Source: Anaerosomatales bacterium (GTDB lineage: Bacteria; Actinomycetota; Coriobacteriia; Anaerosomatales; Anaerosomataceae). Taken from it: a DNA stretch of 64,000 nucleotides. The notes beneath the pieces were generated by a model that saw only the letters and a program-made list of their open reading frames with translations, did no database searches and was not told the DNA's origin. Shown here in pieces: positions 1 to 64,000 of this stretch (positions are counted from its first letter, which is position 1; every line of letters starts with the position of its first letter). The stretch covers positions 186,001-250,000 of the forward strand of contig JASEEU010000003.1 of assembly GCA_030019445.1 (NCBI GenBank). Reading direction: 5' to 3'. Both the position numbers and the translations under genes were made by a program.

Positions 1-368
1 ACCTTGCGGCGCTGGGCGTGCGTCCCGTCGCGAGCGCGGACGACATCGTGGCGGCGCGCGCCGTCCTCGATACGATCGTCGTGGACGAGAGCGTCTCGGC
101 CTATGTCACGGCCATCGTGCGCGCCACGCGCGAGCACCCGGCACTCTCGCTCGGAGCGAGCCCGCGCGCCGGCGTGAGCCTGCTCGTCGGGGCGAAGGCC
201 GCCGCGGTTATCGCGGGGCGCGATTTCGTGACGCCCGATGACGTGAAGTCGATGGCGCCGCGCTGTCTCCGCCACCGTCTGATGGTGCGGGCCGAGGTCG
301 AGATCGAGGGCACGAACGCCGACGTCGTTCTTGCCGACATCCTCGGGCAGGTGCCGGTTCCGCGATGA
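1..368 (+). CDS. MoxR-family AAA+ ATPase, C-terminal part (5' end outside window)
   Basis: Only the last ~120 residues are present; the frame is already open at base 3. This matches the C-terminal lid domain of MoxR-type AAA+ ATPases: a helical segment with SPRAG (in LGASPRAGVSLLVGAKAAA), followed by a VTPDDVK motif and an LRHRL element. MoxR proteins act as chaperone-like ATPases working with von Willebrand-fold partners. The stop overlaps the start of the DUF58 gene by four bases (ATGA), so the two are co-translated, the usual moxR-DUF58 arrangement. The Walker motifs lie upstream of the window and cannot be checked. Confidence 0.85.
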   Translation, partial: LAALGVRPVASADDIVAARAVLDTIVVDESVSAYVTAIVRATREHPALSLGASPRAGVSLLVGAKAAAVIAGRDFVTPDDVKSMAPRCLRHRLMVRAEVEIEGTNADVVLADILGQVPVPR

Positions 369-1708
369 CCGGCGCGCTCACCCGCTGGCTCGAACGCGTC
401 CCGTACGTGACGCCGCGCCTCGCCGTCGCGCTCGGCGCGCCTGCGCTCGCCATGCCGCTTCTGCGCGGCCCGGCGGCGTGGGTGCTCGCGGGCGTGTGGG
501 TGACGGGGTGGCTCGCGCTCGTGCTGGCCGAGCACCGGCGTGCTCCCGGCCCCGGGGCGCTCGCGGTCCAACGCGAGCTTCCGGTGCGGCTCTCGATCGG
601 CGTCGCGAACCCCGTCGTCGTGCGCATCCGTAACAGCGGGGACGTCGGCGCCGTGGTGGTGGGCCGAGAGACGCCGCCCGCCGGTTTCGCCGGAGAGCGG
701 CGCTTCGGTCCGCTCGAGGTGCCGGCGCACGACGAGGCCGAGGCGACGCTCAGGTTCACGCCGCCGTCGCGCGGCGCGTACGCGTTCGGCGACGTCGGCC
801 TGCGCTCTCTGGGCCCCCTCGGCCTGGCGGGGCGGCAGTTCCGTGTCGCGCTTGCCGAGCAAGCCCGTGTCTACCCCGACATCACCGCGGTGAAGCGCTA
901 CGCGCTCCTCGCGCGCAAGGGCGCGCTCCACGAGCTCGGAGTCAAGGCGGCGCGGTACACGGGCGTCGGCACGGAGTTCGAGTCGCTGCGCGACTACCAG
1001 CCCGGTGACGACTATCGCTCGATCGACTGGAAGGCCACTGCGCGCCGCGCCCGGCCGGTCGTGCGCAGCTACGAGGCCGAGCGGAGCCAGACGATGGTCA
1101 TCGCCATCGACGCGGGGCGTCTCATGGTCCCGGTCGTCGGGGGACTGTCCAAGCTCGACCGCGCGGTGAACGCCGCCCTGTTGCTCGCCTATCTCGGCAT
1201 CGAGAGCGGCGACCTCGTCGGGCTGCTGGTCTTCGGCCGAGATGTCGTGACGTACGTTCCACCGCGCAAGGGACGCCGGCAGTTCCAGGCGGTGCTCGAG
1301 GCGCTCTACGCGGTCGAGGGCCGCGTGGAGGAGCCCGACTACCGCCGGGCGCTCTCGTTCCTCTCGGCCAAGCTCTCGCGCCGATCGCTCGTCGTGCTCT
1401 TCACCGACCTCGCCGGCGTGGAGCCCTCCCGTCGGCTGCTCGGGACGCTCGCAGGCATGATGCCGCGGCACCTGCCGTTCGTGGTCACCCAGCGCAATCG
1501 CGCGATCGAGGAGCGTGCACGGCGGCCGGTCGCCAACGAGTCGGACGCGTTCGAGGTCGCCGTCGCCAATGACCTGCTCGGGGAGAAGGCCGAGGCGCTC
1601 CGCGCGCTTGCCGCCCGCGGCGCGCTCGTGCTTGACGTCGAGCCGGCCGAGATCTCCATCGCGGCCGTCAACCGCTACCTCGAAGTGAAGGCGCGCGGGC
1701 GCCTGTGA
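365..1708 (+). CDS. DUF58 domain protein (vWA-like partner of MoxR)
   Basis: A protein of 447 residues with two N-terminal membrane segments (about residues 18-56) and a DUF58 core around residue 210 carrying the family signature YQPGDDYRSIDWKATARR. A vWA-like fold follows, with VIAIDAG and VVLFTDL strands. DUF58 proteins are encoded next to moxR in many bacteria and are thought to be remodelled by that ATPase, but their substrate is unknown. The ATG overlaps the moxR stop. The 3' end faces the convergent SpoIIM-like gene only 10 bases away. Confidence 0.88.
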   Translation: MTGALTRWLERVPYVTPRLAVALGAPALAMPLLRGPAAWVLAGVWVTGWLALVLAEHRRAPGPGALAVQRELPVRLSIGVANPVVVRIRNSGDVGAVVVGRETPPAGFAGERRFGPLEVPAHDEAEATLRFTPPSRGAYAFGDVGLRSLGPLGLAGRQFRVALAEQARVYPDITAVKRYALLARKGALHELGVKAARYTGVGTEFESLRDYQPGDDYRSIDWKATARRARPVVRSYEAERSQTMVIAIDAGRLMVPVVGGLSKLDRAVNAALLLAYLGIESGDLVGLLVFGRDVVTYVPPRKGRRQFQAVLEALYAVEGRVEEPDYRRALSFLSAKLSRRSLVVLFTDLAGVEPSRRLLGTLAGMMPRHLPFVVTQRNRAIEERARRPVANESDAFEVAVANDLLGEKAEALRALAARGALVLDVEPAEISIAAVNRYLEVKARGRL

Positions 1709-1718
1709 CGACGCTCGC

Positions 1719-2699
1719 TCAGGCGCGGGCGCTCTTCTCGGCGGCGGTCTCGCCTCTGCCCGGCAGGAAGATGTAGAGCGCAAGCAGCGCAGCCATCCCC
1801 GCGCCGAACGCGAGCTTGGCGACGGGCGCGAACGGCCGGGGCGTGATGAACCCCTCGATGAGGCCGGCCACCACGAGCAGCGGGATCACGCCCAGCACGA
1901 GGCGAACGGCATCCGCCGAGACAGCCTTCAGCGCCTGTCCGCGCGTGCGATCGCCGGGGAGCAGCAGCGCCCCGGCGAGCTTGAGGCCGGCCGCCCCGGC
2001 GAGCGCGATGGCCGGCAGCTCGATCGCGCCGTGCGGCACGATGAGCGCCCAGAACGAGAGCGAGTGCCCCGCTGCCGCGAAGGCCCCGGCGAGCACGCCG
2101 AGCAGGACGCCGTTCATGAGCAGGGCGTACACGGTGAGCGCGCCGAACGTCATACCGCCGGCGAACGCCATGAGCGACACCTGGATGTTGTTGGCGGTGA
2201 TGCCGCTCGAGATCGCCGGGGCGAGCGCGGCCGGAAGCCCAGCCCCGCCGGGCCGGGGCGCCGCGACCACCTCGCGGAACGTCTCGGGCACCAGGAGCCG
2301 CGCTACCTCGAGGTCGGTCTGCGCGAGCATGAAGCCGATCGCCATCGCACCCACGAGCAGCGCCGCGCTCACGAGCAGGGGGCGCAGGTTCGCTCGCACG
2401 AGCCGCGGGTAGCCGGTGGCGATGAAGCGGGCGATGTTCGCGAGCCGGTGACGCGACGTGCCGTAGAGCTCGGCGTGCGCGAGCGCCACCAGGCGGTTGA
2501 GGTAGTCGACGATCTCACTGCCGGGGTAGTGCGTCTGCGCGTACGCGAGGTCAGTCGCCGTCCGGCGGTAATCCTCGTGCATGCGCTTGAGGTCGGCGCC
2601 CCCGAGGGATGCGACGCCGCGGCGGCGAACCGCATCGACGGCGGTGCCGAGACGGACCCACACCTCGCGCGAACCGTCGATGAACTCCCGTTCCTCCAC
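1719..2699 (-). CDS. SpoIIM-family (DUF95) integral membrane protein
   Basis: A protein of 326 residues: a soluble N-terminal helical domain (about 110 residues, with the DLKRMHEDYRRTATDLAYAQ block typical of this family) and then about five to six hydrophobic segments. Stage II sporulation protein M homologues are common in non-sporulating bacteria and often sit with moxR, DUF58 and RDD genes, as here. The gene is therefore not evidence of sporulation. It reads on the minus strand, divergent from the RDD gene and convergent with DUF58. Start GTG/ATG choice is supported by a GGAG-type site (reverse of 'ctcc' near 2707). Confidence 0.85.
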   Translation of the reverse strand: MEEREFIDGSREVWVRLGTAVDAVRRRGVASLGGADLKRMHEDYRRTATDLAYAQTHYPGSEIVDYLNRLVALAHAELYGTSRHRLANIARFIATGYPRLVRANLRPLLVSAALLVGAMAIGFMLAQTDLEVARLLVPETFREVVAAPRPGGAGLPAALAPAISSGITANNIQVSLMAFAGGMTFGALTVYALLMNGVLLGVLAGAFAAAGHSLSFWALIVPHGAIELPAIALAGAAGLKLAGALLLPGDRTRGQALKAVSADAVRLVLGVIPLLVVAGLIEGFITPRPFAPVAKLAFGAGMAALLALYIFLPGRGETAAEKSARA

Positions 2700-2729
2700 C
2701 GAGGCGCTCCTTCACGGCTGACGTCTGGC

Positions 2730-2747
2730 CTATGCTAGCATCCTCGT
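2730..2747. promoter_or_regulatory. Candidate divergent promoter core between SpoIIM-like and RDD genes
   Basis: The self-complementary TATGCTAGCATC block gives a possible -10 (TATGCT, 2731-2736) towards the RDD gene. On the other strand it gives an extended -10 (TGC TAGCAT) towards the SpoIIM-like gene. No good -35 is evident on either side, so this is a weak call resting on position and the -10 likeness. Confidence 0.25.
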
Positions 2748-2774
2748 GACCGCATCGGCGCGCGGAGGAGTGCG

Positions 2775-3518
2775 ATGACTGAGACCGCCGGGCACCAGAC
2801 CCTGTCCGTCGAGACGCCCGAGTCCGTCACGTTCGCGTTCGAACTGGCCGGCATCGCGTCGCGCGGTGCGGCCCTCATCATCGACACCGCGCTGCTGACG
2901 CTCGTCATCCTGGCCGAGGTCCTCCTGGCGACGGCCGTCACGGCCAGCCTCGGAGCGGCGCTCGGCGACGCCGCCGTCGAGGGAGTCGTGGCGTGGGTCA
3001 TCGGCGTCACCATCGTGGTCGCCTTTGCGACGTACTGGGGCTACTACGTCTTCTGCGAGGTCGCGCGCAACGGACGCACTCCCGGCAAGCAGGCGCTCGG
3101 CATCCGCGTCGTTCGTGACGATGGCGGTCGCGTCGGTGTGATGGAGTCGGTCATCCGCAACGTCATCCGGCTCGTCGACATGCTGCCCGGCTACTACGCC
3201 GTGGGCCTGGTGGCAGCGTTGCTGTCGAGCTCGGCCAAACGGCTCGGCGACATGGCGGCCGGCACGGTCGTGGTGCGCGACAGCGGAGAGGTGACGCTTT
3301 CGCTCGAGGCGGCGGGCCGTTCGCCGAGGGTCGCGCTCGTGCACGACTTCCTCGGCAGGCGCGCCGAGCTCACCCCCGAGGCGCGCTACCAGGTGGCCGT
3401 CGCCATCCTCGCGGCATGGGGCGAGGAGCCGGGCGAGTGGGACGAGCCGACGATCGCGGGCAGGCTGGCCGATCTCGCCGGTGCGCGTCCGGTTGACGCG
3501 ACGCGGGCGAGCACGTAG
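2775..3518 (+). CDS. RDD family membrane protein
   Basis: A protein of 247 residues. The RDD domain occupies residues ~15-175, with an Arg in GIASRGAALIIDTALL, hydrophobic segments, and the conserved loop RNGRTPGKQALGIRVVRDDGG. A late amphipathic stretch RLGDMAAGTVVVR is also typical. The C-terminal ~70 residues are soluble. RDD proteins are poorly characterised; some members act in ion exchange. The start ATG follows GGAGGAG at 2764-2770. The gene completes a moxR/DUF58/SpoIIM/RDD neighbourhood seen widely in actinobacteria. Confidence 0.85.
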   Translation: MTETAGHQTLSVETPESVTFAFELAGIASRGAALIIDTALLTLVILAEVLLATAVTASLGAALGDAAVEGVVAWVIGVTIVVAFATYWGYYVFCEVARNGRTPGKQALGIRVVRDDGGRVGVMESVIRNVIRLVDMLPGYYAVGLVAALLSSSAKRLGDMAAGTVVVRDSGEVTLSLEAAGRSPRVALVHDFLGRRAELTPEARYQVAVAILAAWGEEPGEWDEPTIAGRLADLAGARPVDATRAST

Positions 3519-3547
3519 CGTTAACCGCCAACAGCAAGCGGTTAACG
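3519..3547. promoter_or_regulatory. Candidate BirA (biotin) operator upstream of bioY
   Basis: Perfect 10-bp inverted repeat CGTTAACCGC / GCGGTTAACG separated by 9 bases, running from the RDD stop to the bioY ribosome binding site. The GTTAACC...GGTTAAC half-sites with a 13-base gap resemble the half-site pattern of BirA biotin operators described across bacteria and archaea. The location before a biotin transporter gene fits. There is no T-run after it, so it is unlikely to be an intrinsic terminator. Confidence 0.6.
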
Positions 3548-3555
3548 GAGGGTCG

Positions 3556-4107
3556 ATGAACGACCGGTCCTACCAGCTCGTCACCGCGGCGCTCATGGTG
3601 GCGCTGCTCGCGGTCTCAGCGTGGGTCACCCTGCCGCTCGGCGCCGTCCCCGTGACGCTTCAGGTGGGCGTCGTCGTCCTCGCCGGCCTCCTCCTCCCGC
3701 CGGGCACGGCCGCCGCGGCGGTGGGCGGCTACGTCCTGCTCGGGGCCTTCGGCCTTCCGGTCTTCTCGGGCATGCGGGGCGGACTGCACGTGCTCGTGGG
3801 GCCCACGGGGGGCTATCTCGTCGGCTTCGTGATCGGGGCGGTGATCGCGTCGCTCGTGAGGCGCCACCTCGGCGCCCGGATGCCGCGCGCGGCCGACGTC
3901 CTGGCGGCCGCCGTGTGCCTTCTCGGCATCTACCTGTCGGGATGGGCGTGGCTTGCGGCGTCTACCGGCATGGGGGCCGCACCCGCCTTCGTGCAGGGTG
4001 TGGCCGTCTTCCTGCCGGTCGACGCGCTCAAAGCGGCGGCGGCGGTCGTTCTCGCCGCGGCTCTACGGCGCGCCGGTGCCCGCGTCGCGCGGCATGCGTC
4101 CGGCTAG
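3556..4107 (+). CDS. bioY: BioY, biotin transporter S component
   Basis: Product of 183 residues, almost entirely hydrophobic with about six membrane segments. It carries the BioY hallmarks: LPLGAVPVTLQ near the N-terminus, then GLPVFSGMRGGLHVLVGPTGGYLVGF. BioY is the substrate-binding membrane subunit of ECF biotin transporters and can work alone or with EcfA/EcfT, which are not seen here. ATG at 3556 follows GGAGG (3547-3551). The dyad just upstream suggests biotin-dependent repression. Confidence 0.92.
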   Translation: MNDRSYQLVTAALMVALLAVSAWVTLPLGAVPVTLQVGVVVLAGLLLPPGTAAAAVGGYVLLGAFGLPVFSGMRGGLHVLVGPTGGYLVGFVIGAVIASLVRRHLGARMPRAADVLAAAVCLLGIYLSGWAWLAASTGMGAAPAFVQGVAVFLPVDALKAAAAVVLAAALRRAGARVARHASG

Positions 4108-4190
4108 GGGGAACGCGTCTCTTCTCGGCCTGTCGCGTGTCAGACACTCCCGATAGTATGGGGTGAGCACGCAGCAGACGAGGAGGGGTG

Positions 4191-5438
4191 ATGGCCCGGG
4201 CGGTACGCTTCATACACGCAGCGGATCTCCACCTCGATGCTCCCTTCAAAGGCGTGAACGCCACCGACGAACGTGTGCGGCAGGCGCTCGTCGCCTCCAC
4301 CTACGACGCGCTGTCGGCGCTCGTCGACGCGTGCATCGAGCGCTCGGTGGACTTCCTCGTGGTCGCCGGCGACGCCTACAACAGCCGGGACCGGAGCGTG
4401 CGCGCGCAGTTCGCCTTCAAGGCGGCGATGGAGCGGCTCGCCGACGCCGGCATCCGCGTGTACGCCGCGGCAGGCAACCACGACCCGACGAGCGGGTGGA
4501 CGGCGGGCCTCGCGCTGCCGGACAACGTCCGTGTCTTCTCGGACACGGCGGTCGAGCGCATCGTCGTCGAGGACGGGGGAGAGCCGCTCTGCGCGGTGTA
4601 CGGGCGCAGCTATCGACGCTCGGCCGAGACCGCCGATCTCGCGCGCGACTTCTCGCGCGTGGCCGAGGACGACGTCGCGATCGCCGTCCTGCACACGAAC
4701 GTCGGAGGTCGGACCGAGCACGAGCCGTACGCACCGAGCACGCTCGCCGAGCTCCAGTCGGCGCGGATGGACTACTGGGCGCTCGGCCACATCCACAAGC
4801 CGGAGGTACTGACCGAGCAGGGCACCGTCGCGGTCTATGCCGGCTGCACGCAGGGCCTGAACCCCAACGAGGCCGGTCCCCGCGGCTGCTACCTGGTCAC
4901 GGTCGGCGGCGGTGTCTCGCTCGAGTTCGTGCCGACGGCCGCGGTCGTCTGGGATCGCCGGACGGTCGACGCCACGGAGCTCCCGGGCGTGGGGGATGTG
5001 CGGGCCGCGCTCGCGGAGGTCTGCGCCGACGTCCGACGCGACGCGGGTGGACGTCCGGCGATCGTGCGGATCGCGCTCGAAGGCCGAAGCGATGCGCACG
5101 CCGATCTCGCGCGTCCCGGCGTGCTGGCCGACCTCGTCGATGACCTGCGCGCCGAGCAGCTCGACATCGAGCCGTGGGTCTGGGTCGACCGCGTGCGCGA
5201 CCTGACGCGACAGCCGGTCGACCTCGCGGCGCTGCGCGAGAGCGAGGAGTTCGCCGGCGACCTCGTGCGCCTCTCAGACGAGCGCCTCGCCGACGCCGCG
5301 ACGATCGTGCACGAGCTGCTCGCCCCGGTCTCCGAGTACGCGGGTCGCGACCTCGAGACCTCCTTCGACGCGACCTCGATCGTCGAGCGCGCGCGGGATG
5401 CCGCGCTCGACCGCCTGCTGGCCGAGGAGGGGTCGTGA
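4191..5438 (+). CDS. Metallophosphoesterase, SbcD/YhaO-like DNA nuclease subunit
   Basis: A protein of 415 residues. Calcineurin-type metallophosphoesterase motifs are visible in order: DLHLD (residue ~10), GDAYNSRD (~60), GNHD (~94) and GHIHKPE (~198). A C-terminal capping region follows. The family includes SbcD/Mre11 nucleases and the YhaO branch. ATG at 4191 was chosen over GTG at 4188 because AGGAGG (4181-4186) leaves a usable spacer only for the ATG. The stop overlaps the start of the ATPase gene by four bases, so the two probably form a nuclease-ATPase complex acting on DNA ends. Confidence 0.87.
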   Translation: MARAVRFIHAADLHLDAPFKGVNATDERVRQALVASTYDALSALVDACIERSVDFLVVAGDAYNSRDRSVRAQFAFKAAMERLADAGIRVYAAAGNHDPTSGWTAGLALPDNVRVFSDTAVERIVVEDGGEPLCAVYGRSYRRSAETADLARDFSRVAEDDVAIAVLHTNVGGRTEHEPYAPSTLAELQSARMDYWALGHIHKPEVLTEQGTVAVYAGCTQGLNPNEAGPRGCYLVTVGGGVSLEFVPTAAVVWDRRTVDATELPGVGDVRAALAEVCADVRRDAGGRPAIVRIALEGRSDAHADLARPGVLADLVDDLRAEQLDIEPWVWVDRVRDLTRQPVDLAALRESEEFAGDLVRLSDERLADAATIVHELLAPVSEYAGRDLETSFDATSIVERARDAALDRLLAEEGS

Positions 5439-8140
5439 GGCTACGTCGCATCGAGGCCGTCCGCTTCGGCGGGCTGGTGGACCGCTCGCTCGGCGACCTC
5501 GGCGAGGGGCTCACGATCGTGCACGGCCCCAATGAGGCCGGCAAGAGCACGTTCACGGCGCTCGTGCGCTACATCCTGTACGGATTCCCGTCGGGTCGTG
5601 AGAAGGAGCCGCAGTACTACTCGGCGGCGGGCAAGCGCCAGGGGCGCCTCGTCTTCGCCGATGACACGGGCAGCTGGGCGGTGGACCGGACGGAAGGGCC
5701 CCACGGCGGTCCCGTCGAGGTGCGGACCCTGGAGGGGGCCGCCCGTCCGGGACTCGTCGAGGCGGTGACGGCCGGTGTGAGCCAGCTCGCGTACAAGGTC
5801 GTCTTCGGCTTCGGGCTCGACGAGATGGCGCGGATCGAGGCGCTCCGGGGACAGGATGACGACATCATCGCGCGCCTGTACGCCGCGAGCGTCGGGCTCC
5901 GCGTGAGCCCGCATGACGTGCGTGCGGCGCTCGATGACGAGGCCGACCGCCTGTTCACGCCGCGCGGGCGCAACCGGGAGATCAACAAGACGGTCGCCGA
6001 GATCAGGGAGATCCGGGACCGACTCCGCGCGCTCGAGCGGGAGGCCGACACCTACCAGGAGGCACGCGACCGTCTGGCCGAGATCGGACCCGCGCTCGCG
6101 CGCGCCCGGGAGGACCGGGACGAGCGTCGCAGACGCTTCACCGAGGCGAGCCGTGCCGCCGAGCGGCTGGCCGAACGCCTGCAGCGGATCGAGACGCTCG
6201 AGGGCGAGCTCGTCGAGCTGCGGCGCGCGCTGCTCGACGCCGAACAACAGCGCGCTGCCGTCGCGATCGTCGAGGACGACGCCCCCACCGCGCTGCTCGC
6301 CGCGCTGGCCGAGGAGTCCGCTGCCTTCACGGAGGGGCGGCAGACGCTGCGCGACGCCGAGGTCCAGGTCGAGCATGCGGCGCGCCGCATGCGCGACGCG
6401 CTCGCTCGGGTTGCGGGCGACGACGACGCGGTGCTCGCGCTCGGCGCTGACGCGACCGTCGCCGAGTCCATCGAGGGCGCGCGAGACGACATCCAGCGGC
6501 TCGCGCTCGAGGTCGAAGCGCGCGAGCGCGACGCGCAGCGTGCCCGGGAGGCGGCGCAGCGTGCCGAGAAGGGCGCGACCGCCGCGTTGCGCTCGGCCGG
6601 TGTCGAGCCCGGCCCGAATGCGGACAGCATCGTCGAAGACCGCCTGGCCGCTCTCGACAGCGTCACCGCCGCCGGGCTCCACGAGCGGGCACGGAGGCTC
6701 GAGCCTGCTCCGCTCGTGCTGCTGATATCGGGCCTCGTATCGCTTGCCGCGGGTCTCGTCCTGCGCGAGTACGTGACCGTCGCGATCGGTGTGCTGCTTG
6801 CCATCGCCGGCGCCGTCTTCCTCGTGCGCCCCGCGCGCGGCTCGCTCGCTCCGGAGGCCGTCTCCGGCGATGATCTCCGCGCGCTCGGCCTGAAGAGCCC
6901 GCCCACCGCGGTGGAGGCGTCTCGCATGCGTCGGGCGTTCGAGGCGGCCCGTTCAGCGCTGCGCGAGCGTGCGGAAGCCCTCCGATCGCTCGAGGCGGCC
7001 GAGACGGACGTCCGTCTCGCGACCGACACGCTCGCGGCCCGACGGACCGCCTGGGCCGCCTGGGTGGCCGAACGCGGTCTGCCGGAGGGCTCCACTCCGG
7101 CGAGCGCCGCCGAGGCGCTCGCGGCCGCGCGCGACGCCGTCCAGGCGCGGGCCATGCTCCAGGAGCGCGAGGCCGCGGCGACGCGGGTGCGCGCGCGACT
7201 CGATGACTACGTCGAGCGCCTCGTCTCGGCCGCGCGGGACGCCGTCGACGTCCCCGACGACCCGACCGATGACGACGTTCCCGTGATCGTCGGCCGCGTG
7301 AGGAGCCTGCTCTCCGAACGCACGGAGCGGCGGGAGCGCGGGTCCCGGATCGCCGACGAGATCGCCGGTCTCTCCTCCCGCATCGAGGTCACCGAGACGA
7401 AGCTCGCGTCTGCGAGCGCCGACGCCACGGCCGTGCTCACGCGATGGGACATGGCCGAGGGCGGCTCCCTCGAGGCGCTCCAGGCGCTCGCCGACCGGGA
7501 GCGACAGGCTGCCGAGGAGGCGGAGCGCTCGTACGACGAGCTGGCCGAGGAACGTGCGCGTCTCGATGAGCGGCTGCATGAGGGTGCGCGTGAGGCGCGC
7601 GGCGGCGAGCTGAGGCTGCGCCTCGCGGGGGCGCAGGAGCTGCTGGCCGAGCAAGCCGAGCGCTACGTGGTCGCGCGAGCCGCTGCGATGCTCGTGGGAG
7701 CGGCACAGGAGCGCTACGAGCGCGAGCGGCAGCCGGACGTGGTCAAGCGCGCCCGGGAGGTCTTCAGCCACATGACCGGCGAGCGGTACCCCGGGCTCAC
7801 CGTCCCGCTCGGCGGCGGACCGATCGAGGTGCACGATGCGCGCGCCGGTTCGAAGGGGTCCGATGTGCTGTCGCGTGGTACCGCTGACCAGCTCTACCTT
7901 GCGCTCCGGCTCGGGCTCATCGAGCAGCTCGACGGTGTCGGCGAAGGCCTTCCAGTGCTCATGGATGACGTGCTCGTGAATTTCGACCCGCTTCGGCGAC
8001 GGGGAGCAGCGGATGCGATCGCTGGGCTCGCTGAGCATCGGCAGATCGTCCTCTTCACCTGCCACCCCGAGACGGCGGAGCTCATGGCCGAGGTCGCCCC
8101 GACGTCGACGCGCATCGACCTCGATGCCTGTGAGGCCTGA
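5435..8140 (+). CDS. YhaN/SbcC-like AAA ATPase with central membrane hairpin
   Basis: Product of 901 residues starting at a GTG overlapping the nuclease stop. The N-terminus has Walker A GPNEAGKST (residues 31-39). The C-terminus has an ABC-type signature region (LSRGTADQLYLALRLGL) and Walker B PVLMDDVLVNFD, the layout of SMC/Rad50-type ATPases. The middle is rich in Arg/Glu/Ala coiled coil. Unlike SbcC there is no CxxC zinc hook. Instead a hydrophobic hairpin (about residues 425-466) interrupts the coil, as in YhaN proteins. The pair likely works on membrane-associated DNA ends. Confidence 0.87.
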   Translation: MRLRRIEAVRFGGLVDRSLGDLGEGLTIVHGPNEAGKSTFTALVRYILYGFPSGREKEPQYYSAAGKRQGRLVFADDTGSWAVDRTEGPHGGPVEVRTLEGAARPGLVEAVTAGVSQLAYKVVFGFGLDEMARIEALRGQDDDIIARLYAASVGLRVSPHDVRAALDDEADRLFTPRGRNREINKTVAEIREIRDRLRALEREADTYQEARDRLAEIGPALARAREDRDERRRRFTEASRAAERLAERLQRIETLEGELVELRRALLDAEQQRAAVAIVEDDAPTALLAALAEESAAFTEGRQTLRDAEVQVEHAARRMRDALARVAGDDDAVLALGADATVAESIEGARDDIQRLALEVEARERDAQRAREAAQRAEKGATAALRSAGVEPGPNADSIVEDRLAALDSVTAAGLHERARRLEPAPLVLLISGLVSLAAGLVLREYVTVAIGVLLAIAGAVFLVRPARGSLAPEAVSGDDLRALGLKSPPTAVEASRMRRAFEAARSALRERAEALRSLEAAETDVRLATDTLAARRTAWAAWVAERGLPEGSTPASAAEALAAARDAVQARAMLQEREAAATRVRARLDDYVERLVSAARDAVDVPDDPTDDDVPVIVGRVRSLLSERTERRERGSRIADEIAGLSSRIEVTETKLASASADATAVLTRWDMAEGGSLEALQALADRERQAAEEAERSYDELAEERARLDERLHEGAREARGGELRLRLAGAQELLAEQAERYVVARAAAMLVGAAQERYERERQPDVVKRAREVFSHMTGERYPGLTVPLGGGPIEVHDARAGSKGSDVLSRGTADQLYLALRLGLIEQLDGVGEGLPVLMDDVLVNFDPLRRRGAADAIAGLAEHRQIVLFTCHPETAELMAEVAPTSTRIDLDACEA

Positions 8141-8146
8141 CGGTCC

Positions 8147-9595
8147 CTACGGCTCGTCGTGGAGCGCCGGAAGGCGAAGCGTGAAGACCGAACCGCCTTC
8201 AGCGCGGTTGGCGGCTTCGATCGTGCCGGCGTGCGCCTTGACGATGGCGCTCACGATCGCCAGGCCGAGTCCCGCCCCGCCGCTCAGGCGGTCGCGGCTC
8301 GGCTGGGCCCGGAAGAAGCGGTCGAAGAGGTGCGGGAGCGCATCTTCGGGGATGCCCGGACCCTCGTCGGTGATGCGCACGATCGCCTGGCCGTTCTCGG
8401 CGGCCAGTTCGACGTGCACGACGCTGCCCGATGGAGAGAGCCGTGACGCGTTGTCGATGAGATTCCCCACGACCTGCTGTAGGCGGTCGGGGTCGCCCAG
8501 GACCGCGGGGGACTCGCCGATGACGACAGCGGTGGTCTCCCGGATGTCCAGGAGCGGCTGCAGCCCCTCGACGGCGCGCTCGGCGATGACTTTCAGGCTG
8601 ACCCGACGGAGCGGCAGCTCACCGGTGGCGCCCTCGATGCGCTGCAGCGTGAGAAGGTCGTTCGCGAGCCGGGAGAGGCGCTCGGACTCCCGCACGATCG
8701 TCTCCAGGAAGCGGCGCGCCTCGTCCTCGGGCACGTCCCCGTCAAGCAGCGTCTCAGCCGCGCCGCGCACGGCCGTGAGCGGCGTGCGGAGCTCGTGGCT
8801 CACGTCCGAGACGAAGCGCGTCTTGGCGCGCTCCTCCTCGCGCAGCTCGACCAGCATGCGCTCGACCTCATCGGCCATCGCGTTGAGCGCCTCGGCCACC
8901 TGGCGTGTCTCCCTGCTGCCCATCGGCGTGGCGCGCACGGCGTGGTCTCCGCCGGCGAACGCCGACGCCGCGTCGCTCAATTCGCGCAGCGGGCGCGACA
9001 GCCAGCGGGCCAGCACTTCGGTGATGACCAGCGTGACGATGATGAACAGCACCACGACGACGACTAGTCGGAGCCGGTAGGCATCGAGCAGCGTGAGGAT
9101 GGAGAACGTGCTCGCCGAGGAGTACGTGACGCCGACGATGATGCCGTCGGCCAGGACCGGCTCGGCGATGTAGATCCCGACTCGACCATCGTCGATGGCG
9201 CGTGTGGCCGCTCCGTATCCGCCGGCAAGCGCCTTCTCGACTTCCGGTAGATGCGAGTAGTCGACGTCGACCCCGTCGGGTCCCGCCGAGTCGACGATCG
9301 CCACACCGCGGCCGTCCAGGAGCCGGATGCGCGAGATGATGTCGGGTCCCGCCGCCTGCAGGGCGCGCGCGATCTCGTCGCTCTCGCCCCGGCTGATGGC
9401 GCTGTCGCCCTCGGCGAGGTACGCGGAGCTCACGAGCTCGGCGATGAGCCGGCTCTGCGTGTGCAGGCGCTCTTCCAGCTTGCGGAGCGCGAACGACTCG
9501 AGCTCCTGGAGGAAGTAGTAGGACAGGCCCGCCGCGGACGTCACCGCGACGAGGAGGAAGGCGACGAGAAGCCGCGTACGAATCGGGGTGCGCAT
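8147..9595 (-). CDS. Sensor histidine kinase (HAMP, HisKA, HATPase)
   Basis: A protein of 482 residues. TM1 at ~9-29, an extracytoplasmic sensor of ~140 residues, TM2 at ~174-198, then a HAMP linker. The HisKA H-box is FVSDVSHELRTPLTAVRG. The ATPase N, G1 and G2 boxes are NLIDNASRLSP, DEGPGIPEDALPHLFDRFF and GGAGLGLAIV. This is the PhoR/BaeS-like class that autophosphorylates on the H-box His and passes phosphate to the regulator encoded 3 bases upstream. The stimulus cannot be told from sequence. The gene converges with the ATPase gene. Confidence 0.93.
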   Translation of the reverse strand: MRTPIRTRLLVAFLLVAVTSAAGLSYYFLQELESFALRKLEERLHTQSRLIAELVSSAYLAEGDSAISRGESDEIARALQAAGPDIISRIRLLDGRGVAIVDSAGPDGVDVDYSHLPEVEKALAGGYGAATRAIDDGRVGIYIAEPVLADGIIVGVTYSSASTFSILTLLDAYRLRLVVVVVLFIIVTLVITEVLARWLSRPLRELSDAASAFAGGDHAVRATPMGSRETRQVAEALNAMADEVERMLVELREEERAKTRFVSDVSHELRTPLTAVRGAAETLLDGDVPEDEARRFLETIVRESERLSRLANDLLTLQRIEGATGELPLRRVSLKVIAERAVEGLQPLLDIRETTAVVIGESPAVLGDPDRLQQVVGNLIDNASRLSPSGSVVHVELAAENGQAIVRITDEGPGIPEDALPHLFDRFFRAQPSRDRLSGGAGLGLAIVSAIVKAHAGTIEAANRAEGGSVFTLRLPALHDEP

Positions 9596-9598
9596 CGC

Positions 9599-10303
9599 TT
9601 ACCCGGCGAGGCGGTAGCCGTACCCCCGCACGGTCTCGACCACACCGGGGTCGACGCCGCCCTGCTCGAGCTTGTCGCGAAGGCGCTTCACGTGCGTGTC
9701 GACGGTCTTCGTCTCCACGACGTACTGCCACCCCCACGCCTCGCGCAGCAGCTGCTCGCGCGAGAGCACTTTGCCGGCGTGACGCATGAGGCACGCCAGC
9801 AGCTCGAACTCCCGGGGGGTGAGGTCGAGTTCGGTGTCTCCGTGCTGTGCGACGTGCGCATCTTCGTCGAGCACGATGCCCACGGCTTCGAGCACCGAGC
9901 CGCCTTCGCTCTCGTCCTTGCCGCCGCGGTGCGTGCTACGTCGCAGCAGGGCCTTCACGCGCGCGAGCAACTCTCTGACGCCGAACGGCTTGGCGAGGTA
10001 GTCGTCGCCTCCGAGCTCCAGGCCGACGACCTTGTCGAGTTCCGTGTCACGCGCTGACAGGAAGAGCACGGGCACATCGCCGCGTGCACGCAACTGTCGG
10101 CAGACCTCATAGCCGTCGGTCCCGGGCAGCATGATGTCGAGGACGATAAGGTCGTAGTCGTTCTCATCGGCCATGGCGAGGGCCTCGTCGCCGTCGCGGG
10201 CGACGTTGACCTCGTAACCCTCCTTGCGGAGGTTGTAGGATACGAACTGCAGGATCGAGTCCTCGTCGTCCACCACGAGGATCCTGGCGGGAGTGCTGGT
10301 CAT
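9599..10303 (-). CDS. OmpR-family response regulator
   Basis: A protein of 234 residues. The receiver domain has the acidic pair D12/D13, phosphoacceptor D56 (in IVLDIMLPG), a LSARD switch and LAKPFG lysine. The C-terminal winged helix carries LTPREFELLACL and VDTHVKRLRDKL. ATG at 10303 was chosen because AAGGAGG lies 7 bases upstream; longer open frame further upstream has no family similarity. It is first in a two-gene operon with the kinase (3-base gap). Confidence 0.93.
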   Translation of the reverse strand: MTSTPARILVVDDEDSILQFVSYNLRKEGYEVNVARDGDEALAMADENDYDLIVLDIMLPGTDGYEVCRQLRARGDVPVLFLSARDTELDKVVGLELGGDDYLAKPFGVRELLARVKALLRRSTHRGGKDESEGGSVLEAVGIVLDEDAHVAQHGDTELDLTPREFELLACLMRHAGKVLSREQLLREAWGWQYVVETKTVDTHVKRLRDKLEQGGVDPGVVETVRGYGYRLAG

Positions 10304-10338
10304 CGAGCCTCCTTGAGCGGAAGACATCGTCTCGGCCG

Positions 10339-10347
10339 ATGATAGCA
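10339..10347 (-). promoter_or_regulatory. Candidate extended -10 promoter of the two-component operon
   Basis: On the minus strand the sequence reads TGC TATCAT, an extended -10 element 36 bases from the regulator start codon. No convincing -35 hexamer is present, which is tolerated by extended -10 promoters. Confidence 0.35.
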
Positions 10348-10432
10348 CCGAGGTCCTGACAGGCAGGTGCGCGTAACCGCCTCGTAAGGCGTGACGAGCA
10401 GCGTGGCCTCGCGGCCGCGGGAGGGAGCACAC

Positions 10433-11197
10433 ATGATCCTGGCCGTCGATGTGGGCAACACCCAGACGGTACTCGGCCTCTTCGACGGGGATACCCTCGA
10501 AGGGCATTGGCGAATCTCCACGGAGACGATGCTGACCGCCGATGAGCTGCGCGTGCAGATCGGCGGACTGCTCGCGCTCGACGGTTGTGCGTGGGCCGAT
10601 GTCGAACGCCTTGTGATCGCCTCGGTGGTACCGGCGCTCACGCTGGCGTACGAAGAGGTGGCCGAGCGGGCGACCGCCCTCGCCCCGATGGTGGTCGGTC
10701 CCGGGATCAAGACGGGCATCGCCATCCGCTACGACAACCCGCACGAAGTGGGCGCCGACCGCATCGTGAACGCCGTCGCTGTCTTCGAGGCATACGGAGG
10801 TCCGGCGATCGTCGTCGACTTCGGCACCGCGACCACGCTCGATGTCATCGCCGATGACGGTGCGTACCTCGGCGGAGCGATTGCGCCAGGCGTGGAGACG
10901 AGCGCGGAGGCGCTCTTTCGGCGTGCCGCCCGGCTGGCGAGCGTCGACCTGGAGCCCCCGGATCGCGTCATCGGCCGCAACACCCGCGAGTCCGTGCAGG
11001 CCGGGCTGCTGCTCGGCGAAGCCGTGATGGTCGACGGCCTGGTCAGGCGTGCGTGGAGCGAGCTCGGCGGGCCATGCGAGGTCGTGGCGACCGGCGGACT
11101 CGCTGAGCGCATGGCCGAGCTCTGCGAGACCATCGGTCACGTGGACGCCGACCTCACCCTGCGAGGGCTATCGCTCATCTATCGCCGCAACGTCTGA
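10433..11197 (+). CDS. coaX: Type III pantothenate kinase CoaX
   Basis: Product of 254 residues, the normal length of CoaX. Motifs visible: DVGNTQTVLGLFDGD at the N-terminus (ATP site), HEVGADRIVNAVAVFE, and VVDFGTATTLDVI, which carries the catalytic-site aspartate region. The enzyme phosphorylates pantothenate in the first step of coenzyme A synthesis and, unlike CoaA, is not feedback-inhibited by CoA. ATG at 10433 follows GGGAGGGAG. The gene stands alone, divergent from the two-component genes and followed by the ccm promoter region. Confidence 0.93.
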   Translation: MILAVDVGNTQTVLGLFDGDTLEGHWRISTETMLTADELRVQIGGLLALDGCAWADVERLVIASVVPALTLAYEEVAERATALAPMVVGPGIKTGIAIRYDNPHEVGADRIVNAVAVFEAYGGPAIVVDFGTATTLDVIADDGAYLGGAIAPGVETSAEALFRRAARLASVDLEPPDRVIGRNTRESVQAGLLLGEAVMVDGLVRRAWSELGGPCEVVATGGLAERMAELCETIGHVDADLTLRGLSLIYRRNV

Positions 11198-11258
11198 CGC
11201 GGCACGCGCTTTGCTCCCCGCGACACCCGTGACGCGTCGCTTGCGAATGCAGTCACGA

Positions 11259-11303
11259 TTGGCGGGACGGGTCGCAGGGTGATACCATCCGGGTGTTCAG
11301 GCA
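11259..11303 (+). promoter_or_regulatory. Candidate promoter and start-site motif of the ccm operon
   Basis: TTGGCG (11259-11264), 18-base spacer, then TACCAT (11283-11288) preceded by TG (extended -10). GTTCAGGCA starts 7 bases after the -10 end, at the expected transcription start. The spacer holds GTCGCAGGGTG (11271-11281). The same two blocks, with one base change in the second, occur in the hemA promoter, suggesting shared control. The remaining ~105 bases to ccmE are an untranslated leader with no gene; two CACGTG palindromes sit at 11378 and 11388 just before the ribosome binding site. Confidence 0.45.
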
Positions 11304-11410
11304 AAAGCAGGCGCACGACAACGACGGTGCCTTCCCCGGGCTCCCCGAATCGCGCGTTCACGCATCGGCACGACGGGCACGTGCGCCCACGTGATGAGGA
11401 GTGAGTTGTA

Positions 11411-12091
11411 TTGAACAAGCGGGCCAAGCAGCGCCTGATCGGCGTGACCGCGATCATCGTGATCATCGTCGCCGCCATTCTCGTCGGTACCGGCAGGGGA
11501 GCGGGTGCCGGTGCGCTCAAGTCCTCGGTCGCGGACGTGGCGGCGGACGACTCGCTCGTCGGCCAACAGGTACAGGTGAGTGGCCCGGTGGTTGCCGGCT
11601 CATGGGTGGCAGGGGCGAACCCGTTCGAGTTCGAGATCCACGATCAGGGGGAGACGAGCGGTCCCACGCTCAAGATCGTGTGGAGCAAGGCCGTGCCGAG
11701 CGCGTTCGGTGACGGTACCGTGGCCATCGTGACCGGAGTCGTCCAGGACGACGGCTCGATCGTCGCCGACAAGCTCATCACGCAGTGCCCATCCAAGTAC
11801 GAATCCGCGACCGGCGCGCTCTCGGTGGCCGACGCGCTCGCCAAGAAGGAAGAGATCCACGGCAACCCGGTGAAGGTGACGGGCTACATCGTCCCGGGGA
11901 CCATCGTGGCGGCCGGCGAGGGCGAGCGCTTCTCGGTGGCTGACGCCCCCGAGGGTGGCGAGACGCTCGGCATCGCGTTCACCGGGTCGCTGCCCGCAGG
12001 CATGGAGGACGGCTCGAAAGTCGTCATCCAGGGCCGCTTCACCGACGGCGCGTTCACCGCGGACGAGGTCTCTCTCGACGCGGACCAGTAA
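11411..12091 (+). CDS. ccmE: CcmE-like heme chaperone with duplicated OB domain
   Basis: A protein of 226 residues with an N-terminal membrane anchor (~8-27) and a periplasmic OB-fold. The heme-attachment site is of the CxxxY type (C126-PSK-Y130) instead of the proteobacterial HxxxY. Ordinary CcmE would end soon after. Here a second stretch (~153-226) repeats the pattern of the first: VKVTGYIVPG.. parallels VQVSGPVVAG.., and VVIQGRFTDGAFTADEV parallels VAIVTGVVQDDGSIVADKL. The second copy has no Cys or His at the heme position. TTG start follows GAGGAG. First gene of the ccm operon. Confidence 0.85.
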   Translation: MNKRAKQRLIGVTAIIVIIVAAILVGTGRGAGAGALKSSVADVAADDSLVGQQVQVSGPVVAGSWVAGANPFEFEIHDQGETSGPTLKIVWSKAVPSAFGDGTVAIVTGVVQDDGSIVADKLITQCPSKYESATGALSVADALAKKEEIHGNPVKVTGYIVPGTIVAAGEGERFSVADAPEGGETLGIAFTGSLPAGMEDGSKVVIQGRFTDGAFTADEVSLDADQ

Positions 12092-12143
12092 AGTACCGGT
12101 CCTGACCGGCGTGACCCGCACGGACTACGACAAGGAGTAGCGC

Positions 12144-14237
12144 ATGGCGCTGAGCGACCTCGGTAACGTACTGTTGGGATTCGCGGCGATCGCGGCGATC
12201 GCGTCGATCGGGAGCATCGCGGTCGGCCGGAAGGCCGAAGACGGTGGTGTCTTGAACCGCTTCGGTCACTACATGACCTATGCCGTCCTCGGGTTCGTTA
12301 CGCTGGCGACGCTCGCCCTGGCTACCGCGTTCCTCGGCGAGAACTTCACCCTCGAGTACGTCGCCTTCAATCACCCTAACGTCGTGGGCCCGTGGGCCTG
12401 GCTCTACCGACTCTCGGGCGTGTGGGCAGGACGTGAGGGTTCGCTCCTGTTCTGGGAGTGGGTGCTCGCCCTGTACGCGGGCTTCGTGGCGTACAAGTTC
12501 CGGAAGGGCGATGACACGCTCGGCAGCACGGGCCTGGCGCTTGTGAACTTCGTCCAGGTCTTCTTCCTCGTCGCCCTCTTCATCCCGCAGAACAACCCGT
12601 TCAAACCGATCGACCCTTCGTTCCTCGATCCCACGACCGGGGCGCTTCTGATCAATGCGGCGATGAACCCGCTGCTCCAGAACCCGTGGATGATCTCGCA
12701 TCCCCCGACGCTCTTTATCGGGTATGCGGGTCTGACCATTCCGTTCGCATTTGCACTGGCGGCGCTCATCACGGGTGACACATCGAAGCGGTGGGTCCAG
12801 GCGACCGACCGCATCACGGTCTTCTCATGGTTGCTGCTCGGCATCGGCATCGGGCTCGGATCGGTGTGGGCGTACGTGGAGCTCGCGTTCGGAGGCTACT
12901 GGGCATGGGACCCGGTCGAGAACGCATCGCTCTTGCCCTGGCTGACCGGCGTAGGACTTGTGCACTCGATGACCGTCTACCGTCGGCGTGAGGGGTTCCG
13001 TTCGTGGACCATCTTCCTCGCTGTGTTGACGTTCGTCCTGGTGCTGCTTGGAACGTTCATCACGCGGTCCGGCGTCGTGCAGTCCGTGCACGCGTTCCAG
13101 GAGGACATGCTGTCTTTCTGGCTCTTCATCACGATGATGGTCGGCTCTATGGCGGCCGGGCTCATCGGCATCTATCTGCGTCGCGGCCGGCTGGGCGGCA
13201 GCGAGACCTTCGATCGGCTCATGTCCAAGGAAGGCTCGTACTACGTCAACAACGTGATCATGACGATGGCGGCGCTCCTGGTCGCCTATCTGACCATGAC
13301 GTCCGCCTTCAAGGAGTGGCCGCTCGCTTGGCTTACCTCCTGGTGGCCCGGAGCCGGTCGCATCTTCGGTGCGGCCACGTATGACGCGCTCGCGAGACCC
13401 ATCGGTATCGCGTACATACTCGTGATGACGGTGTGTCCCATCCTGTCGTGGGGTGGCAGCGAGTTCGGGCAGTTCTGGAAGCGGGCCAAGTGGCCGGTCG
13501 CCGGAGCCGCAGTGTTTGGTGCCGGGTTGCTCGGGATCTGGTGGACGAGCATGCTGCCCTACTACCAGCAGACCGCCGAGAGCATGGCGCCGGTCGTCAA
13601 CCACACGCTCGCGGTCATCGGTCTCCTCACCGCCGCTCTCGCTGTGGCCCTGCCGGTGTATCTGTTCGTGGATGGCGCACGCAGGCGCGCCTCAGCGCGC
13701 GGGGAAAGCTTCGGCTCCGCGCTCGGCTGGATCTTCCTCAAGGCACGCACGCAGTCGGGTGGCTACCTCGTGCACCTCGGCATGGGGATCATCCTGATCG
13801 GCCTCATCGGATCGACGATGTACGTGAGCTCCTACGACGGTACGATCGCGATGGAGCAGGGCGCCACGTTCGCTGCCGGCCCCTACACGTACGAGTTTTC
13901 CGGGTACGAGGAGGTCACCGAGCCCAACGGCGACGAGGTGCTCACGCTGTCGCTCGACGTGCTCCGTGATGGCGCTGTGGTCGACACGCTGACGCCGCAG
14001 CTGCGCTTCCCGCTGCAGCTGCGAGAGCAGAATCAGACAACCCAGAAGGTCGCTATCGTCGAGCAGCCGCTGAAGGACATCTTCGTGTCCTTCTCGGGCA
14101 TCACGCAGGAAGGCACCGCATACATCACGATCAAGTACTTCCCGATGCAGTGGTGGGTGTGGTTCGGCTTCGTCGCGCTCATCGTCGGCAGCGGCCTCGC
14201 GTCCTGGCCGAAGAAGTCCCGACTGAAGGCGGCATAG
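12144..14237 (+). CDS. ccmF: CcmF, cytochrome c heme lyase subunit
   Basis: Membrane protein of 697 residues with more than a dozen hydrophobic segments. The heme-handling WWD motif GGYWAWDPVENASLLPWL is at ~249-266, and a periplasmic C-terminal domain precedes the last membrane helix. CcmF receives heme from holo-CcmE and ligates it to CXXCH motifs on the outer face of the cytoplasmic membrane. The ATG follows AAGGAG. The partner CcmH/CcmG thiol-handling proteins are not encoded nearby. Confidence 0.95.
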   Translation: MALSDLGNVLLGFAAIAAIASIGSIAVGRKAEDGGVLNRFGHYMTYAVLGFVTLATLALATAFLGENFTLEYVAFNHPNVVGPWAWLYRLSGVWAGREGSLLFWEWVLALYAGFVAYKFRKGDDTLGSTGLALVNFVQVFFLVALFIPQNNPFKPIDPSFLDPTTGALLINAAMNPLLQNPWMISHPPTLFIGYAGLTIPFAFALAALITGDTSKRWVQATDRITVFSWLLLGIGIGLGSVWAYVELAFGGYWAWDPVENASLLPWLTGVGLVHSMTVYRRREGFRSWTIFLAVLTFVLVLLGTFITRSGVVQSVHAFQEDMLSFWLFITMMVGSMAAGLIGIYLRRGRLGGSETFDRLMSKEGSYYVNNVIMTMAALLVAYLTMTSAFKEWPLAWLTSWWPGAGRIFGAATYDALARPIGIAYILVMTVCPILSWGGSEFGQFWKRAKWPVAGAAVFGAGLLGIWWTSMLPYYQQTAESMAPVVNHTLAVIGLLTAALAVALPVYLFVDGARRRASARGESFGSALGWIFLKARTQSGGYLVHLGMGIILIGLIGSTMYVSSYDGTIAMEQGATFAAGPYTYEFSGYEEVTEPNGDEVLTLSLDVLRDGAVVDTLTPQLRFPLQLREQNQTTQKVAIVEQPLKDIFVSFSGITQEGTAYITIKYFPMQWWVWFGFVALIVGSGLASWPKKSRLKAA

Positions 14238-14244
14238 GGAGCGC

Positions 14245-14973
14245 ATGGAGGGGGCAGGCCGCGATACGGCGCTCGAGGTCCGGGATCTCAGTCGGGCCTT
14301 CGGCGTGCGCAAGGCTCTCGACGGCGTGAGCCTCGAGGTGCCGAGCGGCGCCTTCCTCTCCATCTTCGGTCCCAACGGCGCGGGAAAGACGACGCTCGTC
14401 AAGGTGCTCACGACCCTGCTCAACCCCACGAGCGGCGCCGCGTCCGTCTGCGGTCTTGACGTGGTGGCCGAGGCGGTCGCGCTGCGGCATCGGATCGGGC
14501 TCATCAGCCACAATCCGCTGCTCTATCCTGATCTGACCGCCGAGGAGAACCTACTGTTCTTTGCGGACCTATACGGCGTGCAGGATGCCGAAGAGCGCGC
14601 CCGGGAATTGCTCGAGGCTGTGGAGCTCGACCATCGCCGCCTGGACCTCACCCGTACGTTCTCGCGCGGCATGCTCCAGCGGCTGTCGATCGCGCGCGCG
14701 CTGCTGCACCGGCCCGACGTGCTCTTCCTCGATGAGCCGTACTCGGGCCTCGATCCGCACGCCATGGATATCCTCGACCACCTCATCGCGCAGATCCGCG
14801 GTGAGCACACGTTCGTGATGATCAGTCACGACCTCGATAAGGGTCTGCAGCTGTGCTCGCACGCGCTGATCCTCGCCAGCGGTCGCGTCGTGCTCTACGA
14901 GGAGCGCGACGCGCTCGATGAGGCGGCGTTCAAGGAGACCTACCGCGCCACCGTCGGGATGGGGGTGGCGTGA
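14245..14973 (+). CDS. ccmA: CcmA, heme ABC transporter ATP-binding subunit
   Basis: Product of 242 residues with Walker A GPNGAGKTT (~42-50), signature-like FSRGMLQRLSIARALL, Walker B VLFLDEPYSGLD and an ISHD switch. CcmA powers release of holo-CcmE from the CcmABCD complex. It begins 7 bases after ccmF and its stop overlaps the ccmB start, so translation is coupled. Confidence 0.93.
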   Translation: MEGAGRDTALEVRDLSRAFGVRKALDGVSLEVPSGAFLSIFGPNGAGKTTLVKVLTTLLNPTSGAASVCGLDVVAEAVALRHRIGLISHNPLLYPDLTAEENLLFFADLYGVQDAEERARELLEAVELDHRRLDLTRTFSRGMLQRLSIARALLHRPDVLFLDEPYSGLDPHAMDILDHLIAQIRGEHTFVMISHDLDKGLQLCSHALILASGRVVLYEERDALDEAAFKETYRATVGMGVA

Positions 14974-15677
14974 TGGACGGCCTCGCATGGCGGCAGTTCA
15001 AGGCCATCCTGCGCAAAGACATCGTGATGGAACTCCGCACGCGCGAGATGGTGACCTCGATGGGGCTGTACGCGATCCTCACGATGGTCGTCTACCAGGT
15101 CGCCCTTTCGGAAGCGGGGGCCAGCCTCGACGTACGTCTCGTCATGCCGGGACTCATCTGGGTAGCGTTCATCTTCATGTCGCTGCTCGGCCTCAACCGG
15201 TCGTTCGTGCACGAGAAGGACCAGGGGTGCATCGAGGCCCTGCTGCTCGCGCCCATCGACCGGCCGGTGATCTTCTTCTCCAAGTTCACGGGCAACCTGC
15301 TGTTCCTGCTCGTGGTCGAAGTGCTGTCGCTCCCCGTGTTCTCGTTCCTGTTCCTGCAGGAGCAGCAAGGTATAGCGAACCCCGTGTGGATGGTGGGCCT
15401 CGTGCTCCTCGGCGCCTCGATAGGCATCTCGGGGGTCGGCACGCTGCTTGCGACCATCTCGGTGAACACGTCGGGCCGTGACATCATGCTCGCGGTGCTG
15501 TTCGTGCCGCTCATGTATCCGCTGCTCAGGGCTGCGGTCGGCGCGACGTTTGCGGCTGTCATCGGCGGCCCGGCGTCTGCAGCGCTGTTCTGGGGCTGGA
15601 TGGCCTGGGTGGCAGCCTTCGATGTCATAATGCTGCTCGTGGCGTTCGCGCTCTACGAGTTCGTCATCGGCGCCTAG
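14973..15677 (+). CDS. ccmB: CcmB, heme exporter permease subunit
   Basis: A product of 234 residues with six predicted membrane segments and the CcmB features FVHEKDQGCIEALLLAPIDR in the cytoplasmic loop. It pairs with CcmA. ATG at 14973 shares one base with the ccmA stop; a GTG three bases earlier is an equally possible start. Confidence 0.92.
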   Translation: MDGLAWRQFKAILRKDIVMELRTREMVTSMGLYAILTMVVYQVALSEAGASLDVRLVMPGLIWVAFIFMSLLGLNRSFVHEKDQGCIEALLLAPIDRPVIFFSKFTGNLLFLLVVEVLSLPVFSFLFLQEQQGIANPVWMVGLVLLGASIGISGVGTLLATISVNTSGRDIMLAVLFVPLMYPLLRAAVGATFAAVIGGPASAALFWGWMAWVAAFDVIMLLVAFALYEFVIGA

Positions 15678-15689
15678 AGGGCGCCCGGA

Positions 15690-16397
15690 ATGGAGGATCG
15701 TGCGGTGAAACGACGTCCGATAGCCGAGGTCATGCTCGCGCTCGGCGGCCTCATCACGACGGCCGCGTTCTTCATGGCGTTTCTCTGGGCGCCGGCGACC
15801 GTCTATCCGGACGGCCGCATCAACTTCTCGCAGAAGATCTTCTACTTCCACGTGCCGGTGGCCGAGGCCTCGTTCCTCGTCTTCTTCTTCACGGCGTTCT
15901 ACGGCGTGCGCTTCCTGATGACGAAGGACCGCCGTTATGACGTGATGGCGCGTGTCGCCACGGAAGTGACGCTGTTCTTCGTGCTGCTCACGATGGCTAC
16001 GGGCATACTGTGGACTCGCGTCGAGTGGGGCGTCTGGTGGCAGTGGGAGCCCCGGCTTACCACGTACTTCATCATGACGCTGCTAGTCATCGGCTACTTC
16101 GTCTTGCGCAACTCGGTGGAGGACGACGAGAAGCGGGCAACGTATGCCGCGGCGTTCGGCATCCTGGCCTTCATCGACGCGCCCATCAGCTTCTTCATCA
16201 CGCGGTGGGTCGAGTCGATCCATCCCGTCGTACTGGCGGGGGGCGAGAGTTCGGGGCTTGAGCCGCCGATGCTCATCACGTTCATCATCGCCCAGGTCGG
16301 CATGCTCATGCTCGGCTATGCGTTCTATCAGATGCGCTTGCGTGAGGAAGAGCTGCACGAGCGGCTCGAAGCGCTCAAGATCTCGATCGGAGGTTAG
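15690..16397 (+). CDS. ccmC: CcmC, heme delivery protein
   Basis: A protein of 235 residues with six membrane helices, a FHVPVAEASFLVFF segment with one conserved His, and the WWD-type loop WGVWWQWEPRLTTYFI at ~113-128. The usual motif ends WxWD; here it reads WQWE, a conservative change. A second conserved His lies in ESIHPVVL. CcmC loads heme onto CcmE. It sits between ccmB and a ccmD-like gene, as in canonical operons. Confidence 0.93.
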   Translation: MEDRAVKRRPIAEVMLALGGLITTAAFFMAFLWAPATVYPDGRINFSQKIFYFHVPVAEASFLVFFFTAFYGVRFLMTKDRRYDVMARVATEVTLFFVLLTMATGILWTRVEWGVWWQWEPRLTTYFIMTLLVIGYFVLRNSVEDDEKRATYAAAFGILAFIDAPISFFITRWVESIHPVVLAGGESSGLEPPMLITFIIAQVGMLMLGYAFYQMRLREEELHERLEALKISIGG

Positions 16398-16399
16398 CT

Positions 16400-16579
16400 G
16401 TGGGAGACATCTATCGCGAAGTCCTGCCGCAGGCGCCCTACGTCATCGGCGCCTACGGGCTCATCTGGGCCTTCATGATCGGCTTCGTGGCCACCGTGTT
16501 CAGCCGGCTCCGCCGGCTCGAGAAGGAGATCGCGGTCGTCGAGGCGGCCGTGAAGCGTCGGGAGAAGGCCGAGGCCTAG
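16400..16579 (+). CDS. ccmD: CcmD-like small membrane protein
   Basis: A gene of only 59 codons starting at GTG 16400, 2 bases after the ccmC stop, with GGAGG 6 bases upstream. The product begins MGDIYREVLPQAPYVIGAYG and has one membrane helix (about residues 14-36: YVIGAYGLIWAFMIGFVATVF). It ends in a charged helix SRLRRLEKEIAVVEAAVKRR. Size, topology (one TM, then Arg/Glu-rich cytoplasmic tail) and position right after ccmC all match CcmD, which stabilises CcmABC-E. Sequence conservation in CcmD is low, so the call rests mainly on context. Confidence 0.8.
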   Translation: MGDIYREVLPQAPYVIGAYGLIWAFMIGFVATVFSRLRRLEKEIAVVEAAVKRREKAEA

Positions 16580-16618
16580 CGGCCTGTCCGGCACGGCCCG
16601 AGACGGCAAGGAGGCCCT

Positions 16619-17452
16619 GTGGCACCGCTCGCAGTCATAGCGTTCTGGTTCGCGACCGCGCTCTACGCGGCCGCCACCGTGCTGTACGCCTACTTCTTCC
16701 TCTCGAAGCGGCCGACCTACTCCTGGTACGCGACGTTCCTGACCGGCGCCGGGTTCCTGTGCCATACCGCGTCGATCGGGCTCCGGTCGATCGCCGAGGA
16801 CGGCACGCGGCTCGATGGACCCAACACGCTCATCCTGCTCGCATGGGCGCTCGTCCTCGTCTACTTCGTCTTCGAACACCTGATCAAGCTCAAGGTCTAC
16901 GGCGTCGCCCTCGTGCCCGTATCCCTCGTGCTGATGACCGTCGCGCAGCTTCTCGCCGTGACGGGTCGGGGCGGCCCTCTCGATTCGCCGCTCGTGGAGA
17001 ACTGGAAGGTCGGCATCCACGTGGCACTCATCATGTTCGCGTACGCGGGATATCTCATCGGCGGTATCGCTGCCGTGGCATATCGCATCCAGGAGGCACA
17101 GCTCAAGTCGCACCGCACGACGGTCGTCTTCCGGCGGCTGCCGTCCCTCGGCAGCATCGACGCGTTCGCGCGGCGTGCGATCGCGTTCGCGCATCCGGCG
17201 TTCTCGGCGGGGCTGCTGCTCGGCATCCTGCGTGCGATCGAGACCGACCCTCCGGGGTGGTGGGCGGACCCGCGCGTCATGCTGGCGGGCGCCGTGTGGC
17301 TCGTGTTCACCGTGTACCTGGTGGGCCGGTATCGCGAGTCGATCTCTGCGCGTGCGGCGGCGCTCGTCGCCCTCGGCGGGGTGGGCCTCGTCATCGTGCT
17401 GGCCATCATCGCGCGCACGGTCCCTGCCGGCTTCCACGTCTTCGGGGTGTAG
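16619..17452 (+). CDS. HemX/CcsA-type cytochrome c assembly membrane protein
   Basis: Product of 277 residues with eight or so membrane helices in the CcsA/HemX pattern (cytochrome c assembly protein domain), including GAGFLCHTASIGLR and VGIHVALIMFAYAGYLI with candidate heme-ligand His residues. The tryptophan-rich WGxxWxWD loop of true CcsA is missing; only PPGWWADPR is seen. Members without that loop, such as HemX of Bacillus, lie in heme synthesis operons and modulate HemA. Its position just before the precorrin-2 dehydrogenase and hemA fits that role. GTG start follows AAGGAGG. Confidence 0.78.
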   Translation: MAPLAVIAFWFATALYAAATVLYAYFFLSKRPTYSWYATFLTGAGFLCHTASIGLRSIAEDGTRLDGPNTLILLAWALVLVYFVFEHLIKLKVYGVALVPVSLVLMTVAQLLAVTGRGGPLDSPLVENWKVGIHVALIMFAYAGYLIGGIAAVAYRIQEAQLKSHRTTVVFRRLPSLGSIDAFARRAIAFAHPAFSAGLLLGILRAIETDPPGWWADPRVMLAGAVWLVFTVYLVGRYRESISARAAALVALGGVGLVIVLAIIARTVPAGFHVFGV

Positions 17453-17455
17453 CGC

Positions 17456-18115
17456 GTGAGCGTCCGTGACTACACGAAGCCCTACTATCCCGTCTTCCTC
17501 GACCTGACCGGTCGGCTTGCCGTCATCGTCGGCGGCGGTGCTGTCGCCGAGCGCAAGGTCCGGACGCTTGTCGAGTACGGAGCACGCGTGCGCATCATAG
17601 CTCCGCAGGTCACGCCCTGGATCGCCGGGCAGGCCGGGGCAGGGACGATCGAGCACGAGCCGCGCGGCTACGTCCGCGGCGACCTTGAGGACGCGTTCCT
17701 CGTCATCTGCGCGACCGATTCTGCCGAGGTCAACGTCGCGGTCTCCGACGAGGCTGAGGCGCGCGGATGTCTCGTCAACGTGGTGGACGTGCCGGAGCTC
17801 TGCAGCTTCATCGTCCCGTCCATCGTCCGTCGCGGACAGCTCCAGCTCGCGATCTCCACGGGTGGCGCGGCCCCCGCGGTCGCCAAGCGCCTGCGCAAGC
17901 ACATCGACGGTCATGTGGGTCCCGAGTGGGAGACGTACGTGGCTCTGCTCGGCGAGCTTCGCGCCCTCGTGATGGAGCGCGTTCCCGGCTCCGAGGCCGA
18001 CCGCAAGCCGATCTTCGAGGCGGTGGCCGACTCGGACCTGCTCGAACGCATCGCAGCCGGCGAACGACCGACTGCCGAGGACCTCTTCGCTCGGTTCGCA
18101 GGCGATGCGCGATGA
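17456..18115 (+). CDS. Precorrin-2 dehydrogenase / sirohydrochlorin ferrochelatase family (SirC/CysG-N)
   Basis: A protein of 219 residues with an N-terminal Rossmann fold: VIVGGGAVAERKVRTLVEYGA (~23-43), ICATD, and VNVVDVPELCSFIVPSIVRRGQLQLAISTGGAAP, all typical of the CysG N-terminal module. It oxidises precorrin-2 to sirohydrochlorin with NAD+ and in some members also inserts Fe2+ to give siroheme. Siroheme is the entry substrate of the Ahb pathway encoded downstream. Start GTG is 3 bases from the upstream stop; the gene's own stop overlaps the SDR start. Confidence 0.9.
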   Translation: MSVRDYTKPYYPVFLDLTGRLAVIVGGGAVAERKVRTLVEYGARVRIIAPQVTPWIAGQAGAGTIEHEPRGYVRGDLEDAFLVICATDSAEVNVAVSDEAEARGCLVNVVDVPELCSFIVPSIVRRGQLQLAISTGGAAPAVAKRLRKHIDGHVGPEWETYVALLGELRALVMERVPGSEADRKPIFEAVADSDLLERIAAGERPTAEDLFARFAGDAR

Positions 18116-18951
18116 GGTTCGAAGGCGCGGTCACCGCCATAACGGGAGCCTCCTCAGGCGTTGGTCTCGCGGCCGCGGAGCTTGCGGCGACACGCGGTGC
18201 GCACGTCGCGCTCATCGCGCGTGACCGCGGCCGCCTTGAGGCGGCCGAGGAGGCCGTTCGCTCGGCGCGGCCGGACGCCGACCAGCGTGTGGCGGCGTAC
18301 TCGTGCGACGTCTCCGATCCCGGGCAGGTCGCCGAGACGTTCTCGGCCATCGAAGCCGACCTCGGTCCGGTGGACATCCTGCTCAACTGCGCCGGGTACT
18401 GCATGCCGGGCCGGTTCATCGAACAGAGCGCCGAGGAGCTCGTCGGACAGATCGAGACCAACCTCTGCGGCACGCTCTACCCCACGCGCGCGGTCGTCCC
18501 CGGGATGGTCGAGCGCGGGAAGGGACACGTCGCCAACGTCTCATCGATGGGCGGGTTCGTCGGCGTCTACGGGTACTCGGGGTACAGCCCCGCGAAGTTC
18601 GGTGTGATGGGCCTCTCGGAAGTGCTGCGTTGCGAACTGAAGCCGCACGGGATCGGCGTGACGGTGCTCTGTCCGCCCAACATCGATACGCCGGGTTACG
18701 CTCGCGAGCTCGAGCTCGAGCCGCCCGAGACGGCCGCCATCAACGGCTCGGTCAAGACGGCGTCGCCGCGTTTCATGGCGCGCGTGCTGCTCGACGCGGT
18801 GGAGCGCGGGCGGTATCTGGTGGTGCCGGGATTCGTGAACGGTGCGCTCTATCGCCTCAAGGGCGTGCTACCCGAGCTCTTCTTCGCGGTGTTCGACCGC
18901 GACGTCGCCGCAGTGCGGAAGCGGGGTGACGCGCATGGCCGGGCTTCGTGA
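18112..18951 (+). CDS. Short-chain dehydrogenase/reductase, 3-ketodihydrosphingosine-reductase-like
   Basis: A protein of 279 residues, classical SDR: cofactor motif TGASSGVG (10-17), NCAG, VSSMGGF and the catalytic Y158-SPA-K162. The segment VTVLCPPNIDTPGYARE after the active site resembles the equivalent CPPDTDTPG motif of 3-ketodihydrosphingosine reductases. The substrate is not established. It overlaps the precorrin-2 dehydrogenase stop by ATGA, so it is in a heme operon with no obvious chemical role there. A membrane lipid or an unrelated ketone are possible substrates. Confidence 0.8.
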   Translation: MRFEGAVTAITGASSGVGLAAAELAATRGAHVALIARDRGRLEAAEEAVRSARPDADQRVAAYSCDVSDPGQVAETFSAIEADLGPVDILLNCAGYCMPGRFIEQSAEELVGQIETNLCGTLYPTRAVVPGMVERGKGHVANVSSMGGFVGVYGYSGYSPAKFGVMGLSEVLRCELKPHGIGVTVLCPPNIDTPGYARELELEPPETAAINGSVKTASPRFMARVLLDAVERGRYLVVPGFVNGALYRLKGVLPELFFAVFDRDVAAVRKRGDAHGRAS

Positions 18952-18966
18952 GCAGGCTCACATGCG

Positions 18967-19011
18967 TTGTCCCGTCGCAGCGTGCGGTGGTAGGATAGCT
19001 TCGTTCAGGCA
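18967..19011 (+). promoter_or_regulatory. Candidate hemA promoter with the ccm-shared start-site motif
   Basis: TTGTCC (18967-18972), 18-base spacer, TAGGAT (18991-18996), then GTTCAGGCA beginning at 19003, the predicted transcription start. The spacer contains GTCGCAGCGTG (18974-18984). Both blocks recur in the ccmE promoter, with GTTCAGGCA at exactly the same distance from the -10. This looks like a common operator or initially transcribed element. Confidence 0.45.
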
Positions 19012-19098
19012 GGCGCAGGAGGTGCGCTCCATACTGTTGCACATCGCCCCCGCCGGGCCTGCTTGCCTGAACAACAACGCACCGTCTCGGCGGGGGCG
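19003..19098 (+). promoter_or_regulatory. Structured 5' leader of hemA with interleaved stems
   Basis: Stem A: 19003-19014 pairs with 19061-19072 (12 bp, one G-U). Stem B: 19045-19055 pairs perfectly with 19088-19098 (11 bp, nearly all G-C). The order A-B-A'-B' is that of a pseudoknot. The loop between A and B can form a small hairpin exposing GGAGG (19018-19022). Bases after B' are CTCCTTTGCC, only mildly T-rich. No known riboswitch motif (cobalamin, T-box, SAM) is visible. It may sense a heme-pathway product or simply fold as an attenuator. Confidence 0.45.
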
Positions 19099-19149
19099 CT
19101 CCTTTGCCTTCAACGCCCTGCAAGCGAGTACAGGATCCGGGTTGTCCTC

Positions 19150-20520
19150 ATGCATTTGATCCTCGTCGGTCTCAGCCATAAGACCGCGCCCGTCGAGATA
19201 CGCGAGCGGCTGACGTTCCCTGCCCATCGGCAGGCCGAGGCCCTCACGCTGTTGACGCGCTATGACATGGTGGCCGAGGCGGTCATCGTGTCGACGTGCA
19301 ACCGGACCGAGGTCTATGCGGTCGTCACCGGCGAGGACGCCGGGGTCGAAGCCGTGCTGGACTTCATGACGACGTACCACGATCTCGATAAGCACGACCT
19401 GGTCCGCTATCTGTACATCATCCGGGGCGAGGCGGTGATCCGGCACCTGTTCCGCGTGGTCGCTTCGCTCGACTCGATGGTGCTCGGTGAGGCGCAGATC
19501 CTCGGCCAGGTCAAGGAGGCGTACGACCACGCGTTCGACAACGGCGCATCCGGTCGGGCCTTCAACAAGCTGTTCCGGCAGTCCTTCGAGGTGGGCAAGC
19601 GTGTCCGCACCGAGACCGAGATCGGCGAGAACGCGGTGTCCATCTCGTACGCGGCCGTGGAGCTCGCCAAGAAGGTGTTCGACACGCTCGACGGCCGCAC
19701 GGTGCTGATCCTCGGCGCCGGCAAGATGAGCGAGCTCACCGCCAAGCACCTGGTGAGCAACGGCGTGAAGGCGGTGCTCGTCGCCAATCGGACGTACGAG
19801 CGTGCCGAGGAGCTCGCCTGCCGCTTCTGCGGCGAGGCCATCCGCTACGATGCCCTGTTCGAGCGTATGAGCGAGGCCGACATCGTGATCTCGTCCACGG
19901 CCGCCACGCACTACGTCATCACGCGTGAGCAGGTGGCGGCTACGATGAAGGGCCGCGGTGGCCGCCCGTTGTTCATGATCGATATCGCCGTGCCGCGTGA
20001 CATCGAGCCGGCGGTCAACGAGCTCTCCAGCGTGTTCCTCTACGACATCGATGACCTGAACGGCGTCGTGGAATCCAACCTGGAGGAGCGCATGCGCGAG
20101 GCGCGGCGCGCCGAGGCGATCATCGACGAGGAGATCGAGTCGTTCATCGGCTGGCTCGAATCGATGCAGGTGGTGCCGACGGTCGCGGCGATCCGCGCCA
20201 AGGCCGAGGCGATCCGCCAGGCCGAGATCGAGAAGGCGCTCAAGCGCCTCGGCGGCCTGTCGGAAAAGGAGCTCAAGACGGTGGACGCGCTCACCTGCGC
20301 CATCGTGAACAAGATGCTGCACGGCCCGACGGCCCGGCTCAAGCAGGCCGCCGGCAGCAAGGAGGGACTCGTGGTCGTCGAGACCGCTCGCGCACTCTAC
20401 GGCCTCGAGGACTCCGAAGAGCGGAGTGGCTACGGCTCGCTCCGCAACCTGCTGAACATGCGTGCGCGGGAGATCGCAGGAGACCGGAAGAAGGAGATGG
20501 GTGACTCTGTTGGGTGCTGA
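19150..20520 (+). CDS. hemA: HemA, glutamyl-tRNA reductase
   Basis: A product of 456 residues beginning MHLILVGLSHKTAPVEIRERL. The active-site Cys is C50 in VSTCNRTEVY; GEAQILGQVKEAY and the Rossmann motif VLILGAGKMSELTAKHL follow, then the C-terminal dimerisation helices. HemA reduces Glu-tRNA to glutamate-1-semialdehyde, the committed step of C5 tetrapyrrole synthesis. ATG 19150 was taken because homology begins there; the ribosome binding site is weak (AGGAT/CCGGG), which fits leader-controlled translation. An upstream open frame ends at 19159 and overlaps the start. Confidence 0.95.
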   Translation: MHLILVGLSHKTAPVEIRERLTFPAHRQAEALTLLTRYDMVAEAVIVSTCNRTEVYAVVTGEDAGVEAVLDFMTTYHDLDKHDLVRYLYIIRGEAVIRHLFRVVASLDSMVLGEAQILGQVKEAYDHAFDNGASGRAFNKLFRQSFEVGKRVRTETEIGENAVSISYAAVELAKKVFDTLDGRTVLILGAGKMSELTAKHLVSNGVKAVLVANRTYERAEELACRFCGEAIRYDALFERMSEADIVISSTAATHYVITREQVAATMKGRGGRPLFMIDIAVPRDIEPAVNELSSVFLYDIDDLNGVVESNLEERMREARRAEAIIDEEIESFIGWLESMQVVPTVAAIRAKAEAIRQAEIEKALKRLGGLSEKELKTVDALTCAIVNKMLHGPTARLKQAAGSKEGLVVVETARALYGLEDSEERSGYGSLRNLLNMRAREIAGDRKKEMGDSVGC

Positions 20521-21475
20521 GCGCACAGAGCTGATGATCGGCACGCGCGGCAGCAAGCTCGCGCTCTGGCAATCCGAGCACATCAAGGCGCGGCTCGAGG
20601 AGCTTACCGGCCTCCCGGTGGGCCTCAAGGTGATCAAGACGACGGGCGACAAGGTGCTCGACGTACCGCTCGCCAAGGTCGGCGGCAAAGGGTTGTTCAC
20701 CAAGGAGATCGAGGTCGAGCTGCTTACCGGCACGGTCGACCTGGCGGTGCACTCCATGAAAGACGTGCCCACCGAGCTCCCCGACGGCTGCGTGATCGCC
20801 GCCACTCCCCAACGGGTCGATCCCCGCGACGTGATCGTCGCCGGCGAGGGTATCGACCTCGATTCGCTGCCGTCAGGCGCGCGTGTGGGCACGAGTTCGC
20901 TCCGGCGTCGCTCCCAGCTGCTGGCGCTGCGCCCGGACGTCGAGATCGTCGACGTCCGCGGCAACCTCGACACGCGCATGCGCAAGGCCGAGACGGGCGA
21001 GGTGGACGCCGTGATCCTCGCGGCGGCGGGCATCACCCGGATGGGGTGGGCCGACCGCATCACGCACTACATCGACCCCGCGCAGATGGTTCCGGCGGTG
21101 GGACAGGGCGCCATCGGCGTGGAGATCCGCGCAGACGACGCCTTCATGGCCGAGGTCTGCGAGCGCCTCACGGACGCGGACACGCTCACGTGCGTCACGG
21201 CCGAGCGGGTCGTGATGCGCAGGCTCGAAGGCGGCTGCCAGGTGCCGATCGGCGCGTACTGCCGTCGCGAGGGCGACCGGCTCGTCATTGACGCGTTCGT
21301 CGGCTCGCTTGACGGCACGACGCTGCTGCGACATCGGCTCGAGGGCGACGTCGCCGAGCCGGTCATGCTCGGGGAGGCGATGGTCGACCGCCTGCTCGAC
21401 ATGGGAGCCACTGACATCCTCGCTGAGATCCGCGCCGTCGGCGACGGCGGCGTGAGCGAACTGCTCGCCACCTGA
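20501..21475 (+). CDS. hemC: HemC, porphobilinogen deaminase
   Basis: A product of 324 residues from GTG 20501 (AAGGAG 4 bases upstream), overlapping the end of hemA by 20 bases. The motif MIGTRGSKLALWQ starts at residue 12; an ATG at 20534 is the alternative start. Other marks: KDVPTELPDG, VGTSSLRRRSQL, DVRGNLDTRMRK and the dipyrromethane-cofactor cysteine C246 in EGGCQVPIGA. HemC polymerises four porphobilinogens to hydroxymethylbilane. Confidence 0.95.
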   Translation: MTLLGAERTELMIGTRGSKLALWQSEHIKARLEELTGLPVGLKVIKTTGDKVLDVPLAKVGGKGLFTKEIEVELLTGTVDLAVHSMKDVPTELPDGCVIAATPQRVDPRDVIVAGEGIDLDSLPSGARVGTSSLRRRSQLLALRPDVEIVDVRGNLDTRMRKAETGEVDAVILAAAGITRMGWADRITHYIDPAQMVPAVGQGAIGVEIRADDAFMAEVCERLTDADTLTCVTAERVVMRRLEGGCQVPIGAYCRREGDRLVIDAFVGSLDGTTLLRHRLEGDVAEPVMLGEAMVDRLLDMGATDILAEIRAVGDGGVSELLAT

Positions 21476-21521
21476 CCGCGCGGCTGCACGACCGCGCTAC
21501 GAGACGTACGAAGGAGGAATG

Positions 21522-23066
21522 ATGGGTCGTCCCATCGTCTATCTGATCGGTGCCGGTCCCGGGGACCCGGGGCTCATCACCGTCAAGGGACTTCAGAAGA
21601 TCGCCGAGGCGGACGTGGTCGTCTACGACTACCTCGCCAACCGCGCGTTCCTCTCGGCGGCACGTGAAGACGCTGAGCTCATCTACGTCGGGAAGAAGGG
21701 CTTCACCGCGCATGTCACACAGGAGGAGATCAACGGCTTGCTCGTGGAGAAGGCCACCGAGGGCGGCGGCCGGACCGTGGCGCGGCTGAAGGGCGGAGAC
21801 CCGTTCATCTTCGGCCGTGGCGGCGAGGAAGCGCTCGCGCTCGTCGAGGCGGGCGTGGCCTTCGAGATCGTGCCCGGCATCAGCTCCGGCTACGCGGCGC
21901 CCGCGTACGCGGGCATCCCGGTCACGCACCGCGGCATCACCACCGAGATGGCGTTCGTCACCGGTCACGAGGACCCCACCAAGGCCGACAGCGATATCGA
22001 CTGGGAGCACCTCGCCAAGGGCGTCGGCACCGTCTGCTTCTTCATGGGCGTGAAGAACCTGCCCACCATCGTCGAGAATCTCGTGGCCAACGGCCGGCCG
22101 GCCTCCACGCCGGTCGCGCTCGTGCGGTGGGGGACCACTCCCAAGCAGGAGACGCTCACCGGCACGCTCGCCGATATCGCCGATAAGGTCGCCGAGGCCG
22201 GCTTCAAGGCGCCCGCCATCACGATCGTCGGCGAGGTCGTGCGCCTCCGCGAGCAGCTCAAGTGGTTCGAGGACCGACCGCTCTTCGGCACGACCGTCGT
22301 CGTCACGCGGTCGCGCCCGCAGGCCTCCGCGCTCTCGAGCCGTTTGCGCGATCTCGGCGCCGAGGTGCTCGAGATGCCGGTCATCCGCATCACCGACCCC
22401 GAGTCGTTCGAGCCGATCGACGAGGCCATCCGCAACCTGGACGTCTACGACTGGCTCGTGCTCACGTCCGTGAACGGCGTGGAGCGCTTCTTCGACCGCC
22501 TTGCCTGGGCCGATAAGGACGCGCGGGCGCTTGCGGGCCTGCGGGTGGCCGCCATCGGTCCCGCGACCGCGGCGGCGTGCATCGACCGTGGCATCCGGCC
22601 GGACTTCGTGCCAGACGAGTACCGCGCGGAGGGCGTGATCGAGGGCCTGTGCGAGCGTGGCGTGGGTTCGGGCAGCCGCGTGCTGCTCGCCCGTGCGCTC
22701 GAGGCGCGAGAGGTCCTGCCCGAGAAGCTCGCGGAGCGCGGCGCGCGCGTCGACGTCGTCCCGGTCTACCGCACCGTGATCGGCGAGGCCGACCCGGCCG
22801 TGCTCGAGCTCATCGCGGCGGGCGACGTGGACGTGGTGACGTTCACGTCGAGCTCGACGGTCACGAACTTCGTGACGCTCACGGACGGCATCGACCTTGC
22901 AGAAGCCCTGGGCGACGCCGTGCTCGCATCGATCGGTCCGATAACCTCGGAGACCATGCGCGCCAACGGCCTCGCCGTCGGCGTCGAGGCCGCCGAGTAC
23001 ACCATCCCCGGTCTCGTGGAGGCCGTGACCCAGCACTTCGGCGAGAAAGGAACAGACGAGCGATGA
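21522..23066 (+). CDS. cobA-hemD: CobA-HemD fusion: uroporphyrinogen-III methyltransferase and synthase
   Basis: Product of 514 residues. The N-terminal half (~1-245) is SUMT: VYLIGAGPGDPGLIT, VARLKGGDPFIFGRGGEE, PGISSGYAAPAYAGIPVTHR and MGVKNLP. The C-terminal half (~252-514) is HemD: TVVVTRSRPQASALSSRL, LTSVNGVERFF, FTSSSTVTNFV and IGPITSETMRANG. One chain thus cyclises hydroxymethylbilane to uroporphyrinogen III and methylates it to precorrin-2. The fusion is well known in anaerobes. ATG 21522 is preferred over 21519 for spacing to AAGGAGG. Confidence 0.95.
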   Translation: MGRPIVYLIGAGPGDPGLITVKGLQKIAEADVVVYDYLANRAFLSAAREDAELIYVGKKGFTAHVTQEEINGLLVEKATEGGGRTVARLKGGDPFIFGRGGEEALALVEAGVAFEIVPGISSGYAAPAYAGIPVTHRGITTEMAFVTGHEDPTKADSDIDWEHLAKGVGTVCFFMGVKNLPTIVENLVANGRPASTPVALVRWGTTPKQETLTGTLADIADKVAEAGFKAPAITIVGEVVRLREQLKWFEDRPLFGTTVVVTRSRPQASALSSRLRDLGAEVLEMPVIRITDPESFEPIDEAIRNLDVYDWLVLTSVNGVERFFDRLAWADKDARALAGLRVAAIGPATAAACIDRGIRPDFVPDEYRAEGVIEGLCERGVGSGSRVLLARALEAREVLPEKLAERGARVDVVPVYRTVIGEADPAVLELIAAGDVDVVTFTSSSTVTNFVTLTDGIDLAEALGDAVLASIGPITSETMRANGLAVGVEAAEYTIPGLVEAVTQHFGEKGTDER

Positions 23067-24331
23067 TCGGTATCTCCAAACTGTACTGCGGGGCCGTCGA
23101 GCCCAGCGACGTCCTTCGCTACAACCGGGACTCAGGCAAGCTGCCGAGCGAGCTGCTTCAGTTCTCGGCGGACAAGAAGCCGGTCGTGGTATGGAACTGC
23201 ACCCAGCGCTGCAATCTCAAGTGCGTCCACTGCTACGCGCAGTCCGAGGACCGTGATTACCCCGGTGAGATGAGCACCGAGGAAGCCAAGGTCATGATCG
23301 ACGACCTTGCCGCGTTCGGCGCGCCTGTCCTGCTCTTCTCGGGCGGCGAGCCCACCATCCGCAAGGACCTCCTGGAGCTCATGCACTACGCCAAGGACAA
23401 GGGCATGCGCGTCGTCATCTCCACCAACGGCACGCTCATCACCGAGGAGAAGGCGAAGCAGTTCGCCGAGGTCGGCCTGAGCTACGTGGGCGTCTCGCTC
23501 GACGGCGGCCGGGAGACGCACGACAAGTTCCGCGGGCTCCCCGGCAGCTTCGACAAGGCGATCCAGGGCATCCGCAACTCGATGAACGCGGGCATCAAGG
23601 TCGGCCTGCGCATGACGATCAACAAGCGTAATTGGCAGGACATCCCCGAGATCTTCAAGGTCATGCGCGAAGAGGGCATACCGCGCGCGTGCTTCTACCA
23701 TCTGGTCTACACCGGCCGTGGCTCGGAGCTCATGAAAGAGGACCTGGATCACGAGGAGACCCGCCGGGCCGTGCGCCTCATCATGGACGAGACCAAGGCC
23801 ATGTTCGACGACGGGCTCACGCCTGAGATCCTCACCGTGGACAACCATGCTGACGGCCCGTTCGTGTACATGGAGCTCCTCAAGGAGGATCCCGAGCGGG
23901 CCGAGGACGTCCTGCAGCTGCTCCAGTGGAACCAGGGCAACTCGACCGGCAACGGCATCGGCTGCGTGAGCTGGAACGGCGAGGTCTACGCCGACCAGTT
24001 CTGGCGGCACTTCTCCTTCGGCAACGTGCGCCAGCGGCCCTTCTCGGAGATCTGGACCGACGTCAGCGGCGACACCGAGCAGAGCGAGCTCATGAAGCGG
24101 CTCAAGGACAAGAAACCGTACGTCACCGGGCGGTGTGCCGAGTGCCAGTGGCTGCAGATCTGCGGCGGGAACTTCCGGGTGCGCGCCGAGGCCGCGACGG
24201 GCGACCTCTGGGCGCCGGATCCAGCGTGCTATCTGACCGACGAGGAGATCGGCATCGCGCAGGCCGCCGACCTCACCGAGGCGGAGGTCGCGATCGAGAG
24301 CGGGACGCCTGTCGGCGGCGAGATCGACTAG
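23063..24331 (+). CDS. ahbC: AhbC-like radical SAM 12,18-didecarboxysiroheme deacetylase
   Basis: A protein of 422 residues with the radical SAM cluster C50-x3-C54-x2-C57 (CNLKCVHC), FSGGEPTIRKD and a SPASM-like C-terminal cysteine set ending CAECQWLQICGGNFRVRAEA. The N-terminus MIGISKLYCG...PSDVLRYNR is that of AhbC/NirJ proteins. AhbC removes the two acetate side chains of didecarboxysiroheme to give Fe-coproporphyrin III. ATGA overlap with cobA-hemD. NirJ of heme d1 synthesis is similar, but no nirS or other d1 gene is nearby and AhbA/B/D are. Confidence 0.9.
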   Translation: MIGISKLYCGAVEPSDVLRYNRDSGKLPSELLQFSADKKPVVVWNCTQRCNLKCVHCYAQSEDRDYPGEMSTEEAKVMIDDLAAFGAPVLLFSGGEPTIRKDLLELMHYAKDKGMRVVISTNGTLITEEKAKQFAEVGLSYVGVSLDGGRETHDKFRGLPGSFDKAIQGIRNSMNAGIKVGLRMTINKRNWQDIPEIFKVMREEGIPRACFYHLVYTGRGSELMKEDLDHEETRRAVRLIMDETKAMFDDGLTPEILTVDNHADGPFVYMELLKEDPERAEDVLQLLQWNQGNSTGNGIGCVSWNGEVYADQFWRHFSFGNVRQRPFSEIWTDVSGDTEQSELMKRLKDKKPYVTGRCAECQWLQICGGNFRVRAEAATGDLWAPDPACYLTDEEIGIAQAADLTEAEVAIESGTPVGGEID

Positions 24332-24376
24332 CGTCCTGCACGGCTGGTCACGGGCACGGGAGCGGCGTCCGTGAGA

Positions 24377-24410
24377 TTGACAAACGGTGCCCTGCTCGGC
24401 ATTGTATACA
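24377..24410 (+). promoter_or_regulatory. Candidate promoter of the tRNA-Ala gene
   Basis: A perfect TTGACA (24377-24382) is followed by an AT-rich ATTGTATACA block (24401-24410). The best -10 by spacing is TTGTAT (19-base spacer); TATACA is closer to consensus but 22 bases away. The tRNA begins ~36 bases downstream. The remainder of the 114-base gap after ahbC holds no other feature. Confidence 0.4.
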
Positions 24411-24445
24411 CTTGCGCTATCGCCCCGTGAGGGTGCTGGCGAGAT

Positions 24446-24521
24446 GGGGATGTAGCTCAGCTGGGAGAGCGCTGCCTTCGCAAGGCAGAGGCCGGCGGTT
24501 CGAATCCGCTCATCTCCACCA
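24446..24521 (+). tRNA. tRNA-Ala (anticodon CGC)
   Basis: A cloverleaf of 76 bases including an encoded CCA. Acceptor GGGGATG pairs with CATCTCC and contains the G3-U70 wobble that identifies alanine tRNA. The D-arm is GCTCAGCTGGGAGAGC. The anticodon stem CTGCC/GGCAG encloses TTCGCAA, giving anticodon CGC at 24479-24481. The T-arm GGCGGTTCGAATCCGCT is a near-consensus T-loop. It lies between ahbC and a small membrane protein gene inside the heme cluster. Confidence 0.97.
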
Positions 24522-24532
24522 ATGGATACAGT

Positions 24533-24565
24533 GTCGAGGCGACCCGCATGCGCGGTCGCCTCGAC
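24533..24565 (+). terminator. Hairpin after tRNA-Ala, probable terminator
   Basis: Perfect 12-bp inverted repeat GTCGAGGCGACC / GGTCGCCTCGAC with a 9-base loop, 11 bases past the tRNA 3' end, followed by TGGTTTA. The stem is very strong but the T-tract is short, as often in GC-rich genomes. Confidence 0.6.
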
Positions 24566-24583
24566 TGGTTTATCGGCGGGAGG

Positions 24584-24606
24584 CGTCGCGACAGCCCGTC
24601 GCGACG
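24584..24606 (+). repeat. Second hairpin, upstream of the small membrane protein gene
   Basis: Perfect 9-bp inverted repeat CGTCGCGAC / GTCGCGACG around a 5-base loop, ending 4 bases before the GAGAGGAG ribosome binding site of the next gene. It could be a leader structure, an operator or an mRNA-end stabiliser. Confidence 0.5.
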
Positions 24607-24623
24607 GATCGAGAGGAGTCGAC

Positions 24624-24842
24624 ATGTTCGCAGAACCGACCGGTTTCGCGCTGTTCTGGCAGAACACGGTGCTCACGTACGTGGCCCCTATCCTGCAGAT
24701 GCTTCTCTGGATCGTGCAGGGTGTCGTGCTCGTGTGGGCGGCGCTGCTCTTCCGGCGATTCGTGATGGCCAAGACCGGCGGCGCGGCGTCCGCCGAGAAG
24801 GCCGCCGAGCCTGTCATCCGCGTGGACGAGTTCGTCGAGTGA
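24624..24842 (+). CDS. Small single-pass membrane protein of unknown function
   Basis: Product of 72 residues from ATG 24624, 6 bases after GAGAGGAG. It has one long hydrophobic segment (~18-43: [23 protein letters not shown]), a basic junction FRRFVMAK and an acidic tail ending [10 protein letters not shown] do not recognise the family. It lies between the tRNA and hemB inside the heme cluster, 40 bases before hemB, so it may be a small partner of a membrane-bound heme enzyme or transporter. That is inference from position only. Confidence 0.65.
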
Positions 24843-24882
24843 CCTACTGCGGGCGGCATGCCCGCGCGCTAGGAGGATGAAC

Positions 24883-25863
24883 ATGGAATTCCCGACGTAC
24901 CGGCCTCGCCGGTTGCGCAGGACCGAGACGCTGCGGGCGATGGTCCGCGAGACCGTCCTCGATCCCGGTGACCTCATCTACCCGCTCTTCGTGAAGCCCG
25001 GGACGGGCCGACGTGACGAGGTCGCCTCGATGCCCGGCGTCTTCCAGCTCTCGCTCGATCAGCTTCCTGCCGAGATCGACGAGTTGAAGTCGCTCGGCAT
25101 ACCGGCGGTCATCCTCTTCGGCCTCCCGGAGTCCAAGGACGAGGCCGGCAGCGGCGCGTACGACCGCGAGGGCATCGTGCAGAACGCCATCCGCGCGATC
25201 AAGGCGCATGACGAGGACTTCTTCGTCATCACCGATGTCTGCATGTGCGAGTACACATCGCACGGCCACTGCGGCATCCTCGACGACACCGGCTGCGTGA
25301 TGAACGACGTCACGCTCGAGATGCTGGCCGACGCCGCCCTCTCGCATGCTGAGGCGGGCGCCGACATGGTCGCCCCGAGCGACATGATGGATGGGCGCGT
25401 CGCGGCGATCCGCGGCCTGCTCGACCGCGAGGGCTACACCGACGTTCCGGTCATGGCGTACTCGGCAAAGTACGCCAGCGCGTACTACGGCCCGTTCCGG
25501 GATGCCGCCGACAGCGCGCCCGCGTTCGGCGACCGCCGCGCCTACCAGATGGACCCGGGCAATGCGGAGGAGGCGCTGCGCGAGGTCGCGCTCGACATCG
25601 CGGAAGGCGCCGACATCGTGATGGTCAAGCCCGCGCTGGCGTACATGGACATCATCCGGCGCGTGAAGGACGAGTTCGGCTACCCGACCGCCGCGTACAA
25701 CGTGAGCGGCGAGTACGCCATGGTGAAGGCCGCCGCCGAGAAGGGCTGGATCGACGAGAAGCGTGTGGTGCTCGAGACGCTCGCCGGCTTCAGGCGCGCC
25801 GGCGCGGACCTGGTCCTCACGTACCACGCCAAGGACGCGGCTCGCTGGCTGGCCGAGGGGTAG
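24883..25863 (+). CDS. hemB: HemB, delta-aminolevulinic acid dehydratase
   Basis: Product of 326 residues. Beginning [24 protein letters not shown], it carries the zinc-type cysteines in [14 protein letters not shown], the lysine-containing [18 protein letters not shown], the Schiff-base lysine in [13 protein letters not shown], and [10 protein letters not shown]. It condenses two ALA to porphobilinogen. ATG 24883 is preferred over 24877 because AGGAGG (24871-24876) leaves no spacer for the earlier one. Confidence 0.95.
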
Positions 25864-25869
25864 GCGGCG

Positions 25870-26280
25870 ATGGCTGCGTTCTACGGGCAGAAGAGGCCCC
25901 AGCCCGCCCCCGAGCCTCCGGTGCCGCCGTCCGAGACGCGCGAGCAGCGCCGGATCCCCGTCTACACGACGACGGATGCTCCCGCGGGCTATCGCGTCGA
26001 GCGGACGATCGGCCTGTGCTGGGGCGTGGCCGTTCGTGCCCGCGACATCGTGAACTCTACGGTGGCGGGCTTCCGTACGATCGCTGGCGGCGCGATCCCC
26101 GAGTTCGTGGAGCTTGCGGAGACGACGCGTGCCGAGGCGCTGCTGCGCCTTGAAGAGCACGCGGTGCAGATGGGCGCCAACGCCGTCATCGGCGCGCGCT
26201 TCGACTCGACGTCGGTACCGCCGGCGAGCGAGATATTCGCGTATGGCACGGCGGTCGTCGTGGTGCCCGCGAACGACTGA
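25870..26280 (+). CDS. YbjQ/UPF0145 family protein
   Basis: A protein of 136 residues. After a Pro-rich, likely disordered N-terminus (~1-28) comes the UPF0145 fold: IPVYTTTDAPAGYRVERTIGLCWGVAVRARDIV, then LEEHAVQMGANAVIGARFDST and a closing VVVVPAND strand. The family is sometimes called a heavy-metal-binding domain, but no function is established. It is 6 bases after hemB and before ahbD, so it is co-transcribed with heme genes. It has only one cysteine. Confidence 0.85.
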   Translation: MAAFYGQKRPQPAPEPPVPPSETREQRRIPVYTTTDAPAGYRVERTIGLCWGVAVRARDIVNSTVAGFRTIAGGAIPEFVELAETTRAEALLRLEEHAVQMGANAVIGARFDSTSVPPASEIFAYGTAVVVVPAND

Positions 26281-26302
26281 GACGATACGAGGAAACGAGC
26301 AC

Positions 26303-27694
26303 ATGGCTGACAACGTAGGGAACACTGACGCGCGCCCGGACCTCGAGCTTGAAGAGGAGTTCGGAGGCGCCCGTCCGACCATAGACGAGCAGGAGCTTGC
26401 CGAGGCTGAAGCCGGCTGCGGGCAGACGGCGGTAGGGATTCCGATGGTGGGTGGCCGAGCGGTCGCCTCCTCCTCGCTGTCCTCGGGCACAGATCGCCCT
26501 GCGGAGGCTTCGTCGAAGGCGCCGCTCGGCCACCCGGGCGGTCACCCCGGCGCGCAGCGGCACGGCGGCGCGCGCTCCATGGGCTTCCGACCTGGCGGCG
26601 GCGAGGCGGCGCAGGCCTACGAGGCGCGCACCGGCATCAAGGCGCCGCGCATCATCGCGTGGGAGATCACCCGCAGCTGCAACCTGAGCTGCGCGCACTG
26701 CCGCGCGGCGGCGGAGTTCGGCGCGTACCCGGGCGAGCTATCGCTCGACGAGATCAAGACCACCATCGACGACATCGTCACCATCACCAACCCCATCATC
26801 ATCCTCACCGGCGGCGAGCCGCTCATGCGTCCCGACATCTGGGAGGTCGTCGACTACGCCCACGAGAAGGGCGCGATGCCGGTCATCGGCACCAACGCCA
26901 CGCTCATCACCGATGAGATCGCCTCGGCCATGGCTGAGCACCGCATCCCGCGCATCTCGGTCAGCGTCGATTTCCCCACCGCCGAGGAGCACGACGCGTT
27001 CCGCGGCGAGCCGGGCTGCTTCGACGCCACCATCGAGGGCATCAGGATCGCCAAGCGCCACGGCATCGGCGTGCAGATCAACATGACGGTCACCACGCTC
27101 AACCACGACAAGGTCGAGGCCGTCCACGACCTCGCCGAGTCCCTCGGCGTGGACGCGTTCCACATCTTCATGCTCGTCCCCACGGGCCGCGGCGAGGACC
27201 TTCTCGACAAGGAGTTGCCGCCCGAGGAGTACGAGAAGGTGCTCGAGTGGGCCTATGAGCGGCAGAAGACCTCGCCGCTCCACTTCAAGCCGACCGACGC
27301 GCCGCACTACTACCGGATCATCCGCCAGAAGGCCAAGGCCGAGGGCAAGAAGGTCACGCGCGAGGAGTACGGCCTGGACGCCATGACGCGCGGCTGTCTC
27401 GGCGGCATCACGTTCTGCTTCATCAGCCATGTGGGCGACATCCAACCGTGCGGCTACTTCGACATGCAGCTCGGGAACGTCAAAGAGCAGCCGTTCTCGG
27501 CCATCTGGACCGAGTCGAAGGTGTTCAACGAGCTCCGCGACTACTCGCTGCTCAAGGGCAAGTGCGGCGCGTGCGAGTATAAGGCCGTCTGCGGTGGCTG
27601 CCGGGCGCGCGCGCTGTCCGTGACCGGTGATTACCTGGCCGAGGAGCCCTACTGCGTGTACGTGCCGAAGTCGATGCAGGGGGAGTGTGAGTGA
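26303..27694 (+). CDS. ahbD: AhbD-like radical SAM heme synthase, with long N-terminal extension
   Basis: A product of 463 residues. The radical SAM motif C126-x3-C130-x2-C133 (CNLSCAHC), ILTGGEPLMRPDIWEV, and the C-terminal CGACEYKAVCGGC auxiliary-cluster cysteines mark the AhbD branch. AhbD decarboxylates two propionates of Fe-coproporphyrin III to vinyls, giving heme b. The first ~110 residues are unusual: acidic (LELEEEFGG) and then Gly/Ser/Pro/His-rich (GHPGGHPGAQRHGG), probably disordered. Homology begins near KAPRIIAWEITRS. ATG 26303 follows GAGGAAACGAG. Confidence 0.9.
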   Translation: MADNVGNTDARPDLELEEEFGGARPTIDEQELAEAEAGCGQTAVGIPMVGGRAVASSSLSSGTDRPAEASSKAPLGHPGGHPGAQRHGGARSMGFRPGGGEAAQAYEARTGIKAPRIIAWEITRSCNLSCAHCRAAAEFGAYPGELSLDEIKTTIDDIVTITNPIIILTGGEPLMRPDIWEVVDYAHEKGAMPVIGTNATLITDEIASAMAEHRIPRISVSVDFPTAEEHDAFRGEPGCFDATIEGIRIAKRHGIGVQINMTVTTLNHDKVEAVHDLAESLGVDAFHIFMLVPTGRGEDLLDKELPPEEYEKVLEWAYERQKTSPLHFKPTDAPHYYRIIRQKAKAEGKKVTREEYGLDAMTRGCLGGITFCFISHVGDIQPCGYFDMQLGNVKEQPFSAIWTESKVFNELRDYSLLKGKCGACEYKAVCGGCRARALSVTGDYLAEEPYCVYVPKSMQGECE

Positions 27695-27698
27695 GCCC

Positions 27699-28718
27699 AT
27701 GGCGTCGACCGTGGAACTGAGCGAACTGGACCGCGCGGTCCTCACGACGATCCAGGCGGGCTTCCCCGTCGCGGCGCGACCGTATGCAACGCTTGCCGAG
27801 CAGCTCGGCTCGACCGAGGCCGACGTGCTCGCCTCGGTCAAGCGGCTGCGCGCCGAGGGCGTGATCCGCAGGATCGGCGCCATCTTCGACTCGCACCGGC
27901 TCGGCTATCAGAGCACGCTCTGCGCGATCGCCGTGCCCGAGGAGCGCGTCGAAGAGGTCGCCGCGCTCATCAGCGAGTACCACAACGTCACGCACAACTA
28001 CGAGCGCGAGGACCGCTACAACGTGTGGTTCACGCTCATCGCGCCGTCGCGCGCGCGCATCCAGGCGATCCTCGATGAGATCGCCGAGCGCAGCGGCATC
28101 GACGACATCCTCGACCTCCCGGCCATCCGGCTCTTCAAGATCAAGGTGGACTTCGACTTCACCGGCGAGCGCGAGCAGCGAACCGCCGCGCCGCCCGTCG
28201 TGAAGCCCGCCGAGGTAGAGCCGGTGCACCTCAGCCGCGAGGAGCGTGCGCTTGCGCGACTCCTCCAGGCGGACCTGCCCCTCGTGGAGCGGCCGTTCGC
28301 CGAGATCGGCCGGACGCTCACCGAGTGCGGCTATGGCGTCGATGAGGCCTGGGTGCTCGAGCGGACCGGCGAGTGGGTGCAGGCGCGCGTCATCCGGCGC
28401 TTCGGCGCCGCGATCAAGCACCACCGGACGGGCTTCTCGGCCAACGCCATGGGTGTGTGGAGCTGCCCTGAGGAGCGTGCCGAGGAGGTCGGCGGGATCA
28501 TGGCCTCGTTCAAGGAGGTCAGCCACTGCTACCAGCGACCGTCGGCGCCGACCTGGCCGGCGAACATGTACACGATGATCCACGGACGCAGCAGGGACGA
28601 GGTGGAGGCGGTGGCCGAGGCGATCCGCGTGGCCACCGGCCTGGAGGCGCCCCGCCTGCTGTACTCGGTCCGCGAGTTCAAGAAGTCCTCGATGAAGTAC
28701 TTCACGGAAGGGGAGTAG
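27699..28718 (+). CDS. ahbAB: AhbA-AhbB fusion, siroheme decarboxylase
   Basis: A product of 339 residues made of two Lrp/AsnC-like halves. Half 1 (~1-160): LSELDRAVLTTIQAGFPVAARPYATLAEQLG, an HTH-like VLASVKRLRAEGVIRRIGAIFDSHRLGY, and NVTHNYEREDRYNVWFTLIA. Half 2 (~178-339): LSREERALARLLQADLPLVERPFAEIG, VQARVIRRFGAAIKHHRTGF, and EVSHCYQRPSAPTWPANMYTMIHG. These match the two subunits of siroheme decarboxylase, usually separate genes. The enzyme converts siroheme to 12,18-didecarboxysiroheme. The alternative start GTG 27687 is also in frame. Confidence 0.9.
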   Translation: MASTVELSELDRAVLTTIQAGFPVAARPYATLAEQLGSTEADVLASVKRLRAEGVIRRIGAIFDSHRLGYQSTLCAIAVPEERVEEVAALISEYHNVTHNYEREDRYNVWFTLIAPSRARIQAILDEIAERSGIDDILDLPAIRLFKIKVDFDFTGEREQRTAAPPVVKPAEVEPVHLSREERALARLLQADLPLVERPFAEIGRTLTECGYGVDEAWVLERTGEWVQARVIRRFGAAIKHHRTGFSANAMGVWSCPEERAEEVGGIMASFKEVSHCYQRPSAPTWPANMYTMIHGRSRDEVEAVAEAIRVATGLEAPRLLYSVREFKKSSMKYFTEGE

Positions 28719-28774
28719 CCTGCGGTCAGCCGATTCGCTCGCCGTAGTCTTGCTGTCAGATCGGGAGGTAGATT

Positions 28775-29890
28775 GTGAGCGCCAGGGTTCTGGTGGTCTT
28801 TGGGACGCGTCCTGAGGCGATAAAGATGGCTCCGGTCATTCGGTGTCTACGGGAGCACCGTGCCGGGTTCGACGTGGTAGTGGGAGTGACTGCGCAGCAT
28901 CGTGAGATGTTGGATCAGGTGCTCGATCTGTTCGGGATCACCCCAGATCACGACCTGGGGATCATGCGCCACGGACAGACTCTCGATCAGATTCTGGCAC
29001 GAGCAGTGACGGGCCTATCTGAACTGGTCCGTGACGTGATGCCCGATGTGCTCCTCGTGCAAGGAGATACCGCCACAACTCTTGCCGGCGCTCTTGCCGG
29101 CTTCTATGAGCACATTCCGGTCGGCCATGTCGAGGCTGGCCTGCGCTCTGATGACAAGTACAGACCGTTTCCTGAGGAGGTCAATCGAAGGCTGACGACT
29201 CATGTGGCCAGCCTGCACTTCGCACCCACACAAACGGCGGCGGATCGGCTTGCGGAAGAGGGCGTCGTTCCAGAAGACATCTGGGTGACAGGCAACACGG
29301 TAGTCGACGCACTCCTTGAGACCGCGGGAATGCCGTTCGAGTTCACTGACCAGGCGCTGCGTTCCGTGCTATCGAGTCCGGGGAGAGTCGTGACCCTGAC
29401 GGCCCACCGTCGCGAGAACTGGGGTGAGCCGATGCGTCGGATCTGTCGAGCCGCGTTGGAAGTGCTGCGTGGGTTCGAGGACGTCCATGTCGTATTCCCA
29501 GTGCACCGAAACCCAGTCGTGAGACGCGATGTGGAATCCGTGCTCGGCGGGCATGAACGCGCGCATCTGGTGGAGCCGCTCGAGTACCTGCCGTTCGTCA
29601 AACTACTCCAATCATCTACCCTGGTCATGTCTGACTCTGGTGGCATCCAGGAGGAAGCGCCTTCACTTGACCTGCCGGTGCTCTGCCTCAGGGACACAAC
29701 GGAGCGCCCGGAGGCGATTGAGACAGGAGCGGTCCGTCTTGTCGGAACCGATGAGCAGGTGATCGCAGGGGCAGTGGCGGAATTGCTGACTGACTCGGAA
29801 TCGTATCGGAGGATGGCTGCGGCGACGAACCCGTTCGGCGACGGCAGGGCGGCGACCCGCATCGCCGATGTACTAGCGGAGCGCTGGTAG
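28775..29890 (+). CDS. wecB: UDP-GlcNAc 2-epimerase (non-hydrolysing)
   Basis: A product of 371 residues: [79 protein letters not shown] and [13 protein letters not shown] are the standard motifs. It interconverts UDP-GlcNAc and UDP-ManNAc for surface polymers. The GTG start follows GGGAGG. The gene sits between ahbAB and hemL and is plainly less GC-biased at third positions than both, which suggests it was inserted later from another genome or the glycan locus. Confidence 0.93.
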
Positions 29891-29924
29891 GTTCCATAAA
29901 GACAACCCTGAAGGAGACTGGCTC

Positions 29925-31205
29925 ATGAGACACGAAGCCTCCGCGCGGCTCTTCGAGGCCGCCAAGACCGTCATCCCTGGTGGCGTCAACTCGCCGGTCC
30001 GGGCGTTCTCGAGCGTGGGCATCGAGCCCGTTTTCTACGATCGGGCCAAGGGCTCGCGGGTGTGGGACGTCGACGGCAACGAGTACATCGATTTCGTGGC
30101 TTCGTGGGGTCCGATGATCCTCGGCCATGCTCCCGATGCGGTGCTGGACGCCGTGCGCGAGCAGCTCGAGCGCGGGACGTCGTTCGGCGCGCCCACCGAG
30201 ATCGAGGTGCGCATGGCCGAGGCGGTCGCGCGGACAGTGCCCTCCATCGAGGAGGTCCGCATGGTCTCGAGCGGCACCGAGGCCACCATGAGCGCCATCC
30301 GGCTCGCGCGCGGCTACACGGGCCGTGATGCGTTCATCAAGTTCGAGGGCAACTACCATGGCCACTCCGACGCGCTGCTCGTGGCGGCGGGAAGCGGGCT
30401 CGCCACGCTCGGCATCCCCTCCACGCCCGGCGTCACCGAGGGCGCAGCGCGTGACACGATCGTGCTGCCCTACAACGATCTCGACGCTGTGGCTGACGTG
30501 CTCGAGCAGCGCGGCGAAGAGGTCGCCGCCATCATCGTGGAACCGGTCGCGGGCAATATGGGCGTCGTGCTGCCACGGGACGGCTTCCTGCAGGGGCTGC
30601 GTGCGCTCTGCGACACGTACGGCGTTGTGCTCATCTTCGACGAGGTCATCACCGGCTTCCGTGTGGCGCTCGGCGGTGCGCAGGAGCGATTCGGTGTGAC
30701 GCCGGACCTCACGACGCTCGGAAAGATCATCGGCGGCGGCTTCCCCGTCGGCGCCTTCGGCGGTAAGCGCGAGATCATGGAGCGCCTCGCGCCGGTGGGG
30801 CCGGTCTACCAAGCCGGAACGCTCTCGGGCAACCCCATCGCGATGGTGGCGGGGCTTGCGCTCATCGAGGAGCTCTCAAAGCCCGGCGTCTACGACGAGC
30901 TCGAGCGCAAGGGCGCTCGTCTTGAGGCGGGTCTGCGGTCGGCTGTCGAGACCGCCGGCATCGAAGCGCACCTGACGCGCGTCGGCGCCATGGCGTGCAT
31001 GTTCTTCACCGCCGAGACGGTCGTGGACTGGACGACGGCCGCCACAGCCGACACGGGACGCTACGCGAGCTACTTCCGCGCGATGTTCGACCGCGGCATC
31101 ATGCTCGCGCCGAGCCAGTTCGAGGCGACGTTCGTGGGGATGGCGCATACCGACGAGGACATCGACGCCATGACATCGGCCGCCGCCGAGGCGCTCTCAG
31201 CTTAG
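29925..31205 (+). CDS. hemL: HemL, glutamate-1-semialdehyde 2,1-aminomutase
   Basis: Product of 426 residues. PLP enzyme: [10 protein letters not shown] at the N-terminus, [39 protein letters not shown], and the PLP lysine K267 in [17 protein letters not shown]. It converts glutamate-1-semialdehyde to ALA. AAGGAG precedes the ATG. The stop overlaps the end of the convergent methyltransferase gene by 9 bases. With hemA and hemB it completes the C5 route. Confidence 0.95.
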
Positions 31206-31844
31206 CGGCTTGCGCGCGTAGCAGTTGAGCGCATTCGACGTCGCGTTGAGGACGGGAATGCGGGAGAGCGCGCGATCGAAGCTGTAGAGGCCCTCAGCGT
31301 GCGCCGAGAAGAACCTTCGCACGCGCGGGAAGCGCACCAGGTTGCGCGGGATCATGTAGCGGTAGTCGAACCACACGAGCTCGAAGCCGGCATCCCGCAG
31401 CTCGCGGACAAGCCGACGACGACTCCAGCGCAGCGGATGGTTCGCCTGGCCGATAAGCCCTGCGAGCACCTCGGTGTAGGAGTACCGGTTGGGGAAGTGG
31501 TAGATGTACAGGCCGCCACCGGGCTTGAGCACACGGAAGAGCTCACGCAGCGACGCCGACGGGTCAGGCACATGCTCGAGGACGCCGCACGACGTGGCGG
31601 CATCGAACGACTCGTCGCCGAAGGGCAACCCCGTGGCATCCTCGCCGATGAAGACCTGCGGTGAGGCGAGGCGCTCGTGGACCCAGTCGTATGACGGCCG
31701 CTCGTACTTGAAGTCGTAGTAGACGCATGAGAGGCCGAGTCGCTCGAACAGATACGTGGTGAATCCCGGGCCGACGCCCCATTCCAGCAGGACAGGCTCG
31801 CCGTCGGGGTGCTCTGCCAGGAACGAGTCGGCCACCTCGCGCAC
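31197..31844 (-). CDS. Class I SAM-dependent methyltransferase, N-terminus probably frameshifted
   Basis: A product of 215 residues as annotated from GTG 31844. Motifs: [19 protein letters not shown] (SAM site), [26 protein letters not shown] and [14 protein letters not shown] (Methyltransf_11 type). The sequence upstream keeps reading sensibly in this frame ([21 protein letters not shown]) but has no start codon. A start (GTG 31995) lies in another frame reading LYNVPVTPSTDIR...DLHEAFLAL. The two join across a CG-run at 31911-31919, so a 2-base deletion or sequencing error is likely. Substrate unknown; glycan-locus context suggests sugar or lipid methylation. Confidence 0.75.
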
Positions 31845-32116
31845 GATCGCCTCGTACCCCAGCGTCGTGAGCTCGGTCTGGCTGAGCCACCAGCTGTCCG
31901 GCTCGCGCTCCCGCGCGCAGCGCGAGGAACGCCTCGTGGAGGTCGGAGTCGGTTCGGATGTCGGTGCTCGGAGTCACCGGCACATTGTAGAGCACATCGC
32001 AGGCACGGCGATACAGGCGGTTTCTCGTGGGCGCACCAGGGCCGGAGTGCTAGACTGTGCTTCGTTGTTCTGCTCGGCAGATGCCCCGACCCAGTCGATC
32101 TCAGGGGGTTCGGCAC

Positions 32117-32974
32117 ATGAAGGCGATCATTCCCGCCGCGGGCCTCGGCACGCGCTTCCTCCCGGCGACGAAGGCGCAGCCCAAAGAGATGCTGCCCGTG
32201 GTCGGCAAGCCGGTCATCCAGTACGTGGTGGAGGAGGCCGTGGCCGCCGGAGTCGAGGACATCCTGCTCGTCACCGGTCGTGGCAAGCGTGCGATTGAGG
32301 ACCACTTCGACCGCTCCATCGAGCTCGAGGAACTGCTCGAGCGCTCGGGCAACATCGAGAAGCTGCGGCAGGTGCGCGCCATCTCCGACCTGGCCGACGT
32401 CTTCTACGTGCGACAGGGTCGACCGAGGGGCCTCGGCCATGCCGTGCTCTGCGGTGCGCCGCACACGCAGCAGCAGCCGTTCTATGTGCTGCTCGGCGAC
32501 GTGATCGTCCCCGGTCATGACTGCCTTCCCAAGCTCAAGGCCGTGCACGAGAAGTACGGGGCGTCGGTGCTCGCCGTCGAGCCCGTGGAGCAGCAGTACG
32601 TGAGCCGCTACGGCGTCATCGCGGGGCATGAGGTCGAGCCGGGCGTGTGGAAGGTCACCGACCTCGTGGAGAAGCCCCCGGCGAACGAGGCGCCTTCGAA
32701 CCTCGCCATCTTCGGCCGATACCTGCTGACGCCAAAGGTCATGGAGATCCTGCCGGGCGTCGAGCCCGGGCGCGGCGACGAGATCCAGCTCACCGACGCG
32801 CTCAAGGAACTGCTGCGCTCCGAGGAGCTATACGCCGTGACGATGGATTGCACCGGGTTCGACACGGGCAACGTCCTCTCCTGGATGGAGGCGAACATCG
32901 CGCTGGCGCTGGAGACCGAGGAGTTCGGCGCAGCACTGCGCGATTCGCTCGAGAAGCTGCTGGGATGCGAGTAG
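32117..32974 (+). CDS. galU: GalU, UTP-glucose-1-phosphate uridylyltransferase
   Basis: Product of 285 residues: KAIIPAAGLGTRFLPATKAQPKEMLPVVGKP at the N-terminus (nucleotide loop), VEEAVAAGVEDILLVTGRGKRAIEDHFD, VLLGDVIV and the conserved PRGLGHAVL are GalU hallmarks. It makes UDP-glucose for the polysaccharide genes that follow. ATG 32117 has AGGGGGT 8 bases upstream. It is divergent from the methyltransferase; the region between holds only the frameshifted methyltransferase start and the likely galU promoter. Confidence 0.95.
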   Translation: MKAIIPAAGLGTRFLPATKAQPKEMLPVVGKPVIQYVVEEAVAAGVEDILLVTGRGKRAIEDHFDRSIELEELLERSGNIEKLRQVRAISDLADVFYVRQGRPRGLGHAVLCGAPHTQQQPFYVLLGDVIVPGHDCLPKLKAVHEKYGASVLAVEPVEQQYVSRYGVIAGHEVEPGVWKVTDLVEKPPANEAPSNLAIFGRYLLTPKVMEILPGVEPGRGDEIQLTDALKELLRSEELYAVTMDCTGFDTGNVLSWMEANIALALETEEFGAALRDSLEKLLGCE

Positions 32975-33019
32975 GGGCCGGGGTGTTCGGGGCATTCGAT
33001 CGAGTCGGGAGGTAGCGTC

Positions 33020-34075
33020 GTGGCCGGGATGTTCGATGGCAAGCGCATTCTTGTCACCGGCGGGACGGGCTCTCTCGGTCAGGTGCTCGTCCGTCGCCTG
33101 CTCTCCGGCTCGGATGGGATCCCCGAGAGCGTGACCGTGTTCTCTCGCGATGAAGCCAAGCAGCATTACATGCGCCTGGACTTCCTGCACCGGCATGCTG
33201 CCACCGACGAGGTCATCTTCGAGAACTCCCGGCAGCGTCTTCGGTTCGTCATCGGTGACGTACGCGACTACCCCAGCGTGCTGCGCGTTGCACGCGACGC
33301 CGATATCGTGTTCGCCGCGGCTGCGCTCAAGCAGGTGCCCAGCTGCGAGTACTTCCCATGGGAAGCGTGCCGCACCAATATCGAGGGCGCTGAGAACCTC
33401 GTGCGCGCCATCGGACAGAATGACCTTGAGGTGGAGACGGTCGTCGGCATCTCGACAGACAAAGCATGCAAGCCAGTGAACGTGATGGGGATGACGAAGG
33501 CCATCCAGGAACGAGTGTTCATCGAAGGGAACTTGCGCGCCGCTCAGACGCGTTTCATCGCGGCCCGCTACGGCAACGTGCTGGCCTCACGTGGCTCCGT
33601 CGTCCCGCTGTTCCTCGACCAGATCGCTGCGGGCGGACCCGTTACGATAACAACGCCGGAGATGACTCGTTTCCTGCTGACCCTGGATGACGCGGTCGAC
33701 ACTATCTTCGCAGCTGTCGCGACCGCGAAGCGAGGAGAGACGTACATCCCGAGGTGTCCCAGTGCAAGGATGACGGATCTTGCCGCATACCTCATCGGCG
33801 ATAGGCCTATCGAGACGGTCATCACCGGCATTCGACCAGGTGAGAAGATTCACGAAATCCTGCTCTCCGAGGAAGAGGCGACGCGCACTGTGTTCGGAGC
33901 CGACGGCTACTACGCGTTGCGGCCCATGCTACCCGAGCTTGCGGATCCTGTGAGTGCGCCGGCGTTGGATGAAGATTTCAGTTCCGCCGATGCACTGATG
34001 TCCCGCGAAGAGCTGGCGGTGTTCCTGGAGACCAAGATCCCCGAAGTGGTCGGGCAACGGTACCTGGAGGCCTAG
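33020..34075 (+). CDS. UDP-GlcNAc 4,6-dehydratase/5-epimerase (CapE/WbjB-like)
   Basis: Product of 351 residues, extended SDR: GKRILVTGGTGSLGQVLVRRLL (cofactor site), FSRDEAKQHYMRLDF, AAALKQVPSCEYFPWEA, STDKACKPVNVMGMTKA and RYGNVLASRGSVVPLF. The active-site MGMTK replaces the usual YxxxK, as in this dehydratase family. It is the first of three genes (dehydratase, 2-epimerase, reductase) that convert UDP-GlcNAc to a UDP-N-acetylated L-deoxyhexosamine. GTG start with GGGAGG. GC falls from this gene onward. Confidence 0.9.
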   Translation: MAGMFDGKRILVTGGTGSLGQVLVRRLLSGSDGIPESVTVFSRDEAKQHYMRLDFLHRHAATDEVIFENSRQRLRFVIGDVRDYPSVLRVARDADIVFAAAALKQVPSCEYFPWEACRTNIEGAENLVRAIGQNDLEVETVVGISTDKACKPVNVMGMTKAIQERVFIEGNLRAAQTRFIAARYGNVLASRGSVVPLFLDQIAAGGPVTITTPEMTRFLLTLDDAVDTIFAAVATAKRGETYIPRCPSARMTDLAAYLIGDRPIETVITGIRPGEKIHEILLSEEEATRTVFGADGYYALRPMLPELADPVSAPALDEDFSSADALMSREELAVFLETKIPEVVGQRYLEA

Positions 34076-35152
34076 ATGCCAAAGGTTGTCACTCTGCTCG
34101 GTACACGGCCCGAGATCATCCGACTCTCACGCGTCATCGACGTGCTTGACCAGGCATGTGAGCACATGCTTGCGCACACGGGGCAGAATTACGACGACCG
34201 ACTCTCCGGTGTCTTCTTCCGTGAGCTCGGTGTTAGAGAGCCGGACGTCTACATGGGTGTCCGCGCAAGCGGGTTCGGCAACCAGGTCGGCCAAATCATG
34301 GCTGGCGCGGAGCGGTTGTTTTCTGAGGTGCAGCCTGACACCGTGCTCGTACTCGGTGATACCAACACGGGTATCGCGGCGTTCGTCGCCAAGCGCATGG
34401 GGATTCGCGTCTGCCACATGGAGGCTGGGAATCGCTGCTTCGATGATCGCGTCCCGGAGGAGGTCAACCGCCGCGTCATCGACCATTGTAGCGATGTCCT
34501 CTTGCCGTACACGTATCGAAGCGCCGAGAACCTGGTGCGCGAGGGAATAGAGCGCCACCGAGTGTACGTGACCGGTAATCCGATCAAGGAGGTCCTCGAC
34601 TTCTACGCCGATCGGATTGCTGCGGTCGACCCGTTCTCTGAACATGATGTCACACCAGGGGAGTACTTCCTTGTCACTGCCCACCGTGCTGAGACCGTCG
34701 ATGTGCCCGGTCGCTTGGAGTCGCTGGTCAGCGCGTTGAATCTGGCAGTCGATACCTACGGGAGGCCGGCGCTGTGCGCGCTCCACCCCCGAACTGCAGA
34801 CAAGATGCGACAGTTCGGAGTTCTGCACGGCAGAGTGACATTCGTGCCACCCATGGGGCTGGCCGATTTCGTGCGCCTTGAGCAGGAGGCCTTCTGTGTG
34901 CTGTCGGACAGCGGCACGGTACAAGAAGAGTGCTGCATTTTCGGAGTCCCGACGGTGACGATGCGTGACGTGACCGAGCGCCCAGAGACCATCGAGTGTG
35001 GTTCGAACGTGCTGGCAGGCGTCGAAGCCGCTCGCATCCTTCCGGCTATCGATCTGGCCACCCGATCTCGGGGGACATGGACGCCCCCGAGCGAGTATCT
35101 GCGGGACAATGTATCCGATACCGTGGCCCGGATCGTCCTGGGAATCTCGTGA
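34076..35152 (+). CDS. UDP-N-acetyl-L-hexosamine 2-epimerase (CapG/WbjD/WbvD-like)
   Basis: Product of 358 residues from an ATG that directly follows the dehydratase stop. Epimerase-2 family motifs: VVTLLGTRPEIIRLSRVI, HTGQNYDD, VLVLGDTNTGIAAFVAKRMGI, CHMEAGNRCFDDRVPEEVNRRVIDH, VTAHRAETVD and LSDSGTVQEECCIFGVP. HTGQNYDD and the NRCFDDRVPEE loop set it apart from ordinary WecB and place it with enzymes acting on UDP-L-deoxy sugars. It is a distant paralogue of the wecB at 28775. Confidence 0.9.
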   Translation: MPKVVTLLGTRPEIIRLSRVIDVLDQACEHMLAHTGQNYDDRLSGVFFRELGVREPDVYMGVRASGFGNQVGQIMAGAERLFSEVQPDTVLVLGDTNTGIAAFVAKRMGIRVCHMEAGNRCFDDRVPEEVNRRVIDHCSDVLLPYTYRSAENLVREGIERHRVYVTGNPIKEVLDFYADRIAAVDPFSEHDVTPGEYFLVTAHRAETVDVPGRLESLVSALNLAVDTYGRPALCALHPRTADKMRQFGVLHGRVTFVPPMGLADFVRLEQEAFCVLSDSGTVQEECCIFGVPTVTMRDVTERPETIECGSNVLAGVEAARILPAIDLATRSRGTWTPPSEYLRDNVSDTVARIVLGIS

Positions 35153-36033
35153 GCGGCCCCCGCATACTCATCGTCGGTGCGACCGGCATGCTGGGCCACG
35201 AGGTCTTGCAGGTACTCGCCTCCGATTTCGATGTGTGGGCCGCGTGTCGGCGGCCCGAGGCGCTTCCCGAAGCCATCGTTCCGCCCGAACGTCTCATCGC
35301 TGGCCTGGATGCCAGGAACCCGATTGTCGCCCGTGAGCTGACGGCGCGCATTCAGCCAGACGTGGTGGTGAACGCGGTGGGGATCGTGAAGCAGCGTGCT
35401 GAGGCCAACGACGCGGTGCCATCGATTCTTGTGAACAGCGTCTGGCCGCATGCGCTTGCAGATGCATGCGATGCCGAGGGCGCTCGGCTCGTGCACGTCA
35501 GCACCGATTGCGTCTTCAGCGGTGAGCGCGGCAGCTATCGGGAGAGCGACACTCCCGACGCCACGGATCTTTACGGTCGCTCGAAGCTTCTCGGTGAGGT
35601 GACCGAACGCGACAGTGCGGTCACCCTTCGGACGTCCATAGTCGGCTGGCAGCTCGCGGGGGAGAGCGGTCTGTTCGAGTGGTTCGCGGCACATCGTGAG
35701 GAGCCGCTGCGTGGCTACCGACGTGCCGTGTTCAGCGGGCTGAGCACGCATGCCCTCGCGGTCGTCATCCGGGATGTGGTTATACCCGATGAGTCACTGT
35801 CAGGACTCTGGCATGTCTCGGCGGATCCTATTGACAAGTTCACGCTGCTGATGAGTCTGGCCGAGGCCATCGGCTGGAGCGTCGACATCACCCCGGTCGA
35901 TGAGCCGGTCATCGACCGCTCGCTCGACAGCGCTCGCTTTCGGGAGCGCACCGGCTGGGTTCCACCGGGCTGGGATGCCATGCTCAAGCACGTTGCCGAG
36001 GAATGGCTGCTTGGGCGGAGCGGTGGCCGCTGA
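35149..36033 (+). CDS. RmlD-like NAD(P)H-dependent sugar nucleotide reductase
   Basis: Product of 294 residues starting at GTG 35149 (overlap GTGA). RmlD family: ILIVGATGMLGHEVLQVL, VVNAVGIVKQ, VHVSTDCVFSGERGSYRESD, and the catalytic Y/K in DLYGRSKLLGEV. In context it should reduce the 4-keto group made by the dehydratase. CapF/WbjC reductases of UDP-L-FucNAc synthesis carry a C-terminal cupin absent here. This size better fits the WbvR type of UDP-L-QuiNAc/RhaNAc synthesis; that assignment is inference. Confidence 0.85.
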   Translation: MSGPRILIVGATGMLGHEVLQVLASDFDVWAACRRPEALPEAIVPPERLIAGLDARNPIVARELTARIQPDVVVNAVGIVKQRAEANDAVPSILVNSVWPHALADACDAEGARLVHVSTDCVFSGERGSYRESDTPDATDLYGRSKLLGEVTERDSAVTLRTSIVGWQLAGESGLFEWFAAHREEPLRGYRRAVFSGLSTHALAVVIRDVVIPDESLSGLWHVSADPIDKFTLLMSLAEAIGWSVDITPVDEPVIDRSLDSARFRERTGWVPPGWDAMLKHVAEEWLLGRSGGR

Positions 36034-36076
36034 GGTCGGGTTGAAGCTGAGTGGCTGTGGGACCGGACATGCAGCC

Positions 36077-37030
36077 CTAGTCGATCAGAACGTGGAGCAG
36101 GCGATCGAACCGCCGATTCGTATCAAACTCCTCGATGGCGTACTCGCGTCCGGTCGCGTTCACCCCAAGCTCACCCGAATGCGCCCGCGCCTCGATGGCC
36201 TTCATCGCTTCGGTCAGACCGTCGGCATCGCCAAACGACACGTGAGTCGTGTGGGGCACGACGTTGGTTGTGATCACGTGACGGCCGTACAGCAGTGCCT
36301 CCATGATCGTCGCACCGACGGAGTCATGCTCAGTGGTTCGGACAACCACTGTCGTCTCTCGCAGCAGGGCCGGCACGTCGTCGACCCTGCCCAAGAAGCG
36401 CACGTTCTCCGGCACATTCTCGATGCCCTTGCCGGAGCTGCCCATCACGACAAACTCGAAGTGCCTGACGCGCCTCGCAGCTTCGAGGATCTGAGGTCCC
36501 CCATAGAAGTCGAATCGCGACTCGGGAATATAGGTCATCGCCCGCAGTGTACTTGGGAGAGGGGGCGCGTTCGAGGGGACCTCGATCCCTGGTGGTGGGA
36601 ACGGTACCGTAGTTGAGTTGATGCCAAGTTCAGCCAGCTCCGCCGAGAGCGGTTGCGATCCGGCAAGGTTGCGGCATCGCTTGATGGCAGACAAGTCTGA
36701 GTCTGAGAGCGAACTGTCGTGTGCGCGCCTCGTCAGGCTTAGCACGTCAGTGCCGATCCAGTACAGGAACGACCGCTTACCGGGGAGACGGTTAGCGATG
36801 AGGTCCCACAAGACATCCTTCTTGCGCGACATGTCGGGGGCATGTCCGACACGGCAGATCACGCGATGGCTCAGCAGTGCTGCCGAGAGGCTGGCGGCCG
36901 AAGCCTGCTGAGAGTAGGCGAGGAGGCTGTGGCACCGCACCTTCTCAGGGAACCGATCATTGAGACCATCGGCCAGATGAGCCGACCAGGTTCTATCTCC
37001 GTAGAAGAGAATGCCTATTCTGCGGCGCAA
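36077..37030 (-). CDS. Glycosyltransferase, GT4-like
   Basis: A protein of 317 residues on the minus strand, the only reversed gene in this part of the locus. TTG 37030 was chosen for AGGAGGG 4 bases upstream and the start LRRRIGILFYGDRTWSAHLADGL. The C-terminal half has FEFVVMGSSGKGIENVPENVRFLGRVDDVPALLRETTVVVRTTEHDSVGATIMEALLYGRHVITTNV, the GT4 donor-site pattern with the second EX7E-type acidic residue. The acceptor is unknown. Its GC is low and it is flanked by divergent and convergent neighbours, which hints at a cassette. Confidence 0.78.
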   Translation of the reverse strand: MRRRIGILFYGDRTWSAHLADGLNDRFPEKVRCHSLLAYSQQASAASLSAALLSHRVICRVGHAPDMSRKKDVLWDLIANRLPGKRSFLYWIGTDVLSLTRRAHDSSLSDSDLSAIKRCRNLAGSQPLSAELAELGINSTTVPFPPPGIEVPSNAPPLPSTLRAMTYIPESRFDFYGGPQILEAARRVRHFEFVVMGSSGKGIENVPENVRFLGRVDDVPALLRETTVVVRTTEHDSVGATIMEALLYGRHVITTNVVPHTTHVSFGDADGLTEAMKAIEARAHSGELGVNATGREYAIEEFDTNRRFDRLLHVLID

Positions 37031-37147
37031 GAGACCCTCCTGACAGGCTGACTCTCTCGGAATCGGGGCGTAACGGTCATGATAGAGTAATCTGTCCGGC
37101 CCTTGTGTAGCCTGTCTGGATATGCCGATTGCGAGCGCGGTCAACTC

Positions 37148-38221
37148 ATGATTCCTGCCGGTCCACAAGCCAGTCAACTTGTAAGCGTTGTGATCCCGGC
37201 CTACGGTGCCGAGGACTACATCGAGGAGGCCATCGCGTCCGTGCGTCTCCAGGACCACCGTCCCATCGAGGTCGTGGTGGTCGAAGACGCCTCACCGGAT
37301 CGGACCGCTGCGGTGGTGCAGGAGTTGTCCGACCGTTGGCGTGATGCGTCGTTCCAGGTGCGTCTTCTTAGGCAGCCGCAGAACATGGGTGGCGCGGCGG
37401 CGCTGGCACGCGGCTTCGATATGGCGCGCGGCGAGTACCTGTGCTGGCTGAGTGCGGATGACGCATACGTGGATCCCGGATACCTGACCAATCAGCTGGC
37501 GATGTTGCGCTCGGGTGCCGACCTCGCTTATGCGCGCTCGTTCATCCGTGGTCCCGGTTCGTCAGACCCCTCCTCCAATGAGCTGGTGGTGGCTCACTGG
37601 CATCGTCGGCTACCATGGCTTGATGCGATTCTGCTGCGATGGGCTTGGGGAAGACTCGTGGCGCTGCTCTTCCGTGTCCCCATCAACGGCAGCACGGTCG
37701 TGATTCGCCGTAGCGCTTGGAAGCGGATGGGCAATTTCGACCAGATTCTGGGCAACATCGACCAGGACTCCGACTTGTGGCTTCGCTACAGCGCCCTTGG
37801 TGCAAGATTCGCCATGACCAGCCAAGGGCCAGCGGCGCTCTATCGAATGCATGCGGGTCAAACGTCGCACCAGCACACGGCGTGCTTGCTCGGGGCGAGC
37901 GCCACGCGGATACGAATAGTTATGGCCCTCGAAGACGTTGGCCTTCTGCGCGAGCTACTCAACAGGGCCTGGCCGATACTGGCACTGGCGTGGCGTGCGG
38001 GGTGGTATCGCGTGCGGCCTTTGACTGCCGCCTACCTGTGCGCGGCCGCTCAACGTGTCGGACCCCACATTGTGGTTCGCTACTGGGTGCAACGCATCAA
38101 TGCGTCTCTGCGTGAAGAAGGGCTTGTGGACGACGCGATGTACGATCGGGCGGTTGCGGACGCACGCGAGTGGTATGAGTCGCCGGAGTTCGCCAGGTTC
38201 CGTTCACGGCTGGAGGCGTAG
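37148..38221 (+). CDS. Family 2 glycosyltransferase
   Basis: A product of 357 residues with the GT-A fold: VSVVIPAYGAEDYIEEAIASV, VVVEDASPDRT, NMGGAAALARGFDMARGEYLCWLSADDAY (DxD-like ADD), and later FDQILGNIDQDSDLWLRYS. The start is uncertain: ATG 37148 lacks a clear ribosome binding site, and homology begins only at residue ~10. It shares an intergenic region with the reversed glycosyltransferase. One base overlaps the flippase start. Confidence 0.85.
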   Translation: MIPAGPQASQLVSVVIPAYGAEDYIEEAIASVRLQDHRPIEVVVVEDASPDRTAAVVQELSDRWRDASFQVRLLRQPQNMGGAAALARGFDMARGEYLCWLSADDAYVDPGYLTNQLAMLRSGADLAYARSFIRGPGSSDPSSNELVVAHWHRRLPWLDAILLRWAWGRLVALLFRVPINGSTVVIRRSAWKRMGNFDQILGNIDQDSDLWLRYSALGARFAMTSQGPAALYRMHAGQTSHQHTACLLGASATRIRIVMALEDVGLLRELLNRAWPILALAWRAGWYRVRPLTAAYLCAAAQRVGPHIVVRYWVQRINASLREEGLVDDAMYDRAVADAREWYESPEFARFRSRLEA

Positions 38222-39537
38222 TGGTTCGCATCCGCAGTGCAAGCTGGGTGCTGGCATCCCAGGTGACATCGCTGCTGCTACGGTTTCCCCTTAGTGTCGT
38301 GCTCGCTCGCGGGTTGGGCCCCGCAGGCAAGGGCGATCTCTCTCTCGTGCAGTTGGTAACCTCGCTGAGCCTGGCGTTCGTCAGCTTGGGTTTGCCGTCG
38401 GCAGTCACCTATCTCGCAGCGCAACGCAAGGTCGGGGGTCGTTCGGTCCTTAGGCTCTCGCTGGTGTTTGCCGCAGTCCCAACGCTTGTGTTGGTGCTGC
38501 TAGCCGTGCTGACAGGTGACTGGGTGACTGCTGAGCTGGTCAAGGTCTCCAGTTCGTTGCATCTGGTGCTGGGTTGCCTTGCTCTGTTCCCATCGCTCGT
38601 ACAGTTGTTCTTGAGTTCCTATCTCGTGGGTCTCGGCGAGATTCGTACGACCGCGATCACCAACGTCAGCTTACTTGGCCTGCAGCTCGTGTTTGTCTCA
38701 CTGCTTGCGGTGTCAGGCATGCTCACATCCCTGGCCGCTGTATACGCGTGGATTGCCACGACCATCATCGGGGCCACATGGTTCGCACGGGTCGCGTTAC
38801 GCAAGGGACCCGCCGAAGGACTCAGTCCCAGGGGTGTCATCAGGGAGGGCCTGACATATGGCTTAGCCTCGTGGGCCGCGAGCGCAGTCGGTCTGCTCGC
38901 TCTTCGCCTTGATATGCTGCTCGTTTCGACGCTCGGGACGGTCTCAGCAGTCGGTGTCTACTCGATCACCGTGACGCTTGCCGAGATGCTGTTCTTCATA
39001 CCGCGCGCGGTCGGTCAGGTCCTGCTCCCGAAGGTTGCCAGCGATCCCGACGAAGGGGCGCGCATCTCGGCGCGGATGCTGCGGAGCGTGTGGCCGGTAA
39101 CGCTCTCTGCTGGCGTGGTGCTTGGCGCGCTTGCGTGGGTGTTCGTCCCCGTGGTGTACGGACAGGACTTCCTTCAGGTGAGGACCGTGTTCTGGCTGCT
39201 CGTTCCGGGCACGGTGATGAGCGCCATCGCAGGGGCAGCGGGCTCGTACCACGCAGGCTCGGGTCATCCTGTTCGCACGCTGTGGGCGAACGTGGCCAAC
39301 CTGACAATCAATGTGCTCGCCAACCTTGCTCTTATCCCGCGGTATGGCATTGCTGGAGCGGCCCTCTCTTCAAGTTTGTCGTACACTGCGGGTGCGCTTA
39401 TGCAGTTGCTCAGCTTCAAGCGTGCCACCGCATTGACGTGGAAGCAGGTTCTAGTGCCAACTCGGGCGGACGTGCAAGAAGTGTGGTTCGCTGTGAGCGA
39501 CGCTCTTCAGTGGAAGCGGCTCAAGCGGTATCGGTAG
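38221..39537 (+). CDS. Polysaccharide flippase (Wzx/MATE-like)
   Basis: A product of 438 residues with about 12 hydrophobic segments. VRIRSASWVLASQVTSLLLRFPLSVVLARGLGPAGKGDLSLVQL at the N-terminus, YGLASWAASAVGLLALRLDMLLV in the middle, and PRAVGQVLLPKVASDPDEG follow the Polysacc_synt (RfbX) pattern. It should flip lipid-linked repeat units to the outer leaflet. GTG start overlaps the GT2 stop by one base. Confidence 0.87.
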   Translation: MVRIRSASWVLASQVTSLLLRFPLSVVLARGLGPAGKGDLSLVQLVTSLSLAFVSLGLPSAVTYLAAQRKVGGRSVLRLSLVFAAVPTLVLVLLAVLTGDWVTAELVKVSSSLHLVLGCLALFPSLVQLFLSSYLVGLGEIRTTAITNVSLLGLQLVFVSLLAVSGMLTSLAAVYAWIATTIIGATWFARVALRKGPAEGLSPRGVIREGLTYGLASWAASAVGLLALRLDMLLVSTLGTVSAVGVYSITVTLAEMLFFIPRAVGQVLLPKVASDPDEGARISARMLRSVWPVTLSAGVVLGALAWVFVPVVYGQDFLQVRTVFWLLVPGTVMSAIAGAAGSYHAGSGHPVRTLWANVANLTINVLANLALIPRYGIAGAALSSSLSYTAGALMQLLSFKRATALTWKQVLVPTRADVQEVWFAVSDALQWKRLKRYR

Positions 39538-39540
39538 GCG

Positions 39541-40812
39541 ATGAAGACCACTACGAGCAACCCTAAAGGCAACGACACAGTGCAACCACGGGCGTGCATC
39601 ATCGCCCTGCATGGGCTGGACTATACTTCCCGCATGTTCAAGCAGGCAGACGCTTTGCACGCGGCGGGATTCGCGGTCACCATGATCGGTATCGTGACTA
39701 GATCCGACCATCCGACTGCCGAAGTGCACCCGTTTGGCCAGTTGATGCGGGTGGAGACCACCAAGCGTCTGCACTCTGAGAACGGCGAACCGCAAGCTGA
39801 TGGGAATCACGGAGCGGGGTCGCACCGGGGAACTGTGCTAGCTGGTATCCGCACGTTCGCTGGTCGGATGAAGGACAATTGGTTCCTTGCACAGGCAGCG
39901 TCGAAGATAGCACCCGATGTCGTGATAGCCTCAGACCTCCTTGCGTGGGTTGCGGGGTATCTGACGAAACTAAGAACGCGCTCTGCGTTGATACTCGATG
40001 TCCGAGATCTTGTTCTGGACGCGGGCGACAGCTGCTCCCGTTCGTACGCATGGCTGTTGCGTCACGTGGAGGCGTTCATAGTTCAGCGTGGTGACGCCTT
40101 GGTCACCGTTTCCGAGCCGCTCGCTGAGGTGCTCAGACAGCGGTACCCGAATGCGCCCAGCGCAGTTGCCATCTACAGCGGCGCATTCGAGTGCGTGAAT
40201 CGAGCCGAACCTCCCCACGAGCCTCTACGCCTGTTCTTCCAGGGTCAGTTCGCCAAAGATCGATGTCTTGACGAGGTCATCGAGGCAGTCGCGCGAGTGA
40301 GTGATCTCGATGTGACGCTGACACTTCAGGGCTTCGGCGGAATTGAGGCAGAGTTGCATAGACTGGTGGAGGAGCTGGGTGTCTCGGAACGGGTGCGCTT
40401 TATCCCGCCATGCGATCCTCGTGACGTGGTCAGATCGGCTGCGGGTTTCGATGTGGGGGTGATTGCTCCTCGTGGCGACAGCCTCAACTACCGTGTCGCG
40501 GTTCCAGCGAAACTCATCGACTACATCGCAGCCGGTCTCGCGGTGCTCGCGTCTGATCTGCCAGGTTTTCGGAGCGTGGTCGAACTCGAACAGTGCGGCC
40601 TGTTGTTTGAGCCAACTGGCGTGGATGCGATCGAAGACGCCATACGGAGCCTGGCAGATGACCCAGCCACGGTGATGAGAATGAAGGAGAATGCGGTTCG
40701 GGCCGCTTCGCGATACCTCGCCAGTTCGCAGGAGCGAAGGTTGGTTGAAATCGTCTCACGCGCGATCGATCCAGCAGAACAGGCACACCGGCAAGGGGAA
40801 CGTAACGCATGA
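39541..40812 (+). CDS. GT4 family glycosyltransferase
   Basis: A product of 423 residues. N-terminal acceptor domain from about residue 17 (ACIIALHGLDYTSRMFKQADALHAAGF), then the donor domain with LFFQGQFAKDRCLDEVIEAVARV, RVRFIPPCDPRDVVRSAAGFDVGVIAPRGDSLNYRVAVPAKLIDYIAAGLAVLASDLPGF, the GT4 EX7E-like region with the glutamate replaced. GC in this gene is among the lowest in the window (33 of 60 bases at 39541-39600). ATGA overlap with the next gene. Confidence 0.85.
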   Translation: MKTTTSNPKGNDTVQPRACIIALHGLDYTSRMFKQADALHAAGFAVTMIGIVTRSDHPTAEVHPFGQLMRVETTKRLHSENGEPQADGNHGAGSHRGTVLAGIRTFAGRMKDNWFLAQAASKIAPDVVIASDLLAWVAGYLTKLRTRSALILDVRDLVLDAGDSCSRSYAWLLRHVEAFIVQRGDALVTVSEPLAEVLRQRYPNAPSAVAIYSGAFECVNRAEPPHEPLRLFFQGQFAKDRCLDEVIEAVARVSDLDVTLTLQGFGGIEAELHRLVEELGVSERVRFIPPCDPRDVVRSAAGFDVGVIAPRGDSLNYRVAVPAKLIDYIAAGLAVLASDLPGFRSVVELEQCGLLFEPTGVDAIEDAIRSLADDPATVMRMKENAVRAASRYLASSQERRLVEIVSRAIDPAEQAHRQGERNA

Positions 40813-41963
40813 GCCACATCGTGATGATAGTGCACAACGACATGAGGGGGGATCCTCGCACTGCGAAGGAAGCCAAGACACTGGCCTGCTCAGGACACTC
40901 GGTGGTCGTTCTTGCCTTGAGCGGCCCCGATGTGGCGCCCATTGAGCACCGGGATGGCTATACGATCAAGCGGGTAGCTCTGGCGTCGACGGCGAGCATT
41001 CGCAGGCCGGTACAGAAGCTGACGCAGATGCGCCGACGCAGGCGCGCACTATACGCGTCCGCGGTAGCCGAAGCCCCTGACATCGTGCACTGTAAAGACA
41101 CGGACACCCTTCTGGCTGGCACGAGCGCCGCTGCGAAGACGGGTGCCCGTCTGGTGTACGACGCGCACGAACTGTTCCCGGACATGCTTGCGGGACACGG
41201 CCGTAGCTCGCGGGCCGTACAGGCGTACTGGCGGTGGGTGGAGGCTCGGCTGATACCCAGAGCGGACTTGGTGATTACCGTCAATGAGTCCAGGGCCCAC
41301 ATCCTGAATGAGAGGTACGGCGTTCAGCCGCTGACCGTGCTCAATACCCCCGAACTCGTTCCTCTGGCGTCTCGTCGCGTGTTGCGCGAGGTGGCGGGAA
41401 TCAGTGCCGCAGACGTCATCGTGCTCTATCAAGGAGGTCTCATCGGCGGGCGTGCGTTGACGCGGCTGATGGAGGCTTTCTCAACGACAGAAGGCGCAGT
41501 TCTCGTGGTGGAAGGCGACGGCCCAGAGATGGGAGCGATGCGCCAAGTCGCTGAGGCCAGCGGGTGTTCGAATCGGGTTCGATTCATGGGGTGGGTTCCC
41601 ACGGAGTCGCTTCACGACCACGCCTGTGGTGCCGACATAGGGGTGGTGATCTACGAGAACACCTCCTTGAACAATTATCACGCTGCTCCAAACAAGCTGT
41701 ACTCGTATCTGATGGCAGGCTTGCCGATCGTGTCGAGCGACTTTCCGGGCCTGCGCGACGTGGTCGTATCAGCCGATGTGGGCACGGTATTCGATCCCGC
41801 GGACGTCGACTCGATTGCTTCGGCAATCACGCGGCTTGCTGAAAATCCTCAAGTGCGGCGAGAGATGGGCACCCGCGCGCGAGCACTTGCCGAGGAGCGC
41901 TACAACTGGGATGTGGACGCGCGGCGTCTGATCGAGGCCTACGATCGGCTCGGTGCGCGGTGA
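40809..41963 (+). CDS. GT4 family glycosyltransferase
   Basis: A product of 384 residues: MIVHNDMRGDPRTAKEAKTLACSGHSVVVLAL, VHCKDTDTLLAGTSAAAKTGARLVYDAHELFPDM, VLYQGGLIGGRALTRLMEAF, and VRFMGWVPTESLHDHACGADIGVVIYENTSLNNYHAAPNKLYSYLMAGLPIVSSDFPG. This resembles glycosyltransferases that build capsule or O-chain backbones. Translationally coupled on both sides (ATGA before, GTGA after). Codon use begins to return to the GC-rich norm at its end. Confidence 0.86.
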   Translation: MSHIVMIVHNDMRGDPRTAKEAKTLACSGHSVVVLALSGPDVAPIEHRDGYTIKRVALASTASIRRPVQKLTQMRRRRRALYASAVAEAPDIVHCKDTDTLLAGTSAAAKTGARLVYDAHELFPDMLAGHGRSSRAVQAYWRWVEARLIPRADLVITVNESRAHILNERYGVQPLTVLNTPELVPLASRRVLREVAGISAADVIVLYQGGLIGGRALTRLMEAFSTTEGAVLVVEGDGPEMGAMRQVAEASGCSNRVRFMGWVPTESLHDHACGADIGVVIYENTSLNNYHAAPNKLYSYLMAGLPIVSSDFPGLRDVVVSADVGTVFDPADVDSIASAITRLAENPQVRREMGTRARALAEERYNWDVDARRLIEAYDRLGAR

Positions 41964-43246
41964 GACTGCTGCTCGTCTCATACGAGTTCCCGCCGCGCGG
42001 GGGCCCCGGAGTGCAGCGGCCGCTCAAACTCGCGAAGTACCTCGGCAGGGCCGGATGGGATGTCACCGTGCTCACCGTCGCCGACCCGCCCACCGCCATC
42101 GTCGACGAGGGACTCATCGAGGAGTTGCCCCCCTCGGTACGCGTGGTCAGAGCCTGGTCGCTCGAGCCGACGCGGCTCGTGCAAGCCCTTCGCCGGCTGC
42201 GTGGCGACCGGAAGGGCACCGGCGGCCGCGTCCAGGGCTTCAGCGGGGCGCCCTCGGGCGTCATCGCGCTCGTGCAGTCCGTGTTCGTCCCCGACGAGAA
42301 GCGCGGCTGGAAGGCGCGCGCGGTCCGGACGGGGCTTGCGGCGGCGCGTGACGGCGGCTTCGACGTGGTGCTCTCGAGCGGCCCGCCGCACACCTCGCAC
42401 CTCGTCGGGGGCTCGATCGCCGCCCGTCTCGGCGTGCCGCACGTCATGGAGCTGCGCGATCCGTGGTTCGGCCGCCATTCGCGGCGCTACCTGACGCCGT
42501 TGCAGCGCTGGATGGACAAGCGTGCCGAGGCGAGAGTCGCCCGTCGCGCGGCCGCGATCGTCACGGTGACCCGCGCGATGGGTGAGATGTACCGGGAGCG
42601 CTATCCCCATACGCGTACCGAGATCATTCTCAACGGGTTCGACCCCGAGGACCTGCCGGAGCCGTTCTCGGCGGATCCGGACAAGCTCGTCTTCACGCAC
42701 GCCGGCATCTTCAACGGCCCTCGGCGTCCCGACACCTTCCTGGCCGGGCTTGCGCTGGCCGAGCGGGAGGACGAGGCGGTCTCCCGCGACGTGCGCGTCG
42801 TCGTCGCCGGGGCCGGCGCCGAGTTCGTCGAGGCAGCGCGGACGGCGGGCGTGCGTTCGGAGGTCGAGGCGCTCGGCTATGTGTCGCACGAGCGGAGCCT
42901 GCAGACGGTGGCTGGCGCGGATGTGGCCGTGCTCATTCTGTCTGCAGGCGAGGAGAGCCGGGTAAGCCTCTCAGGGAAGGTCTTCGAGTACATCGGGCTG
43001 CGCAAGCCGATACTTGCTGTCGTGGGAGCGGGGGAGGCCGCCGACCTTGTGCAAAGCCTCGACGGCGGTACGGTCGCTCCCTTCGACGACCCGCGCGCGA
43101 TAGCCTCGGCGATCATCGACATCTACCAGCGATGGGAGCGCGGCGAGTTGACGGGGCCGAGCGAGGAGCAGGCGCGGCGCTTCAGCCGCGTGCGGCAGGC
43201 CGAGGAGTACGGCGCGCTGCTTGAATCGGTCCGGGACGAGCGGTAG
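41960..43246 (+). CDS. GT4 family glycosyltransferase
   Basis: A product of 428 residues: LLLVSYEFPPRGGPGVQRPLKLAKYLGRAGWDVTVLTV, SSGPPHTSHLVGGSIAARLGVPHVMELRDPWFG, IVTVTRAMGEMYRERYPH, FTHAGIFNGPRRPDTFLAGL and ILSAGEESRVSLSGKVFEYIGLRKPILAVVG. The PPHTSHLVG/ELRDPWF pattern occurs in WcaI/WbuB-like enzymes. GC jumps back to the local maximum here, marking the right edge of the low-GC stretch. Confidence 0.86.
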   Translation: MRLLLVSYEFPPRGGPGVQRPLKLAKYLGRAGWDVTVLTVADPPTAIVDEGLIEELPPSVRVVRAWSLEPTRLVQALRRLRGDRKGTGGRVQGFSGAPSGVIALVQSVFVPDEKRGWKARAVRTGLAAARDGGFDVVLSSGPPHTSHLVGGSIAARLGVPHVMELRDPWFGRHSRRYLTPLQRWMDKRAEARVARRAAAIVTVTRAMGEMYRERYPHTRTEIILNGFDPEDLPEPFSADPDKLVFTHAGIFNGPRRPDTFLAGLALAEREDEAVSRDVRVVVAGAGAEFVEAARTAGVRSEVEALGYVSHERSLQTVAGADVAVLILSAGEESRVSLSGKVFEYIGLRKPILAVVGAGEAADLVQSLDGGTVAPFDDPRAIASAIIDIYQRWERGELTGPSEEQARRFSRVRQAEEYGALLESVRDER

Positions 43247-43298
43247 CAGAGATGATGATAAGGCGCGGTATCCGAAATCCCGGCGCAGGAGCTTCATG

Positions 43299-44423
43299 AT
43301 GCGCATCCTCCTCGTAGCAGCCGCTTCGTCAACCACCGGTGGCGGTGAGCGGCACGTCGCCGACTTGATCCGCCTGCTCCCGGAGCGTGGGGTCGAGCTC
43401 GGTCTCGTGGCACCGCCCGGAGGGGACCTGGCGATGATCGCTGCGCAGGCGGGGATACCGTTTCATCACGCCGATATCGCGAGCGGCTTCTCTGTTGCCG
43501 GGCGCAGCCAACTGCGGACGGCGCTTTCGATCTTCACGCCGGACGTCGTCCATGCGCACGGATCCCGTGCCGCCTTCTTCGCCCGCCTTGCAGACCCGTA
43601 TGCAGCTGCTCGGCTCGTCTACACGTTGCACGGCATCCACATCGACAAAGCCGGCTCAGCGCTTCGCAGGGCGCTCCTCTTGGCCGTCGAGCGCAGGCTC
43701 CGTGGGAGGGCGAACCGCTTCGTGACGGTCTGCGATGCCGATCTCCGTAAGGGTGCTCGACTCGGCGTGCTGGACCCGGCGCGCACAAGCACCGTTTACA
43801 ACGGCATCAGCGCGGTCGGTGTCGACCCTGACGCGGGACGGACGTTCCGCGCTGAGATTGGCGTCGATGCCCATGCTCCCCTCGTGCTCTCGGTCGGGCG
43901 GTTCGTCGAACCCAAGGACCAACGCACGCTGCTTGCGGCGTGGCGCGATGTCGTCGCGGTCGAACCCGCCGCCGTCCTCGCTCTCATCGGTTCGGGACCG
44001 CTGGAGGCCGACCTGCGTGCCACTGCCGTGTCCCTTCGCATCGCAGACTCGGTGCGCTTCGTCGCGCCTCGCCCGGATCTCGGTCCTGCCTACGCGGCGG
44101 CCGACGTCTTCGCGTTGTCCTCGCTCTGGGAGGGGCTGCCGTACGTCGTGCTCGAGGCGATGCTCGCCGGTCTTCCCGTGGCAAGCACGGCAGTGGACGG
44201 CATTCCCGAGGCGGTCATCCATGAAGAGAGCGGTCTCCTCGTCCCACCACGGGATCCGTCGGCTCTCAGCGGCGCGATCGTGGAGCTGCTCACCAATCGT
44301 GAGCGCGCCAATCGTCTCGGCCAGGCCGCCCGGACGCGCGTCTCGAGCGTGTTCACCTACGACAACATGGTGGACGGCCTCATGCGCGTCTACGCCGAGG
44401 TCGTGGAAGCGTCATCCGCGTGA
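43299..44423 (+). CDS. GT4 family glycosyltransferase
   Basis: A product of 374 residues: MRILLVAAASSTTGGGERHVADLIRLLPERGVELGLV, VHAHGSRAAFFARLADP, VYTLHGIHIDKAG, LVLSVGRFVEPKDQRTLLAAW, FALSSLWEGLPYVVLEAMLAGLPVASTAVDGIPEAV with a classic EX7E. Two ATGs (43296, 43299) are possible; the second has the better distance to AGGAG. Its stop overlaps the next GTG. Confidence 0.87.
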   Translation: MRILLVAAASSTTGGGERHVADLIRLLPERGVELGLVAPPGGDLAMIAAQAGIPFHHADIASGFSVAGRSQLRTALSIFTPDVVHAHGSRAAFFARLADPYAAARLVYTLHGIHIDKAGSALRRALLLAVERRLRGRANRFVTVCDADLRKGARLGVLDPARTSTVYNGISAVGVDPDAGRTFRAEIGVDAHAPLVLSVGRFVEPKDQRTLLAAWRDVVAVEPAAVLALIGSGPLEADLRATAVSLRIADSVRFVAPRPDLGPAYAAADVFALSSLWEGLPYVVLEAMLAGLPVASTAVDGIPEAVIHEESGLLVPPRDPSALSGAIVELLTNRERANRLGQAARTRVSSVFTYDNMVDGLMRVYAEVVEASSA

Positions 44424-45538
44424 CCCGCATCGGTGACAGCACGTTCCTGTTCGTCTCGTCCCGCTCGGCGGACACGCTCGGCCGGGTCGAGCGTCGGTGG
44501 CTGAAGGTCTGGGAAGAGCTCGTCAGGAGCGGCGCGACGGTGCTCCTCATCTGTCCGCCGAGAAGCCCCCTCGAAGTCCCCGCGCGACGGGTCGGTGTGC
44601 AGATCGCGCCGTACCGCCTCGACCGCCTGAATCTCGTCCGCACCGCGTCACGGCTGCGAAAGTATATGCGCCGCTACCGGCCGGCCGTGGCGCACTCCAC
44701 CGGCTACGAGGCGGACATCGTGCTTCGGCGCGCGGCGCGCGACCTTCCGGTGAAGGTCGTGACTTCGGTGCTCTGCGGCTCGTGGCCGCCGCGCGGGCTC
44801 GGGCCGATCAGCACCCGCTTCAAGCGCAGGCTCGACCGTCGCACGCTCAAGCGCTGCGATGCGGTCATGGCCGACTGCCGCGAGCTCGCGGACCGCTTGG
44901 TCGAGGCCGCCGGAGTCGACCGCGCCCGCATCGTCATCGACCCGCCGTCGGTGAGCCTCGCCCGGGTGCTGGCCGAGGCCGAGGTTCCCGTCACGCTGCC
45001 GGACGGCCGCCCGCTCGTCGGGTACGCTGGCGCACTCGAGGTCTCGCGCGGGCTCGGCACGCTCACCGCGCTCCGCGGGCATCTGGCGACCGAGCATCCC
45101 GACGCGCGCGTGCTCGTCGCCGGGAGCGGTCCCGCGAGGACGCGGTTGCACGCCGCCGAGCGTTCCGGCGCGATCGACATGCTCGGCGCGGTGCCGAGCG
45201 TCCCGGCGGTGCTCGCCGGGCTCGACGTCTGCGTCTTCCCGTCCACCGTCCCCGGGACGCCCACCCCGCTGCTCGAGGCGGTCGCGCTCGGGCGCCCGGT
45301 GGTCGCCTCGGCGGTATCCGGCATCGCGGAGCTCTTCGAGCCGGAGGCGGAGATCGTGCTCGTGCGGCCGGGCGATACCGCGGAGCTGGCCGAGGGGGTC
45401 AGGCGTGTGCTCGCGGACCCGCAGTCAGCGGCAGCGCGCGCCGAGCGGGCGCGGATGCGGGTGGTCGACGAGTACACGTCGACGGCCGCGGTGGCGCGTC
45501 ACATTCAGACGTATCGCGACCTGACCGCGGGCCTGTAG
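44420..45538 (+). CDS. GT4 family glycosyltransferase
   Basis: A product of 372 residues: FLFVSSRSADTLGRVERRWLKVWEELVRSGATVLLI, YRPAVAHSTGYEADIVLRRAAR, LVGYAGALEVSRGLGTLTALRGHL and DVCVFPSTVPGTPTPLLEAVALGRPVVASAVSGIAELF. The donor motif is looser than in its neighbours (PTPLLEAV). Convergent with manC, only 4 bases apart. Confidence 0.85.
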   Translation: MTRIGDSTFLFVSSRSADTLGRVERRWLKVWEELVRSGATVLLICPPRSPLEVPARRVGVQIAPYRLDRLNLVRTASRLRKYMRRYRPAVAHSTGYEADIVLRRAARDLPVKVVTSVLCGSWPPRGLGPISTRFKRRLDRRTLKRCDAVMADCRELADRLVEAAGVDRARIVIDPPSVSLARVLAEAEVPVTLPDGRPLVGYAGALEVSRGLGTLTALRGHLATEHPDARVLVAGSGPARTRLHAAERSGAIDMLGAVPSVPAVLAGLDVCVFPSTVPGTPTPLLEAVALGRPVVASAVSGIAELFEPEAEIVLVRPGDTAELAEGVRRVLADPQSAAARAERARMRVVDEYTSTAAVARHIQTYRDLTAGL

Positions 45539-45542
45539 GGCC

Positions 45543-47027
45543 TCAGCGCGCCCAGTCGTCCTGGTACCGGGTGATGTCGTCTTCGCCGAGGTAGTCGCCC
45601 ACGGCGACCTCCACGACGCGCAGCAGCGTCTCGCCGTCGTTCGTCAACCGGTGCTTGGCGCCGAGCGGCACGTACTTGGACTCGTTGGCGCCCACCTCGA
45701 AGACGTCGCCGTCGATCTCGACCTTCGCGTGACCCTCGATCACGATCCAGTGCTCGCTGCGGTGCGCGTGGCTCTGCAGTGACAGGCGGCATCCGGGCAG
45801 CACGTCGATCGTCTTGACCTGAAAGCCTTCACCCACGAGCAGCATCGTCCAGGAGCCCCACGGACGCAGCGACGAGCGGTTCTGCACGACTTCCGGGGCG
45901 CCGGCGGCCTTGAGCGCGTCCACGATGAGGCGGACGTCCTGCGCGCGGTCCTTCCGCGCGATGAGCGTGGCGTCGGACGTGTCGACCACGACGAGGTCGG
46001 TGAGTCCGAGCGTCGCCACGAGGCGGTCCGCCGAGTAGACGATGGTGTCTTCGGAGTCGATGTCGGTGACGTTGCCCACCAGCACGTTGCCGCGCTCGTC
46101 AGGCTCGGCGAGCCGCTCCAGGGCGAGCAGGGAGCCGACGTCGGACCAGGGCATATCGGTCGGCACGACGGCGACCACCTCGGACACCTCGAGCGCGGCC
46201 TTGTCGAAGGGGACCGCGGGCAGCGCGGCGAAGCGCTCGCGCGCCGCGGGCATGATCCACTCGGCGGGCGGCAGAGCGCCGATCTCGCGAGCTGCCGCCG
46301 CGATCGCGCCGGCCACCGCGCTTTCGGGCGTCGCGGCCTTCTCGCCGGCGGCGTCGAGCTCGCGCAGCACCACGTCCGCGCGCGCCACGAGCATCCCTGA
46401 GTTCCACAGGTAGCCGCCCTCGGCTAGAAACGCCTCGGCGGCGGCGCGGTCAGGCTTCTCGACGAAGCGCTCGACCTCGTGGCCCGACACCCCGTCCCGC
46501 TCGGCGCCGGCGATGGGTGCCCCCGCGCGGATGTAGCCGTATCCCGTCTCGGCATGCGTCGGCTCCAGGCCGATCGTGACGAGCCGGCCCTGCGTGGCCA
46601 GATCGACGGCGAGCCGCATCGTGCGGTCCCAGACAGCGCCGTCCTCGATAAGGTGGTCCGAAGGGAGCACCACCATCACGGCCTCGGGGTCCAGGCGCGC
46701 GAGGTATGCCGCCGCGAGCGCGATGGCCGGGGCGGTGTTGCGCGGCGTCGGCTCGGCGAGATAGTCGATGACCACGCCCTCGAGCGACGCCTGGGCCTTG
46801 AGGTGGTTGCCGAGCTCGTCCGCGAGACGTTCGTTGGTCAGCACGTGGACGCCGCCCGGTTCGGCCAGCCCGGCGATGCGCGTGACCGCTCGCGTGATGA
46901 GGCTGACCCCGCCGAAGATGGAGACGAATTGCTTAGGGGAGAGCTCGCGTGAGAGCGGCCAGAAGCGGGTGCCGCTCCCGCCGGCGAGCACGATGGCGTG
47001 GAGGTGCGGGATGCGCTGGTCGTTCAC
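45543..47027 (-). CDS. manC: ManC, mannose-1-phosphate guanylyltransferase / mannose-6-phosphate isomerase
   Basis: A protein of 494 residues. The N-terminal nucleotidyltransferase has IVLAGGSGTRFWPLSRELSPKQF, VLPSDHLI, FVEKPD and WNSGMLVARADV. The C-terminal cupin (residues ~385-490: SLRPWGSWTMLLVGEGFQVKTIDVLPGCRLSLQSHAHRSEHWIVIEG) is the type II phosphomannose isomerase. It supplies GDP-mannose. The GTG start has GAGGAG 6 bases upstream. The gene is divergent from the phosphohexomutase that makes its substrate. Confidence 0.95.
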   Translation of the reverse strand: MNDQRIPHLHAIVLAGGSGTRFWPLSRELSPKQFVSIFGGVSLITRAVTRIAGLAEPGGVHVLTNERLADELGNHLKAQASLEGVVIDYLAEPTPRNTAPAIALAAAYLARLDPEAVMVVLPSDHLIEDGAVWDRTMRLAVDLATQGRLVTIGLEPTHAETGYGYIRAGAPIAGAERDGVSGHEVERFVEKPDRAAAEAFLAEGGYLWNSGMLVARADVVLRELDAAGEKAATPESAVAGAIAAAAREIGALPPAEWIMPAARERFAALPAVPFDKAALEVSEVVAVVPTDMPWSDVGSLLALERLAEPDERGNVLVGNVTDIDSEDTIVYSADRLVATLGLTDLVVVDTSDATLIARKDRAQDVRLIVDALKAAGAPEVVQNRSSLRPWGSWTMLLVGEGFQVKTIDVLPGCRLSLQSHAHRSEHWIVIEGHAKVEIDGDVFEVGANESKYVPLGAKHRLTNDGETLLRVVEVAVGDYLGEDDITRYQDDWAR

Positions 47028-47174
47028 GTCGTCTCCTCACGGGATCCTGCGTGTCGTGGACCCTCCGATGGTACCCGAACCGCGCGTTACGTGGGAGAAT
47101 GGCACGGACCTGCTGCCACGTTGCGCGCCGCGAGCGGCGCGCCGTGAGACCGACGCCTCGGGGGAGTGAGCGCA

Positions 47175-48575
47175 ATGACGCCGAGCAGCGACATCCGCTT
47201 CGGGACCGACGGCTGGCGCGCCGTCATCGCCGACGACTTCACCTATGAGAACCTCCGGCGGGTGGCGGACGCCGCCGGCCGGGTGCTCGCCGAGTCCGAT
47301 CCCGGCGGCCTCATCATCGTGGGCTACGATACGCGCTTCCAGGCCGCCAGCTTCGCCGCCGCCGCGGCCGAGGTGCTGGCGGGTCACGGGTTGCGGGTGC
47401 GCGTCTCGGACCGCTACTGTCCCACGCCCGCGCTCTGCTGGTCGGTGGCGCACGACGATGAAGCCGTCGGCGGCGTGATGCTGACCGCCAGCCACAACCC
47501 GGCGCCGTACCTCGGCTTCAAGCTGCGGATGGCGGACGGGGGCGCCTCGCCGGTCGCCTTCACCGCCCGCGTGGAAGCGGCGCTCGCCGACGCGGCTCCG
47601 CGGGCCCGCGGCGCGTTCGAGACCGTCGACATCATGGGCCCGTACCTCGAGGCGTTGCGCTCGTTCGTGGACGGCGAGGCGATCGCCGCCGCGGGGCTGC
47701 GCATCGCGGTCGACCCGCTCTACGGTGCGGGCCAGACGTACCTGGCCGAGACGCTGCGCGCGCTCGGCGTCGAGGTGACCGAGATCCACCACGAGCTCAA
47801 TCCCGGTTTCGGCGGTCTGCACCCCGAGCCCATCCCGCCGCACATCGACGAGGTCGCCGAGCTCGTGCGTGCCGAGGGGCTGGACGCGGCGTTCATCACC
47901 GACGGCGACGCCGACCGCATCGGCGCCGCGGACCGCACCGGGGCGTTCGTGAACCCGCACCGCATCATCGCGCTCGTGGCGCGGCACCTGGTCGAGGACC
48001 GCGCCATGACCGGTCGCATCGTCAAGACGCTCTCCACGAGCGTGCTCGTCGACCGGATCGCCGCCCGTCTCGGCTCCGAGGTCACGACCACGCCGGTCGG
48101 CTTCAAGTGGATCTACGAGGAGATGGTGAAGGGCGATGTGCTCGTCGGCGGCGAGGAGAGCGGCGGCATCGGCATCCCGGGACACGTGCGCGAGCGCGAC
48201 GGGCTGCTCATGGCGCTGTTGCTCGCCGAGATGATGGCCGAGCGCGGCATGGGCCTCGGCGAGCTCGTCGAGGACCTGTTCGCGGTGACCGGCCCCATGG
48301 AGTATCAGCGTCTCGACCTCCGCCTTGATCCCGCTATCAAGGATCGCTTCCTGGCCGAGGCGCCCACGCTCGCACCCGCTCACGTCGCCGGCCTCGAGGT
48401 CCTGGACGTCGTGCGCGCCGACGGCGTGAAGTTCCTGCTGCCCGACGACGCCTGGCTGCTGCTGCGCCCGTCGGGCACCGAGCCGCTCGTGCGCGTCTAC
48501 GCCGAGGCCTCCTCGGCCGGGGTGGTCGACGACTTGCTTGCGCATGGTCGCACCCTCGTGACGGGTGGGTCATGA
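47175..48575 (+). CDS. Phosphoglucomutase/phosphomannomutase
   Basis: Product of 466 residues. FGTDGWRAVIADDFTYENL at the N-terminus, phosphoserine S106 in MLTASHNPAPYLGFK, metal loop TDGDADRIG, sugar-binding GGEESGGIGIPGH and a C-terminal LLRPSGTEPLVRVYAEA phosphate loop. It interconverts hexose 1- and 6-phosphates for ManC and GalU. ATG 47175 lies 8 bases after GGGGAG; GTG 47166 is in frame but overlaps the binding site. Confidence 0.93.
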   Translation: MTPSSDIRFGTDGWRAVIADDFTYENLRRVADAAGRVLAESDPGGLIIVGYDTRFQAASFAAAAAEVLAGHGLRVRVSDRYCPTPALCWSVAHDDEAVGGVMLTASHNPAPYLGFKLRMADGGASPVAFTARVEAALADAAPRARGAFETVDIMGPYLEALRSFVDGEAIAAAGLRIAVDPLYGAGQTYLAETLRALGVEVTEIHHELNPGFGGLHPEPIPPHIDEVAELVRAEGLDAAFITDGDADRIGAADRTGAFVNPHRIIALVARHLVEDRAMTGRIVKTLSTSVLVDRIAARLGSEVTTTPVGFKWIYEEMVKGDVLVGGEESGGIGIPGHVRERDGLLMALLLAEMMAERGMGLGELVEDLFAVTGPMEYQRLDLRLDPAIKDRFLAEAPTLAPAHVAGLEVLDVVRADGVKFLLPDDAWLLLRPSGTEPLVRVYAEASSAGVVDDLLAHGRTLVTGGS

Positions 48576-48613
48576 TGTATCGCGAGATCCCGCAGGCGTA
48601 AGGACTCCGCCGT

Positions 48614-49747
48614 ATGCGCGTCACCATGGTCAACAAGTACTATCCGCCGCACCTGGGCGGCATCGAATACCACGTGCGCGACCTCGCCACCGCGCTCGCG
48701 GCGCGCGATGACGTCACGGTGCGCGCGATCGTCGCGAACGAGGCTCGCAGCGCTGTCACCGAGGACGTCGACGGCGTCGAGGTGACGCGCCTGTCTCGGG
48801 CGTTCGCGTACGCCTCCACGCCTGTGGCGCCCGGCATGCGCGGCGCGCTCGCGCGCGAGGCGACGCGCGAGGCGCCCGCCGACCTGCTCCACCTGCACTT
48901 CCCGTACCCCTGGGGCGAGGTCTCCTGGCTTGCCGCCCGCCCGGGCCTGCCGACGGTGCTCACCTACCACAGCGACATCGTCCGCCAGAAGGCGATGCTC
49001 GCGGCGTACCGGCCGCTGCTGCGTCGCGTGCTCGACCGCGTCGACCGCATCATCGTGTCGTCGCCACCCATGGTCGAGCGCAGCCCGTTCCTCGCGCGTG
49101 TGGCCGAGAAGTGCCGCGTCGTTCCGTTCGGCATCGACGTCGAGCGCTTCGCGGGCACGCCCGCGCAGCTCGCCCGTGCGGCCGACCTGCGCGCCGCGCA
49201 CGTGCGGCCGGTGGTGCTCTTCGTCGGCCGGCTCATCTACTACAAGGGTGTCGAGACGCTGCTCGAGGCGATGGCCGAGGTGGATGCCGACCTCGTCGTC
49301 GTCGGCCGCGGCCCGCTCGAGGCGGGGCTCCGCGCACGTGCCGATGAGCTCGGCCTCGCCGAGAGGCTCGTCATCCTGCCGCCGCTCGAGCCCGACGAGC
49401 TCATCGCCTGGTACCACGCCGCGGACGTCTTCTGCCTGCCGAGCGTGGCGCGTTCCGAAGCGTTCGGCCTCGTGCAGCTCGAGGCGCACGCCGCCGGCAC
49501 GCCCGTCGTGTCCACCCGGCTCACCACAGGCGTCCCGTGGGTGAACCAGGACGGGCTTACCGGGCTGACGGTCCCGCCGTGTGACGTCGCCGCGCTCACA
49601 GAGGCGCTGCAGCGTCTCGTCACCGACGCCGGGCTCCGCGATCGTCTCGGCAGACAGGCGCGCGAGCGCGCGAGGGCCGAGTTCACGACCGACCGCATGG
49701 TGGAGCGCACGCTCGAGGTCTACGCCGAGGCGCGGGAGGTGGCGTGA
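48614..49747 (+). CDS. GT4 family glycosyltransferase (PimB/mannosyltransferase-like)
   Basis: Product of 377 residues: MRVTMVNKYYPPHLGGIEYHVRDLATAL, LHLHFPYPWGEVSWLAARPGLPTVLTYHSDIVRQK, VPFGIDVERF, VVLFVGRLIYYKGVETLLEAMA, and VFCLPSVARSEAFGLVQLEAHAAGTPVVSTRLTTGVPWV with a full EX7E (E-AFGLVQL-E). This form is common in GDP-mannose-using enzymes, which agrees with manC and the hexomutase beside it. Coupled to the sugar transferase by overlap. Confidence 0.88.
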   Translation: MRVTMVNKYYPPHLGGIEYHVRDLATALAARDDVTVRAIVANEARSAVTEDVDGVEVTRLSRAFAYASTPVAPGMRGALAREATREAPADLLHLHFPYPWGEVSWLAARPGLPTVLTYHSDIVRQKAMLAAYRPLLRRVLDRVDRIIVSSPPMVERSPFLARVAEKCRVVPFGIDVERFAGTPAQLARAADLRAAHVRPVVLFVGRLIYYKGVETLLEAMAEVDADLVVVGRGPLEAGLRARADELGLAERLVILPPLEPDELIAWYHAADVFCLPSVARSEAFGLVQLEAHAAGTPVVSTRLTTGVPWVNQDGLTGLTVPPCDVAALTEALQRLVTDAGLRDRLGRQARERARAEFTTDRMVERTLEVYAEAREVA

Positions 49748-51111
49748 TGTCGCGGGGACGGTTCATCGCGCTCTCGGTGCTGCTCGACGGCATCCTGGTG
49801 AACGCCGCCATCGTCGGCGCGTTCTTCCTGCGCTTCGGCGGCGAGCTTCCGGAGTTCAACTTCAGCGCGTACGCCGCGCTCTGGCCGCTCATCACCGTCC
49901 TCTACCTGGCGGGCGGCTACGTCTACGGACTGTACGAGCCGGAGCGGACCGAGGGCACGTGGGGCGTCGTCCGCGCCGTGGCGCAGGCGGTCACGCTCGG
50001 CACCGTGCTCACCGCGGCCATCGCGTTCTTCGCCGGCCCACGGTTCTTCTCGTTCAGCCGACTCGTGATCGTCATCGCCTACGCGCTGCAGTTCGTGACG
50101 CTCGTGGGATGGCGCCTCGCGGCGCTGCGCCTGACGCCGATCACCTGGCCCGAGCAGCGCGTGCTCATCGTCGGCGTCAACGCCGAGGCGATCGAGCTCG
50201 CGCGCGAGCTCGCCGACCGTGCCGAGTGGGGACATCGGCTCGTGGGATTCGTGCGGCGTGACGCGGGCGAGCACGCGGCGGGTGAGCTGACGGCACCCGT
50301 GCTCGGCGCCGCCGACGGCATCGCCGACATCGTGCGGGCCCAGAACGCCGACCGCATCATCATCGCCTCGCCGGTCGCGCTGCGCGAGCTCGTCGAGGAC
50401 ATCGCGCTCGCCAACGAGCTCGATGTCACCATCGAGGTCGTTCCCGAGCTCTACGAGATATTCATCGGAACCGTCGACAGCACGGTGAGCGACATCCCGC
50501 TCATGCAGCTCACGCGCCCCGCTACACCCGGATGGTTCACCGTCACCAAGCGGGTGCTCGACTTCTTCTGGGCGCTTGCGCTGCTCCTCGTGTTGAGCCC
50601 CGTCCTACTCGTCGTCTCCGCCGCGGTGCTCGTCTCCATGGGCTGGCCGGTCTTCTTCGTGCAGGAGCGCGTCGGCCGGGGGATGGAGCCGTTCTCGCTC
50701 ATCAAGTTCCGGACGATGGTCCGGGATGCCGAGAAGCACACCGGCCCGGTGCTCGCCACGGAGAACGACACGCGCATCACGGGCCTCGGCCAGTTCCTGC
50801 GGCGCTACCGTCTCGACGAGCTGCCGCAGCTCGTGAACATCCTTCTCGGCCAGATGAGCTTCGTCGGCCCTCGGCCCGAGCGACGTTTCTTCGTGGATCG
50901 CTACCTCGAGGACATACCGGGCTACCGAGAACGCTTCGCCGTGAAACCCGGCGTCACGGGCCTCGCACAGGTGAGCGGGTCGTACGCGACCACCGCCGAG
51001 CGCAAGCTCAAGTACGACCTCATCTACATGTATCATCAGAGTCTGCTCATGGACGCGCAGATACTCGTCGAAACCCTCAGGGTCGTTCTGACCGGCCGAG
51101 GGGCCCGATAG
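49747..51111 (+). CDS. Polyprenyl-phosphate glycosylphosphotransferase (initiating sugar transferase)
   Basis: Product of 454 residues. Four to five N-terminal membrane helices, a CoA-binding-like domain (LIVGVNAEAIELARELADRA), one further helix (~275-300), then the bacterial sugar transferase domain: FFVQERVGRGMEPFSLIKFRTMVRDAEKHTGP, RRYRLDELPQLVNILLGQMSFVGPRPERR and KPGVTGLAQVSG. It attaches the first sugar phosphate to undecaprenyl phosphate. ATG 49747 shares its A with the previous stop and has GGGAGG at good distance. Confidence 0.93.
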   Translation: MSRGRFIALSVLLDGILVNAAIVGAFFLRFGGELPEFNFSAYAALWPLITVLYLAGGYVYGLYEPERTEGTWGVVRAVAQAVTLGTVLTAAIAFFAGPRFFSFSRLVIVIAYALQFVTLVGWRLAALRLTPITWPEQRVLIVGVNAEAIELARELADRAEWGHRLVGFVRRDAGEHAAGELTAPVLGAADGIADIVRAQNADRIIIASPVALRELVEDIALANELDVTIEVVPELYEIFIGTVDSTVSDIPLMQLTRPATPGWFTVTKRVLDFFWALALLLVLSPVLLVVSAAVLVSMGWPVFFVQERVGRGMEPFSLIKFRTMVRDAEKHTGPVLATENDTRITGLGQFLRRYRLDELPQLVNILLGQMSFVGPRPERRFFVDRYLEDIPGYRERFAVKPGVTGLAQVSGSYATTAERKLKYDLIYMYHQSLLMDAQILVETLRVVLTGRGAR

Positions 51112-51123
51112 GAGGCACCGCCG

Positions 51124-53232
51124 GTGGCGAAACGCAAGAAGACGTCCGCGAACCAGCCGCACGCCAAGGCCGAGGCGGTGGCACGCGCGCCCATGAACGG
51201 CTACGAGCGCGTCGCGTGGGTCTGTCTGCACTTGCTGGCTGTGCTTGTACCGATCGCCATGACGAACCCCGGCGTCATCGGACTGGCGGAGGCGCCACTG
51301 ACCTTCGACCAGTTCGACATCATCAAGGTCGTGCTCCAGCGCGGCATCATGCTCATCGGGCTCGGCGCATGGCTGATCGGCCTGCTGCTCAAGGGCTCCA
51401 CGCTTCGCTCCTCGCGCGTGGAGTGGGTGGTGCTCGCCTTCCTCGCGTGGGTCGTCATCACCACCGCCTTCTCCGTGCACCCGCCCACTGCCATCTTCGG
51501 CAAGTACCGGCGCTTCGAAGGACTCATCTCGTTCGTGACCTACGCGTCGGTCTTCTTCCTCACGCTGCAACTCGCCGACCGGCCCTCGCGAATACGATCG
51601 CTCGCGCGAACGCTCGTGCTCGCGTCCGCGCCGGTCGCGCTCTACGGTTTGGCGCAGGCTGTCGGCCTGGATCCCATCTCCTGGCAGCGCCTCCCCTTCG
51701 AGGTGAATCGTCCGTTCTCGACGTACGGCAATCCCGATCTGCTCGGCGGGTACCTCATGTTCCCGCTGCTGCTCTCGATAGGGCTTGCGCTGTCCGAGAA
51801 GGACACGCGCTGGCGTTTCGCGTACTGGACCGTCTTCGTCGCAAGCGGGCTCGTGCTCTTGATGTCGTTCGTCCGAGGTGCGTGGATCGGCGGGTTCGTG
51901 GGGCTCGTGATCTTCGCGGTCGCCGCCGCTCGGGCCAAGGCGAAGCTCACGGGCGTCGACTGGTCATTCATCGGCGCCGGGGCTGCGGGCGGGGTAGCGG
52001 TGGCCGCGGCGAGCCTGACGGTGAACTCGAGCGTCATGAACTTCTACAACCGGATCGTCTCGATCTTCCAGTTCAAGCGCGGGAGCGCGCTCACGCGCTT
52101 CCAGATCTGGGAGGCGGCCGTCGACGCCATCGCCGAACGCCCGGTCCTCGGATGGGGAGCGGATACGTTCCGGCTCCTGTTCCCCCGGTTCAAGCCGGCC
52201 GAGTACGTGGCCGCTGCCGGCTATCTGTCCGTCGCCGACAACGTGCACAACTACCCGCTGCAGCTGGCGACCGCGCTCGGCATCCCAGGTGTCGTGCTGC
52301 TCTACGGGCTCTTCGTCTTCGCGCTCATCGTCTCGGCTCGTCACGCGTTCGCGCGAGGTACCGGCGCGGAGCGGCTGCTCGTGTCGGGCGTCTGGGCCGC
52401 GGTGGTCGCGTACCTCGTGCACCTGCTCTTCGGCCTGTCGGTGACCGGCTCCACGGTCTTCCTGTGGCTGTGCGTCGGTCTGCTGCTGTCGCCGATCGCG
52501 ACGCGCCGGGAGGTCGGCGCACCCGCATGGGGAGCCTGGGTCGTGCCCGTTGTCGCGATCGCGGTGCTCGTGGGCACGGTCTTCAACATCCGGTACCTCG
52601 TGGCCGACCACTTCTACATGCAGGCGCGCGTGATGACCCGCGGTCTGGAGCGGGTGGAGAATGCGCGACGTGCGGTCGAGTTGAACCCGTACAACGACAT
52701 GTACCGCGCCGAGGTCGCGGTCGCGTGGCAGGACGCGTTCATCAACCTGGCTGTCGCCGCCGAGCCTGCGCAGGGTGACCTTGCCGAGCAGTACTTCCAG
52801 AACGCCGAGGAAGCCTACCGGGAGACGATCGCCTACATCCCCATGGAGTACGACAACTACGTCTTCCTCACCAACCTCTACAACCAGGGTGGTTTCTACC
52901 TCGACGACCGCTACTATGAGGACGCGATCGAGGCAGGACTCGACGGAGTCGAGGTGGAGCCCTACGGGCCTGCGGTGCGCACGCAGCTCGCCATCGCCTA
53001 CATGAACCTCGGCCGGTATGACGAGGCGATCGAGCACGCCGAGTACGGCGCCGCGCTCGATCCGCGCTACGTGGAGATCCGGGCCATCCTCGGCGACGCG
53101 TACCGTCTCGCGGGGCGCCTCGAGGATGCTCGCGCGACGTATGAAGAAGTGCTCGAGTTGGCGCCCGGACGTACGGACGTCGCGGCTGCCCTCGAGTCGG
53201 TCGAAGCAAGTCTTGCTGCTCAGGGTGAATGA
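51124..53232 (+). CDS. O-antigen ligase/polymerase (Wzy_C) with C-terminal TPR repeats
   Basis: Product of 702 residues. About ten to twelve membrane helices (~25-505) with the Wzy_C loop signature RFQIWEAAVDAIAERPVLGWGADTFRLLFPRF and DNVHNYPLQLATALGIPG. The last ~180 residues are soluble TPR-like repeats (RTQLAIAYMNLGRYDEAIEHAEYGAALDP, ILGDAYRLAGRLEDARATYEEVLELAP). Such fusions polymerise or ligate glycans on the outer face. GTG start. Confidence 0.88.
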   Translation: MAKRKKTSANQPHAKAEAVARAPMNGYERVAWVCLHLLAVLVPIAMTNPGVIGLAEAPLTFDQFDIIKVVLQRGIMLIGLGAWLIGLLLKGSTLRSSRVEWVVLAFLAWVVITTAFSVHPPTAIFGKYRRFEGLISFVTYASVFFLTLQLADRPSRIRSLARTLVLASAPVALYGLAQAVGLDPISWQRLPFEVNRPFSTYGNPDLLGGYLMFPLLLSIGLALSEKDTRWRFAYWTVFVASGLVLLMSFVRGAWIGGFVGLVIFAVAAARAKAKLTGVDWSFIGAGAAGGVAVAAASLTVNSSVMNFYNRIVSIFQFKRGSALTRFQIWEAAVDAIAERPVLGWGADTFRLLFPRFKPAEYVAAAGYLSVADNVHNYPLQLATALGIPGVVLLYGLFVFALIVSARHAFARGTGAERLLVSGVWAAVVAYLVHLLFGLSVTGSTVFLWLCVGLLLSPIATRREVGAPAWGAWVVPVVAIAVLVGTVFNIRYLVADHFYMQARVMTRGLERVENARRAVELNPYNDMYRAEVAVAWQDAFINLAVAAEPAQGDLAEQYFQNAEEAYRETIAYIPMEYDNYVFLTNLYNQGGFYLDDRYYEDAIEAGLDGVEVEPYGPAVRTQLAIAYMNLGRYDEAIEHAEYGAALDPRYVEIRAILGDAYRLAGRLEDARATYEEVLELAPGRTDVAAALESVEASLAAQGE

Positions 53233-53260
53233 GCACACCGTTTGCTGAGAGAGGAGTGAG

Positions 53261-53896
53261 ATGGAGCGAGCACAAGTTCCCGAGACGACGATCCAGCGGC
53301 TGCCGGTCTACCTGCGCTGCCTGCTTCAGGCGCAGCAGGAGCGGATGCCCGTGATCAACTCCGTGCAGATGGCCGAGATGTGCGGCAGCAACGCCGCGCA
53401 GGTCCGCAAGGACCTGTCGTACCTCGGTGAACTCGGCACGCGCGGGATCGGGTACGACGTCGAGGCGCTGATCGCGCACATCTCGCGGGTGCTCGGCATC
53501 ACCGAACGCAGGAGAGCCGTCGTGGTCGGCTACGGTCGTCTCGGCGGGGCGCTTCGCAGCTACACCGGCTTCCCGGAGCGCGGCTTCGAGATCGTGGCCG
53601 TGTTCGATGCGGATCCGGCCAAGATAGGGACCGACGCGGACGGGCTCGTGGTCCGTCCGATGGAAGAGCTCGAGGACGGGATCCGGGAGGTGGGCGCCGA
53701 GATCGCCATCCTCGCGACGCCTGCGCCGGTGAGCCAGCAGGTCGCGGACCGTCTCGTCAGCGCCGGGATCAGGGCGATCCTGAACCTCGCGCCGGTCCGG
53801 CTCCACGTGCCGGCCGGGGTAGCCGTCCGCCAGGTGTGCCTCTCCACCGACCTGCAGATACTCTCCTTCCACCTCGCACAGGAGCAGCTCACGTGA
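53261..53896 (+). CDS. rex: Rex, NADH-sensing transcriptional repressor
   Basis: Product of 211 residues, standard Rex length. Winged helix (~10-75): TTIQRLPVYLRCLLQ, INSVQMAEMCGSNAAQVRKDLSYLGELGTRGIGYDV. Rossmann domain: VVVGYGRLGGALRSYTGF, FEIVAVFDADPAKIG and ILNLAPVRLHVPAGVAVRQVCLSTDLQILSFHL. Rex represses respiratory and fermentation genes until NADH/NAD+ rises. It is coupled to the TPR gene, and a palindrome very like a Rex operator lies at 62232. Confidence 0.96.
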   Translation: MERAQVPETTIQRLPVYLRCLLQAQQERMPVINSVQMAEMCGSNAAQVRKDLSYLGELGTRGIGYDVEALIAHISRVLGITERRRAVVVGYGRLGGALRSYTGFPERGFEIVAVFDADPAKIGTDADGLVVRPMEELEDGIREVGAEIAILATPAPVSQQVADRLVSAGIRAILNLAPVRLHVPAGVAVRQVCLSTDLQILSFHLAQEQLT

Positions 53897-54600
53897 CCGA
53901 GAAGAACGCGGACCGGAACGGATCGCCGATCGCCGCCGAGTCATCGGACCGCGCACCCGCAGCGGGCCGCACGCCCGAGCAGCTCGTGCCCGGCTGGCTC
54001 GCGCTGCTCGTCCTCATCCTGATGCTGGCGGTGGTGGGACTCGGCGGGTGGGTCGTGCGCGGGCTGCTGATCGATGACGACCGCGTCTCGCCGCAGGAAG
54101 TCGCGATCGCGGACTGGGAGGCGAAGGTCGGGCAGGATCCCGGCAACGTCGACAGCCGACTGGGACTTGCGTTCGCGTACCAGCAGCAGGGGGAGTGGCA
54201 GCAGGCGCTCGAGGAGTACGACACCGTGCTCGAGAGCGACCCCGCCAACACGGCGGCGCTCTACAACAAGGGTATCGTGCTGATGCAGCTGGGCGAGAAC
54301 AAGACTGCCGAGGAGACCCTCTGGGACGTTCTCGAGATCGCGCCGGATCATGCGCTCGCGTCCAAGGCTCTCGGCGAGTACTACGTCGCCAAGCAGCAGT
54401 ACAAGTCGGCGCTCGTGGCGGTCGAGCCCGTGGTCGAGGCCCGGCCGGAACTCGCCGACCTGCAGTTCATCGCCGGCTACTGCTACGAGCAGCTCGGCCA
54501 GGTCTCTCAGGCGGTCGAGCGCTACGAAGCGGCGCTGCGCTACGCTCCCGACCTCGTCGAAGCGCGTGACGGGCTCGCCCGGCTCGGCGAGGGCGGCTAG
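53893..54600 (+). CDS. Membrane-anchored TPR protein
   Basis: A product of 235 residues from GTG 53893 (AGGAG 8 bases upstream), overlapping the rex stop. One N-terminal helix (~33-55: WLALLVLILMLAVVGLGGWVVRGLL), then four to five TPR units (RLGLAFAYQQQGEWQQALEEYDTVLESDP, ALYNKGIVLMQLGENKTAEETLWDVLEIAP, and so on) on the outside. TPR proteins are frequent partners in cytochrome maturation (the CcmH/CcmI C-terminal domain is also TPR). A role in holding apocytochromes is possible but unproven. Confidence 0.82.
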   Translation: MTEKNADRNGSPIAAESSDRAPAAGRTPEQLVPGWLALLVLILMLAVVGLGGWVVRGLLIDDDRVSPQEVAIADWEAKVGQDPGNVDSRLGLAFAYQQQGEWQQALEEYDTVLESDPANTAALYNKGIVLMQLGENKTAEETLWDVLEIAPDHALASKALGEYYVAKQQYKSALVAVEPVVEARPELADLQFIAGYCYEQLGQVSQAVERYEAALRYAPDLVEARDGLARLGEGG

Positions 54601-54602
54601 CG

Positions 54603-55745
54603 ATGGCGGACGACATCGTCATGCCCGAGGAGGAGTTCGAGCTGCAGGCCGATGAGCTCATGGCCGAGGAGCCGACGCGGACGCGTCGGGGCTTCAACCT
54701 CACCCCGCGCCAGGCGTTCATCGCGCTGGCGGTGGTGCTCGCGATCGCGCTCATCGCGCTGATCATCTACCTGCTGTACTTCCTCGGCCGGCCCGAGGTC
54801 CTGACCGAACGGGAACCCGTCTCGGGGATACAGCCGATCTGGCAGGTGTACGGTCCGGGGACCGGTGAGGATCCGTTCTTCGATCGCCCCATGGGCGTCG
54901 CGGTCGGCTCGGAGGGCCGGTTCTACGTCACCGACTCAGGCAACAACCGGGTGTGCGTCTTCGACTCATCCGGGAGGTTCCTCTTCGAGTTCGGCAGCTT
55001 CGGTGTCGCCAAGCCGGCTCCCGGCGCACGTGCGACGTACGTCCCCGGGAGCCTGAACTACCCGGTGGGCATCGACACCGACGACGAGGGCAACGTGTAC
55101 GTGGCGAGCTTCTATAACGACTCGATCGAGGTCTTCGACCCCGAGGGCGTCCCGCTGCGCCGATTCCCGGACCCGACCAAACCGGTCGGCAAGGGCTCGT
55201 CAGGTCAGGACGGCCTCGGCATCGCCGTCACCGATGTCGCCGTGCACGGCGACCTGGTCTACGCGACCGACCAGTACCAGGTCGTGGTCTTCACCCTCGA
55301 GGGAGAGTTCGTCCGCCAGTTCGGGAAGCCGGGGCTGGCGCCGGGCGACCTCGACCACCCCAACGGGATCGCCGTCGATGACGACGGGACCGTCTTCGTC
55401 TCGGACTCCAACCACGGGCGCGTTTCCGCCTACAGCAGCGATGGCAAGCACCTGTGGACCGTCGGCGAGTTGGCTGCCGGTCCCCGTGACCAAAGCGAGC
55501 GCACGTTCCAGCTTCCCCGTGGCCTGACGGTCCTGCCCGATGGTGACGTGCTCGTCGTCGACCCGTTCGCGTTCGAGCTCATCCGGCTCGATCCGAGCGA
55601 CGGTGCGGTCAGATCGACGTACGGCGAGCGCGGCGTCGATCCCGGCCAGTTGAACTTCGCCAACGACGCCGAGGCGTACCGCAGCTTCGTCGCCATCGCC
55701 GACAAGGAGAACGGTCGCATCCAGCTGGTGCGACTCCTCAACTGA
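54603..55745 (+). CDS. Membrane-anchored NHL-repeat beta-propeller protein
   Basis: A product of 380 residues. Acidic N-terminus, one helix (~36-59), and an outside six-bladed propeller with NHL repeats: PMGVAVGSEGRFYVTDSGNNRVCVFDSSGRFLFEFGSFG, YPVGIDTDDEGNVYVASFYNDSIEVFD, HPNGIAVDDDGTVFVSDSNHGRVSAYSSDGKHL. No heme motif. Propellers of this type are recurrent neighbours of multiheme cytochromes; a structural or assembly role is inferred. It begins 2 bases after the TPR stop. Confidence 0.86.
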   Translation: MADDIVMPEEEFELQADELMAEEPTRTRRGFNLTPRQAFIALAVVLAIALIALIIYLLYFLGRPEVLTEREPVSGIQPIWQVYGPGTGEDPFFDRPMGVAVGSEGRFYVTDSGNNRVCVFDSSGRFLFEFGSFGVAKPAPGARATYVPGSLNYPVGIDTDDEGNVYVASFYNDSIEVFDPEGVPLRRFPDPTKPVGKGSSGQDGLGIAVTDVAVHGDLVYATDQYQVVVFTLEGEFVRQFGKPGLAPGDLDHPNGIAVDDDGTVFVSDSNHGRVSAYSSDGKHLWTVGELAAGPRDQSERTFQLPRGLTVLPDGDVLVVDPFAFELIRLDPSDGAVRSTYGERGVDPGQLNFANDAEAYRSFVAIADKENGRIQLVRLLN

Positions 55746-55784
55746 CGTGCTCCGTCGGCATGCCGTTCTGCGGTGTGATCCGGC

Positions 55785-55847
55785 TTGTGAACGGCGTAGT
55801 CAACACTTCTTAAGGTGTTCTACCAACCCGTACCCTCATGCTAGACT
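55785..55847 (+). promoter_or_regulatory. Promoter region of the cytochrome operon with two dyads
   Basis: Dyad 1 starts with TTGTGAAC (55785-55792), a perfect Rex-type half-site, and ends in a degenerate GTCAACA. Dyad 2 is AACACTTCTTAAGGTGTT (55802-55819) with an AACAC/GTGTT stem. A -10 TAGACT lies at 55842-55847. The coding start is 67 bases further on. The 168-base gap otherwise holds nothing. Confidence 0.4.
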
Positions 55848-55913
55848 GCAAGACGGTAGCGACTGTGGTTCCACGTCCGAGTCTGCTGCCTGCGATCCTG
55901 TACGGGAGGCCCA

Positions 55914-57380
55914 TTGAGCGACCCGGACATCCTCGAAGACGGCGTAGGCGCCACCGAGGGGCAAGTTGGCGTGAGCGGTGAATCGAACCGGCGCGGCCGT
56001 GTCGTATTCGCCGCCATCCTCGGCTTGCTTCTCCTGTTGTGCGGCATCACGACCGTCGTCGAGACGTGGGTGAGCCGCAGCCCGGACGAGATCCGCACGA
56101 TCACGGAGAACCTCGAGTGCCTCCAGTGCCACTCAGAGCTGCTCCCGCAGTTCTCGATGGAGTACACGCACAACCCCTTCGTGCGTGAGCAGTGCACCAC
56201 GTGCCACACGCCCCACGGCAGGCTCGAGAAGACCACCATCATCGAGGGCGCGGCCGTCACCTGGGAACGGATGCGGACGCTCGTCCAGTGGCTTCCGCTC
56301 AAGGTCGTGCTCGACGTCTTCTACTCGGACGGCGATGCGGAGGTCGACGAGGGCGGCACCGTGAAGGATGTCGTCGAGGAGCAGGTCAAGGGCGATGACT
56401 CCGAGCCCACGCTGCCCAAGGACGAGCTCTGTTGGATCTGCCACGGAGACATGGGCGCGATGCTCAGTTACGAGTATCCACACGCCCCGTTCGAGAGCGG
56501 CTACTGCACGAACTGCCACAACCCGCACGCGTCCGAGTTCACCGCCATCCTCAAGCAGGATCCGCGTGACCTCTGCCTGACCTGTCACCCGCTCGGCCCG
56601 GAGTTGGCGCGCGAGCAGGTGCATCCGCCCGTCGAGGGCCGGTTCTGCACGAACTGCCACGATCCGCACTCCTCCCGGTTCCGCGGCATACTCGTCGATA
56701 ACCAGCGCGATCTGTGCTTCACGTGCCACCCCAGCGTTGCACCGTTGAGCCTCAAGGCTGTGCAGCACCAGCCGTTCATGTACGACAACTGCACCGGGTG
56801 CCATGAGCCGCACGGATCGAACTACATGCCGCTGCTGATCGAGGGGCAGCCGGCCGTGTGCTACAACTGCCATCCCGGCATCGAGAACGATTTCGACCGG
56901 CCGAGCACCCACCCTGTGTCCAGCGCGGAGCTCGGATGCGCGGGGTGCCACAATCCGCACGCCGCGGACTTCCCGGCGCTCATCTCGGCGCAGGGCAACG
57001 AGATGTGCTACCAGTGTCACGCATCGGCCATCCGGACGAGTTACGAGGCCTCGGCGCATGAGAACACGCTCTGCGTGCGGTGCCACACGCCGCACGGCTC
57101 CAACTACGCGCCGCTGCTGCTCGAGCGCAACCCCGAGGTGTGCCTGAACTGCCACGCGGCCTCGACGTACGACAACCTGGTCGGGCAGAACAAGCATCCG
57201 GTGCGTCCGACGTACTACGACGTCAACGCCGGGACGCCGCTGACCTGCACCTCGTCGTGCCACGACCCTCACGGCAGCGGACACACCTCCATGCTGCGCT
57301 ACTACAACGCCCCGCTCGACGGCAACTGCCTCATCTGCCACCGGGCGACGCCCGGTTTCGGCGTCGGCGTGGACTACTGA
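55914..57380 (+). CDS. Membrane-anchored multiheme c-type cytochrome (14 CXXCH + 1 CX3CH)
   Basis: Product of 488 residues with an N-terminal membrane helix (~29-50) and a periplasmic chain with 14 CXXCH sites and one CTSSCH. Sites come in the paired style of doubled-CXXCH proteins: CTNCHNPHASEF...CLTCHP, CTNCHDPHSSRF...CFTCHP, CTGCHEPHGSNY...CYNCHP, CVRCHTPHGSNY...CLNCHA. The recurring CHxPH(G/A)S places a distal His after each first heme. A stretch at ~100-165 without hemes separates the first pair from the rest. TTG start with GGGAGG. Probably shuttles electrons across the envelope. Confidence 0.92.
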   Translation: MSDPDILEDGVGATEGQVGVSGESNRRGRVVFAAILGLLLLLCGITTVVETWVSRSPDEIRTITENLECLQCHSELLPQFSMEYTHNPFVREQCTTCHTPHGRLEKTTIIEGAAVTWERMRTLVQWLPLKVVLDVFYSDGDAEVDEGGTVKDVVEEQVKGDDSEPTLPKDELCWICHGDMGAMLSYEYPHAPFESGYCTNCHNPHASEFTAILKQDPRDLCLTCHPLGPELAREQVHPPVEGRFCTNCHDPHSSRFRGILVDNQRDLCFTCHPSVAPLSLKAVQHQPFMYDNCTGCHEPHGSNYMPLLIEGQPAVCYNCHPGIENDFDRPSTHPVSSAELGCAGCHNPHAADFPALISAQGNEMCYQCHASAIRTSYEASAHENTLCVRCHTPHGSNYAPLLLERNPEVCLNCHAASTYDNLVGQNKHPVRPTYYDVNAGTPLTCTSSCHDPHGSGHTSMLRYYNAPLDGNCLICHRATPGFGVGVDY

Positions 57381-57411
57381 TGGCCGCGGACACGCAAGGA
57401 GACGCTCGCAT

Positions 57412-58500
57412 ATGGCGCGCCTGACGCTCGCAGGTTTCAAGGACCCCGCCCGTCGCCCTCGGTACATCATCTGGTCAGGTGTCGCGCTGCTCGGGCTCGC
57501 CGCATTCGTGGTCGTCGCGTTCATGGGGACCTCGACATACTGGTTCTGTGCCGAGGTGTGCCACAAGGTACAGGACGACTCGATCATGGCGTACGACCGG
57601 TCGTCGCATAACAAGGTCTCGTGCATGTCGTGCCACGAGCCGGTGAACGCCGACCCGATCACCTTCACGTTCTACAAAGCCAAGGCGCTCGGTGAGCTCG
57701 TGCTCACCGTGACGAACAACTACGAGCTTCCGCTCAACGCTGAGAGCCACCTGGCCGAGGACGAGCACCACATGGGGTCTGCGCAGTGCACGCAGTGCCA
57801 CGCGCTGGATACCCGCGTGGTGACGCCGAGCGAGGGCATCATCATCGACCACGCCGTGCACGAGGAGAACGACATCCACTGCACGATGTGCCACAACCGC
57901 GTCGCGCACCCCGAGGACTTCGAGCTCACGCTCACCGACCCCAAGACAGGGGAGCCCAACCGCAAGCACGAGGACTTCATGGAGATGAAGGGCTGCTACC
58001 GTGCCGAAGGGTGCCACGGACTGGAGGCAGGATACCGGGCGCCCGGCGAGTGCTCGGCATGCCACCCGGCGGACTTCGAGCTGAAACCCGAGAACCACCT
58101 GGTCGCGGGCTTCTATACGCCGGGCGGCGACTCCTCGGGTCACTGGCAGCTCAAGGAGGAGGAGCCGGATTACTGTCGGATCTGCCACCTCGAGCAGACG
58201 TTCTGCACGGACTGTCACGGAGTCGAGATGCCGCACCCCGCCGGCTTCACCGATGACCACGGCGCGGTCGGCACCGAGCGTCCCGAGGTCTGCGCCAACT
58301 GCCACGCGCGTGGCGCCGAGCGCACCGACCCGACGTCAACCGAGTTCTGTAACGCGTGCCATCATCCCGATGCCGACCCGACGCAGCCGTGGATCCCGCA
58401 GCACTGGCAGGTCGTGCGCGAGAGCGGAGCCGAGGCGTGCTTCGAGTGCCACGATCCCGTGTTCTGCGCGCGCTGCCACGTGAACGCGGCCCGGCCGTAG
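57412..58500 (+). CDS. NapC/NirT-like multiheme cytochrome, about 12 heme sites
   Basis: A product of 362 residues. The N-terminal helix (~20-41) followed by a CAEVCH (CX3CH) site and CMSCHEP resembles the quinol-oxidising NapC/NirT module, although the first motif is atypical. There are ten CXXCH sites in all (CMSCH, CTQCH, CTMCH, CSACH, CRICH, CTDCH, CANCH, CNACH, CFECH, CARCH), plus CAEVCH and an odd CYRAEGCH (CX5CH). A His-rich HLAEDEHHMG links them. It may pass electrons from menaquinol to the 15-heme protein encoded 31 bases upstream. ATG with AAGGAG. Confidence 0.9.
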   Translation: MARLTLAGFKDPARRPRYIIWSGVALLGLAAFVVVAFMGTSTYWFCAEVCHKVQDDSIMAYDRSSHNKVSCMSCHEPVNADPITFTFYKAKALGELVLTVTNNYELPLNAESHLAEDEHHMGSAQCTQCHALDTRVVTPSEGIIIDHAVHEENDIHCTMCHNRVAHPEDFELTLTDPKTGEPNRKHEDFMEMKGCYRAEGCHGLEAGYRAPGECSACHPADFELKPENHLVAGFYTPGGDSSGHWQLKEEEPDYCRICHLEQTFCTDCHGVEMPHPAGFTDDHGAVGTERPEVCANCHARGAERTDPTSTEFCNACHHPDADPTQPWIPQHWQVVRESGAEACFECHDPVFCARCHVNAARP

Positions 58501-58507
58501 TCCCCGT

Positions 58508-58523
58508 GCCCGTTCGAACGGGC
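58508..58523. promoter_or_regulatory. Perfect 16-bp palindrome before the lipoprotein gene
   Basis: GCCCGTTCGAACGGGC, directly followed by TACTAT (58524-58529), a possible -10. It lies 7 bases after the cytochrome stop. As DNA it would be a good dimeric operator; as RNA a hairpin of 6-7 bp with a tight loop. No T-tract follows. Confidence 0.4.
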
Positions 58524-58535
58524 TACTATGCCGCT

Positions 58536-59066
58536 ATGGGACCACGTCGCACATATGCCATCGCGAGAGCGCTCGTCGCTGCCCTGTTGTCGGTGGGCTT
58601 CGTAGCAGCGCTCTCGGCGTGTTCGCCGCAGCCCGCCGTGTCCGGCCCACCGGACCCCGTCGCCCCCGCACCACCTGACCTCTCGACCCCCGAGGCCGCG
58701 GTCGCGACGTATCTCGACTGGGTGAGCTTCTCGTACCGCATGGCGAACTCGGACATCGCGACGCCGACCATGACCGCTGATGAGTGGGTCCGCGTGGACG
58801 CGTATATCGAGTACAACCGGCAGCAGGGTCGCGGCATCGAGCAGGAGCTCATGCGCTTCGAGACGCGTGACCGCTCGGTCGAGGAGACCCGGGCCACGAT
58901 CGCCGCGTCCGAGCAGTGGCGGTACCGCTACTTCTCGCTCGACAGCCTCGCGTACACGAGCGAGCCGCTTGAGGCTAGCTACGAAACGACGTACACGCTC
59001 GTGCGTGAGGCGGCAGGGTGGTTGGTCACGCGCGTCGAGGCGAGCCCGATGGGCGCGGTCGAGTGA
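58536..59066 (+). CDS. Lipoprotein, possibly NTF2-like, beside the ResB/CcsA genes
   Basis: A product of 176 residues with a lipoprotein signal peptide (ARALVAALLSVGFVAALSAC) and a Pro-rich linker. The mature domain starts STPEAAVATYLDWVSFSYRMA and ends TYTLVREAAGWLVTRVEAS, an arrangement seen in NTF2-like lipoproteins. No heme motif or CxxC. It is coupled to resB by overlap (TGATG), so an accessory role in cytochrome assembly is plausible. ATG 58536 lacks a strong binding site. Confidence 0.75.
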   Translation: MGPRRTYAIARALVAALLSVGFVAALSACSPQPAVSGPPDPVAPAPPDLSTPEAAVATYLDWVSFSYRMANSDIATPTMTADEWVRVDAYIEYNRQQGRGIEQELMRFETRDRSVEETRATIAASEQWRYRYFSLDSLAYTSEPLEASYETTYTLVREAAGWLVTRVEASPMGAVE

Positions 59067-60364
59067 TGCGCAGACTCCTGCGGTCCTTGCGTTCGCGCCG
59101 ACTCGCGGTATGGCTCCTCGGCGCCCTCGTCGGCTACGCAGCGGTGGCGGCAGCGCTCGATGTGCGCGAGGCGTTCAGCGCCCCACCCTTCGTCGTTCTG
59201 GCCGCCCTCGTCGCCATGAGCACCGCGGCGTGCGCCTGGGAGCGCTCGGCGCGCGCGGTCTCGATGCTGCGCGTCGGCGTCGTGACGCAGCGCCAGGTCG
59301 ACCACCTGCGCGAGCATCCCGCCACCGTGATCCCCCTCGCGGAGGAAGGGCCGCGGGATGTCAGCGCGGCTGCGGGTGCGCTGCGCTCGCTCGGGTTCCG
59401 CGTGACTGCCGGTGAGCGCATGGCCGAGGGACGCCGCCACCGATGGGGCGCGCTCGGGAGCCCGCTGTTCCACTGGAGCCTCGCGCTGCTGATCGTCGTC
59501 ATCGCGCTCGGCCAGCTCACACGTGCCGAGGGCCTCATCGGTATCGCCACGGGGGACACCAAGTCGGATGTGCGCGAGGCGTACGGCGTGCTGGAGGCCG
59601 GCCCGCTGCACGGCGGCCTCAGCGGCGCATCGATCACGGTGGACCGGATGGAGGCCGAGTACACGCGCAACGGCATCGAGTACGGCCCGACGCCGTACGT
59701 CCGCGTCGTGTCCGCGACCGGCGATCCCCTCGCCGAGGGTTTCGTGCACACCAACGCACCCCTGCGATACGGTTCCACCGTCATCCACATGAACGGGTAC
59801 GGCCTCGCGGCGAAGGTGCGGCTGGATGTCGACGGCACGAGCTCCGCCGAGGAGATCCTGCTCGACTACGCCGATGACGACTCCGGCCGCATCGTGCCGC
59901 GGGACCTTGCGGTGCTCGATGCCTCAGGTCAGCCGGCGGTCTCGTTGCTCATCGACGCTGACGCCTCTTCCCGGACGCCCGCGCTTCTGGTGCGATATGC
60001 CGAGGGGGCGGGCGACCCTCGCAGCTCCGGCGCGATGGAGGCCAGCATCGCCGAGGGCGAGAGCGTCGCGCTGCCGGGCGGCGTCAGCCTCACCGCCGAC
60101 CGCCTGACGAGCTACGCCCGGCTGGCGGTCGTGGATGACTGGTCCGTGCCGTTCATCTACGCTCTGTTCCTGACCGGTGTGATGGGCCTTGCCGCGGCTA
60201 TCCTGACACCGCCCTCCACGGCACGGGTGCTCTTCGTCGAGGGAGATGGGGGCCCCGCCTGGCATGTCGTCGTCACGGGATGGCGCAGGCAGTCGGGCGC
60301 GAGCGAGAGCGTGCACGCGGCCCTCGAGGCGGCGGCAGGCGCGAACGGAGGAGAACGACCATGA
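59066..60364 (+). CDS. resB: ResB/Ccs1, System II cytochrome c biogenesis protein
   Basis: A product of 432 residues. N-terminal membrane helices (~12-35, 38-55), another near 130-150 (LGSPLFHWSLALLIVVIALGQL), a large outer domain with PLRYGSTVIHMNGYG, and a final helix (VPFIYALFLTGVMGLAAAIL). This matches ResB, which with CcsA forms the heme-ligating synthetase. The conserved FHWS and the NAPLRYGST segments are diagnostic. Overlaps the ccsA start. Confidence 0.9.
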   Translation: MRRLLRSLRSRRLAVWLLGALVGYAAVAAALDVREAFSAPPFVVLAALVAMSTAACAWERSARAVSMLRVGVVTQRQVDHLREHPATVIPLAEEGPRDVSAAAGALRSLGFRVTAGERMAEGRRHRWGALGSPLFHWSLALLIVVIALGQLTRAEGLIGIATGDTKSDVREAYGVLEAGPLHGGLSGASITVDRMEAEYTRNGIEYGPTPYVRVVSATGDPLAEGFVHTNAPLRYGSTVIHMNGYGLAAKVRLDVDGTSSAEEILLDYADDDSGRIVPRDLAVLDASGQPAVSLLIDADASSRTPALLVRYAEGAGDPRSSGAMEASIAEGESVALPGGVSLTADRLTSYARLAVVDDWSVPFIYALFLTGVMGLAAAILTPPSTARVLFVEGDGGPAWHVVVTGWRRQSGASESVHAALEAAAGANGGERP

Positions 60365-61203
60365 GCGTCGATACTGAGATCATCTGCATGTGGGTCGCAG
60401 TCACGCTGTACGCGGCCTCGGCAGTGCTGTTCGCCGTCTCGCTCGTGTTCAGGAAGGAGCGGCTCGCGACGGTCGCGCTTGCGCTGGCGCTCGCGGGGAT
60501 CGTTCCCCATACCGTCGCCATCGCCGGGCGATGGGTGCGCGTGGGTCACGGGCCGTACCTCGGCTTCTACGAGGTGATCTCCTCGTACGCGTTCGCCGGG
60601 GTCCTGGCGTTCGTGGGCCTGGTCGTCAGGTACCGCTCCCTGCGCCCGCTCGGCGTCGTGCTGATGCCCATGGCGTTCCTCGCCATCGGCGGGGCGATGC
60701 TCGCTCCCAAGAGCGGCGTCGAGGTCTCGGCCACGCTCGCGAGCTGGTGGCTCGCGGTCCACGTGTCGTTCGCCAAGCTGGCGTACGGCTCGTTCATCAC
60801 GTCCTTCGGGTTGGCGGCGGTCCGCCTCATGCGCGCCCGGAGGCCGGAGGGCTTCCGGTCGGAGCGGATGGGTCGCCTACCCGCTGATCCGGTGCTCGAA
60901 GACCTGGCGTTCAAGTTCGTCGCCGCCGGCTTCATCTTCCTCGGCATCATGATCGCGGCGGGCGCTATCTGGGCGAACGAGGCATGGGGTCGCTACTGGG
61001 GGTGGGACCCCATCGAGACGTGGTCGCTCATCTCGTGGCTCGTGTACGCCGTCGTGCTGCACCTTCGGCTGACGCTCGGGTGGCGAGGCCGACGGTTCGC
61101 GTGGTCGGTCATCGCAGCGCTGCCCGTCCTGCTGTTCGCGATGGTCGGCGTCGCGATCGTCTACAACTCCATCCACGCCGGCTACTTCAACATCCTCGGC
61201 TGA
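60361..61203 (+). CDS. ccsA: CcsA/ResC, System II cytochrome c synthetase subunit
   Basis: Product of 280 residues with about eight helices. It has the WWD motif WGRYWGWDPIETWSLISWL, LGFYEVISSYAF, and conserved histidines in IVPHTVAIAG, WWLAVHVSFAKLAYG and VVLHLRLTLGW (heme ligands in known CcsA). It exports heme and attaches it to CXXCH motifs together with ResB. ATGA overlap. This is a second maturation system in the same window as ccm. Confidence 0.93.
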   Translation: MSVDTEIICMWVAVTLYAASAVLFAVSLVFRKERLATVALALALAGIVPHTVAIAGRWVRVGHGPYLGFYEVISSYAFAGVLAFVGLVVRYRSLRPLGVVLMPMAFLAIGGAMLAPKSGVEVSATLASWWLAVHVSFAKLAYGSFITSFGLAAVRLMRARRPEGFRSERMGRLPADPVLEDLAFKFVAAGFIFLGIMIAAGAIWANEAWGRYWGWDPIETWSLISWLVYAVVLHLRLTLGWRGRRFAWSVIAALPVLLFAMVGVAIVYNSIHAGYFNILG

Positions 61204-61240
61204 CGTCCGCCGCCGGCAGACGGCGGCAGGAGGGAAGGGC

Positions 61241-62236
61241 ATGGGCTCACGACCGCGATTCCAGATGCGACCCACGACGCTCATCGCCACGCTGCTTGCC
61301 ATCCTCGTCGTCGGCGCGCTCGTGGTCGCCATCTCGCTCCGCGGAGCCGACGAGGAGCCGGGCGTGCGTCTCGTTCCCGCCGAGGAGGGCTCCGTCCTCT
61401 CGCTCGCCGGCGTCTTCCCCGCCGAGGAGGACCTGCCGCTGCGCAATCCCACGGGCGTCGCGTTCGTCGGCCGTCGTCTCTACGTCGCCGAGTCGGACGC
61501 GGGCGTGATCAGGGCGTTCACCCCTCAGGGTGCCGAGGTGGCCACGTACACCGTCGCGCCGGCCGAGGGTGCGACGGCCTTCTATCCCACTGTGCTGGCC
61601 GACGCGGGGATAGATCGTCTTGCGATCGTGGACAATGCGGCAGCCCGTGTGGTCGTCATTCGTGTGGACGATGCCGGGCCGGAGCCCGGCCACTTCGTGG
61701 TGGGAGCGACCGATCCGGCCACTGCACCCGTCCAGCCGACCGCGGTGGCTGCCTGGGCAGGCGAGCTCTACGTCGCGGACGGCGCTACGCATGAGATCCG
61801 CGTCTATTCCACTGGAGACGGGGCGTACCTTCGGACGATCGGAGGGAGCCTGGAGCCGCAGCTCAGCTACGTCGGCGCGCTGCTCGCGACGCCTGAGGGC
61901 CTGTATGTGGCCGACTCCAACAGCGGCGTCGTCCGGCTCCTGGCATTCGCGACCGGGACCGAGCTCCGCGTCGTCACCGATGACGTCACGCTGCCGCGCG
62001 GTCTTGCCGGAGCCGATGGGGTGCTGCTCGTCCTCGACATGTTCGAGAGGACGATGCTCGCCGTGGATGCCGAGGGGCGCCTGGTCGCGTCCACGAGCGC
62101 TTTGGGAGCGCTCGCTGGCGTCCTCGACGCGCCGAGGGCTGTCGCGTACCTCGCGGACGCCCGGCGCGCGTATATCGCCGACGCCGGGACGGGGCGCGTC
62201 ACGGTGGTCAACGTGGTGCCTCCGGCGGGGGAGTGA
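61241..62236 (+). CDS. Membrane-anchored beta-propeller (NHL-like) protein
   Basis: A product of 331 residues with one N-terminal helix (~12-33) and a propeller: NPTGVAFVGRRLYVAESDAGVIRAFTPQGAEVATYTV, PTAVAAWAGELYVADGATHEIRVYSTGDGAYLRTIGG, PEGLYVADSNSGVVRLLAF, PRAVAYLADARRAYIADAGTGRVTVVNV. It is a divergent relative of the propeller at 54603, so the cytochrome genes are bracketed by two such proteins. The stop codon lies inside the Rex-like palindrome. Confidence 0.82.
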   Translation: MGSRPRFQMRPTTLIATLLAILVVGALVVAISLRGADEEPGVRLVPAEEGSVLSLAGVFPAEEDLPLRNPTGVAFVGRRLYVAESDAGVIRAFTPQGAEVATYTVAPAEGATAFYPTVLADAGIDRLAIVDNAAARVVVIRVDDAGPEPGHFVVGATDPATAPVQPTAVAAWAGELYVADGATHEIRVYSTGDGAYLRTIGGSLEPQLSYVGALLATPEGLYVADSNSGVVRLLAFATGTELRVVTDDVTLPRGLAGADGVLLVLDMFERTMLAVDAEGRLVASTSALGALAGVLDAPRAVAYLADARRAYIADAGTGRVTVVNVVPPAGE

Positions 62237-62247
62237 ACGCGTTCACT
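62232..62247. promoter_or_regulatory. Candidate Rex operator
   Basis: AGTGAACGCGTTCACT is a perfect 16-bp palindrome. Its central 14 bases equal those of the Streptomyces Rex operator TGTGAACGCGTTCACA. rex itself is encoded 8.3 kb upstream. The site lies 147 bases before the next cytochrome gene; a possible promoter TGGACG-N17-CACAAT (62264-62292) follows. The rest of this 157-base gap holds no gene. Confidence 0.6.
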
Positions 62248-62393
62248 ATCTCGTCCCGTCACATGGACGGTGACGCCGCAGCATGGCACAATGGAATCAA
62301 CCACGAGCGTGGGTGTGTTGGTGCGCGCGCGGGCATTCGCGCATCACCACGTGTGTGCTCTGAAGTGCGGAAACGGAGGTCGGACTGACGGCG

Positions 62394-64000
62394 GTGCGAC
62401 CACTTGTCATCGCGCATCTCGAGACCGCGGCAGTGAATGCCGGTCGCGGTCTATTCGTGTTTCTCGTGATGGCTGTCGTGCTCGTGACGCCCGCGATCGC
62501 CGCCGGGATCACCCCACACGGTGGCTACGACGCCGACAGCGCGATCTGCGGATCGTGTCACGTGCCGCATGAGGCGGTATCCGAGCGATATCTGTTCTCG
62601 GCGGAGGCATCCGCGGGCGCGGCAGGTGAGATCGCCGTCTGCTACTCCTGTCATGACGGCTCGGGCGCCAGCACCAACGTGAAGACGGGAGCGGCCAACT
62701 CGTTCGCGTTGACGAGCGGGCACACGCTGGAGAATTCCGCGCTGTCTCAGGGGGACCACGACCTCACGGACCGCTGTTCCTCGTGTCACAGCCCGCACCT
62801 CGATCCGGCGGCCCAGCCGCGTCTTCCCAGACCCTCCATCGTGACGAGCACCGGCACATATGCGGTGACCGGCGCGAACAACACGTGGTGCTTCGCCTGC
62901 CACAACGACACCCAGGATTGGCACGCTTCGACCACCGAGGCCGCCTACCCGTATCCGTCGTCCCCGCTGCCGTCGACCACCAAGCCCACTCGTGACACTG
63001 CGGGCTATCCCGTGCTCGGGACGTACCCCGGGAGGACCGTCTACGAGGATTCCTCCAGGAACGGCCACGCGTCCATCCCGGCCGGGTACATCACCGACCC
63101 CATGGTGCCGAGCCAGACAGCGACACGTGTCGCGGGAGACTGCCTCTGGTGCCATGCGTCGCATCGTGGCGTGAGCGCGTACGACAGTCTGCTCGCCGAG
63201 TTCCGACCGTCGACGCCGGCCACGGTGGTCGACGATCAGACGAACGGCACGTACGCCGCTGCCTGCCTCACCTGCCACGGCGGTGGGTCGTGGGAGGCGA
63301 CGGGCGCCGCGAACATCAAGCAGTTCGTGACCGCGGGGGGCGAGCGCTCAGGCCATCGGATCAAGACGTCGAACGGGACGCTTCCTGTCGGCGCACCGTT
63401 GCCGTGCTACGAGTGCCACAACCCGCACGGCTCGAAGAACGGCAACACGATGCTCATCACCGACGCCCTTGGCGGAAGCCTCGAGCCGACGACCGCTGCC
63501 GGCGCCTCGGCAGACGCCGAGGTACGGCGCTTCTGCTTCACGTGCCATACCACTGATGACACGGCCAAGGGCTGGGACAGCGATCTGAATGACGATGGCG
63601 CGCACACCGATGGCGGGTACGTCTTGGTGACGGGTCAGACCGTCGTCGGCCTTGCCCGCGACGCGGCAGTCGGGGACAACGTGCTGCGGTTGCCCGCGGC
63701 GAACGGTCACAGCGAGTTCGACAGCCAGAGCTGCTACCAGTGTCACGGCAGGGATTACGCGTCGGGCGGCTACAACGTGCACAACCCCACTGGCGGCGTC
63801 TCCGCCGGCGGTGTCGCCTGCTACGGATGTCACGGCGAGTACGAAGAGCACATGGAGTTCACGGGTGGGAGCAGCATGCTGACGTACCACCACGTGCTCG
63901 GCACGGCCACGTACGCCGGCGACGAGGCCGCCGCGTTCTGGCAGGACACCTACCCCACGGCGGGCACGGCCGCAGCGGCCGCGAACGTCTACTGCCTCAG
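62394..64000 (+). CDS. Secreted multiheme c-type cytochrome, at least 10 hemes (3' end outside window)
   Basis: At least 535 codons from GTG 62394 (ACGGAGGT 13 bases upstream), open to the window end. The N-terminus has a signal peptide or anchor (GLFVFLVMAVVLVTPAIAAG, ~20-39). Then come CGSCH, CYSCH, CSSCH, CFACH, CLWCH, CLTCH, CYECH, CFTCH, CYQCH and CYGCH with long Ser/Thr/Gly/Ala-rich spacers between them. This wide spacing differs from the compact 15-heme protein and is more like large surface or fibre-forming cytochromes. CHNPHGSK motifs recur. Confidence 0.88.
   Translation, partial: MRPLVIAHLETAAVNAGRGLFVFLVMAVVLVTPAIAAGITPHGGYDADSAICGSCHVPHEAVSERYLFSAEASAGAAGEIAVCYSCHDGSGASTNVKTGAANSFALTSGHTLENSALSQGDHDLTDRCSSCHSPHLDPAAQPRLPRPSIVTSTGTYAVTGANNTWCFACHNDTQDWHASTTEAAYPYPSSPLPSTTKPTRDTAGYPVLGTYPGRTVYEDSSRNGHASIPAGYITDPMVPSQTATRVAGDCLWCHASHRGVSAYDSLLAEFRPSTPATVVDDQTNGTYAAACLTCHGGGSWEATGAANIKQFVTAGGERSGHRIKTSNGTLPVGAPLPCYECHNPHGSKNGNTMLITDALGGSLEPTTAAGASADAEVRRFCFTCHTTDDTAKGWDSDLNDDGAHTDGGYVLVTGQTVVGLARDAAVGDNVLRLPAANGHSEFDSQSCYQCHGRDYASGGYNVHNPTGGVSAGGVACYGCHGEYEEHMEFTGGSSMLTYHHVLGTATYAGDEAAAFWQDTYPTAGTAAAAANVYCL

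Follow-up and report, generated by a model that had tools for sequence, protein, structure and literature searches.

The leader of hemA, the gene for the committed step of heme synthesis, is likely to be a regulatory RNA that base-pairs both in cis and in trans and so coordinates heme synthesis with cytochrome c maturation. A GC-rich hairpin (stem c/c′) would expose two recognition strands, a′ and b′, in a loop of approximately 30 nt. Target mRNAs would begin with a two-part tag, a followed by b, to which these strands would pair. This tag is found at the predicted start of the ccm operon mRNA, where pairing would occur in trans, and at that of the hemA RNA itself, where pairing in cis would give the order abca′b′c′. 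The comparative sequence evidence consists of conservation, promoter-proximal tags, compensatory changes in c, in a and b in cis and in a and b in trans, and co-occurrence of the hairpin with the tag.

In the window (the whole stretch of 64 000 nt that was analysed), the hemA leader and its surroundings comprise the following features.

18967–18972, + strand: −35 box of the hemA promoter (TTGTCC), with an 18-nt spacer to the −10
18991–18996, + strand: −10 box of the hemA promoter (TAGGAT), conserved as TGNTANNAT 6–8 nt before strand a in approximately 60 relatives
19003–19014, + strand: strand a (GUUCAGGCAGGC), cis partner of a′ and probable RNA 5′ end
19021–19026, + strand: strand b (GGUGCG), cis partner of b′ (19078–19083)
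19045–19056, + strand: c, the 5′ strand of hairpin stem H3, paired in 100% of 61 leaders
19059–19072, + strand: a′ (CUGCUUGCCUGAAC) in the hairpin loop, with a as partner in cis and the ccm 5′ end in trans
19078–19086, + strand: b′ (CGCACCGUC) in the hairpin loop, complementary to b in cis (6 bp) and to ccm b in trans (8 bp, GACGGUGC/GCACCGUC)
19087–19098, + strand: c′, the 3′ strand of H3, followed by an imperfect U-tract here and by a U-run (terminator-like) in low-GC relatives
19150–20520, + strand: hemA, glutamyl-tRNA reductase (Pfam GlutR_N, Shikimate_DH, GlutR_dimer)

The sequence-only reading had described two interleaved stems, of 12 and 11 nt, in a leader of about 147 nt with a weak ribosome site. 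A repeat search recovered both: GTTCAGGCAGGC (19003–19014) with GCTTGCCTGAAC (19061–19072; one G-U, 92% strict complement) and CGCCCCCGCCG (19045–19055) with CGGCGGGGGCG (19088–19098; 100% complementary). Their coordinates interleave as A-B-A′-B′, the hemA ATG at 19150 lies 147 nt past the start of the first stem, and no strong Shine–Dalgarno (SD) sequence precedes it. A third interleaved pairing, between 19021–19026 (b) and 19078–19083 (b′), completes the order. The same reading had placed a GGAGG-bearing hairpin in the first loop; GGAGG precedes c in only five of 63 leaders, so the hairpin is not a conserved part of the element and was dropped as a candidate ribosome site. Immediately after c′, at 19099–19110, there is a conserved motif, (A/T)(C/A)CC(T/A)TTG(C/T)CC, with C at positions 3 and 4 in approximately 90% of leaders, which is neither an SD nor a clean U-run.

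A consensus promoter scan of the window did not list the hemA promoter (18967–18996); support for it comes from its being kept at the same place in approximately 60 leaders. The position of its −35 and −10 boxes predicts a transcription start at or next to 19003, and the RNA therefore probably begins with strand a. The nested fold of the window leader alone is unremarkable (z = −1.4; 24 of 200 shuffles equally good), as expected if the pairs cross. A single-sequence fold is no proof of structure; comparison across relatives provides it.

We sampled 69 genomes of the window's order, hemA being detectable in 66 of them, and a leader model (R1) found the element in 65 of the 66. The single exception was G040, whose hemA leader (L094) lacks the element. 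The usual layout is a −10 box, 6–8 nt, GUUCAGGC (or a near variant) as strand a, and then the b strand, while the hairpin follows the consensus CGCCC(C/U)CGCCGG–GNCCUGCUUGCCUGAACAACA(A)CGCACCGC–CCGGCG(G/A)GGGCG, with a′ as the near-invariant core of the family. When 61 order-level leaders were aligned (alignment A1), stem c/c′ was paired in 100% of cells and included three compensatory pairs, one of them split between C-G (32 leaders) and U-A (29 leaders). Helix b/b′ in cis was paired in 92% of cells, with three pairs changed on both sides, and helix a/a′ in cis was paired in 99.8% of cells, yet is nearly invariant. Slid controls gave pairing of only 35–45%; the structure beat all of these, and on four of the five measures used it also beat every one of 500 shuffles. 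Covariance analysis of hemA leaders, which the sequence-only reading had proposed as a check, thus revealed compensatory changes in the c stem and, among divergent relatives, in a/a′. Chance stems are ruled out by this conservation across relatives. A coding region or leader peptide was rejected, since the best-conserved block contains indels of a single nucleotide (AACAACAACG/AACAACACG). The element therefore has conserved stems with compensatory changes in promoter-proximal, non-coding sequence, as a structured cis-regulatory RNA does.

The same a and b sequences recur 7.7 kb upstream, at the start of the ccm operon and at an equal distance from the −10 box.

11259–11288, + strand: ccm operon promoter (−35 TTGGCG, 18-nt spacer, −10 TACCAT)
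11295–11310, + strand: ccm strand a (GUUCAGGCAAAAGCAG), probable mRNA 5′ end; duplex with a′ −21.6 kcal/mol
11323–11330, + strand: ccm strand b (GACGGUGC); duplex with b′ −16.4 kcal/mol, versus −12.3 for cis b
11411–16585, + strand: ccmE, ccmF, ccmA, ccmB, ccmC and a ccmD-like small ORF (Pfam CcmE, CcmF_C, ABC_tran, CcmB, Cytochrom_C_asm; ORFs)

The operon runs on through ccsA/hemX-like, sirC-like and SDR genes to 18951. In 71 relatives, a promoter-anchored tag pattern gave mostly two sites per genome, at hemA and at a place 7–10 kb upstream. The window's genome yielded these two matches only (hemA and ccm), and the reversed control none. A further site there, C22:26188 (L187; a protein without a Pfam match), has no −10 at the usual distance and was not counted. 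Strand a was present in the ccm leaders of 40 genomes of the window's order and b in most; the order is a, a short spacer, mostly a b strand like GCGGUGCG, and then the SD. Tag sequences were also seen ahead of other genes. Three loci of genus g8 (L208, L210 and L211; same in G007 and G023) have GTTCAGGCA after a −10 box (TATACTTTGTCGG), with no b strand seen. The gene behind this tag reads by eye as an adenosylhomocysteinase, a possible extra regulon member. At L221 (G055:C90) and at sites in G042, G056 and G027, a conserved −10 and GTTCAGGCA (TATACTACGCGRG) precede an ORF starting VSDQDFFFDDDEKPAAKS.

The heme cluster of the window contains a sirC-like gene (17456), an SDR gene (18112), hemA, hemC, a cobA-hemD fusion, ahbC (705.7 bits with TIGR04546, whose cut-off is 650) and hemB. 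This content (sirC-like, cobA-hemD, ahbC) suggests that heme is probably made through siroheme. The SDR gene (18112–18951), of unassigned role, sits between sirC and hemA; since a similar gene precedes hemA in family f20 (L170–L173), the sirC-SDR-hemA arrangement looks old. Judged from the genes, heme-related control is plausible.

Complementarity between the hemA-leader loop and the ccm 5′ end extends up to 14 bp for a and 6–12 bp for b in most genomes. Of 40 ccm leaders, 25 allow 14 bp between a and a′ in trans, against 8–13 bp for cis a of hemA in 39 of 40. Counted contiguously from the first G, ccm pairs with a′ over at least 9 positions (9 to 14) in 52 of 52 genomes, and over 14 in 31, where the first nine bases match by construction at the 39 non-window ccm sites, these having been found by a search with GTTCAGGCA. 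That selection does not affect the b strand, the pairs that extend a to 14 bp, or a sample anchored on CcmE (below). The mean trans score for b:b′ was 19.65, versus 12.94 (s.d. 0.44) for shuffled leaders and 18.40 when cores were taken from other families (19.65 was reached in 4 of 20 000 draws). This signal is confined to the first 46 nt of the ccm leader, windows further down scoring 12–14. Pairing of cis b with its own b′ is less specific (562 of 20 000 draws as good). The contiguous-pair test took the place of a duplex-energy test on all 20 nt following a′, in which GC pairing to c′ had been a confounder.

Changes on the two sides of the trans pairing are matched. The window's own genome has GACGGUGC/GCACCGUC, and further matched b changes were found in G016 (ACGGUGCG/CGCACCGU), G029 (GCAGUGCGU/ACGCACUGC), G045 (GAUUGGUGCGU/ACGCACCAAUC, 11 bp) and G048 (GGAGCGGUGCGU/AUGCACUGCUCC, 12 bp with G-U). 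Both a (GUCCAGG/CCUGGAC) and b (GCAGUGC/GCACUGC) have changed in match in G385, while G072 and G091 have a matched a change, GUUCAGGUA/UACCUGAAC. Some ccm leaders match b poorly (G004, G005, G006, G041 and G051). As a′ is nearly invariant, just two lineages provide covariation of a in trans. Related genomes do not count as independent observations.

The CcmE-anchored sample comprised 30 genomes, mainly from neighbouring families, in which the CcmE protein served to locate the ccmE leader. Among the judgeable genomes, tag a was present at ccm in 11 of the 12 that have the core and in none of the 10 that lack it (hypergeometric 12/705432, approx. 2 × 10⁻⁵, relatedness ignored). This count leaves out contig ends, genomes without CcmE, G079 and G083 (hemA start missing, both tagged), and families f39 and f91, where the element itself heads ccm genes. 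Core-negative cases come from three or more parts of the tree (G040; genus g45 of f20; f19/f22), and G040 has neither core nor ccm tag although hemA is present. Conversely, hemA was not detected in the f21 genomes, which retain both core and ccm tag, and G006 has lost the cis strand a of hemA and kept the ccm tag. Taken together, G006 and f21 suggest that selection acts at least as much on trans as on cis pairing. The complementarity in trans thus both covaries and co-occurs with its partner, as expected of a leader-derived trans-acting small RNA.

A wider search with R1 over 396 genomes of the phylum, the relatives compared being mostly metagenome assemblies, yielded 13 further convincing members in six families of the phylum; nine more members were found in other families of the window's class. 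Distant relatives have c stems of wholly different sequence that are still complementary (CAUCCCUGUUAGGC/GCCUAACAGGGAUG; UUACCUCUAGUGGA/UCCGCUAGGGGUAA), and a/a′ has changed in a compensatory manner in f39 (GUUUAGGC/GCCUAAAC and GUUUAGAC/GUCUAAAC) and f89 (GUCCAGGC/GCCUGGAC). The element of f39 and f91 lies ahead of cytochrome c assembly genes, not hemA, with CcmE approximately 1 kb away. Low-GC relatives L151, L157 and L160 have a U-run right after c/c′; GC-rich members have c′ without a clean U-run, with T at positions 5–7 after c′ in about half of leaders. Weak R1 matches in G148, G194 and G276 and second matches in G042 and G063 were rejected as chance, the weak-match loci examined (L163–L165, L169) lack the core loop, and 13 matches from a scan of viral contigs with the core 17-mer were likewise taken as chance.

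Members occur in two forms, form 1 with a and b in cis and form 2 as the hairpin alone (f20, f21, f67 and f86). Form 2 has no cis partner obeying the tag rule within approximately 400 nt, though the loop sequence is kept throughout, and this suggested that the partner acts in trans. The form 2 hairpin of f67 and f86 is an apparent stand-alone gene of approximately 90 nt with its own −35 and −10 boxes and a U-run terminator, located in f67 between moaC and mog. Genomes of these two families have GTTCAGGCAAGCAG and near matches right after promoter-like sequences, with tags on the leaders of hemA and thioredoxin-family (ResA/CcmG-like) genes; the tagged leaders (hemA, thioredoxin-family and a membrane protein without a Pfam match) have terminator-like hairpins downstream of a. 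The membrane protein family (MATTDKGTSKDINKLQDKKDK...), preceded by tags and terminator-like hairpins at L180, L186 and L276, presumably resembles DUF2318-type proteins. The f20 core lies between an SDR gene and hemA with no evident promoter, in L171 a few nucleotides before the hemA start; L171 alone has an SD-like GAGGGGGA within c′ just before that start. The f21 core directly follows ccmC-ccmD (L166, L167 and L168), with a strong terminator-like hairpin next in L166 and L167, and is possibly a 3′-UTR version of the RNA.

These distributions bear on other explanations. A metabolite riboswitch for heme, siroheme or a corrinoid that acts purely in cis, with the abca′b′c′ pseudoknot as aptamer and the c hairpin as expression platform, would suit the structured, promoter-proximal leader of a committed-step gene with a highly conserved loop, and the c hairpin resembles a terminator, a U-run following it in low-GC relatives. 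We nevertheless consider it improbable, as it leaves the a/b tags at the ccm 5′ end and the matched changes in trans unexplained. The ccm 5′ sequences match the loop better than hemA's own 5′ strand in most genomes, and in other families hairpins persist without a cis partner (f20, f21, f67, f86) or without hemA (f21). The sequence-only reading had suggested that the hemA leader may be a new tetrapyrrole- or heme-responsive RNA. A conserved, structured RNA with covarying stems, a conserved promoter and no Rfam match is indeed present, but the purely cis-acting picture misses the ccm tags.

It is also improbable that a and b are the DNA operator of a transcription factor for hemA and ccm, with the inverted loop copy as a second operator, even though the tags have a fixed place 6–8 bp past the −10 and heme and cytochrome c genes would also make up the regulon expected of such a factor. 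An inverted a-b operator would read b′ then a′, whereas the loop reads a′ then b′; the a-b spacing varies, most leaders having their best b match start between +17 and +28; the stem that encloses the loop shows RNA covariation; and in f67/f86 the loop belongs to a stand-alone, terminator-ended gene. We give as little credence to an element working within one transcript, in which ccm read-through would control hemA by pairing of its own 5′ end with the core over 7–8 kb, or in which the core would be a processed or terminator element at the ccm-hem boundary. The f20 core, with no evident promoter between the SDR gene and hemA and a few nucleotides before hemA in L171, and the f21 core, just after ccmD and in L166 and L167 before a terminator-like hairpin, would fit such an arrangement. 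The separate promoter of nearly all order-level leaders and the separate gene in f67/f86, however, make the ccm transcript dispensable.

If the leader is a cis/trans base-pairing RNA, transcripts that end at the hairpin, or are processed close to it, would act as a small RNA on the ccm mRNA, capturing its 5′ end and altering its stability or onward expression. Pairing in cis at hemA would autoregulate the gene or store the loop, and the outcome would be a heme supply coordinated with cytochrome c maturation. We infer a discrete short RNA only from the promoter and terminator in f67/f86. In the low-GC families, whose tagged leaders have U-run terminators, transcription attenuation is the likely regulatory step, and the terminator-like hairpins of f67/f86 favour it. 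In the window's order the ccm tag lies tens of bases from the SD, which makes direct ribosome blocking unlikely; 5′-end capture (stability) or attenuation is more likely. Since the target reads a-b and the loop a′-b′, the two helices cross, and the link of approximately 5 nt between a′ and b′ would leave little room for both to form in full simultaneously; they may instead form one after the other. Whether the RNA restrains hemA and ccm is a guess, and we lean slightly towards negative regulation. A rather unlikely elaboration is a split sensor, in which the hemA-leader loop would form one and the same crossing a/b complex with either of two partners, the 5′ end of its own RNA in cis or that of the ccm mRNA in trans. 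The choice would be set by a tetrapyrrole or redox signal, and a single RNA would thereby sense heme status and balance heme synthesis against cytochrome c assembly. The cis form, with three mutually crossing helices, would be a rarely seen RNA topology.

The Rfam 15 scan of the window gave only a tRNA (24446–24518) at the gathering cut-off. Scanning the leader at E up to 10 gave chance matches only, far below cut-off, and divergent relatives gave no match within the element; the absence of a known riboswitch signature noted from the sequence is thus matched by the absence of any Rfam hit. A T-box, which has a specifier loop and a AGGGUGGNACCGCG antiterminator, was rejected: the Rfam scans of the window gave no T-box match, and by eye the leader lacks the motif. 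Cobalamin-class riboswitches share the position ahead of tetrapyrrole genes but, unlike them, this element has no Rfam match at any useful score. The literature search, which did not extend to subscription papers, found no paper naming a hemA or ccm leader RNA, and the RNA is apparently undescribed. The HRC-8-4 motif (PMC8632094) is likewise a candidate structured RNA in the neighbourhood of cytochrome genes, in its case cco cytochrome oxidase operons; it is reported from Rhodobacterales only, and its genes are different.

Leader-derived small RNAs include the SAM-II metZ RNA RZ of Sinorhizobium (PMC9373788) and Rli51 of Listeria, reported to act in cis and in trans (PMC11394854). Like these, the hemA leader is a 5′ leader predicted to be able to end early and yield a short RNA. 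Unlike them, it shares a two-part tag with a second operon of the same pathway, its loop is predicted to pair with both leaders, and hairpin and tag co-occur across lineages. SreA/SreB and rnTrpL are further RNAs of this leader-derived kind. FasX is a small RNA that binds the extreme 5′ end of its target, the ska mRNA. The site here is similarly the first bases of the mRNA, mostly far from the ribosome site, but comprises two separate target strands in crossing order, with a copy of the tag in the RNA's own gene. The hemA/ccm RNA would thus appear to be a family separate from the known leader-derived trans-acting RNAs, marked by the shared 5′ tag.

If this is correct, an RNA family outside Rfam extends across several families of the phylum, and the committed step of heme synthesis is tied to a heme-consuming assembly line by a short 5′ tag common to the target mRNAs. 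The matching of heme supply to cytochrome c maturation would then become directly testable. With the tag, genome sequence by itself suffices to recognise both the regulon and the RNA that partners it. The natural gradation from leaders with a cis partner to what looks like a stand-alone small RNA bears on the origin of trans-acting RNAs.
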